DNA of 34,949 bases from Verrucomicrobiota bacterium. GTDB lineage: Bacteria; Verrucomicrobiota; Verrucomicrobiia; Limisphaerales; UBA8199. The position numbers and the translations under genes are program-made. Shown one piece after another: positions 1-34,949 of this stretch. Each line of letters begins with the position of its first letter. Position 1 is the stretch's first letter. The notes beneath the pieces are model-generated. The model worked only from the letters and a program-made list of their open reading frames with translations, was not told where the DNA came from and ran no database searches. The stretch lies in the NCBI GenBank assembly GCA_029974925.1, contig JARKQH010000057.1:1-34949 (forward strand), written 5' to 3'.

Positions 1-1
1 C

Positions 2-292
<291 letters not shown>

Positions 293-387
293 CGGAGCGA
301 TTGGCCGGGGCCCACGCCTCGTTCTTTCCGTCCGACGGCTGCCACCCTCCGGCAGTGGCGCTTCGGAAATCAGGCATTTTGGGTCAT

Positions 388-413
388 AAGCCCTGGCCGC
401 GGCCCGGTTTTTT
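388..413 (+). terminator. Candidate intrinsic terminator after the RND pump gene
   Basis: An imperfect GC-rich hairpin (CC-t-GGC, four-base loop, GCC-c-GG) is followed directly by six T residues at 408-413. The inner stem is only three to five pairs with one mismatch, so folding strength is moderate. It lies between the RND stop (292) and the dapA start (473), the expected place for a terminator separating the two. Confidence 0.45.
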
Positions 414-472
414 GACTGGCCAAGCAGCCGCTTTTCGCTACCGTGGGCCGCCGATTTGGCAAAGGAATAGTC

Positions 473-1351
473 ATGTTTACTGGAACCTATACTGCGATTG
501 TGACGCCGTTCAAAAACGGGCAACTGGATGAGGCCGCGCTCGAGCGGTTGGTCAAAGCCCAGGTCAAAGGCGGCGTGGACGGAATTGTCCCCGTCGGCAC
601 CACGGGCGAATCGCCAACGGTGGATTACGAGGAGCACATCCACATCATCGCCCTGGCGGTCAAGTTCGCCGCGGGGAAAATCAAGGTGCTGGCCGGCACG
701 GGGGGCAACTCGACCAGTGAGGCCGTGCACCTGACCGAACGCGCCGAGAAGGCCGGCGCGGACGGGTCGCTGCAGGTGGCGCCCTACTATAACAAGCCGA
801 CCCAGGAGGGCCTCTTCCAGCATTTCCGCGAGGTGGCCCGCAAGACGCGCCTGCCCATCATCCTTTACAGCATCCCCGGCCGGTGCGGCGTCGAGATCGG
901 CGTGGACACCGTCAAGCGCCTCGCCCAAGCCTGCCCCAACATCATCGGAATCAAGGAGGCGGGCGGCAACCCCGACCGGGTGAGCCAGCTCCGCGCCGCC
1001 TTGGGACCCAAGTTCGAGATTCTCAGCGGGGATGACGCGCTGACGCTGCCCTTCATGGCCGTCGGGGCTCAGGGCGTCATCAGCGTCGCCTCGAATGTCA
1101 TCCCGCGCCAGGTCGCTCAAATGGTGAGGGCGTTCGCCCGGGGCGACCTCCGCGGCGCGATGAACTTGCATCGGAAGTATTATCCGTTGTTCAAGGATTT
1201 GTTCATCGAAACCAACCCGGTGCCCGTGAAAGCGGCGCTGGCCATGATGGGCCTGATCCAGGAGGAGTACCGGCTGCCCTTGGTCCCCATGAACCCCAAA
1301 AACCGGCAGGTCCTGCAGGCCACCCTCCAGGCCTGTGGCGTCCTCCGCTAA
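473..1351 (+). CDS. dapA: 4-hydroxy-tetrahydrodipicolinate synthase
   Basis: DapA condenses pyruvate with aspartate semialdehyde, the first committed step toward diaminopimelate (for peptidoglycan) and lysine. The 292-residue product matches the usual family length. Visible residues are VGTTGESPT at 41-49 (the pyruvate-binding Thr pair is T43/T44), the VAPYYNKPTQEG segment at 102-113, catalytic Tyr132, the Arg137 that would bind the substrate carboxylate, and the Schiff-base Lys161 in GIKEAGG. The start at 473 is preferred over in-frame 443 because AAAGGA (461-466) sits six bases before this ATG, and because the family begins MFTGTYTAIVTPF. dapB follows after 41 bases on the same strand, so the two are probably co-transcribed. 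Identification is secure. Confidence 0.97.
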   Translation: MFTGTYTAIVTPFKNGQLDEAALERLVKAQVKGGVDGIVPVGTTGESPTVDYEEHIHIIALAVKFAAGKIKVLAGTGGNSTSEAVHLTERAEKAGADGSLQVAPYYNKPTQEGLFQHFREVARKTRLPIILYSIPGRCGVEIGVDTVKRLAQACPNIIGIKEAGGNPDRVSQLRAALGPKFEILSGDDALTLPFMAVGAQGVISVASNVIPRQVAQMVRAFARGDLRGAMNLHRKYYPLFKDLFIETNPVPVKAALAMMGLIQEEYRLPLVPMNPKNRQVLQATLQACGVLR

Positions 1352-1392
1352 ACCGCGCTTCGCACCAACGGACGCTCCAGCAGAAAACAGCC

Positions 1393-2127
1393 ATGACTCG
1401 AGTCATTATCAACGGTTCCAAGGGGCGCATGGGCCGCGCCTTGCTCGCCTGCGCCCCCCATCACCCGGAAGTCCAGGTCGCCGCCCAGGTGGATCAGGGG
1501 GACGACATCCGGACGGTGATTGACCAGGCGGATGTGGTGATTGATTTCAGCACCCACACCGCCACGCCCGGCCTGGCTGCCCTCTGCGCCGAGCACCGCA
1601 AGGCCATGGTCATCGGCACCACCGGCCATTCCAACGAAGACCGCTCGGCCATCACCCGCTTCAGCGCCGCCATCCCCATGGTGCTGGCCTCGAACTTCTC
1701 CACCGGCGTTAACACGCTGTTCTGGCTGACCCGGAAAGCGGCGGAGGTGCTCGGGCCGGCCTTTGACCTCGAAATCGTTGAAATGCACCACCGGCTCAAG
1801 CGCGACGCCCCCAGCGGCACGGCGCGCACGCTGGCCGAAATCCTGGCCGCCGTCCGCCAGCAACAATACGACCGCGTTGCCCGGCACGGACGATCAGGGA
1901 TTGTCGGAGAGCGCACGGCGGCCGAGATCGGCGTTCACTCCATCCGGGGCGGGGATGTGGTGGGCGAGCACACCGTCATCTTCGCCGCCACCGGCGAGCG
2001 GGTCGAACTGACCCACAAAGCGTCCTCGCGCGAAACGTTTGCCAACGGCGCCCTCCGTGCGGCCCAATGGGTGGTTCGCCAGAAACCGGGGCTCTACGAC
2101 ATGCAGGACGTCCTGGGCTTGAAATGA
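1393..2127 (+). CDS. dapB: 4-hydroxy-tetrahydrodipicolinate reductase
   Basis: DapB reduces the DapA product with NAD(P)H in the cytoplasm, the second diaminopimelate step. The 244-residue protein has the dinucleotide-binding loop INGSKGRMG (6-14), GTTGH (75-79), and the signature EMHHRLKRDAPSGTA (130-144), which contains the catalytic His132/His133 pair and Lys136. It is slightly shorter than the ~270-residue E. coli enzyme, which is common outside Proteobacteria. It lies 41 bases after dapA and is followed by folK, which may start inside its stop codon, so dapA-dapB-folK look like one transcript. No other diaminopimelate gene is in the window, so the transaminase branch used cannot be inferred. 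Confidence 0.97.
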   Translation: MTRVIINGSKGRMGRALLACAPHHPEVQVAAQVDQGDDIRTVIDQADVVIDFSTHTATPGLAALCAEHRKAMVIGTTGHSNEDRSAITRFSAAIPMVLASNFSTGVNTLFWLTRKAAEVLGPAFDLEIVEMHHRLKRDAPSGTARTLAEILAAVRQQQYDRVARHGRSGIVGERTAAEIGVHSIRGGDVVGEHTVIFAATGERVELTHKASSRETFANGALRAAQWVVRQKPGLYDMQDVLGLK

Positions 2128-2150
2128 CCGCCCGGGAGCGGGGGCTCCGC

Positions 2151-2654
2151 ATGACCACGGGTCTGGCCATCATCGCGCTGGGGTCCAACCAGGGCGACGC
2201 GCGCCGTCAGGTGCGCGAGGCCATCGGCCGCCTCGCCGAACTGTCCGCTGCTCCCCTGCGCGTTTCTTCCCTGTGGGAAACCGCGCCGGTGGATTGCCCC
2301 CCCGGCTCGCCGCCTTTTGTCAATGCTGTCGTCGCCCTCACGCCGCTTCCGGCCGAGTCGCCTGAATCGCTGCTGGCCAAACTTCAGGACCTGGAGAAGG
2401 CATTTGGCCGCAAGCCCAAACGGGTCTTGAACGAACCGCGGCCGTTGGACCTGGATTTAATTGCCTTTGGCGCCGAACGGCGCAACACCCCCGAGCTGAC
2501 TTTGCCCCACCCCCGGGCGCACCTCCGCCGTTTCGTCCTGGCGCCCCTGGCCGAAATTCTGCCGGACCTGGTGCTGCCGGGGCAAACCCAGACGGTGGCC
2601 CAACTGCTGGCAGCGCTGCGGTCCGACGAACAAATCCGGAAGATTTCGGGTTGA
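2151..2654 (+). CDS. folK: 2-amino-4-hydroxy-6-hydroxymethyldihydropteridine pyrophosphokinase
   Basis: HPPK transfers pyrophosphate from ATP to 6-hydroxymethyl-dihydropterin, feeding dihydropteroate synthase in folate synthesis. The product of ~167 residues has the N-terminal ALGSNQGD motif, the WETAPV segment, and the family signature NEPRPLDLDLIAFG, where the two Asp residues bind magnesium, followed by LPHPRAHLRRFVL. I chose ATG 2151 because it places GSN at the usual distance from the N terminus and a GGGAG/GGGGG purine stretch lies upstream. ATG 2124 is also possible: it overlaps the dapB stop as ATGA, which would give translational coupling and nine more residues. The gene converges on the minus-strand permease with only 12 bases between stops. 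Confidence 0.93.
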   Translation: MTTGLAIIALGSNQGDARRQVREAIGRLAELSAAPLRVSSLWETAPVDCPPGSPPFVNAVVALTPLPAESPESLLAKLQDLEKAFGRKPKRVLNEPRPLDLDLIAFGAERRNTPELTLPHPRAHLRRFVLAPLAEILPDLVLPGQTQTVAQLLAALRSDEQIRKISG

Positions 2655-2666
2655 GACGAAGCGACC

Positions 2667-3989
2667 TCAGCGCCCCGGCGCCCCGGCGGCTTGGGTTCCC
2701 AAGGCTTTGGGCGGATGAAACAGCAAGGCCAGGGCCGCCGCCGCAACGAGCGAGATGACGGCAGGCACCAGGAAGAGCGAGCGGTAGTCCGTGATATCCC
2801 CGCGAGTAAAGAAGGACTGTTTCAGCCAGGGGCAGATGAAATTCGCCGCGATGTAGCCGAAACCAAAGATCATCATGTTGAACAGGCCTTGAGCGCTGGC
2901 CCGCGTATCTTTCGGAAAACAGGCATCCACAAAGATGTAAACGGTCGCAAAGAAGAAGGCGTAGCAAATGCCGTGGACGAGCTGGACCAGGATGATGAGC
3001 TCCTTGTGCTGCGGAAAAAAGGCGTACACGGCAAAACGCAGCGTATGACCCAGAATGCCGACGAGCATGGTCGCCCGCCAGCCCAGCCGTTTGAGCGTCA
3101 TCCCCAGGACGAGCATCGTCAGAATTTCCATCACCTGCCCGATGGACATGACCGGCATGATCCAGTTTCCCGGGATGCCGGGCCCCCCCGCCGAGGAGGG
3201 CGTGCCCAGGAAGGACGCCGTCCAGTTGAAGTAGCAGTAGAGCACGAACGAGTCCACCAAGGTGATGATCCAGAGAACCAGCAGAAACCGATGCCGCAGC
3301 AGCTTGAGCGCCTCCAGCCACGCCAGCTTTTCCCCCGCTTCCCCGCCCCGCTTTGGCGGAGTATGCGGCAGCGTCAGGCTGTAGGCCGCCATGATCAACG
3401 AGGCGAGGGCCGCCACGATGTAAGTCCAGCGGGTGGCTTGGTGCAGTGCCGGCCCGGTCAACCCGCTGCTGAGCACCGTTCCCAGCCAGGCCACAATTCC
3501 CTGCGGATTTTCCGCGTGGACTTTGTCCCAGTCCACCAGAATGAACGTAAACGGCCAGGCAGCCAGAATCCACCCGATGGTGCCCCCCATCCGCACCAGC
3601 CCAAACTCCTTCTGGGCGTCCTTGATGTGCGCGAACGTGATCGAGTTGCAGATGGACATGGTCGGCACATAAAGCAGGCAATGCGCCAGCATCAGACCGA
3701 AGAACGGCCAGAACGAGCGGGTAAAGGCCAGCCCCGCAATCGCCACCCCGCCCACTAGGTGACTGAATGCCAGAAACTTCTCCGCCGCAAAATTCCGGTC
3801 CGCAAACTGGTTGCTGAAAAACATCCCCGCAATCGCGGCGAGGGGGAACGCGTTCAAAATCCACGACTGCTGCAGCGGCGAAAACCCCAGACTCGGCAAA
3901 TACCCATACACCAGCGGCATCCACGTCCCCCAGATAAAACTCTGGAGGACCATCATCGTGAACAGCCTCAGGCGGATCATTCGGTCCAT
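2667..3989 (-). CDS. MFS permease, nucleoside:H+ symporter (NupG/XapB)-like, copy 1
   Basis: The 440-residue protein reads as a twelve-helix inner-membrane transporter. The N terminus (LRLFTMMVLQSFIWGTWMP), the GFSPLQQSWI segment, the ADRNFAAEKFLAFSHLVGG loop, LLYVPTMSICNSITF and VRMGGTIGWILA follow the pattern of the nucleoside:H+ symporter family. That suggests uptake of nucleosides or a similar small solute, driven by protons. The start at 3989 is preceded on its strand by a GAGG Shine-Dalgarno about six bases away. It lies 110 bases downstream of a second permease of the same family, so the two are probably co-transcribed. The tail (GTQAAGAPGR) is short and non-helical. Substrate is not established by sequence. 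Confidence 0.88.
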   Translation of the reverse strand: MDRMIRLRLFTMMVLQSFIWGTWMPLVYGYLPSLGFSPLQQSWILNAFPLAAIAGMFFSNQFADRNFAAEKFLAFSHLVGGVAIAGLAFTRSFWPFFGLMLAHCLLYVPTMSICNSITFAHIKDAQKEFGLVRMGGTIGWILAAWPFTFILVDWDKVHAENPQGIVAWLGTVLSSGLTGPALHQATRWTYIVAALASLIMAAYSLTLPHTPPKRGGEAGEKLAWLEALKLLRHRFLLVLWIITLVDSFVLYCYFNWTASFLGTPSSAGGPGIPGNWIMPVMSIGQVMEILTMLVLGMTLKRLGWRATMLVGILGHTLRFAVYAFFPQHKELIILVQLVHGICYAFFFATVYIFVDACFPKDTRASAQGLFNMMIFGFGYIAANFICPWLKQSFFTRGDITDYRSLFLVPAVISLVAAAALALLFHPPKALGTQAAGAPGR

Positions 3990-4035
3990 AAAACCTCGTC
4001 ACCCGGCGGGGGCTGACGCCTCCCCGGGCGGCCGG

Positions 4036-4052
4036 CCGGCGCGAGGCGCCGG
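4036..4052 (-). repeat. GC-rich inverted repeat between the two permease genes
   Basis: Seven-base arms CCGGCGC and GCGCCGG flank a GAG loop in the 110-base gap between the two minus-strand permease genes. Transcribed on either strand it would form a stable hairpin. With no T run on the minus strand it looks more like an intercistronic processing, stability or attenuation element than an intrinsic terminator. Confidence 0.4.
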
Positions 4053-4099
4053 GCCAGACCGGGGTTTTCAGCAGGGGGGCCCGGCCAGGGCCGCCCGCC

Positions 4100-5269
4100 T
4101 CAAAACTTCACCACCACCAGCGCCAGCACCCCTGCCGCCGTGGCGATCAGCGGCACCAAGAACACCTTGCTCCAGTTGAATTTCCCCTCCACCAAGGAGC
4201 GGTCCATCACAATGCCCGCCACCTGCGTCCCGAGGAACAAGCCGATGCCGGTGGTGACCAGGATGATCAGCGCTTGCGCCGAGCCGACAATTTCGGCGGG
4301 GGCGACGGCGTTCACATACATCTGGCCGGCGATCATAAACATGACATAGGCCAGCCCATGGAACACCTGGGAGGCAACCAAGACCCCCTTGGGAGCCCGG
4401 ATCGTGTAGGCAACGTAGAGCAACAACCACGACAGGGCGCCGATCGTCAGCGTCCATTTGGGACCCAGCTTGCTGAAAAACAACCCCAGGAGGAACAAGG
4501 TGGCCAGCGCCTGCGCCGCCTGCGCAATGCCCATGATCCCGGGCACGTTCTTTGCCGACACGCCCATGTCCTGCAGGAACCGCGCCGTTCCGAGGAAGTA
4601 GAACTGCATCATGCCCGCCACCACCAGCGACACAATGATGAACACCGCGAACGTCGGGTTCGACATCATGGAAAGCGCCTTGAGGATGGGCACGCCTTCC
4701 CCACCCTTCGGCGGGGTCGCCGGCTGAACGATGCAAACCAGCGCCATCACCACGGACAAAATCGCCGCAAACTTCAGACAGTCGCTCCCGTCTCCCTCAC
4801 CCTTGCGCAAATTGCGCCAGCCCGTCAGCGCGTAACCCACCAGCGCCCAGGCCACCGGCGCCCAGATGAAAATGCCCGGCGACTGTTTGCCGGGGTCGGT
4901 CAGGTGGCTGAACATCAGGGAATTCACCAGCGGAATCGTGGCCGCATATAAAGCCGAGTAGCCCAGCATGACCAGGAAGAGCGGCTTGAATTTGCTGGTG
5001 CGGGACGCGACAAACAGCAGCAGCACGCCGATGGCATGGCACGCCGCCAGAATCCAGCGGGTGTCCACGTATTTGTCCGCCAACTGCCCCGCCAGCAGCG
5101 GGGTGATCATGCTCGCCAGCGGCAGGGTGGCGTAAATCCAACCCGTCTGCTTCCCGCTCATCTGCAGCGGGCCGAGCAAACGGGCGGCCAGCACGGGCAT
5201 CCACGCCCCCCAGACGGCGTATTCCATAAACATCAGCGCGCTTAGTTGCAAATACAGGGTGGTGCTCAT
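4100..5269 (-). CDS. MFS permease, nucleoside:H+ symporter-like, copy 2
   Basis: This 389-residue twelve-helix membrane protein is of the same family as its downstream neighbour but clearly diverged. It begins LYLQLSALMFMEYAVWGAWMP and has KQTGWIYATLPLASMITPLLAGQLADKY-like sequence (in two parts: QTGWIYATLPLASMITP and LLAGQLADKY), then TIPLVNSLMFSHL and an FFSKLGPKW loop between helices. These match the symporter family: WGAWMP in helix 1, the tryptophan-rich GWIY in helix 2 and the NS..F in helix 4. It is ~50 residues shorter than copy 1. The ATG at 5267-5269 has no Shine-Dalgarno, and a short perfect dyad lies immediately upstream (5273-5287). It is probably the first gene of a two-gene operon. 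The solute is unknown. Confidence 0.87.
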   Translation of the reverse strand: MSTTLYLQLSALMFMEYAVWGAWMPVLAARLLGPLQMSGKQTGWIYATLPLASMITPLLAGQLADKYVDTRWILAACHAIGVLLLFVASRTSKFKPLFLVMLGYSALYAATIPLVNSLMFSHLTDPGKQSPGIFIWAPVAWALVGYALTGWRNLRKGEGDGSDCLKFAAILSVVMALVCIVQPATPPKGGEGVPILKALSMMSNPTFAVFIIVSLVVAGMMQFYFLGTARFLQDMGVSAKNVPGIMGIAQAAQALATLFLLGLFFSKLGPKWTLTIGALSWLLLYVAYTIRAPKGVLVASQVFHGLAYVMFMIAGQMYVNAVAPAEIVGSAQALIILVTTGIGLFLGTQVAGIVMDRSLVEGKFNWSKVFLVPLIATAAGVLALVVVKF

Positions 5270-5272
5270 AGG

Positions 5273-5287
5273 TAACGTTTAGCGTTA
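5273..5287. promoter_or_regulatory. Perfect inverted repeat just upstream of the permease operon
   Basis: TAACG-TTTAG-CGTTA lies three bases upstream of the permease start codon (5269, minus strand). A dyad this close to the start, in a leader without a Shine-Dalgarno, is a plausible operator, but with 5-base arms it could also occur by chance. No regulator gene is adjacent. Confidence 0.35.
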
Positions 5288-5664
5288 TGTGTTCAGTAAT
5301 TTAATGCTGCGATCCCGGAACGGCGTAAACCATCGCCGCGCGCCCGGCCCCTGAAGGCTCCGCAGGCTGCGGTCCAAACCCGCGTTGTTCCGTCCCGCGT
5401 TCAAGCCGGGCAACCGGCGAAACGAACCGGCTCGACGCTAGCGGACGCGCTGCGCAGGGGCAATAAGAAAAAAATGCGACACAACGAACGGCCCCCGGCA
5501 GCTCGCGTTTCCGCCCTGCTCCGGACGGATTCGCATCGGGCCGCAACGCGCGCCCAAATTGCGCCCAAATTCCGCTTGCCGTCGGGCGCCCGCCGCGATT
5601 ATCCTGCCGTGGATGGCGGCGTTGGAATCGCCTGATGCCGCCCCCGATGCCCTGAGCGGGCTGC
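5288..5664. other. Non-coding stretch between the permease operon and maf
   Basis: This divergent intergenic region of ~377 bases has open frames on both strands, but none with recognisable protein content. An AGCCGG/CCGGCT pair (5404-5409, 5427-5432) is the only stem seen, and a run of seven A at 5468-5474 the only local AT-rich feature. On the minus strand, TTTACG then 17 bases then CATTAA could be a poor promoter for the permeases. No RNA gene was recognised. Confidence 0.5.
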
Positions 5665-6324
5665 ATGAACGCACATTTGTTGATCCTGGCCTCCGCCTCC
5701 CCGCGCCGCGAGGCGCTCCTGCGCCAGATGGGACTCGAGTTTCGCGTGGTGCCCACCGCAATCGGCGAGCTGCACCACGAGGATTTCACGGCGCGCGAAC
5801 TCTGCCGAGTCAACGCCTACCGCAAAGCGCGGATCGCCGCCAAACAGTATCCGGACGCCCTGGTCCTGGCTGCCGATACCCTCGTTTACAGGAGGACCGA
5901 ACTGTTCGGCAAGCCGGCCACCCTGGCCGAGGCGCGTCAGATGCTGGCCCGACTGCAGGGCACAACGCATCAGGTGGTGACTGCTCTCTGCCTCATGCAC
6001 CTGCGCCAGCACCGGCAAAAAATCGTGTGCGACGAAACCGCCGTGACATTCAAAAAGCTCAGCGCCGCCGACATCCGCCAGTACTTCGCCCGGGTCAATC
6101 CCCTCGATAAAGCCGGCGCTTATGCCATCCAGGAGCACGGGGAGATGATCATCGAGCGAATCGTCGGGTCTTACAGCAATGTGGTTGGCCTGCCGGTCGA
6201 ATGCCTCGCCCTCGCGCTGGCTGAATGGGGGGAGGAATGGAGCTTGAAGCCGGCCCTTGTGGCCGCCGCCGCCCGCTCGCAGAGCCTGGCGTCCGGCCCC
6301 ACCTTGCGCCGCCCTTCCCGATAG
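5665..6324 (+). CDS. maf: Maf-family nucleoside triphosphate pyrophosphatase (dTTP/UTP type)
   Basis: Maf proteins hydrolyse non-canonical or excess nucleotides (dTTP, UTP and modified forms) to monophosphates and are linked to septum control. The 219-residue protein begins LLILASASPRREALL with the catalytic SPRR motif, then AADTLVY around 72-78 and GKPATLAEA with the conserved Lys. DKAGAYAIQ and GSYSNVVGLP close the fold; this last pair favours the dTTP/UTP subgroup. The final ~25 residues (after EEWSLKPAL) are Ala/Ser/Arg-rich and extend past the usual C terminus. The start at 5665 places SPRR in the normal position. It converges on the M20 peptidase with 10 bases between stops. Confidence 0.94.
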   Translation: MNAHLLILASASPRREALLRQMGLEFRVVPTAIGELHHEDFTARELCRVNAYRKARIAAKQYPDALVLAADTLVYRRTELFGKPATLAEARQMLARLQGTTHQVVTALCLMHLRQHRQKIVCDETAVTFKKLSAADIRQYFARVNPLDKAGAYAIQEHGEMIIERIVGSYSNVVGLPVECLALALAEWGEEWSLKPALVAAAARSQSLASGPTLRRPSR

Positions 6325-6334
6325 GCCTGCCGCG

Positions 6335-7720
6335 TTAGCGCCGCCGCACGGCGCTGAGTTCCTGCCACAGACAGGCGCTCATCCTCTGGCCTTTGGCAAA
6401 ACAGCCCAGGTCAAATTTTTCGTTCGGCGAGTGGGCATTGTCATCCGGCAACGCCAGCCCCAGCAGCAAGGTGTCCGCCCGCAGCACCCGTTTGAACTGG
6501 TTCACGATCGGGATGGACCCGCCCTCCCGCACCAGCACGGGCTCGCACCCAAACGCCGTTTTCAACGCCCGCAACGCCGCCCGCGCATCCGGCCCTGTCG
6601 GCGACACCCAGTAAGCTTCCGCGCCGTGCCCGGTCTTGATCTCCAGGCGGACCGTGGGCGGGCAAAGCCTGGCCAGGTAGTCCCGCACCAGCTTGATGAT
6701 CCGCGCCGGCTTTTGATTGGGCACCAGCCGGGTCGTGATCTTGGCCCGGGCCCATGCCGGCACAATGGTCTTGCTGCCTTCCCCCTGATACCCGCTGGTC
6801 AGGCCGTTGATCTCCAGGGTCGGACGCGCCGACCGCTGCTCCAGCGGCGTGTGGCTGCGCTCGCCAAACAAACGCGGCACGCCGAGGAACTTGCGGTATT
6901 CGCGCTCGTTGAAGGGCAGGCGCTTGAACTGCCGGCGCTCGTATGCGGACAGGGGCTGCACATCATCATAAAAGCCGGGAATGGTGATGCGCCCGTTCTT
7001 GTCCCGCAGTTGGGCCAGAATTTGACACAGCACCATCGCCGGGTTGTCCACCGACCCGCCGAAGATGCCCGAGTGCAGGTCTCGCGCCGGGCCATGAACA
7101 ATCACTTCGTAAGCGGCGATTCCGCGGAGGGCGTAAGTCAGCGCCGGGTGTTTGGGCGTGGGCATGCCCGTGTCCGAAACAATGACCGCGTCGCACGCCA
7201 GCTCCGACCGATGCTGCTTGAGAAACCCCTCCAGACTGGTGCTGCCCACCTCTTCCTCACCCTCGATGACGAAGGTGATGTCACACGGCAGCTCCGTCCC
7301 CGTTTCCAGGTAAGCCTCGACCGCTTTGAGATGCGCCAGGTGCTGGCCCTTGTTGTCGCTGGCTCCCCGCCCATACAACGCGCCCCCTTTCAGGCGCGGT
7401 TCAAACGGCGGAGACTGCCATAACTCAAATGGCTCGGGCGGCTGCACATCGTAGTGGCCATACACCACGAAATGCGGACGGCCCCCCCGCTTTTGGCGCG
7501 CGCCCGGCGTCCGCGCCACGACAATGGGATGGCGCGCGGTCGGATAAACCCGCGCCTGCAGGCCGAAGGCCTGGCAATGCTTCGCCAGCCAGTGGGCGCA
7601 GGCCTTCAGGTCCGCCTGATGCTTGGGCTGCGCCGAGACGCTCGGGAACCGGACATAATCGCACAGCTCGCGGACAAAGCGGGCCTGGTTTTGACGCAAA
7701 TAATCGGTGACGCGTTGCAT
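6335..7720 (-). CDS. M20 family metallodipeptidase (CNDP/ArgE-like)
   Basis: This is a cytoplasmic di-zinc peptidase of 461 residues, predicted to cleave dipeptides or related amides. All five metal ligands and the catalytic base are visible: His89 in VVYGHYDVQP, the bridging Asp122 in RGASDNKGQ, the Glu156/Glu157 pair in EGEEEVGS, Asp183 in SDTGMP, and the final His in DDNAHSPNE. A dimerisation lid domain occupies roughly residues 200-370 (ALRGIAAYEVIVHGPARDLHSG, in two parts ALRGIAAYEV and HGPARDLHSG). The ATG at 7720 is preferred over an upstream TTG at 7741 because GGAAG lies four bases before it and the family starts close to the YLRQNQARFV helix. Exact peptide preference is not predictable. 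No signal peptide is seen. Confidence 0.93.
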   Translation of the reverse strand: MQRVTDYLRQNQARFVRELCDYVRFPSVSAQPKHQADLKACAHWLAKHCQAFGLQARVYPTARHPIVVARTPGARQKRGGRPHFVVYGHYDVQPPEPFELWQSPPFEPRLKGGALYGRGASDNKGQHLAHLKAVEAYLETGTELPCDITFVIEGEEEVGSTSLEGFLKQHRSELACDAVIVSDTGMPTPKHPALTYALRGIAAYEVIVHGPARDLHSGIFGGSVDNPAMVLCQILAQLRDKNGRITIPGFYDDVQPLSAYERRQFKRLPFNEREYRKFLGVPRLFGERSHTPLEQRSARPTLEINGLTSGYQGEGSKTIVPAWARAKITTRLVPNQKPARIIKLVRDYLARLCPPTVRLEIKTGHGAEAYWVSPTGPDARAALRALKTAFGCEPVLVREGGSIPIVNQFKRVLRADTLLLGLALPDDNAHSPNEKFDLGCFAKGQRMSACLWQELSAVRRR

Positions 7721-7756
7721 AAGGCTTCCGTAATGGACCAAGTTGAAAGTGGGCGA

Positions 7757-10700
7757 TTACTTCGAACGCCGCAGAAAGTCAAGCGGGTTGGGCGGGGGCG
7801 GACGATTCGTGGCGGGAGCATTGGTCGCGCCCGGCGCGTTTGTGGCCGGCCGGCCGCCCCCCAGCAGCCCGCTCAGACCCTGGATCACATTGGCCGGAGC
7901 CGCCTGGCTTGGGACGTTGGTTGCCGTTGCCGCCGCGGCATTGGTTGCCCCGCCACCGGCGGGCCTCCCGGTCAGCATGCCTCCAAGATTCTGAATCAGA
8001 TTGCCCGTCTTCGGGTCCACGCCGGGGATTTTGCCGCCAAACTGCTGCAAGGCCGTCCCCGCCAGCGCGAGCTTGTTGATATCGGTTTTGGGCTCACCAA
8101 GGGTCCCGCCGATGGTGACGTAATCGGGCAACCGCACGTACACCACGTTGGTGGGCGTGCCGGGCGGCACCAGGCTGACCCGGTCGGCCAGCGAGCGCTC
8201 GACCGACACACTCAGCGGAAAACGGATGGGCGAGTTGGTCAACTCGGTGGCGATGTCAATCGTGCCGCGGGTCTCCGCTTCAAACGCGGGGCTCTGAACC
8301 ACGGCGTTGGTCAGGTCAATCCGCCCCGAACGAATGCTGCCCCCGGCCCGGATGAGGTTGATGGGCGACCGGCTTAACTCGTCCATCCAGCCGCCGCCCC
8401 CGCCCCCCGGCCCGCCCCCCAGCAGAGCGCCGGCCAGCGAACCCAGGCCCGCCTTGGGATTCTTGACCACGGTCGGCACCACCGCGATGACATTGATGAG
8501 CGTCTTCAACAAGGGCGAACGGAGTTCCGAGATCGCCAGGTCCAGGTTGGTCGCATCAAAGTGGAAGCCGCCAGCCAGCGTCTTCTGGAGCTGGGCGCCC
8601 GTCGTGCCCACACCCGCGATGTCCGCCGCGGCGGTCACCGTCCCCTTGAGCTGGTCCTTCCGCTCCGGCACAAAGGAGTTTACCAGCGGCGACAACGGCA
8701 CCTTGTCGCCGCGGAATGCAAGGTCGTACCGGTAACCCGGCACCCCGAGGTCCAAAGTCACCGAACTGTTCACCGGCGCGCCGTTGAGCACCAGGCTGGC
8801 CGGTTTCAGGACGATTTTGCCGCCATCAATCGCGGCCTTGGCCTGCAGGTTCGTGATGACCACTTCGCGCAAATACAGCGATTTGACGCTTAGTTCGGTT
8901 ACGAAATCCCGGACCGGCAGCTTGACCGGCTCCGAGGGGCCCGCGGCGGGCGGGGCGGGTTGACTCGGCGGAGCCGGCGTCGGGGCGCTTGACGCCGCCG
9001 CGCCCTCGCCCCCCATGAACAGGTCATAATACTTCGTAAAATCCAGCGATTCCGCCGTCAGGAGGAGGCGTCCGGTCATGGCGTTGGTGTTCGACAGGTC
9101 CAGATGGCCCGTCATCACCACTTCGTTGGTGGCGCGCGGCGTGGGCGTGAGCCCGAGCCGGGCCTGTTCGATTCGGGCCACCTGGTTGCTCCAGCCCGCC
9201 CGCAGTTGGAGGCCGGCCTCCAGCGGGGCCGGCCGCCCCGCGCTCTTGGAATCCGTCACCACCAGATTGGTCAGCGTCATGTCCGCGCTGAACCGTCCCC
9301 CCGAAACCGCGTGATACTCGCCCGCAGCCTCGCCGTTGATGGCCACGCTCGCCAACCGCCGGCCTTCCAGATAGGGCTGGAGAAACGGCCCGAGCGCATT
9401 CTGGTTGAAATCCTTCAACCGGGCGCTGAATCGCGCGTTCGAGTTCGTGAAGTTGTAGGTTGCCGAAATGACAAAGTCGCCGCCGGGCCGGCCCCCTTGG
9501 GCCACCTTGCCCGCCAGGTTGCGCAGTTGGAATTCGTCCGCTGTCATCTCGGCGGCCAGGTCGGCGTTGGCCGAAAACGCCTCCAGCGCACTGCCCGCCA
9601 GCGTCCCGGTGACCTCCTTCACTGCCGCCGTGCCGGCCACGGTCTGCTTCCCTTTTGTCTGCTCCAGGCGCAAATCCAAATCCGCTTCACCGGAAGCGAG
9701 TTTGAGGTCCGGCATGCCCAACGCGTCCGCTGCCCGCGCCAAGAGCAACCGGCCCTTGACCTGCGCTTCGGCCGCTTCCGTCGAGGCCCGATAGCTGGTT
9801 GTGCCGGCGACCGTCAGGAAAGGCTGGTTCAGATGACCGGCCTCCAGGCGGTACTCCGGCACGGTGTATTGGTCAAATTCCAGCGCCTTCCCCCGCGCGC
9901 GCAATTTGACGAACGCCCGCGCCAGCTCATTGCTCCCGAACCGCAGCGTCAAATCCTGGATGCCGCTGTCCGCTTCAAAAGCCAGTTCCTTGCCGCTTTG
10001 GGCGGAGGCCAGGCGCAGCCCCGCATTCACGACTCCCGCCGGTGCCACCTCGCCAAGAAAGGCCCGCCACCCGGCGAGGTTGAAATTCGTCACCAGAACG
10101 CTTAACGCCGCATCTCCCGCATTGCCGCCGGCTGTTCCCCACGCGAACGCCATCGGACTGGTAAGGCTGCCGGTCAAAAACACCTGCTGCTCCTGCACGC
10201 CACGCAAGTTGAACGCGCGCAGCAACGCATTGCCCCCCTCCGCATCCACCGACACATCGTAGTCCGCGCTGAAATCCAGCGAAGGCGTGGTCTGCCCGGC
10301 CAGCGTCATTTGCAGCCGGTTGAGATTGAACCGGCCGGAGGCCCCAATGCTGGCGCCACCCTTGGCAATCACCAGCTCGTTGGTCGAGTTGATGACCGTC
10401 GGCCCGAACTGCAGACCGCTGCCGGCCGCCGCCAGATTCAGCACATTGCGGTCTATGTTCACCACCGCCACGGTCAGCCGCCCCTCGGTCTTCGCCAGAG
10501 CGAAGGGACCGCTGACCAGCACTTCCCCGAGCTGGGTCTGCCCCTGGTGAAAGCGCAGCGCCAGTTGCTTCACCTCGGTCGCCGACACTTCACTCTCAAG
10601 TGTCGCGCGAAAAAGACTCAGGCCGGCGAGCATCCCGCCTGCCTGGGACACCGTAAAGCTGGCGTTGCCTTGCAATCCCGCCGGCTTGAGGTCCTCCGCC

Positions 10701-11413
10701 AGCGCCAGACTGAACTGGCCGGAGACTTTGCCTTGCAGACTGCCGTTGGTCGCCGGCGCGGGCGGATTAAACTGCGCCTGGAGGTCCGCCTCGAGCGCCA
10801 GCTTTCCCGTCCGGCCATTGGCCACATTCTCCACCGTCACACCCGCCTTGGACAACTCCACCGTGTCGCGATGGCCCCCTGGATAAAGCTGAACATATCG
10901 CACGGTGGCCTCCTGAATCGCCAGTTTGCTCAACGCCACCTGAAGCGGCTTGCCGCCCTCCGCCCCCGGCGGCTCGGGCGTCTTCTCCGCAGCCGTCCCC
11001 GCCTCGAGCAGCGGGTCCAGGTTGCTTTTGCCGTCCGGTTGAACGATCAGTTGGACCACCGGCGCCGACACGGACACCAGCTCAACCTTCATGTTGCCGC
11101 CGAGGATTGCCTTGAGATCATAACGCACCACCACTTCCTCAGCCGTCAGCAGCGGTTCGTGCCCCTTGGGCTGGACTTTGAGTTGGCGCAGCACCACCTG
11201 CGAAAACGGGCTGACCGAGGCGCCGCCGACCGTGATTTCCGCCCCGGCCGCCGCGCTGACTTTCGGCAGCACGACACTCTTGAGGAAAAACGCGCTGGTC
11301 ACAAAGAAATAGCCCGCCCCGAGCAAGACCACGACCCCTGCCACCAACACGGCCAGGATGCGCAGCCACTTCCGGGATTTACGTGCGGGCGGTGTCACAT
11401 TCGTTTCAGCCAT
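7757..11413 (-). CDS. Large AsmA-like envelope protein
   Basis: The 1218-residue protein begins with a short basic cytoplasmic stretch (ARKSRKWLR) and one membrane helix (~16-38), then a long periplasmic region of repeating beta strands typical of AsmA/TamB/DUF748 proteins, with phrases such as LEADLQAQF, VNIDRNVLNLAA and GTIDIATELTNSP. Members of this superfamily form beta-sheet grooves thought to carry lipid between the membranes of diderms. Near the C terminus is a Gly-rich loop (GGGPGGGGGG), then the conserved DYVTIGGTLGEPKTDINKLAL block, and an Asn/Ala/Pro-rich tail ending NPLDFLRRSK. ATG 11413 is chosen over 11479 because GGAG sits eight bases upstream and the membrane helix is correctly placed. 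It is divergent from the GH51 gene. The specific lipid role is inferred from family only. Confidence 0.83.
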   Translation of the reverse strand: MAETNVTPPARKSRKWLRILAVLVAGVVVLLGAGYFFVTSAFFLKSVVLPKVSAAAGAEITVGGASVSPFSQVVLRQLKVQPKGHEPLLTAEEVVVRYDLKAILGGNMKVELVSVSAPVVQLIVQPDGKSNLDPLLEAGTAAEKTPEPPGAEGGKPLQVALSKLAIQEATVRYVQLYPGGHRDTVELSKAGVTVENVANGRTGKLALEADLQAQFNPPAPATNGSLQGKVSGQFSLALAEDLKPAGLQGNASFTVSQAGGMLAGLSLFRATLESEVSATEVKQLALRFHQGQTQLGEVLVSGPFALAKTEGRLTVAVVNIDRNVLNLAAAGSGLQFGPTVINSTNELVIAKGGASIGASGRFNLNRLQMTLAGQTTPSLDFSADYDVSVDAEGGNALLRAFNLRGVQEQQVFLTGSLTSPMAFAWGTAGGNAGDAALSVLVTNFNLAGWRAFLGEVAPAGVVNAGLRLASAQSGKELAFEADSGIQDLTLRFGSNELARAFVKLRARGKALEFDQYTVPEYRLEAGHLNQPFLTVAGTTSYRASTEAAEAQVKGRLLLARAADALGMPDLKLASGEADLDLRLEQTKGKQTVAGTAAVKEVTGTLAGSALEAFSANADLAAEMTADEFQLRNLAGKVAQGGRPGGDFVISATYNFTNSNARFSARLKDFNQNALGPFLQPYLEGRRLASVAINGEAAGEYHAVSGGRFSADMTLTNLVVTDSKSAGRPAPLEAGLQLRAGWSNQVARIEQARLGLTPTPRATNEVVMTGHLDLSNTNAMTGRLLLTAESLDFTKYYDLFMGGEGAAASSAPTPAPPSQPAPPAAGPSEPVKLPVRDFVTELSVKSLYLREVVITNLQAKAAIDGGKIVLKPASLVLNGAPVNSSVTLDLGVPGYRYDLAFRGDKVPLSPLVNSFVPERKDQLKGTVTAAADIAGVGTTGAQLQKTLAGGFHFDATNLDLAISELRSPLLKTLINVIAVVPTVVKNPKAGLGSLAGALLGGGPGGGGGGWMDELSRSPINLIRAGGSIRSGRIDLTNAVVQSPAFEAETRGTIDIATELTNSPIRFPLSVSVERSLADRVSLVPPGTPTNVVYVRLPDYVTIGGTLGEPKTDINKLALAGTALQQFGGKIPGVDPKTGNLIQNLGGMLTGRPAGGGATNAAAATATNVPSQAAPANVIQGLSGLLGGGRPATNAPGATNAPATNRPPPPNPLDFLRRSK

Positions 11414-11490
11414 AAAAAAAACTCCAGGTTGCGGAGAAGGCTGGCGCGGCACTGATCCTTCGCATGAACCACGCCCCATCTCACAGATGC

Positions 11491-11518
11491 AATATAACCC
11501 CTCGGAGGGGATTGGGAA
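11491..11518 (-). promoter_or_regulatory. Predicted promoter of the AsmA-like gene with a dyad in the spacer
   Basis: Read on the minus strand, a -35-like TTCCCA (11513-11518) is followed after 16 bases by TATATT (11491-11496, five of six to consensus). Between them lies the perfect 13-base dyad CCCCTCGGAGGGG (11498-11510). The leader to ATG 11413 would be ~70 bases. A dyad filling a promoter spacer suggests an operator, but the -35 match is only four of six. Confidence 0.35.
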
Positions 11519-11586
11519 GCTCCTTTGACAACTCCCGGCGCCAAACCGGTTGCCAAGCCGGGCTCGAGGCTGGCATTCTCCCGGTC

Positions 11587-13998
11587 ATGAGAAAGCTTGT
11601 ATTTCAGGTCACCTTGTGGTGCTTCGCCGGTCTTTTCTTCGCCGCGGCGGAAACGCCCGCCCGCATCACCGTCCGGGCCAATCAACCGGCTCACCGGGTT
11701 GCGCCAACCTTGTGGGGCATTTTCTTTGAAGACATCAACCTCAGCGCCGACGGCGGGCTTTACGCCGAATTGCTCCGCAACCGATCCTTCGAGGAGTCGG
11801 ACCAGCCGGATCACTGGACCGTGGTCGAGCGCGGCGGCGCCGAGGCGTCCGTCGCGGTCACTTGCGAGCGCCCTTGGGCGGCCGACCCCGCTCGCACCCG
11901 CAACCTGCGCAACCTGCGGGTGACCCTCACGTGCGTGCCGCCCCAGGGCGCCGCCGGCGTGGCCAACCACGGTTACTGGGGCGTGCCCGTCAAAAGCGGG
12001 GAAATTTACGATCTCTCGCTGGCGGCGCGGTGCGCGCCCGGCTTCAAGGGCGCCCTGACCGTCCAGCTTGAAACCGCGGATGGCAAAGTCATGGCGCGCG
12101 ACGCCATCAAAGGTTTGGGCGCGGATTGGAAGCCTTTCAAGGCGACGCTCCACGCCCAGGGCACCGACCGCGAGGCCCGGCTGGTGATTACCGCCAGCCA
12201 GCCCGGAACCTTCTGGCTGGATATGGTGTCGTTGTTCCCGCGCCAGACCTGGAAAAACCGCCCCAATGGCTTGCGGCCCGATCTGGCCGAAATGCTGGCC
12301 GAGCTGCAACCGGCGTTTGTGCGCTTTCCGGGAGGGTGCTGGGTGGAGGGAGACACCATGAAGGAGGCGTATCGCTGGAAGGAGACCATTGGTCCGCTGG
12401 CTGAGCGGCGCACGCAGTGGAACATCTGGCAATACTGGGCCACCCATGGCCTCGGCTACCACGAATATCTCCAACTGAGCCGCGACCTCAACGCCGAGCC
12501 GCTCTTCTGTATCAATGTGGGCATGTCCCACAAGGAAAACGTCCCCTTGAACCGCATGGAAGAGTTCGTTCAGGATGCGCTGGACGCAATCGAATATGCC
12601 AACGGGCCCGTGTCCTCGACTTGGGGCGCCCTGCGCGCCAAACACGGCCACCCGCAGCCGTTCAACTTGAAATATCTCGAGATTGGCAACGAAAACGGCG
12701 GACGCGCCTACGCCGAACGCTGGCCCCTGTTCCACCGCGCCATCAAAGCGCGCTATCCCGAAATCCAGCTTATCGCCAATGTCTGGGGCGGGTATCCCAC
12801 CAACCCCATGCCGGACATCATTGACGAGCATTATTACGACACCCCCGAGTTTTTCATGCGCCAGGCCGCCCGCTACGACTCCTACGATCGCAAAGGGCCC
12901 AAAGTCTTTGTCGGTGAATACGCCGTCACCCGCAACACCGGCCAGGGCAACCTCCGGGGCGCCATCGGCGAGGCCGCTTTCATGACCGGTCTCGAGCGCA
13001 ACTCGGACGTGGTCATCATGGCCGCCTACGCCCCCCTCTTCGTCCACGTCAAACACCGCCGCTGGAATCCCGACCTGATCAACTTCGACAACTCACGGGC
13101 CTACGGCATCCCCAGCTACTACGTCCAGCAGCTCTTTGCCCGAAACCGGGGCGACGTGGTGCTCCCCACCACGGTCGAGGCCCCCCTGGCCGAGGCGCCC
13201 GCGCCGGGCGGCGCCGTCGGCGTCGGCACGTGGCTGACCCAGGCCGAGTTTAAGGACCTCAAGGTCGTTCGCAACGGTCAGACGCTGTTCGAGTCCGACT
13301 TCAGCCAGGGGACAAAAGGCTGGGAACTCCTCGGCGGTGGCGACTGGAAAGTGCAGGACGGGGCGCTGCGCCAGTCCAGCGCCCGCGAGAATGTCCGGGC
13401 GGTCGTCGGCGACCGTGCCTGGACCGACTACACCTACACCCTGAAAGCCCGCAAGCTCGGCGGCGCGGAAGGGTTTCTCATCCTGTTCAATGTCGCCGAT
13501 TCCCGGGAAAAAGCCTGGTGGAACCTGGGCGGATGGGGCAACACCCGCCACGCCATCGAAATGGACGGCAACACCAGTGATTCGGTCGCTGGCAGCATCG
13601 AAACCGGCCGGTGGTACGACATCCGGATTGAAACGCGCGGCCGCAACGTCAAGTGCTTCCTCGATGGCCGCCAGATTCACGACTTCACCATGCCCTCCAG
13701 CCCGTGGCTGTTCGCCAGCGCCACCCGCGATGAAGCCGCGCGCGAGCTCATTCTGAAGGTCGTCAACGCCGCCCCCGAACCCCGCGAGGTGGAGCTGTCC
13801 CTTGCCGGCATGAGCTCGCTGAAAGGGTCGGCCCGCCTGACGGTGCTCACCTCCGACAACCCGACCGACGAAAACTCCCTCGACGAGCCCACCAAAGTCT
13901 CCCCGCGCACCGCCAGCCTGCCGGTCTCCGGCCCGGTGTTCCGTCACCGTTTTCCGGGCAACTCCCTCACCGTCCTGCGCCTGCCGGAAGCGCGGTAG
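11587..13998 (+). CDS. Secreted GH51 alpha-L-arabinofuranosidase with accessory beta-sandwich modules
   Basis: The enzyme would release arabinofuranose from arabinan or arabinoxylan outside the cytoplasm. The 803-residue protein has a signal peptide (MRKLVFQVTLWCFAGLFFAA, cut near AAA-ET). The GH51 entry motif FFEDINLSADGGLYAELL follows, then a carbohydrate-binding-like beta-sandwich at roughly 75-220. The barrel carries the acid/base Glu369 in EIGNENGG and nucleophile Glu444 in VFVGEYAVT. A LamG-like module (about 555-720, ESDFSQGTKGWELL through CFLDGRQIHDF) is inserted before the end of the C-terminal beta domain. Start 11587 is chosen because it begins the signal peptide; the open frame extends to 11464 without such a feature. 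No clear Shine-Dalgarno is seen. The gene ends at a shared terminator hairpin facing the PepF gene. Confidence 0.93.
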   Translation: MRKLVFQVTLWCFAGLFFAAAETPARITVRANQPAHRVAPTLWGIFFEDINLSADGGLYAELLRNRSFEESDQPDHWTVVERGGAEASVAVTCERPWAADPARTRNLRNLRVTLTCVPPQGAAGVANHGYWGVPVKSGEIYDLSLAARCAPGFKGALTVQLETADGKVMARDAIKGLGADWKPFKATLHAQGTDREARLVITASQPGTFWLDMVSLFPRQTWKNRPNGLRPDLAEMLAELQPAFVRFPGGCWVEGDTMKEAYRWKETIGPLAERRTQWNIWQYWATHGLGYHEYLQLSRDLNAEPLFCINVGMSHKENVPLNRMEEFVQDALDAIEYANGPVSSTWGALRAKHGHPQPFNLKYLEIGNENGGRAYAERWPLFHRAIKARYPEIQLIANVWGGYPTNPMPDIIDEHYYDTPEFFMRQAARYDSYDRKGPKVFVGEYAVTRNTGQGNLRGAIGEAAFMTGLERNSDVVIMAAYAPLFVHVKHRRWNPDLINFDNSRAYGIPSYYVQQLFARNRGDVVLPTTVEAPLAEAPAPGGAVGVGTWLTQAEFKDLKVVRNGQTLFESDFSQGTKGWELLGGGDWKVQDGALRQSSARENVRAVVGDRAWTDYTYTLKARKLGGAEGFLILFNVADSREKAWWNLGGWGNTRHAIEMDGNTSDSVAGSIETGRWYDIRIETRGRNVKCFLDGRQIHDFTMPSSPWLFASATRDEAARELILKVVNAAPEPREVELSLAGMSSLKGSARLTVLTSDNPTDENSLDEPTKVSPRTASLPVSGPVFRHRFPGNSLTVLRLPEAR

Positions 13999-14012
13999 GC
14001 CGGGCCACTCCC

Positions 14013-14039
14013 CCCGCAAGCCTGCGCGAGGCTTGCGGG
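14013..14039. terminator. Strong bidirectional terminator-like hairpin
   Basis: A perfect ten-base stem (CCCGCAAGCC with GGCTTGCGGG) encloses a seven-base loop, exactly between the convergent arabinofuranosidase stop (13998) and PepF stop (14067). No T run follows on either strand. The position and stem strength support a shared transcription end or RNA-stabilising hairpin. Confidence 0.7.
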
Positions 14040-14064
14040 AACATCCGGTCTGGTCGGCCGCGGC

Positions 14065-15939
14065 TTAAGGCAACAACCGCTCCAGCTCGCCCAGCAGCCG
14101 CTCGAACAGGCTCATCGCGTCCTCGATCGGCTTGGGCGTGGTCATGTCCACGCCCGCCACTTTAAGCATGTCAATCGCGTACTTGCTGTTGCCGGTCTTG
14201 AGGAATTCGAGCCACTGCTCGCGCACGCCGGGCTCCTTTTTGAGGATGCGGTGCGCGATGGCGGCCGCCGCGCAATAACTGTCGGCGTAGCGATACACGT
14301 AGTAACCGCGGTAGTAATGCGGGATGCGCAGGCATTCCACCTCCAGCTCGGGGTCAATCACGAAGTCCGGCCCGTAATAGCGCACATACTGCTCGCGGCA
14401 AAGTTTCATCAGCCCCTCGGCGGTGATGGGCTCGCCCTTTTCGGCCAGGGTGTGGACCGCCAGGTCGAACTCCGCAAACTGCGTCTGGCGGAAAACCGTC
14501 CCCCGCATGTCCTCCAGCATCTGGTTGATCAGGTAGGCGCGCTCCTTCGGGTCCTGGGTCCGGTCCAGCATGCTCTGCTTGAACACGATTTCCGCCGCGG
14601 TCGAAGCCACCTCGGCCGTGAACATCGGGTAGCCCGAATAGACCGGCGGCTGATTCTCCTTCGCAAACCAGCTCTGGGCGGCGTGCCCCAGCTCGTGCGC
14701 CAGGGTCGAGACGTGGTCAAACGTGCCCTTGTAATTCATCAAGACGTACGGCGCCGAGAGATACGTCCCCATGTTGTAAGCGCCGCTGCGCTTGCCTTTG
14801 TTTTCGAACACGTCTATCCACCGCGAGTCAAACGCCTGCCGATACACCCCCACATACTCGGGCCCGAACGGCTTCACCCCCTCCAGCACCAGGTCGCGCC
14901 CTTCCTCGAAACTGTACGTTCGCTCGGGCACATCCACCAGGCTCACATACAAATCATAGAAATGCACCCCCTCCTGGAGTTTCAGCGCCCTTTTCTTCAA
15001 CGCCACATACCGGTGCAGCAGGCGCTGGTGCGCCTCAATGGTCTTGAGCAGATTGTGATACACCCCCTCGGGCAGATTCTCCGCGTCGAGCGCCCGCGCC
15101 AGGCTGCTCGGATATTTCCGCGCCTTGGCATAAAACCAATCGCGCTGGACCGCCCCCGCCAGCGTGGCCGCCAGCGTGTTCTTCACATCCAGGTAGCTGT
15201 GGTGCAGCGCCAGAAAGGCGTCCTGCCGGAATCGCCGGTCCTTGGACTGCATCGCCGCCGTGTAAGTCGAGGGAGTGATCTCGATCTCCCGCCCTTCCGG
15301 GTCCTTGACCAGACGCCATTTCAACTCCGTGTTGCTCAACAGCCCGAACACGTCGGTGCTGGCGTCCGTCGCCTTCCCCGCCATCGCCAGCAGCTCCTCC
15401 TCACGCGGCGAGAGAATGTGGGCCCGGGACCTGAGCAAATCGTCAAAATAATGGCCGTACACCGCCAGCTTCGGCTCCTTCAACCAGGTCTTGAGCTGGT
15501 CCTCCGATATCTTCAGCAGCTCGGGTTGGAACCATGAGGCCGCCTCGTCCCACTTCACGGCAAGGGTCTGGGCCCGCTGATACAGCGCCTGCGCCGAAGG
15601 CACCCGCATGTCTTCGTCCCGCTTCATCGCGGCGTAGGCGTAAAGCTTCTCGAGCTGGATGTTGACTTGGTCGCGAAGCTGCAAGGCGCTCAGCAAGCTT
15701 TCCGCGGAGGCGCCCACCTTCCCCTGGCGCCCGGCAAAGTCGGCCACCATCCCCTCAATCTGCCGGTAGTGCGCCTCCCATTGCTCCCCCGAGGCGTACA
15801 TCTTGCCCAAGTCCCATTTGTACCGTTCTTCCACTTCCGCCCGCTCGGGAGTCGTTGCTGCATTCACCGTCGCTATCATAGCCATCCCCATCACCATCAA
15901 AAAACGCCGCGCCGCGGCGTCGGATTCGTTCGTTCTCAT
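14065..15939 (-). CDS. Oligoendopeptidase F-like M3B zinc metallopeptidase with a signal peptide
   Basis: M3B peptidases cut short oligopeptides of ~6-20 residues. The 624-residue protein has the zinc motif HELGH at 415-419, followed by the Glu-containing FTAEVASTAAE segment that supplies the third ligand. DLGKMYASGEQWEAHY and KRDEDMRVPSAQALYQRA give the N-terminal helical domain, and RIPHYYRGYYVYRYADS the conserved C-terminal substrate-binding loop. ATG 15939 is chosen because it starts a signal-like sequence (ARRFLMVMGMAMIATVNAA) just before the PepF homology. In-frame ATG 15981 and a start at 16008 would bury that segment. Most PepF proteins are cytoplasmic, so export is notable and is inferred only from this segment. 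The gene is divergent from the MBL-fold gene. Confidence 0.92.
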   Translation of the reverse strand: MRTNESDAAARRFLMVMGMAMIATVNAATTPERAEVEERYKWDLGKMYASGEQWEAHYRQIEGMVADFAGRQGKVGASAESLLSALQLRDQVNIQLEKLYAYAAMKRDEDMRVPSAQALYQRAQTLAVKWDEAASWFQPELLKISEDQLKTWLKEPKLAVYGHYFDDLLRSRAHILSPREEELLAMAGKATDASTDVFGLLSNTELKWRLVKDPEGREIEITPSTYTAAMQSKDRRFRQDAFLALHHSYLDVKNTLAATLAGAVQRDWFYAKARKYPSSLARALDAENLPEGVYHNLLKTIEAHQRLLHRYVALKKRALKLQEGVHFYDLYVSLVDVPERTYSFEEGRDLVLEGVKPFGPEYVGVYRQAFDSRWIDVFENKGKRSGAYNMGTYLSAPYVLMNYKGTFDHVSTLAHELGHAAQSWFAKENQPPVYSGYPMFTAEVASTAAEIVFKQSMLDRTQDPKERAYLINQMLEDMRGTVFRQTQFAEFDLAVHTLAEKGEPITAEGLMKLCREQYVRYYGPDFVIDPELEVECLRIPHYYRGYYVYRYADSYCAAAAIAHRILKKEPGVREQWLEFLKTGNSKYAIDMLKVAGVDMTTPKPIEDAMSLFERLLGELERLLP

Positions 15940-16092
15940 TTTCAGTTCCGCGGCCGGTTTGGGCCGCGCCTGATCATCCATCACCCCTGCGCCCAAATCA
16001 AGTGACACCTCCGCCCTCCGGCCCCCGATTTTCCCCCGTCGCTTTGTGCTTTTTCAGCCGCGGGCGTCGGAGTATAAGCTGGGTTGTGATGT

Positions 16093-17022
16093 ATGACCAG
16101 GCATAAACCTTATCGCCCGCCGGTGGTTCGGCAACCGCTGCCGCGCTCGTTCAAGGACCTGACTCCCGCGCGGCACTTCAACCCGCGGACGTTTTTCCGG
16201 CAGATGGTGCTCAAGGCGCTGCTGACCCGGCGAACGGGCCAGTCGCGAAAACCGGTCTTCCCGAAGCTGAGCCACGGCCAGGTGGCGATCACCTGGATCG
16301 GGCACGCCTCCTTCCTGGTGCAGTTCACCGACCTGAACGTGCTGATTGATCCCAACTTCGCCAACTGGCTCTTCCTCCTCAAACGACTGAAGCGGTCCGG
16401 CTTGCGGATCGAACACCTCCCGCCGATTGACCTGGTGCTGCTCACCCACGCTCACTTCGACCATTTCCACAAACCGACGCTCCGGCGCCTGCCCCATCCC
16501 AAGATTGGCGTCATGCCGTGGGGGATGGGCGACTTGGCGCACGGGTTGGGCTTTGGCCGCGTGGTCGAGTTGGAGTGGTGGGAGAGTTTTTCCCACCGCG
16601 ACTGGAAGGTCATCCTCACCCCGAGCAAACACTGGGGCGCGCGCGTGTTGCGGGATCATCACCGGGGTTATGGCGGTTTTGTGCTGGAGCATCAGGGCCG
16701 GCGCATCTACCACGCGGGCGACAGCGCCTATTTCGAGGGCTTCAAGGAAATTGGCAGGACCTGCGCGCCGGAAATCGCCCTGTTGCCCATCGGCGCTTAT
16801 CATCCCGAATCGTTCCGGTGTGTGCACATGGGCCCCGACGACGCCATCCAGGTCTTCAAGGACCTGGGCGCGCGCTGGCTGGTGCCGATGCACTACGGCA
16901 GTTTTCAACTTTCCTTCGAGGAAATGGACGAGCCCCCGCGCTGGCTGCGGCAGCTCGCCGCGGAAAACGGGATCAGCCGCCACGTCAAGATTCTCGACGA
17001 AGGCGTGCCCCAGGTGTTCTGA
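16093..17022 (+). CDS. Metallo-beta-lactamase-fold hydrolase (UlaG/NAPE-PLD-like)
   Basis: The 309-residue protein has a full dinuclear metal site: WIGHASFLVQ then LIDPNF, the HAHFDH motif (His119, His121, Asp123, His124), His180 in TPSKHWGAR, Asp210 in HAGDSAYF and His267 in PMHYGSF. The GHASFLVQ entry, the SKHWGAR motif and the LLPIGAY/MGPDDA segments resemble the UlaG-like and NAPE-phospholipase-D-like branch, which includes phosphodiesterases and lactonases. There is no signal peptide; the first ~55 residues are a basic extension (PYRPPVVRQPLPRSF). A TATAAG box at 16073-16078 lies 14 bases before the ATG, so the leader may be very short. The substrate is not predictable. A GC hairpin follows at 17052-17099. 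Confidence 0.88.
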   Translation: MTRHKPYRPPVVRQPLPRSFKDLTPARHFNPRTFFRQMVLKALLTRRTGQSRKPVFPKLSHGQVAITWIGHASFLVQFTDLNVLIDPNFANWLFLLKRLKRSGLRIEHLPPIDLVLLTHAHFDHFHKPTLRRLPHPKIGVMPWGMGDLAHGLGFGRVVELEWWESFSHRDWKVILTPSKHWGARVLRDHHRGYGGFVLEHQGRRIYHAGDSAYFEGFKEIGRTCAPEIALLPIGAYHPESFRCVHMGPDDAIQVFKDLGARWLVPMHYGSFQLSFEEMDEPPRWLRQLAAENGISRHVKILDEGVPQVF

Positions 17023-17051
17023 CCGGCACGGCTTGGGTCGCTCTCGCCGCG

Positions 17052-17099
17052 GCGGCGCGGAGGGGTGATTTGCCCTGCGCCGGGGCCTCCCCGCGCCGC
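17052..17099 (+). terminator. GC-rich hairpin after the MBL-fold hydrolase gene
   Basis: Nine-base perfect arms GCGGCGCGG (17052-17060) and CCGCGCCGC (17091-17099) are extended inward by G-C and wobble pairs, leaving a ~20-base loop. No T run follows. It sits 29 bases after the stop and ahead of the next gene's leader, so it may end or shield the upstream transcript. Confidence 0.4.
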
Positions 17100-17151
17100 G
17101 TTCCATGTTCTCCAGTCTCGACAATTTGAGACCGTCGTCCATACTATCCTT

Positions 17152-20100
17152 ATGCAGTTCTCGCCTGCCTTCTCGTTCGCTGTTTTCCGGCGTTTCCTCC
17201 CGCTTCTTCATGGCGGCTGTTCCGCGTCGCTCTGGCTGGCCCTCCTCCTGGCCATTCCCGGGCCGGCCGCCGCGCAGTCGGTGCCCTGGATTTTACCTTG
17301 GAATGACGCCACCCCCGCCGTGACCGACTTTTCGGCTTTCAACCCGCCCATCGGCACCAACTGGGTCGCCGTGGATGCCAATGGCCATTTTGTTGTCAAC
17401 GGCGCCCGAATCCGCTTCCTCGGCGTCAACTTCGCGGGCGACTCGCCCTTCATGCCCACCAATAACGCGGAGGGCGTCGCCGCGCGCCTGGCCAAGTTTG
17501 GAGTCAACAACGTGCGCTTCCATCACATGGACGCGCCGTGGGCCTACAACGGCGGAGTGCTGGCCTACACCAGTTCGCGCAGCACCAATTTCAACGCCGC
17601 CCAACTCGAACGGCTTCACTTCCTCATCGCGCGATTAAAGGCTCACGGGATTTATTCGGACATCAACCTGCTGGTCGGCCGCGAGTTCCGATCCCTGGAC
17701 GGCCTCGGCACCGAGATCACTTCCCTGGATTGGAAAGACCAGCACATCCTGGGGTATTTCTACGAGCCCGCCCTCGCCCTGCAAAAGGACTATGCCACCA
17801 AGCTCCTCGGCACCACCAACCGTTTCACCGGCCTGCCCCTGGCGCGCGACCCCGCGGTGGCCTTCGTTGAAATCATCAACGAAAACGGCATCATCCAGAA
17901 ATGGTTCGATGGCGCGCTGGATGCCCTGCCGGCGCGCTATGCCACCAACCTGCAGGCGCGCTGGAATTCGTGGCTGGCCGCCCGCTACAGCGACGATGCG
18001 ACGCTGCTCTCGGCCTGGAACGTGGTCAACCAGCCGCTCGGCACCAACGTCCTCCGCAACGGCGATTTCAGCAACGGCCTCACCTATTGGAACGCCGAAC
18101 AGCATGAAACCGCCCGCGCCGGGTTTACCCGCACCTTCGACTTCACCAACGGCCTGCCCTCCGCGCGCGTCATGGTGACCAACGCCGACTCGGTTTCCTG
18201 GCACATCCAGCTTAACCAGACGGGCATCAAGCTCACCTCCAACCAGACCTACACCGTTTCCTTCTGGGCCAAGTCCAGCCCCGCCACCAACGCCGATGCC
18301 TCAATCATGCGCGCCCACACCGACTGGGTCAACCTCGGCTCCTACCAAACCCTGAACCTCACCACCAACTGGCAGTTCTTCACCAACACCTTTCAGGCCC
18401 TCGCCACCGAAACCAACGCCCGCGTCAACTTCGGCTCCATGGGCAACAAACCCGCCACCTTCTGGTTTGCCGACGTCCGCTTCCAATCCGGCGGCCAGAT
18501 CGGAGTCCTGCCTCCGGGCGCCTCGCTGGCGGGCCGCACGGTGCCCAACCTGCGCTACTCGGGCGCCGGTTACACCGGCACCCGCGAGGCCCGGCGTGAC
18601 TGGCTCCGTTTCCTGCGGGACCTCGAGTACGCTTACTACGACGCCATGGTGGGCCATCTCCGCACCAACCTCGGCTACCCGGGGCTGGTCTTCGGCACCA
18701 TCATGGCCAACAGCCCGGCCACCGTCCAAAGCCGGCTCGACGTCATTGACGGCCATGCCTACTGGCAGCACCCGCAGTTCCCCGGCACGCCGTGGGATTC
18801 GGTCAACTGGTATGTCCCGAACATCTCGATGGTCAACACCCTCTCGGACAACAACACCCTGGCCGGCCTGGCCCGCCAGCGCATCAAAGGCAAGCCCTTC
18901 ACCGTCACCGAATACCAGCATCCCTCGCCCAACTACTACGGGGCCGAAGGGCCCCTCCTGCTCGCCGCCTATGGCGGACTTCAGGATTGGGATGGCCTCT
19001 GGCTCTTCGACTATGGTCACGGAAATCCCGTTTCGGGCGTCACCATGGGTTACGTGCGCGGCTTCTTCGAAATCGGCCAGCATCCCACCAAAATGGCAAA
19101 CCTGCTTCTCGCCGCGAACTTGTTCCGGCGCGGCGATGTCGCCCCCGCCGCCCAGGAATTCACGATGGCCCTCACGCCCGAGCGCGAGCTGGATTTGCTG
19201 CAAAACGCCCACGCTTGGGGCATCTTCAGCGCCAGCCAGTTGGGCGTGCCGGGCAAACTGGCCTTCGTCAGCCGCCTGTCCACCGCCGTGGGCCCCAACG
19301 CCCCCGGCCTCACCAACCCGCCCGCGGCGCCCGCCGGCAGCGTTCTCACCAGCGACACCGCCCAGCTCCGCTGGGACCTCAGCGTTTCAGGCCAGGGACG
19401 CGTCACGGTGGACACCCCGCGCACCAAGGCCCTCCTCGGCTATGCCGACAACCGCGCGGTGAACCTCGGCGGCATTACGCTCCAACCCAAGACCACCCGC
19501 CTCGGCTGGTGCACCCTCGGCCTCACTCTGACTCGAGGCGAAGTCTTCACCAACGACTGCAATGCCCTGCTGATTGCCACCGGCTGGTGGGAAAACACCG
19601 GCCAGGTTTGGAAAGACGCCAACAAGGATTCGGTTGGCAACCAGTGGGGCACCGCCCCGGTCCTCACCGAGGTGGTTCCGTTCACGCTCACCCTGCCTGT
19701 GGGCACCAACCACGTCCGCGTCTGGGCCCTCGACCCCCGCGGAGCCCGCACCACCCCCATCCCCGTCTTCGGCACCGCAGACTCGTCGGTTATCTCGGTG
19801 GATACCAATGCGGGGACCATCTGGTACGAAATCGAGGTCGCCCGCTGGATGGCAAGCTTCGACCTGTGGCGCGCCCGCTATTTCAACGCCGCCGAGCTGA
19901 GCGACCCCAACCTGAGCGGCGCCGCCGCCGCGCCTGATGGAGACCGGGTCGCCAATTTGTGGAAGTACTTCCTCGGCCTGCCGGGTCGCACATGGGCGCC
20001 CCCCGATGGCCTGCCTTGGGGATGCCTGCTCAACATCGGCAACGACCGTTACCTGGCCATGACCTATGCGCGGGATAAACTCGTCAACGACGTAACCTGC

Positions 20101-20262
20101 ACGGCCGAAGTCTCTTCCGACCTGATTACTTGGAACTCCGGCCCCCTCTGGACTCGGATCGAATCCGTCCGCGACCTCGGCCTCCTCGAAGAAATCACCG
20201 TTCGCGACTTGGCCGCCGTAGCCACCCAGTCCAACCGCTTCATGCGGCTGCGCCTGAACTGA
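17152..20262 (+). CDS. Large secreted clan GH-A-like glycoside hydrolase with inserted carbohydrate-binding module
   Basis: The 1036-residue protein has a signal peptide ending near AAA-QSVPW (41/42). A cellulase-like (beta/alpha)8 barrel begins with FLGVNFAGD and VNNVRFHHMD. The likely acid/base is Glu244 in EIINENG, and the likely nucleophile is Glu587 in FTVTEYQHPS, as in GH5-type enzymes. Between them, at ~296-446, lies a CBM4/9-like domain (NVLRNGDFSNGLTYWN to WFADVRFQSG), so the barrel is split by a binding module. A beta-sandwich region follows (~690-890). Residues ~900-1036 form a terminal module (DGDRVANLWKYFLGLPGR, CTAEVSSDLITWNSG, RFMRLRLN) typical of secreted verrucomicrobial proteins. 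The start at 17152 begins the signal sequence; upstream frame to 17065 does not. No Shine-Dalgarno is visible. The exact GH family and substrate are uncertain. Confidence 0.8.
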   Translation: MQFSPAFSFAVFRRFLPLLHGGCSASLWLALLLAIPGPAAAQSVPWILPWNDATPAVTDFSAFNPPIGTNWVAVDANGHFVVNGARIRFLGVNFAGDSPFMPTNNAEGVAARLAKFGVNNVRFHHMDAPWAYNGGVLAYTSSRSTNFNAAQLERLHFLIARLKAHGIYSDINLLVGREFRSLDGLGTEITSLDWKDQHILGYFYEPALALQKDYATKLLGTTNRFTGLPLARDPAVAFVEIINENGIIQKWFDGALDALPARYATNLQARWNSWLAARYSDDATLLSAWNVVNQPLGTNVLRNGDFSNGLTYWNAEQHETARAGFTRTFDFTNGLPSARVMVTNADSVSWHIQLNQTGIKLTSNQTYTVSFWAKSSPATNADASIMRAHTDWVNLGSYQTLNLTTNWQFFTNTFQALATETNARVNFGSMGNKPATFWFADVRFQSGGQIGVLPPGASLAGRTVPNLRYSGAGYTGTREARRDWLRFLRDLEYAYYDAMVGHLRTNLGYPGLVFGTIMANSPATVQSRLDVIDGHAYWQHPQFPGTPWDSVNWYVPNISMVNTLSDNNTLAGLARQRIKGKPFTVTEYQHPSPNYYGAEGPLLLAAYGGLQDWDGLWLFDYGHGNPVSGVTMGYVRGFFEIGQHPTKMANLLLAANLFRRGDVAPAAQEFTMALTPERELDLLQNAHAWGIFSASQLGVPGKLAFVSRLSTAVGPNAPGLTNPPAAPAGSVLTSDTAQLRWDLSVSGQGRVTVDTPRTKALLGYADNRAVNLGGITLQPKTTRLGWCTLGLTLTRGEVFTNDCNALLIATGWWENTGQVWKDANKDSVGNQWGTAPVLTEVVPFTLTLPVGTNHVRVWALDPRGARTTPIPVFGTADSSVISVDTNAGTIWYEIEVARWMASFDLWRARYFNAAELSDPNLSGAAAAPDGDRVANLWKYFLGLPGRTWAPPDGLPWGCLLNIGNDRYLAMTYARDKLVNDVTCTAEVSSDLITWNSGPLWTRIESVRDLGLLEEITVRDLAAVATQSNRFMRLRLN

Positions 20263-20343
20263 GGCGTCGTTCAAGTTCTACCCGGCCTTGAATGGGGTCG
20301 GAGTTGGGGTCGGATAAAACCTTGGTTTTGGCATTGGATACGC

Positions 20344-20373
20344 TTGACACCCCAAGCCGTTGCGTCTTATAAA
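20344..20373 (+). promoter_or_regulatory. sigma70-type promoter of nrdR
   Basis: A perfect -35 TTGACA (20344-20349) is followed after 18 bases by TATAAA (20368-20373), or after 17 by the overlapping TTATAA. The predicted start of transcription near 20380 leaves a leader of ~22 bases before ATG 20402. This also argues against the in-frame start at 20360, which lies inside the promoter. Confidence 0.75.
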
Positions 20374-20379
20374 GGGCGT

Positions 20380-20396
20380 GGCCACAATATGTGGCC
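20380..20396. promoter_or_regulatory. Dyad at the transcription start of nrdR, possible autoregulatory site
   Basis: GGCCACA-ATA-TGTGGCC is a seven-base-arm inverted repeat that begins at the predicted transcription start and ends five bases before ATG 20402. Its core CCACAATATGTGG partly resembles the NrdR-box pattern (about 11 of 16 positions of acaCwAtATaTwGtgt, compared from memory). It could bind NrdR itself, or act as a leader hairpin. Only one copy was found, whereas known NrdR sites usually occur in pairs. Confidence 0.5.
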
Positions 20397-20401
20397 TCGC
20401 T

Positions 20402-20857
20402 ATGCGATGTCCTAAATGCGGCTGCCAGGATGATAAGGTCATTGATTCTCGCGCCTCTCGCGAAGGCGCGACCATCCGTCGTCGCCGTCAATGTATCGCT
20501 TGCGGTTATCGCTACACCACCTACGAAGAAATCGAGCGCGCCGGGCTCGTCGTCCTCAAACGCGACGGACGCCGCGAGGAATTCTCGAAAGAAAAACTGC
20601 TCTCCGGATTGCGCAAAGCCTGCCAGAAACGGCCCATCAGCCCGAAGGTGATCGAGGACATGGTCGAGCGGATCGTCAACGAGATTACGGACCAGTACGA
20701 GCGGGAAGTTCCGGCCGAGGTCATCGGGAAATTGGTGATGGATGGGTTGCGCTCGCTCGACCAGGTCGCCTACGTGAGGTTTGCGAGCGTTTACCGGAGG
20801 TTTCAGGAGGCGACCGACTTTGTGCAGGAGGTCAAGAAACTGGAAGGCAAGGTATGA
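20402..20857 (+). CDS. nrdR: Transcriptional repressor NrdR
   Basis: NrdR senses ATP/dATP and represses ribonucleotide reductase genes. The 151-residue protein has the zinc ribbon with Cys3, Cys6, Cys31 and Cys34 (MRCPKCG and CIACGYRYTT), the linker IDSRASREGATIRRRR, and the ATP-cone domain from ~49 on (VVLKRDGRREEFSKEKLLSG to VAYVRFASVYRRF). ATG 20402 is chosen because the family starts exactly MRCPKCG and the promoter lies just upstream. There is no Shine-Dalgarno in the 22-base leader; a dyad occupies it instead. The stop overlaps the start of the next gene (ATGA at 20854), implying translational coupling. No ribonucleotide reductase gene is in the window. Confidence 0.97.
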   Translation: MRCPKCGCQDDKVIDSRASREGATIRRRRQCIACGYRYTTYEEIERAGLVVLKRDGRREEFSKEKLLSGLRKACQKRPISPKVIEDMVERIVNEITDQYEREVPAEVIGKLVMDGLRSLDQVAYVRFASVYRRFQEATDFVQEVKKLEGKV

Positions 20858-21408
20858 TTTTACTCGCGCAAAATTGCTTGGTTTTCGAGACGCCCGACGG
20901 CGGGGTGCCCTTCACGCCCGACATGATTTCCGTCGAGGTCAGCGGTCAGGACGACCACGGCTTCGGGCCGGAGTTCATCGAGCAGGCGGCCAGCGCGGTG
21001 TTCCATTACTTCAAGCATGACCAGGGCCGCCTGAGCATCACCATTGCCGAATTTGCCGAGGCGATGGAAAAAGTGCTGGCAGGCTTCAGCCCCGCTCCCC
21101 CGACGCCTTCCAACGCGGCCGCCTCGCCCGAGGTGCGCGAATCCGACCTCCGGCAAATTGCCCGGGAATCGGGCGGCGGTTTCGAGCTGGTCTTCTTCCC
21201 GCGGCTCCGCCACGAGCTGCGGCAGCAGTTGTCCCTCGCCCCTCGCGTGCTGCGATTTCGCGGTTTGCGCGGTTGCGTCAAGGACCTCCTGGGTGCGCGC
21301 CGCTGGACGCCCAAGTGCCGGGCCCTGCAGGACCAGATTGTGTGTTTTCTGCGCGAATGCCTCAGCGCCGAGCCGAGGCAAACCGGATTCGCGCTGGTGG
21401 TCGAATAG
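20854..21408 (+). CDS. Unrecognised two-domain protein translationally coupled to nrdR
   Basis: I do not recognise this 184-residue protein. Its ATG overlaps the nrdR stop as ATGA, so it should be translated from the same message. Residues 1-78 form one predicted alpha/beta domain (ILLAQNCLVFETPDGGVPF, then two helices around 39-54 and 64-77). Residues 79-92 are a Pro/Ala/Ser linker. Residues 93-184 form a second, basic domain with Leu/Arg-rich helices and four of the five Cys (141, 155, 164, 169). The helix-SITIAEF-helix end of the first domain has a spacing that loosely recalls the end of an ATP-cone, but the nucleotide-binding lysine and GR motif are missing. No signal peptide or membrane helix is present. 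Context suggests a partner in nucleotide-pool control or an unrelated housekeeping role. Confidence 0.8.
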   Translation: MILLAQNCLVFETPDGGVPFTPDMISVEVSGQDDHGFGPEFIEQAASAVFHYFKHDQGRLSITIAEFAEAMEKVLAGFSPAPPTPSNAAASPEVRESDLRQIARESGGGFELVFFPRLRHELRQQLSLAPRVLRFRGLRGCVKDLLGARRWTPKCRALQDQIVCFLRECLSAEPRQTGFALVVE

Positions 21409-21432
21409 AACGACAGTCCGCGCCCCGATTCC

Positions 21433-22905
21433 TCAGGGTTCCTTCCCGTTTTTTTCCGCCTTTTTTGCCGCCTGCCGCGGCCAGTGTTCGGATTCCGTGC
21501 GGGCGGTCTCCAGTCGGGCCGCGATGCGCTGAACCACCTCGGGATGCTGCTCCGCCACGTTCTTGGATTCGCCCACATCCTCCGCCAGATTGTAGAGCTC
21601 GAGGGGGCCGTCCGGTTTCAGTCGCAAGCCCTTCCAGTGGTTCAGGCGCGCGGCTTGTTGAAAACCGCGCTCATGGAATTCCCAATAGAAGAAGTCATGC
21701 CGGTTGGTTTGCGGCAGGCCCAGCAGCGTGGGCAGGAATGAAATGCCATCCAGCTCCTTCGGAGTTTTGGCGCCGCCCAGCTCGGCCGCCGTCGGCAGAA
21801 AATCCCAGAAAGCCGCCGGCAGGTCCGACACCGTGCCCGCAGGCACCGTTCCCGGCCACCGCACCAGCAACGGCACCCGGATGCCCCCTTCGTACAAATC
21901 CCGCTTGATGCCCCGCAACGGGCCTGCGCTCTGAAAGAACTTCGGGTCCACGCCCCCCTCCCGATGCGGGCCGTTGTCGCTGCTGAAAAACACGACGGTG
22001 TTGGAATCAATCTTGAGCGCCGCCAGGCGGTCCAGAATCTGGCCGACATCCTTGTCGAGCCGGGTGATCATGGCGGCTTTGTTCCGTTCGGCCTGCGGCC
22101 ACGCTTCCTTCGAGTACGGCGCGTCGGAGGGGACCTGCATGCCGTTGCCGGAGCGCCGGCCTTCCTCGTTGTTCGCGTGGGGGATGGTGTAGGACAGGAA
22201 CAGAAAGAACGGCCGGTGCTGGTTGGCCGGTTCGGGCTTGTTGATCCGAATGAAGTTCAAGGCGGCCTTGGTGAAAAGGTCGTGACTGTAGGATTGGTTC
22301 AGGCCGCGCTCATTCTCCGGGAAGGACATCCGGTCGTTGTAGCCGGTGCGGTCATCATACCGCCACAAGTAAGTCGGGTAATAATCATGGGCGTGGGTTT
22401 GGTCGAGATAGCCCAGAAATTCGTCAAACCCCTTGCTCTGCGGCACCCCGCTTGTGCCCTCATTGCCCAACCCCCATTTCCCAATCAGGCCGGTGCGATA
22501 CCCCGCCGCTTTCAACAATTCCGTCACCGTCCGGTCCTCGGTTCTCAATGGCACCTTGGCGTTGCCGCGAATCCGGGCGTGACCGGTATGCAGGCCCGTC
22601 ATGAGGGCGCACCGCGAAGGCGCGCAAACCGTGCTCCCGGCATAGAACTGGGTGAAGCGCATCCCCTCGGCTGCCATCCGGTCCAGGTTTGGCGTTTTGA
22701 TCCGCGTCTGGCCGTAGCAGCCCAGATCGCCGTAGCCAAGGTCGTCAGCCAGAATCAAAATGATATTGGGTCGGCCCGACGCCGGCGTCGCCGCCGGACG
22801 GCGGTCGGCCGGACCTTCCGTTCGGGCTGCGCCAACGGCACAGAACGTTCCAAGCAGTCCAGCCACCGCGGCCAGGGCCAGCGTCATCTTTCGCATTCGG
22901 TTCAT
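21433..22905 (-). CDS. Exported type I (formylglycine) sulfatase, arylsulfatase-like
   Basis: The 490-residue protein has a signal peptide (KMTLALAAVAGLLGTFCAVGAA). The sulfatase fold begins NIILILADDLGYGDLGCYG, with metal ligands Asp53/Asp54. The active-site motif CAPSR at 94-98 carries the Cys converted to formylglycine, followed by ALMTGLHTGH. Further conserved parts are GKWGLG, FLSYTIPHAN and FFSSDNGPHREGG with the Asp-Asn metal pair. These enzymes remove sulfate esters from glycans or small molecules. Start 22905 is preferred over 22917 and 23061 because GGAG lies four bases before it and the signal peptide follows directly. The last ~15 residues are Lys-rich. No maturation enzyme is in the window. 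It is divergent from the coiled-coil gene. Confidence 0.94.
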   Translation of the reverse strand: MNRMRKMTLALAAVAGLLGTFCAVGAARTEGPADRRPAATPASGRPNIILILADDLGYGDLGCYGQTRIKTPNLDRMAAEGMRFTQFYAGSTVCAPSRCALMTGLHTGHARIRGNAKVPLRTEDRTVTELLKAAGYRTGLIGKWGLGNEGTSGVPQSKGFDEFLGYLDQTHAHDYYPTYLWRYDDRTGYNDRMSFPENERGLNQSYSHDLFTKAALNFIRINKPEPANQHRPFFLFLSYTIPHANNEEGRRSGNGMQVPSDAPYSKEAWPQAERNKAAMITRLDKDVGQILDRLAALKIDSNTVVFFSSDNGPHREGGVDPKFFQSAGPLRGIKRDLYEGGIRVPLLVRWPGTVPAGTVSDLPAAFWDFLPTAAELGGAKTPKELDGISFLPTLLGLPQTNRHDFFYWEFHERGFQQAARLNHWKGLRLKPDGPLELYNLAEDVGESKNVAEQHPEVVQRIAARLETARTESEHWPRQAAKKAEKNGKEP

Positions 22906-23015
22906 CTCACTCCGCATTGTTGGCTTTTCGCCGCTCATTTCCAGCCTAATGTTACGGGCCAAGGCTGGCGCTTTTGCCATTGCTTTTGCCTTGGTTCCGG
23001 GCAAGTTGATGGAAA

Positions 23016-23708
23016 ATGCCAGAGCAACCCGAAACCGGCATGGAAATGCCGGAACAGACACAAGACCCGAATCCGTCGCAGGGGGGAGCCCGCACGGGCC
23101 GCAGCCGCGGCCGGCGGGGGCGTGGCCGGCGGGGCGGGGGCAGACCCAGGACGAGCTCCCAAGCAGCAGCGCCGCCGGAAGCCGCCCAAGAGGCGCCGCG
23201 CGCCGCCTCGGCCGCGGAAGTCGAGGCCCCTGCTGCGGAATCAGCAGCTCCGCCAGACACCGATCGGACCGAAACCGCCCCGCCCGCCGCCGAAATGCCG
23301 GAACCGACCACGCCGGTCGAGGATGAGGAAGTCCAGCGGGAGACTTTGCCGCCGCCCGTGGCGGAAACGCCTGCTCCGCCTCCCGCCCCGCCGGCGTCGC
23401 CGCCCCGCCGCGAGCATTATCCCCACCGCCGCGAACCTTACCCGCCCCGCCGCGACCGCGACTACCCGCCGCCGCCGCCGCGGCGGCCGGCCGACCCGAT
23501 GGCAGTCCGCGAAGCCATTGAGGAGGTCACCCACATCGTGGACACTTTGCGCGAGACCCTTGACGACATGGAGGAAGTGCTCGAGACCCTCGAGCTGGCC
23601 GAACGGCAAAAGACGGCGGATGAGCAGGAAATCGAAAACCTCCGGCGCGCCTTGCGCCCGCTCCAACGGCCTCGCGACGGGGGCGGCGGTCAGGGGCCGC
23701 GACGCTGA
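23016..23708 (+). CDS. RG-rich, proline-rich protein with C-terminal coiled coil
   Basis: This 230-residue protein has no recognised enzymatic domain. Residues 1-45 are MPEQ-repeat and Arg/Gly-rich (RGRRGRGRRGGG), as in RNA-binding tails. Residues 46-125 are Ala/Pro/Glu-rich and disordered. Residues ~128-160 repeat Tyr-Pro and Arg-Arg (HYPHRREPYPPRRDRDYPP). Residues ~163-220 form an acidic coiled coil (EAIEEVTHIVDTLRETLDD to EIENLRRALRPL). It begins 110 bases from the divergent sulfatase and ends 16 bases before the start chosen for the SMUG1-like gene. Composition is biased, but the coiled coil and the clean stop support a real gene. A nucleic-acid-associated scaffold role is only inference. 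ATG at 23046 is an alternative start. Confidence 0.72.
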   Translation: MPEQPETGMEMPEQTQDPNPSQGGARTGRSRGRRGRGRRGGGRPRTSSQAAAPPEAAQEAPRAASAAEVEAPAAESAAPPDTDRTETAPPAAEMPEPTTPVEDEEVQRETLPPPVAETPAPPPAPPASPPRREHYPHRREPYPPRRDRDYPPPPPRRPADPMAVREAIEEVTHIVDTLRETLDDMEEVLETLELAERQKTADEQEIENLRRALRPLQRPRDGGGGQGPRR

Positions 23709-23724
23709 CCCGGCCCGGGCCCTG

Positions 23725-24426
23725 GTGCTCGCCGCCCGGAGGCTGCGGCAGCGGGTGGCGCGACTCCAATTTGCTCCGCCGGTCTGGTGCGTCTATAACC
23801 CGCTCGACTACGCCTGGGCCTCACACGAGCTTTACCTTCGCCGCTACGGTTGCGGACGGCGGCGCGTCGTGTTTCTCGGAATGAACCCGGGCCCCTTCGG
23901 CATGGCGCAGACGGGCGTCCCGTTTGGCGAGGTCCGCGCCGTGCGTGACTGGCTCGGGATCGAAGCCCCGGTCCGCAAACCGCCCCTGGAACATCCCCGC
24001 CGCCCCGTCCTGGGCTTCGACTGCCTCCGAACCGAGGTCAGCGGACAACGGCTCTGGGGCCTGTTTGCCTCACGGTTTGGCACGCCGAACGAGTTTTTTC
24101 GCAACCACCTCGTCGTCAATTACTGCCCGCTGGCTTTCCTCGAGTCTTCCGGCCGGAACCGCACCCCGGACAAGCTCCCGTCCGCGGAAAAAGCGGCGCT
24201 GACGGCGGCTTGCGACGAGCATTTGCGGCGCGTGGTCGAAATCCTCCAACCGGAATGGCTGATTGGCATCGGTGACTTTGCCTGGCGTCAGGCCCTCGTG
24301 CTTTTCTCGAAGACCGGACCCCGGCTCGGCAGAATTCTCCATCCCAGCCCGGCCAACCCCGCCGCAAACCGGGACTGGGCGGCGCAGGCCACCCGTCAAC
24401 TGCAGGAGCTTGGCGTCTGGTCCTGA
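23725..24426 (+). CDS. SMUG1-type single-strand-selective uracil-DNA glycosylase
   Basis: SMUG1 enzymes excise uracil and oxidised pyrimidines from DNA. The ~233-residue protein shows YNPLDYAW near the start, the family's motif 1 GMNPGPFGMAQTGVPFGE at 52-69 (with Asn54), VRDWLGI, GFDCLRTEVSGQRLWGLF, and motif 2 HPSPAN with His206 at the catalytic position. Length and motif order fit the family, which is patchily distributed in bacteria. The start is uncertain: no ATG lies close to the homology. GTG 23725 gives a protein beginning at LAARRLRQRV; ATG 23620 is in frame but would overlap the coiled-coil gene by 89 bases. No good Shine-Dalgarno supports either, and translation may depend on the upstream gene. 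Confidence 0.93.
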   Translation: MLAARRLRQRVARLQFAPPVWCVYNPLDYAWASHELYLRRYGCGRRRVVFLGMNPGPFGMAQTGVPFGEVRAVRDWLGIEAPVRKPPLEHPRRPVLGFDCLRTEVSGQRLWGLFASRFGTPNEFFRNHLVVNYCPLAFLESSGRNRTPDKLPSAEKAALTAACDEHLRRVVEILQPEWLIGIGDFAWRQALVLFSKTGPRLGRILHPSPANPAANRDWAAQATRQLQELGVWS

Positions 24427-24427
24427 T

Positions 24428-24508
24428 CCCGGCATCTCCCGGTGTCCCGGCAGAATTTCCCGGCACCTCGGGAACCCCTCCCGGCGTTCCGGGAAAACTT
24501 CCCGGAAC
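24428..24508. repeat. Cluster of CCCGG/TTCCCGG repeats with a perfect 10-base hairpin
   Basis: Immediately after the glycosylase stop, CCCGG recurs at 24428, 24438, 24446, 24459, 24480 and 24501, mostly as TCCCGG or TTCCCGG. A perfect inverted repeat ends the cluster: GTTCCGGGAA (24486-24495), loop AAC, TTCCCGGAAC (24499-24508). A smaller TTCCCG/CGGGAA pair lies at ~24457-24474. It looks like a degenerate repeat family, possibly also acting as the transcript end of the glycosylase gene. Confidence 0.55.
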
Positions 24509-24528
24509 CTTGGGAAAATCCTCCCTAT

Positions 24529-24570
24529 AGAAGAGAGAGAAGAGATAAGAGGAGGGGAGGGGAAAGAAGG
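24529..24570 (+). repeat. Polypurine tract
   Basis: Forty-two bases on the plus strand are purine except one T at 24546 (AAGAGAGAGAAGAGA first, then a run of A and G). The tract follows a CTCCC pyrimidine stretch and lies in the non-coding gap between the glycosylase and the beta-helix gene. No open reading frame of recognised content covers it. Confidence 0.6.
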
Positions 24571-24667
24571 CTCCCGGAGTCCCGGCGTGCCGGCGGTGGG
24601 GGCCGGTAGCCGGCCTCCCCCTTCCCCCCCACCCCATGCAAAAGTCAGGGTGTCCAATCCTCAACCC

Positions 24668-24706
24668 AAAGCCGGAGGAATGGAATGGGGCCGTGGCCGG
24701 CTTTTT
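24668..24706 (+). terminator. Weak intrinsic terminator candidate ahead of the beta-helix stop
   Basis: Eight-base arms AAAGCCGG (24668-24675) and CCGGCTTT (24697-24704) enclose a 21-base loop, and the T run continues to 24706. It faces plus-strand transcripts leaving the glycosylase gene and overlaps the minus-strand stop codon. The long loop lowers confidence. Confidence 0.35.
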
Positions 24707-27158
24707 AAGGCTCGGCACGGAGCCGGCGATTCAGGGCCTCTGGCAAGTCGCGACGCCAGGCATCCCGGTAAAGGCCGAGCTGGCCGAATTCATCCGGCCC
24801 AAACAGGGCGGGGCTGCGACTGGTGGATTTGCTTCCGGGGATAAAATAGGCCCCGCCATGGCTGGCGAAACTGAGCTGATTCGAAACGACCAGGTTGCCA
24901 TACAGCCGGGCGCCGCCCTGGTTGCGATGCAGCATCGGGCCACAGTTCAAGACAAGGTTGCGCCAGAGGAAATTGGCGTTGAGGTCCATGTCAAACCGGC
25001 TCCACTCCGGATAACGCGTGGCATAAAGCGCGGGATTGATTTCGGCTGATTGACGCGGTGCGCGGGTGAAGTTCGTCCAGTGCGCGCCGCCCCACGGACT
25101 GAAACTGACCGCCCACGGGCATTCGGCGAAAACGTTTGCGTCCAGCAGATTATCCTTGCCGCCGTGGATTTGGACTCCGCCGAATCCCAGTTTGCCCGCG
25201 CCGCAACGGTAAAAGATGTTCCGGTAAATCAACACGCCCGAGATGGCGTCGTCCAGACGGATGCCAGCCTGGCCGCAATCGGGACCTTGGTGCGGGTGGC
25301 GCCAGTTGCCGATGTGATGAAAGAAATTGAACCGGTAAATGTTGCCCAGGTAGGTCGGGTCCCCCCACATGTCCACGCCGCCCTGGTCGTCGGATTCGAG
25401 TACGACGTGGTTGATCTCATTCCATTCAATGAGGTTGTCGTTTCCGCCCACCCGGAGGGCGCTGCTCGGGATGTGGTGGAACCAGTTGTAGCGAATGCGC
25501 TGCCCGACGCCGGCGGACCAGACGGCGGGCGTGTAGGTGCGGTCAATCCGCGAGAGGTTGTAAACATGGCAGTTCTCAACCACGTGGCCGCCGGGCGCCA
25601 GGGTTTTGCGGTCCCCGCCAGACAGGCCGACACCGCCACGGCCCAGCGAATGGATGTCGCAGGAAAGCAGCACATGATTCAATCCGCCGGAAATAATCAC
25701 GCCGGCGCCCCCGAGGTTGCGTACGACGCAGCCCGCCAGCACGCAGTTCGTGCCGCCCTCGATGTGAATGCCGTCCGTGCAACCCAGTTCCCACACCAGT
25801 CCTTCCAACCGAACATGAGAAACTTGCTTCAGCTCGACCAGCGGCCAGTCGGCCGCCGACACCTCGATGACGGCTGTGGCCGGGTCGGCCGGCGGCCAGA
25901 AACAAACGCGCTGCCGGGCGGTGTCCAGATGCCACTCCCCGGGCTGGTCCAGCTCGGACAGGGCATTGACCGCGTAAAAGGGCTGGCCGGCGCGGTAGCC
26001 GTAGCTGTGGTAGGGAGGCGCCAGCGTGACCTCTCGTCGGGCGGGGTCCAAAGCCCCGACTTTCTCATAAGAATCCGCCCAGCCAAAAAACCAGTAACCA
26101 TAAAGCCAGAGGTCCGGCTCGTCCTTCCAGACAGCCGGCAGGGGTTCCACGCTCCGAAAATGGCCGACTTTGCTGTAAATCGAGCCGTGGGATTTTTCGG
26201 ACTCCGGCTCGCAGACTTCGGCCACGCGCAGCGTGCCTTCGTTGGGCCCGCGCGCCAGTCTCAAAGGTTCGCCGTTGCAATAAAGCTCCATCACGGGATG
26301 CGATTTGAAGCCGCGGCCGCTGCTGAAACCGCCCAGGACCAGCGGCCACGTCTTGTTGACACCATTGGCGGCAAGGTCTGCCTCGTACACCCGGCCGCGG
26401 CTGGGTTCAGGCAGCCGTGCGAGCAGCACAGGGTCCGTCACCGGCCCGACCTTCGTCAGACGCACGCCGCCCGAGAAGACGGGACGTTCCCCCCGCTCTG
26501 ACCGATAGACCACAGGCAGGGCCGCGGTTCCCGAGTCTTGCGATTCAAGGCGAAAAGTTCGCGAGAGCTTGTACGCGCCGCCCTCAATCACCACCTCGAT
26601 CCTGCCTTGGATCGCATCGGCCCGTTTGCGCCGGGCCCGAATTTCATCCCGGGCGCGCTCGAGGGTGGCGAACGGGCGTTCGCGGGTGCCGGGATTGCCG
26701 TCATCGCCCCGCGCGGCCACGTAAAGGCTCAAACCTGGCGGCGGCAAGTCCGGAAGTTCGAGCCGGGCCGAACCGTCGGGTGAAGCCGGCGCGGCGGTGC
26801 GCTGCGAGTCAAGTTGCGCGAGGCGGAGCCGGGCCTCCTGGCGCAAATGGTTGGGAAGGTCCGCGTCACCGGCGACCGATTCCAACCCGGCCTTGACACC
26901 GTCCAAATCCTTCAACTGCCGCAAAGCCTCAACCAGCCGCAGACGGGTCAAAGCCCGTTCGACGGCGTTCAACGGCAAATCGGCCAGCGCCGCGTTGTAG
27001 GTGTCCCGCGCCTTAGCCGCTTGGCCATGGAGCAAGAGGGTGTCGCCCTGGCTAATCAACTTCGCGGCCTCGGCCCCTGGCGATGCCGGTTGCGCCGCAG
27101 CAGCCCCCAGACAGCAAACCAAGAGAATCGCGGCCAACGATGACAGGTGTGAGTTCAT
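24705..27158 (-). CDS. Exported right-handed beta-helix protein, GH141-like
   Basis: The 817-residue protein has a signal peptide (SSLAAILLVCCLGAAAAQ) and a helical, TPR-like N-terminal region (~30-115: DTLLLHGQAAKARDTYNAAL). A GH141-type opening follows (~143-178: LYVAARGDDGNPGTRERPF, ATLERARDEIRARR), then a beta-sandwich interruption (~200-440) and a right-handed parallel beta helix (~450-740) with rungs such as IHIEGGTNCVLAGCVV. GH141 enzymes include alpha-L-fucosidases and a xylanase acting on complex glycans; activity here is inferred only. It is the last of a tight minus-strand run, starting nine bases after the neighbouring sulfatase's stop (27168). No Shine-Dalgarno is visible. The extra N-terminal helical domain is not part of the core family. 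Confidence 0.8.
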   Translation of the reverse strand: MNSHLSSLAAILLVCCLGAAAAQPASPGAEAAKLISQGDTLLLHGQAAKARDTYNAALADLPLNAVERALTRLRLVEALRQLKDLDGVKAGLESVAGDADLPNHLRQEARLRLAQLDSQRTAAPASPDGSARLELPDLPPPGLSLYVAARGDDGNPGTRERPFATLERARDEIRARRKRADAIQGRIEVVIEGGAYKLSRTFRLESQDSGTAALPVVYRSERGERPVFSGGVRLTKVGPVTDPVLLARLPEPSRGRVYEADLAANGVNKTWPLVLGGFSSGRGFKSHPVMELYCNGEPLRLARGPNEGTLRVAEVCEPESEKSHGSIYSKVGHFRSVEPLPAVWKDEPDLWLYGYWFFGWADSYEKVGALDPARREVTLAPPYHSYGYRAGQPFYAVNALSELDQPGEWHLDTARQRVCFWPPADPATAVIEVSAADWPLVELKQVSHVRLEGLVWELGCTDGIHIEGGTNCVLAGCVVRNLGGAGVIISGGLNHVLLSCDIHSLGRGGVGLSGGDRKTLAPGGHVVENCHVYNLSRIDRTYTPAVWSAGVGQRIRYNWFHHIPSSALRVGGNDNLIEWNEINHVVLESDDQGGVDMWGDPTYLGNIYRFNFFHHIGNWRHPHQGPDCGQAGIRLDDAISGVLIYRNIFYRCGAGKLGFGGVQIHGGKDNLLDANVFAECPWAVSFSPWGGAHWTNFTRAPRQSAEINPALYATRYPEWSRFDMDLNANFLWRNLVLNCGPMLHRNQGGARLYGNLVVSNQLSFASHGGAYFIPGSKSTSRSPALFGPDEFGQLGLYRDAWRRDLPEALNRRLRAEP

Positions 27159-27167
27159 GGATGGAGA

Positions 27168-28715
27168 TTATTGAGTGGGGTTGAAATCCTCGGGGCGGAT
27201 GGGCTGGCCTTCCCAAAGCCACTGGCCGTCGGAGCGCATGAGGATGCGGTGGGCGCTGCCGGGAGCATGGGGGGCGGGATGCTGGGGGAGCCACCGGGCG
27301 AGGTCGCGCTTGACCCGCTTGAACTCGACCCGGCCGGCGAGGTTGGTCCACTCGTTGGGGTCGCGGCGCAGGTCGTACAATTCTTCCGACCCATCGGCGT
27401 ACTGGATGTAGCGCCAGCGGTCGGTGCGAACGGCATCGTTCCCCGGGTTGTGCGTGGTGATGGCGGGCCAGCGGCGAGGCTTGGCCGGGTCTTTCAACTG
27501 GGGCCGGAGGCTGTGCCCCTCCAGTCCCGGCCGGGGTGGCAGGCCGCACAGGTCAATGAGCGTGGGATAGATGTCAAGCAGCTCGACCGGAGCGGAGCAG
27601 ACCCCGCCGGGGCGCACACCGGGGCCGGCAAAAATGAGGGGCACACGCGTCGAGGGCTCCCACAGCGAGTTCTTCCCGGTGATGTCCTTCTGGCCGAGAT
27701 GCCAGCCGTTGTCAGACCAGACGACAACCAGGGTGTTCTCGGCGGCCCCAATCTCATCCAAGGCCGCGAGAACCCGTCCCACCTGGCTGTCCATGAAGGT
27801 GGTGCTGGCGAGGTAGGCGCGCACCAGTGGCCGCCATTGTCCCGCCGAGCGGACCCAGTCCAGCCGCGGCTCGGGCAGTTTCCAGTGCAAATACCATGCG
27901 AAATCCGGCACATCGTCCCGGTCCCCTGCGCGCCAAGGCGGCAGCGCGATGGCGTCTTCGCCCGGGTAAAGGTCGAACCACCGTTGCGAGGCGAAACACG
28001 GGACGTGCGGCAGCCGGAAGCCGACGGCCACAAAAAACGGTTTGCCGGGGGGCAGGCTTTTCAACTGACCAATCGCCGCCTCGGCAATCTTCCAATCGGC
28101 CTGGTCCCGGTCGTCCTCCGGAAACACACCCCAGTCCATGACCGCCATTTTTGCCGGGGTGTCCACGAACTTCTGCTTCGGAAGAGGCATGCCGGGGGCG
28201 GGTCCCCAGACCGTGAATTCGTTGGTCCGCCAGCGGGGTGGGATTGAGCCGTCGTGGTGAACCTTGCCGAAGCCGGCGGTGAAATAGCCGTTTTGGGCGA
28301 AGTGCTGGGGCAGGGTTACCCGGTCTTGAGTCGCCGCCACGTCGCGGATGCCGGGCGCAAGCCCGTAAATGCCGGTGGTGGTGGGCCGCAACCCGGTCAA
28401 CAGGCTCGCGCGCGAGGGGTTGCAGAGGGGCGCCTGGCAATGGGCGTTGCGGAAAAGAACGCCGCGGGCGGCCAGGCGATCCAAGTGTGGCGTCTGAGCC
28501 TGCGGATGACCGTTCATGCATCCGACCCAATCGTTCAGGTCGTCTATGGCAATCATCAGAACGTTCGGCCGGCGCGCTTCACCCCCGACGGCCGTTGCCG
28601 CGGCCACCACCAGCACCGCCAGGAGTGCCCTGCCAAGTCTTCGAATGGTCGGACCGGCCCGCCCCCGCCCAACTTCCACCCGACAGCCGGCGCGGAATCC
28701 CAAAAACGATTTCAT
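27168..28715 (-). CDS. Exported sulfatase, iduronate-2-sulfatase-like
   Basis: The 515-residue protein has an unusually long basic n-region before its export helix (RRLGRALLAVLVVAAATAV). The fold begins RPNVLMIAIDDLNDWVGCM with Asp58/Asp59, then the formylglycine motif CNPSR (Cys98) followed by ASLLTGLRPTTTGIYG. GKVHHDG and VWSDNGWHLGQK supply the remaining metal and sulfate ligands. AIDDLNDW and CNPSR are the pattern seen in iduronate-2-sulfatase-like proteins, many of which act on sulfated polysaccharides. ATG 28715 is preferred over TTG 28727. The gene lies 30 bases after the Tat-exported barrel gene and 9 before the beta-helix gene, so the three are likely one operon. Confidence 0.93.
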   Translation of the reverse strand: MKSFLGFRAGCRVEVGRGRAGPTIRRLGRALLAVLVVAAATAVGGEARRPNVLMIAIDDLNDWVGCMNGHPQAQTPHLDRLAARGVLFRNAHCQAPLCNPSRASLLTGLRPTTTGIYGLAPGIRDVAATQDRVTLPQHFAQNGYFTAGFGKVHHDGSIPPRWRTNEFTVWGPAPGMPLPKQKFVDTPAKMAVMDWGVFPEDDRDQADWKIAEAAIGQLKSLPPGKPFFVAVGFRLPHVPCFASQRWFDLYPGEDAIALPPWRAGDRDDVPDFAWYLHWKLPEPRLDWVRSAGQWRPLVRAYLASTTFMDSQVGRVLAALDEIGAAENTLVVVWSDNGWHLGQKDITGKNSLWEPSTRVPLIFAGPGVRPGGVCSAPVELLDIYPTLIDLCGLPPRPGLEGHSLRPQLKDPAKPRRWPAITTHNPGNDAVRTDRWRYIQYADGSEELYDLRRDPNEWTNLAGRVEFKRVKRDLARWLPQHPAPHAPGSAHRILMRSDGQWLWEGQPIRPEDFNPTQ

Positions 28716-28745
28716 AACCTGGGCCAACAGAGTTGCCGCGACGCC

Positions 28746-29702
28746 TCAGACACACCAGGGCCGCGGGCGGTTCCGCGCCTTTTCGATGGCCTGCCGCGCC
28801 AGGGCGGCGTCTTCCTCGATTTGAAAGTCAAACATGCCGGCGCAGACAAAATCCGCTCCGTGATGGAAGGCGTAGCGGAACCCCTCCCGGGGGTGGATGG
28901 CTCCGGCCCCGAGCACCTTGTAAGCGATCCACGGGCGCTTCACCGTCTCCATGAAGGCCCGCGTCTCCTCGGGGGTTTCCTCCCACACGCTGTCGTGGCG
29001 GGGCAGGGGGCCGGCCGACCAGTAGCGTTTGCTGTTGAAGGTCTTCATGTAAAAATCCGGCTCGAGGCCGGCGGCTTCGCAGGCCTTGGGGACTTCCAGC
29101 GAGTGTCCGGCAATCCCGGCAATCAGACCCCGGGCTTTGATTGCCGCCACCGCCTCGCCCAGCAGATGCACCTTCCCGTCCCGCACATAATCGTCCCCCA
29201 CATTCCCGTGAGTGAAGGCGCCCACCGCCCCGTGGTCCGCCGCCTGTTGAATGCTGGTTTCCGGATCGTGGCGAATGTCAATCTGCGCCAGCCATTGGAT
29301 GCGGCCGCCCCGTTCCTTCCAATACGCCCGCAGGATGCGGAGCGTGTTTTCGTCCAGGCGAAGGATGGCGGTGTTGATCCCCTCGGCTTCGCACAACGCC
29401 AAAGTCTTGAACACCTTTTCATCGGTAAAATACTCCTTCAGCAGCCGGGACACATAAATCAGGTCGCGGCTGTGAGCGAAACCCGAGATCAGGTTGCCGC
29501 CGCAGATGAGCCGGCTGATCGAAACCGAGCCGATCCTGGCGTGGGGAAAGTCCTTGGGTCTGGCCACCGGCAGCGTGGGGGGCGGAGCGGCGGGCGGGTC
29601 ATTCGCCAGCAAGACCCGCTCCTCGAAATGAAACGCCACCGCGGTGGTTGTCGCCGCGACCGACCCCTTCAGAAACTTACGGCGGCTGAAATGCTTCTTC
29701 AT
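28746..29702 (-). CDS. Tat-exported TIM-barrel protein, aldo/keto-reductase-like
   Basis: The 318-residue protein opens with a twin-arginine signal (SRRKFLKGSVAATTTAVAF), so it should be exported folded, often with a cofactor. The mature part has alternating strands and helices of a TIM barrel: VSISRLICGGNLISGF, INTAILRLDENTLRIL, WLAQIDIRHDPE, GAVGAFTHGNVG, GLIAGIAGHSLEV, PDFYMKTFNS and PWIAYKVLGAGAI. The ICGGN entry and final GADFVCAGMFDFQI resemble aldo/keto-reductase-like proteins, but I cannot place the catalytic Asp-Tyr-Lys-His set. It may instead be a barrel of another function. It is the first gene of the sulfatase/beta-helix run, so a role in processing sugars released from a sulfated glycan is a reasonable inference. 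Confidence 0.75.
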   Translation of the reverse strand: MKKHFSRRKFLKGSVAATTTAVAFHFEERVLLANDPPAAPPPTLPVARPKDFPHARIGSVSISRLICGGNLISGFAHSRDLIYVSRLLKEYFTDEKVFKTLALCEAEGINTAILRLDENTLRILRAYWKERGGRIQWLAQIDIRHDPETSIQQAADHGAVGAFTHGNVGDDYVRDGKVHLLGEAVAAIKARGLIAGIAGHSLEVPKACEAAGLEPDFYMKTFNSKRYWSAGPLPRHDSVWEETPEETRAFMETVKRPWIAYKVLGAGAIHPREGFRYAFHHGADFVCAGMFDFQIEEDAALARQAIEKARNRPRPWCV

Positions 29703-29963
29703 GACTTGTCTTAAACCTATATTGATCCGACGGCAGAGACCAGAGAAAGTCGCGCCTTAACCCCTGCGGCCATGAGTGCGGGAAAGTGACGCCTCGAGGG
29801 TCGAGCCTGCCATGGATGGCAACTCACACCGGCTCGTCAACGCCGGCACTCATCGCAGAGACGGCACTGGCGCCGGAGGATGCTGGAGCAGGATGCCCAG
29901 GCCACGACCGCTGGCAGTCCACGCATCTCGAATTGATCCAAGGGTGGCGCCCGGGTCACCGCC
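29703..29963. other. Non-coding gap between the esterase and Tat-barrel genes
   Basis: This 261-base stretch probably carries the promoter of the Tat-barrel/sulfatase/beta-helix run. On the minus strand a TATAGG box lies 14-19 bases before the start codon, with no convincing -35. A five-base dyad, CTCGA-GGG-TCGAG, lies at 29793-29805. No gene was recognised. Confidence 0.4.
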
Positions 29964-31445
29964 TCACGGCCCGACTTTGAGCACGGCGTTGTGCAGGGCC
30001 GGTTGGAGGTCGGGGGCTTGGCTTGCGGCGGCGGCACGCACCAGGCGCGCTTCGCTCAGGAACGCGGGGCGGAGCGCGCCGGGCTTGAACTGGATGTGAT
30101 AGCGCGGAGCCTGCAAATCCGGCGGCAGCGCCACCCGGATCCAGCGAAACCCCCAATGGCCTCCCGCCCGCACCGGGAGTGTTTTGCCATTGACCCACAG
30201 CAGGGCGTCGCGTTCGTCGCCTTCGGCGCCCCACGCCAGCTCGAGGGCGTCGCCGGCTTGGGGGACCACCTCGAATTCGAGGGTGAGCGGGTCCCGCCCG
30301 AGCCAGTAGTAAGGGGTGCCGTCGAGTTGCTCCGGCCCGTTCAAGAATCGGCACCAGGCGGCGGCGGCGGCGTCATCGGGCAGCGGTCTGGCGCCGTCGC
30401 CCAGCATCTGGCGCAGTTTGGGGAGAAACTCGCCGCCGTGGAAGACATGCGGGCCGGGATGAACGGCGAGGATGAGATTGGATTCGGCGTTGAACACCCG
30501 GTAAGCGCGCTGGATTTCCGCCAGCGCCAGCCGTCCGGTTTCGACCGGGAAACCGCCGGGGGCGCGCTCCTGCCGCCCCAGCTCGCATACCAACCGCCGG
30601 GGCGCGATACAGGAGAAAATGTCGGAGAACTCAAAATGCTCCTCGAGTCCCGGAAAGTTGAAGCAGGGGCAATGTCCGTTCTTCATGTTGGCAACGGTGG
30701 TGAGCCAGCCGCTGCTGCAGGCCATTCGCAATCGTTCGTCCAACGCCGCGACATACATCGTGGTTTCGCCGCCGAGCGACAGCCCGGCCACCGCCAGCCG
30801 GGCGGGGTCCACCTCGGGCAAACTGAGAAGGTGGTCCACGCAACGCAGGGCGTCCCAGGTGCGTTCGCCCATGAGGGACCAATTCGGGTGCTGAAGCTGG
30901 TGCTGGCCCACATCCGGCGCAATCACCACACATCCCATCTGGCTGAGGGCGCGCCCGTACCAATACAGCCCCTGACCCCGAATCACCTGCTCGCCGCTGC
31001 CGCCGTGACCGTTGAGGGCCAGCACCGCCCCCACTTTCCCCCGGGGTTGAGCGGGCCGGGCGAGCCAGACATGGGCGCGGCGGTCGGGCAGCGTTTGCAG
31101 GGTGAGCTCCTCGAGCACAATCCCCTCTTCGGGAACCTCGATGCGCTGGATCGTCCGGGGCTGCAACGGGCAGCGCTCGGGTTCAGCCCCGCCCATCATG
31201 AGCTCGAACAGTTTGGCGCGGGCCGTCCGCTGCCAGGCGCGGGCCGCCTCCGGGTTCCGGGCTTCAAACCGAAGCGAAGGCTGGCCGGCGGTGCTGAAGC
31301 CCGGCCGGCAGAGCAGGGCCAGCGTGATGACCAGGAACCAGAGGTGGCACGGACGCTTTCCCTTGGTTACGGCTTGCGGCGAGCGCCGGGGCGTCCAGTT
31401 GGCTCCTGACGCCCCATCGTGAGCAATTTTGCGGAAGTGGCGCAT
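29964..31445 (-). CDS. Exported alpha/beta-hydrolase, acetyl-xylan-esterase/dienelactone-hydrolase-like
   Basis: The 493-residue protein has a Lys/Arg-rich leader and a signal helix (HLWFLVITLALLCRPGF) that starts unusually late, near residue 34. The catalytic domain has the oxyanion loop NGHGG (145-149), VVIAPDVG, the nucleophile Ser223 in GLSLGGE, and the likely His in HPGPHVFHGGEF. This matches large peptidase-S9/CE7-like esterases often found with glycan-degrading enzymes. A C-terminal beta-sandwich of ~110 residues (GRDPLTLEFEVVPQAGDALE onward) is added after the hydrolase fold. It is co-directional with the Tat-barrel operon downstream, 261 bases apart. The start could lie closer to the signal helix, but no in-frame ATG is there. 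Deacetylation of a polysaccharide is inferred. Confidence 0.82.
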   Translation of the reverse strand: MRHFRKIAHDGASGANWTPRRSPQAVTKGKRPCHLWFLVITLALLCRPGFSTAGQPSLRFEARNPEAARAWQRTARAKLFELMMGGAEPERCPLQPRTIQRIEVPEEGIVLEELTLQTLPDRRAHVWLARPAQPRGKVGAVLALNGHGGSGEQVIRGQGLYWYGRALSQMGCVVIAPDVGQHQLQHPNWSLMGERTWDALRCVDHLLSLPEVDPARLAVAGLSLGGETTMYVAALDERLRMACSSGWLTTVANMKNGHCPCFNFPGLEEHFEFSDIFSCIAPRRLVCELGRQERAPGGFPVETGRLALAEIQRAYRVFNAESNLILAVHPGPHVFHGGEFLPKLRQMLGDGARPLPDDAAAAAWCRFLNGPEQLDGTPYYWLGRDPLTLEFEVVPQAGDALELAWGAEGDERDALLWVNGKTLPVRAGGHWGFRWIRVALPPDLQAPRYHIQFKPGALRPAFLSEARLVRAAAASQAPDLQPALHNAVLKVGP

Positions 31446-31534
31446 GGGTCTGCGCCGACTTTAGGCCGACCCGAATGTCCTGGCAAGCCGGGTGCGGCGG
31501 CGACGGAAGAACGCGTGGTCCGAATCCCGGCCGG

Positions 31535-32092
31535 TCAGCCGAGCGCCACACCCCGGACCGGTCGGAAGAGTGCGCGCAACTGAAGGATTTTTTCCACGGC
31601 CGCTTTCAAGTCCAGCACGAGAAAATCGCGGTGGACAGTGCCGATCCACGGAGAGTCAATCAAGACCGAGGTGCAACCGATGGCGCGCGCGGCCTCGGCG
31701 TCCTGCCATTTGTCGCTGATGACAAACGAGCGGTCCACGTTCAGGTGCCATTTGTGAACCGCTTCAAGCAAGAGGCCGGCCTTTGGTTTGCGGCAGGGGC
31801 AACGGTCGGTTTCGTCATGGGGACACACCAGAATGTCGTCCAAACCGAGTTTGGTGGTCAACAGTTGGTGCATGCGGTCGAGTTGGTAACGCGACTGGTA
31901 ACCGCGGGAGAGGCCGGGTTGATTCGTGGTGGCGATGAGAACAAAGCCTGAATTCTTCAGGCGCTTGAGCAGGGGGGCAGCGGCTTCGTTCACATGAAAC
32001 TCGTCCAAGCTGAGCGGACTAACCTGGTGGTTCCGCTCGACTCTGGCCTGATTCAGCACACCATCACGTTCAATAAATACGCCCAGCTTCAT
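31535..32092 (-). CDS. HAD-IIIA phosphatase of the GmhB type with an atypical nucleophile position
   Basis: GmhB-type enzymes dephosphorylate heptose bisphosphate and related sugars for lipopolysaccharide synthesis. The 185-residue protein keeps the zinc site (Cys90, His92, Cys98, Cys100 in CPHDETDRCPCRKP), motif II (ATTNQPGLSRG), the motif III Lys in RKPKAG, and motif IV (SDKWQDAEAA, Asp127 and Asp131). The entry motif is FIERDGVLN, so the residue aligned with the Asp nucleophile is Glu8, while the acid/base Asp10 is present. That change is expected to reduce or alter phosphatase activity. ATG 32092 is chosen because the family begins at this strand; upstream frame starts only with TTG at 32176. 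There is no Shine-Dalgarno. The in vivo substrate is unknown. Confidence 0.88.
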   Translation of the reverse strand: MKLGVFIERDGVLNQARVERNHQVSPLSLDEFHVNEAAAPLLKRLKNSGFVLIATTNQPGLSRGYQSRYQLDRMHQLLTTKLGLDDILVCPHDETDRCPCRKPKAGLLLEAVHKWHLNVDRSFVISDKWQDAEAARAIGCTSVLIDSPWIGTVHRDFLVLDLKAAVEKILQLRALFRPVRGVALG

Positions 32093-32392
32093 GCTGGCCG
32101 AAAGAGCAAGAAGCTCGCCTACTTCTTTTGGACCGGATGGAAAGGCCAATGCCGAAATTCCGCGCCAGCGTTCCAAGACCCGGCATGGCAGGCGGAGACA
32201 AGCGCACCGGCCGAAGACAAGTCCTTGGTTCCAAGCGTCTTGGGAAGGAATATCCGCTCGCCGGATAGGCGGCGCAGCAACGGGCTGGCGTGGCTGAACG
32301 AACTCAATGGCCCGTCCCCCTTCACCCCAAAGGCCGCCCCGCGTCGTCCTGCGGGCAGGCAGAATTGTCCAGCGGCAAGTCAGGCTTGGCGG
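32093..32392. other. Non-coding gap upstream of the HAD phosphatase gene
   Basis: About 300 bases between the stop of the LamG-like gene and the phosphatase start hold no recognised gene. Small open frames on both strands lack family content. The only dyads seen are short, such as CTTGG-TT-CCAAG at ~32223-32234. No clear promoter was found. Confidence 0.4.
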
Positions 32393-33448
32393 CTAATCCA
32401 CCAAGTCCTGCAAACTGCGAATTTTCGCCTGGAGAGATTTTACGATGGGGGTGGCGCGAATGACCGCGTTTTGCTGGGTCTGGCCCGGGAAAGTCGTCAT
32501 GATGACGCGCGCGGCGGCAATCGGCTCGCCGTTGCGGTCCCGCAAGGGCATCACGACCGTGGCCGAGTCATCCCCTTTGACGTAATAGATTTGTCCGCTG
32601 GCAATCACCTTCAATTCGGTGTCGCCCCCGGCGGCGCCCAGCTCGGTCTCGTCACGGCTGGCAACCAGGCGGGTGGTGTTGGGTTGCTCGCCGGCGACAT
32701 AGATTTTGAGGCCGAGCAGGCGTTTCTGTTTCCGGAGCAATTCCCGGACCAGCGCCTGGGCGGGCGGCTCGCGGGGCGTGTAAACGATCCGGGTGTCGGT
32801 GAAATAGCTGACGGAATCGGACTTGGTCCAGAACGCGATTTTGCCCTTGGTGAACGAGCTGTCGGTCAGGGTCGGGAACGCCTCTTTGCCGTTGAGGAAA
32901 CAGCGGATTTTGTTCCCTTTGCATTCAACGCCCAGCTCGTGCCAGACGCCGCTGGGGATGGGCACCTCGGGGCCGATGATCGTGCCTCGTTCCCCGTTCA
33001 CCACCTTGTAGAAGCGGAAGGTGTTGCCGAGGGAGCTGGCGCGCAGCACGTAATAATTGGTCTCGTCCTGGAGCCGGAACGCAATGCCCGCCATCCGTTC
33101 GGCCGAGCCGGCAACGGTTTTGAACCGCGTCGTCAGCGTGAAGTCGCCAAAGACCTCCTCCTCGTAAATCAAGAGGGGGAAGTGTTCGTCCGTCGGGTCC
33201 TGGGCCATCTGGGCGAGCACCGGTCGTTTGGAAACCGACGGCGCCTGCGGGGTGAGCGGTTGCATCAGCGAAGGCACCTCGTCCAGCACAATCCGCCAAT
33301 CACCCGGCTTGCCCGCGCCGCCGGCCGCGCTCCGGAACCCGGGCGGCGCCTGGCCCTCTTTCAACCGGGAAAAGTCGAAGGTCTTCTCCGCGGCCGGCAG
33401 TGTGGCGGCCGCGGAGAGAGCAAGCACCCAATGGAACAAACGGCGCAT
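32393..33448 (-). CDS. Exported LamG-like protein with a C-terminal sensor-like domain
   Basis: The 351-residue protein has a signal peptide (RRLFHWVLALSAAATLPAA) and a concanavalin-like (LamG/DUF1080-type) domain at ~20-215: FDFSRLKEGQAPPGF, YEEEVFGDFTLTTRFKTV, GIAFRLQDETNYYVLRAS, CKGNKIRCFLNGKEAF. The last ~100 residues differ: a basic helix (ALVRELLRKQKRLLGLKIYV) followed by an alpha/beta unit (LKVIASGQIYYVKGDD, SATVVMPLRDRNGEPIAAAR, VIMTTFPGQTQQN). That unit resembles extracellular Cache/PAS-like ligand domains, but with no signalling partner attached. ATG 33448 begins the signal sequence; the open frame to 33661 lies inside ilvB and is not used. The gene starts 29 bases after ilvB's stop, so the two may share a transcript. 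Function is unknown. Confidence 0.75.
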   Translation of the reverse strand: MRRLFHWVLALSAAATLPAAEKTFDFSRLKEGQAPPGFRSAAGGAGKPGDWRIVLDEVPSLMQPLTPQAPSVSKRPVLAQMAQDPTDEHFPLLIYEEEVFGDFTLTTRFKTVAGSAERMAGIAFRLQDETNYYVLRASSLGNTFRFYKVVNGERGTIIGPEVPIPSGVWHELGVECKGNKIRCFLNGKEAFPTLTDSSFTKGKIAFWTKSDSVSYFTDTRIVYTPREPPAQALVRELLRKQKRLLGLKIYVAGEQPNTTRLVASRDETELGAAGGDTELKVIASGQIYYVKGDDSATVVMPLRDRNGEPIAAARVIMTTFPGQTQQNAVIRATPIVKSLQAKIRSLQDLVD

Positions 33449-33477
33449 GGGCCCGGGAGTGCGGCAGGGAGAAGCGA

Positions 33478-34949
33478 TCAAGGCTCCCAGATCATGTCCG
33501 CAACGGTGCGGCCGGCGGGAATGAACGGCAGCACGTGCTCGGTGTAGGGCACAATGATGTCCAGGACGTACGGTTCCTCCGCCGCCAGCATCCGCTCCAT
33601 GGCGGCGGGCAGGTCCTTCTTGAACATCACCCGTTCGCACTTCACGTTGAAGCTGTTGCAAACGGCCACATAGTCCGGGTAGATCGCCTTGCGGTTATCG
33701 GGATCCCCGAGATAGGTGTTGCCGCGGTTGCCGCCGTAAAAGCGGTCTTCCCACTGCATCACCATGCCGAGGTGCTGGTTGTTCAGGATGATGGCTTTGG
33801 CGGCGATTTTCTCGATGTGGGCTGTGGCCAGCTCCTGAATGTTCATCAGGAACGAGCCGTCGCCATCAATGTCAATGACCTGGCGGTCCGGAAACGCGAC
33901 TTTGGCGCCCAAAGCGGCCGGGTAGCCATACCCCATGGCGCCCAGCCCCGCGCTGGTCAGCAGTTGGCGCGGGTATTTGAACCGGTAAAACTGCGCGGTC
34001 CACATTTGATGCTGGCCGACCCCTGTCGTGATGATGGCTTCGCCCTGGGTGAGCTGGTAGAGCAGGTCAATGGCCATTTGCGGCAAAATGACCTCGCTCT
34101 CGCGGCCCTTGAGATGGTCCCGCATGTGTTGGGACTTCATCACTTCCTCGGTCACCCGGTAGCCGAACGGCGCCTTGGCTTTCCACGCCTCGATCTGGCG
34201 GTGCCAGGCCGTGAATTTCTTCTGAATCGGCCGTTCCTTGATCATGCGGACCAGCCGGCCCAGCGCATATTTGATGTCGCTGACAATCGGCAGGTTTGCC
34301 GGCTTGTTCTTGTTGATTTCCGAGGGGTCAATGTCAATGTGGACAATCGTGCCTCGCTCGCAGAACTTGTCCACTTTGCCCGTAACCCGGTCATCAAACC
34401 GAACGCCGAAGGCCAGCAGCAAATCCGCCCCGGGAGCAATCAGGCGCATGGGTTCGCCGGGGTTCTTGCGCGGTTCATATTCTCCGTTGACGGCCCAGTT
34501 GGCAAAAGCGGCGCCGTGCATGCCGAGCCAGCGAAGAGACAGGGGGTGGTCTTCCGGGAAGGCGCCACAGCCCATGAGGGTTGACGTCACCGGGATTTGC
34601 GTGGCCTCGGCGAAGCGGCGCAGCTCGGCGGCCGCGTTGCCGGTGATGATGCCGCCCCCCACATAGAGCACGGGCCGCTCCGCTTTCTCAATCAGGCCGA
34701 TGATTTCGTTGAGGGCCAGGTCGCTGGCTCTGGGGTAGGGGTCATACCCGCGGAGATTCACCTCGGTGGGGAAGACCGGCTGGGTGCGCGCCTGCTGAAC
34801 GTTCTTGGGCAGGTCAATCAGGACCGGTCCCGGCCGGCCGGTCTGGGCGATGTAAAAGGCTTCCTTGATGATGCGCGGGATGTCATTGACGTCCGTGACC
34901 AGGTAACTGTGCTTCACCACGGGCAGCGTCATGCCGTAGATGTCCGTTT
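33478..34949 (-). CDS. ilvB: Acetolactate synthase large subunit, 3' part
   Basis: This thiamine-diphosphate enzyme makes acetolactate and acetohydroxybutyrate for branched-chain amino acids. About 490 C-terminal residues are present; the frame continues past the window edge (TDIYG before [12 protein letters not shown]). Visible parts are [15 protein letters not shown], the FAD-domain entry [50 protein letters not shown], and the thiamine/magnesium motif [19 protein letters not shown]. The tail [10 protein letters not shown] followed by TVADMIWEP is normal for the large subunit. No regulatory subunit gene is in the window; downstream lies the LamG-like gene instead of ilvH or ilvN. Confidence 0.96.

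Follow-up and report, generated by a model that had tools for sequence, protein, structure and literature searches.

The gene that follows nrdR in the window (the whole 34,949-nt stretch of DNA that was analysed) encodes a 184-aa protein, here termed X, which is very likely a non-catalytic pseudoenzyme derived from ribonucleotide reductase (RNR), composed of an ATP-cone that has lost its lysines and of a segment of the class III enzyme NrdD. X is a real gene with a conserved family and gene order; both of its domains are homologous to parts of RNR, and the catalytic and nucleotide-binding elements have been lost. NrdR governs DNA-precursor synthesis in most bacteria, and X is probably a regulator of DNA-precursor supply that has not been described before. 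We favour, at a probability of roughly 0.55, a pseudoenzyme which is produced from an NrdR-controlled operon and which would regulate dNTP supply by contact with NrdR and/or RNR.

A conserved companion of NrdR built from RNR parts would add a second protein layer to DNA-precursor control, and an uncharacterised family of Akkermansia-like and many uncultured Verrucomicrobiota would gain a concrete, testable role. No protein like X appeared in the titles and abstracts returned by searches of open-licence PMC articles (on NrdR with its ATP-cone, Verrucomicrobiota and neighbouring genes, and on RNR pseudoenzymes); within that literature, X would be an undescribed RNR-derived pseudoenzyme.

Identification of the gene

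The original prediction of an open reading frame starting on the nrdR stop codon was confirmed in its coordinates, plus strand and length: the TGA of nrdR and the ATG of X share 4 nt (ATGA). The upstream product scores 192.3 bits against TIGR00244 (E 4.4e-57; cut-off 124.65). As had been anticipated, X belongs to no known curated family, since searches of Pfam, NCBIfam and PHROGs with the window protein assigned none. A PDB sequence search with this protein or with the first X profile returned nothing useful, and no viral homolog was found in IMG/VR. X is not matched by the NrdR model (TIGR00244; 0 families), nor does it contain CxxC pairs in residues 1-50. Its two halves differ in charge, residues 1-78 having a pI of 4.3 and residues 93-184 a pI of 10.1, the latter with cysteines at 141, 155, 164 and 169. 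The features of the locus are collected in Table 1.

Table 1. Features of the nrdR-X locus in the window.
Feature	Position	Strand	Basis
Putative NrdR box 1, CCCCAAGCCGTTGCGT	20350..20365	.	Weak in this genome; position and 32-nt spacing match the order-wide pair
Putative NrdR box 2, CCACAATATGTGGCCT	20382..20397	.	Same pair, conserved position and spacing over the order
nrdR, Zn-ribbon + ATP-cone repressor of ribonucleotide reductase genes	20402..20857	+	TIGR00244
X, very likely a 184-aa two-domain pseudoenzyme	20854..21408	+	ATG at 20854, stop ends at 21408
X residues 1-86, degenerate ATP-cone	20854..21111	+	hhalign, PF03477 matches on homologs, VIA
X residues 88-184, class III RNR barrel segment (beta-alpha-beta-alpha-alpha-beta)	21115..21405	+	hhalign, VIA

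The N-terminal domain is a degenerate ATP-cone

The AF2 element order of the N-terminal domain is bb-a-a-b-a, as in the ATP-cone, with a beta hairpin (residues 9-20), two helices (22-32 and 39-56), a strand (61-63) and a further helix (64-78). By hhalign this domain scores 55.5 against NrdD ATP-cones (Prob 96.9, E 1.5e-10; this and every other hhalign E-value given here refers to a single comparison), 44.5 against a pooled cone set (E 3.5e-8), shuffles of which reached at most 16.3, and 23.3 against NrdR cones (E 7e-4); the first hhalign run of X against an NrdR profile gave no signal. The cone of X is thus far closer to those of NrdD than to those of NrdR (55.5 versus 23.3), and in HMMER searches the X profile picks up NrdD proteins by their ATP-cone (G164, E 7e-7). 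VIA comparisons placed the domain alongside NrdR cones at Z 8.3-6.8 (9a6n 8.3, 7p37 7.5) and class I R1 cones at Z 6.1-5.5 (5im3 6.1). The Pfam ATP-cone model PF03477 does not match the window protein; it finds several homologs (L071 at 24.4, L056 at 22.1 and G182 at 21.7 bits), the best of which lies under the gathering score of 25.8.

Nucleotide is held in NrdR by K50, R51 and K62 (S. coelicolor NrdR numbering) (PMC9110341). The K50 column contains K in 123/123 cones, and L, T, V or M in X, while X carries G, P, A or S at the R51 column and W, M or L at the K62 column. Residues 6-86 of X therefore represent an ATP-cone fold from which the nucleotide-binding lysines have been lost and, as the contacting K/R residues are replaced, standard binding of ATP or dATP by X is improbable. 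The hhalign and VIA results and these three columns agree with the earlier reading of the first domain as ATP-cone-like but devoid of nucleotide-binding residues. X has in common with PF03477 the beta hairpin and helical bundle, the nucleotide-contact residues being replaced; with NrdR it shares the ATP-cone fold and the operon, but lacks the Zn-ribbon, the RRRR DNA-binding motif and equivalents of K50, R51 and K62.

The C-terminal domain is homologous to part of the class III RNR barrel

VIA comparison of the C-terminal domain with T. maritima NrdD (residues 364-497) gave a Z of 8.9, an rmsd of 3.4 and 96 aligned residues. Although a Z near 9 is by itself modest, the top rows for this domain were all class III RNRs, unrelated folds reaching Z 6.2 at most. 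The two AF2 models of X have pLDDT values of 84.9 and 86.5 and a pTM of ~0.5, which leaves the relative placement of the domains unfixed by the models; the top 18-20 VIA rows for both consist of class III RNRs and NrdR ATP-cones. Profile comparison selects the same NrdD segment as both models: residues 86-184 score 40.3 against it by hhalign (Prob 92, E 6.5e-7), compared with a mean of 10.4 and a maximum of 21.9 in 100 column shuffles, and 12.4 for the reversed profile. The matched parts of NrdD are the strand starting INLPR and the strand IGLxGxNE with its helices, and the matched stretch corresponds to T. maritima NrdD 371-502, the same as in the structural match. An initial hhalign run against a long NrdD alignment, the first row of which was an over-extended ORF, missed this signal, which appeared once NrdD had been cut to the segment and sequences had been added. 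Because the segment had been picked after the structure match, all windows of NrdD were scanned; this region alone scores, and both halves do so separately. Furthermore, the divergent clade of X proteins in a second class of Verrucomicrobiota repeats the match on its own (score 31.5, E 8e-5; shuffles at most 20.2).

The finger loop of T. maritima NrdD spans residues 319-367 (PMC9669993). Residues 88-184 of X are hence homologous to the NrdD barrel segment that lies just after the finger loop. The original prediction was correct in describing this domain as basic with clustered cysteines, but not in regarding it as unknown; X matched no unrelated known family, and the profile search and structure prediction instead point to the functionally related RNR. 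Plain Foldseek places AAA+ chains first, at weak E-values of 0.01-0.05, as would be expected if the domain were a fragment of an AAA+/RecA-like ATPase rather than of RNR. Such an origin is highly improbable, given that VIA yields a Z of at most 6.2 for AAA+ proteins versus 8.9 for class III RNR, that X displays no visible Walker A motif and that hhalign links the domain to NrdD.

X and NrdD (PF13597; T. maritima 4col, P. copri 8p23, S. thermophilus 9dau) share their domain order, an N-terminal ATP-cone being followed by the post-finger-loop segment (T. maritima ~364-502). X is, however, far shorter (184 aa versus about 650-740 aa). It lacks the ~300 alignment columns between cone and segment, among them the first half-barrel and the finger loop, as well as everything past the segment, including the PAE motif and the glycyl-radical domain. 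Instead of a complete ten-stranded barrel with a finger-loop cysteine it possesses one barrel segment only, and it ends at the strand before PAE. X should be non-catalytic, since it has neither the finger-loop cysteine nor the barrel end nor the glycyl-radical domain. Pfam and NCBIfam NrdD models do not match the window protein, and PF13597 was absent among the matches listed for 52 and 47 X members. The simplest origin for X would be an nrdD gene from which the middle and the end were deleted, leaving the cone and the barrel segment, while fusion of a cone to an NrdD fragment could also have produced this arrangement.

Distribution and conservation of X

Homologs of X (34-61% identity) occur in 54 of 58 related genomes, which represent the order Limisphaerales/Pedosphaera (Verrucomicrobia subdivision 3), and span dozens of its families. 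Within the same class X is present in 203 of 286 genomes, and it is also found in Akkermansia-like genomes. In the second Verrucomicrobiota class the X profile matches 54 of 146 genomes, ~30 of which, judged from match ranges, hold a two-domain X; the remaining matches are mostly other ATP-cone proteins, NrdD included. Four loci titled Akkermansia muciniphila (L208, L213, L220 and L236) carry a Limisphaerales-type X and match genomes of the order-level survey, such that their names look wrong. A short ORF 3' of nrdR in three Opitutales-like loci (L309, L310 and L311) contains a GLR...[KR]xW-like stretch; the hhalign match to X (Prob 82, E 1e-5) comes from these three sequences only, and the ORF is possibly a strongly diverged, shortened X.

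Six residues (W151, F53, F67, L99, F114 and L138) do not vary among 52 sequences, while R139, C141, K143, R150, C155 and R167 are each kept in 48-51 of the 52, and R119 is also conserved. The conserved R, K, C and W positions are new, being unseen in NrdD, as is the conserved signature GLRxC..K.....RW..RC. Among the cysteines, C141 and C155 are nearly invariant in the order, C169 is present in 45/52 and C164 is not conserved. Zinc binding by this cluster was considered and rejected, given the lack of conservation at C164 and the loss of C141 from Akkermansia-like homologs.

That new residues have become conserved (W151 in 52/52, together with R139, C141, K143, R150, C155 and R167) argues for selection on function rather than decay. 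The catalytic parts are indeed missing from X, and NrdD was detected above the cut-off in 0/58 genomes of the order, as might be expected of a decaying nrdD remnant with no present function. This is nevertheless very improbable in view of the strong conservation of X, its retention in dozens of families, its survival in genomes that have lost nrdR (see below) and its presence alongside an intact NrdD in Akkermansia-like genomes.

Gene order at X loci

nrdR lies immediately 5' of X at 54/54 order-level loci, once as a pseudogene, and in most of them X begins before nrdR ends; the shared stretch commonly measures 4 nt, and 35 nt in loci with a longer NrdR. nrdR is also directly upstream at 28 further loci of the class and at 12/12 loci of the second class. 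Further searches gave 111 loci, several of them from genomes already counted; nrdR is directly upstream at 110, and the remaining locus begins inside X at a contig end. Apparent non-adjacency at L188, L274, G465, G529 and G477 was rejected, reflecting distance-calculation artefacts or contig ends. A search for an nrdR-X gene fusion found none. Homologs situated mostly away from nrdR were thus not seen in this survey of Verrucomicrobiota, nrdR being upstream in essentially every locus.

A pair of NrdR-box-like sites, ~31-32 nt apart, precedes nrdR at 54/54 related loci, with a mean pair score of 25.3 versus 20.0 ± 1.4 in shuffles; the consensus had been relaxed in part on those very loci, and the pair in the window is weak. 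Because of this relaxation, the putative pair supports, but does not prove, autoregulation of nrdR.

The next gene after X in 66/82 loci (median gap 18 bp) encodes a HIT-family protein (PF01230), for example in L005-L077 and L166-L245, and the usual arrangement is therefore an nrdR-X-HIT operon. Most of the class shares this operon; HIT has an unrelated fold and is not part of X. X might work with this nucleotide hydrolase, or might itself bind nucleotide or nucleic acid, and exert no direct control on RNR. The close spacing of the two genes, the survival of the X-HIT pair after NrdR loss and the basic C-terminal domain with its conserved R119, R139, K143, R150 and R167 are consistent with such a role. 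We nonetheless consider it unlikely: HIT directly follows nrdR in lineages without detectable X, the window X has no adjoining HIT gene, and both X domains stem from RNR machinery.

Loss of NrdR and the proposed role of X

Three genomes provide cases of natural loss of NrdR with X retained. In G031 (L276/L047) the nrdR pseudogene is interrupted by stops, by a frameshift and by a ~275-nt insertion. No nrdR was detected in G591 (L275), a one-contig genome of the same genus, or in G043 (L281), which belongs to another family and is 93% complete. All three retain X and HIT, and RNR is kept in G591 and G043. Since G591 and G043 lost NrdR yet kept X, NrdR cannot be the sole partner of X, nor can its modulation be the whole function. 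The earlier proposal of a conserved partner or modulator of NrdR consequently stands as regards gene order, but not as an account of everything X does.

The RNR class differs among X-bearing genomes. The window genome has a class II NrdJ without a cone, but a general rule in which X supplies the cone to a cone-less RNR was rejected, as several X-bearing genomes have coned RNRs. X may act on RNR itself (here NrdJ), either inhibiting it by docking or assisting its assembly, and lie beside nrdR for co-control only. Its assembly from RNR parts, the persistence of X and RNR in G591 and G043, and the NrdR-box-like sites of its operon, like those of RNR operons, are compatible with this. Yet the co-translation of X with nrdR is conserved in two classes and points to a stoichiometric relation with NrdR, and the varying RNR class makes a single conserved docking site less than obvious, so that action on RNR alone is possible but rather doubtful.

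The broader reading, a pseudoenzyme in dNTP control that makes contact with NrdR and/or RNR, is favoured because X, HIT and RNR outlast NrdR. Co-translation over two classes suggests an NrdR partner; the gene order is compatible with simple co-expression. We infer NrdR control of the operon, protein contact and a regulatory role as follows. X would be made from an NrdR-controlled nrdR-X-HIT operon via translational coupling to nrdR; its pseudo-cone could pair with NrdR cones and alter the ATP/dATP-dependent oligomers of NrdR, and/or its barrel piece could dock on RNR itself. The most likely function of X would then be to regulate dNTP supply through contacts with other proteins. Specific contact with NrdR is, on its own, a tentative proposal. 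More speculative still is the idea that X, as a truncated and catalytically dead class III RNR whose synthesis keeps pace with that of NrdR, would insert an empty ATP-cone into the nucleotide-sensing oligomers of NrdR and so tune repression; if true, X would be an RNR pseudoenzyme serving as a transcriptional co-regulator.

Other open reading frames near X

Elsewhere in the window, the end of a long ORF (23700-24426) resembles, by eye, a SMUG-type uracil-DNA glycosylase, and an ORF at 16093-17022 resembles an MBL-fold hydrolase. Similar-looking ORFs form a cluster ~2 kb 5' of X in 14 of the named loci.
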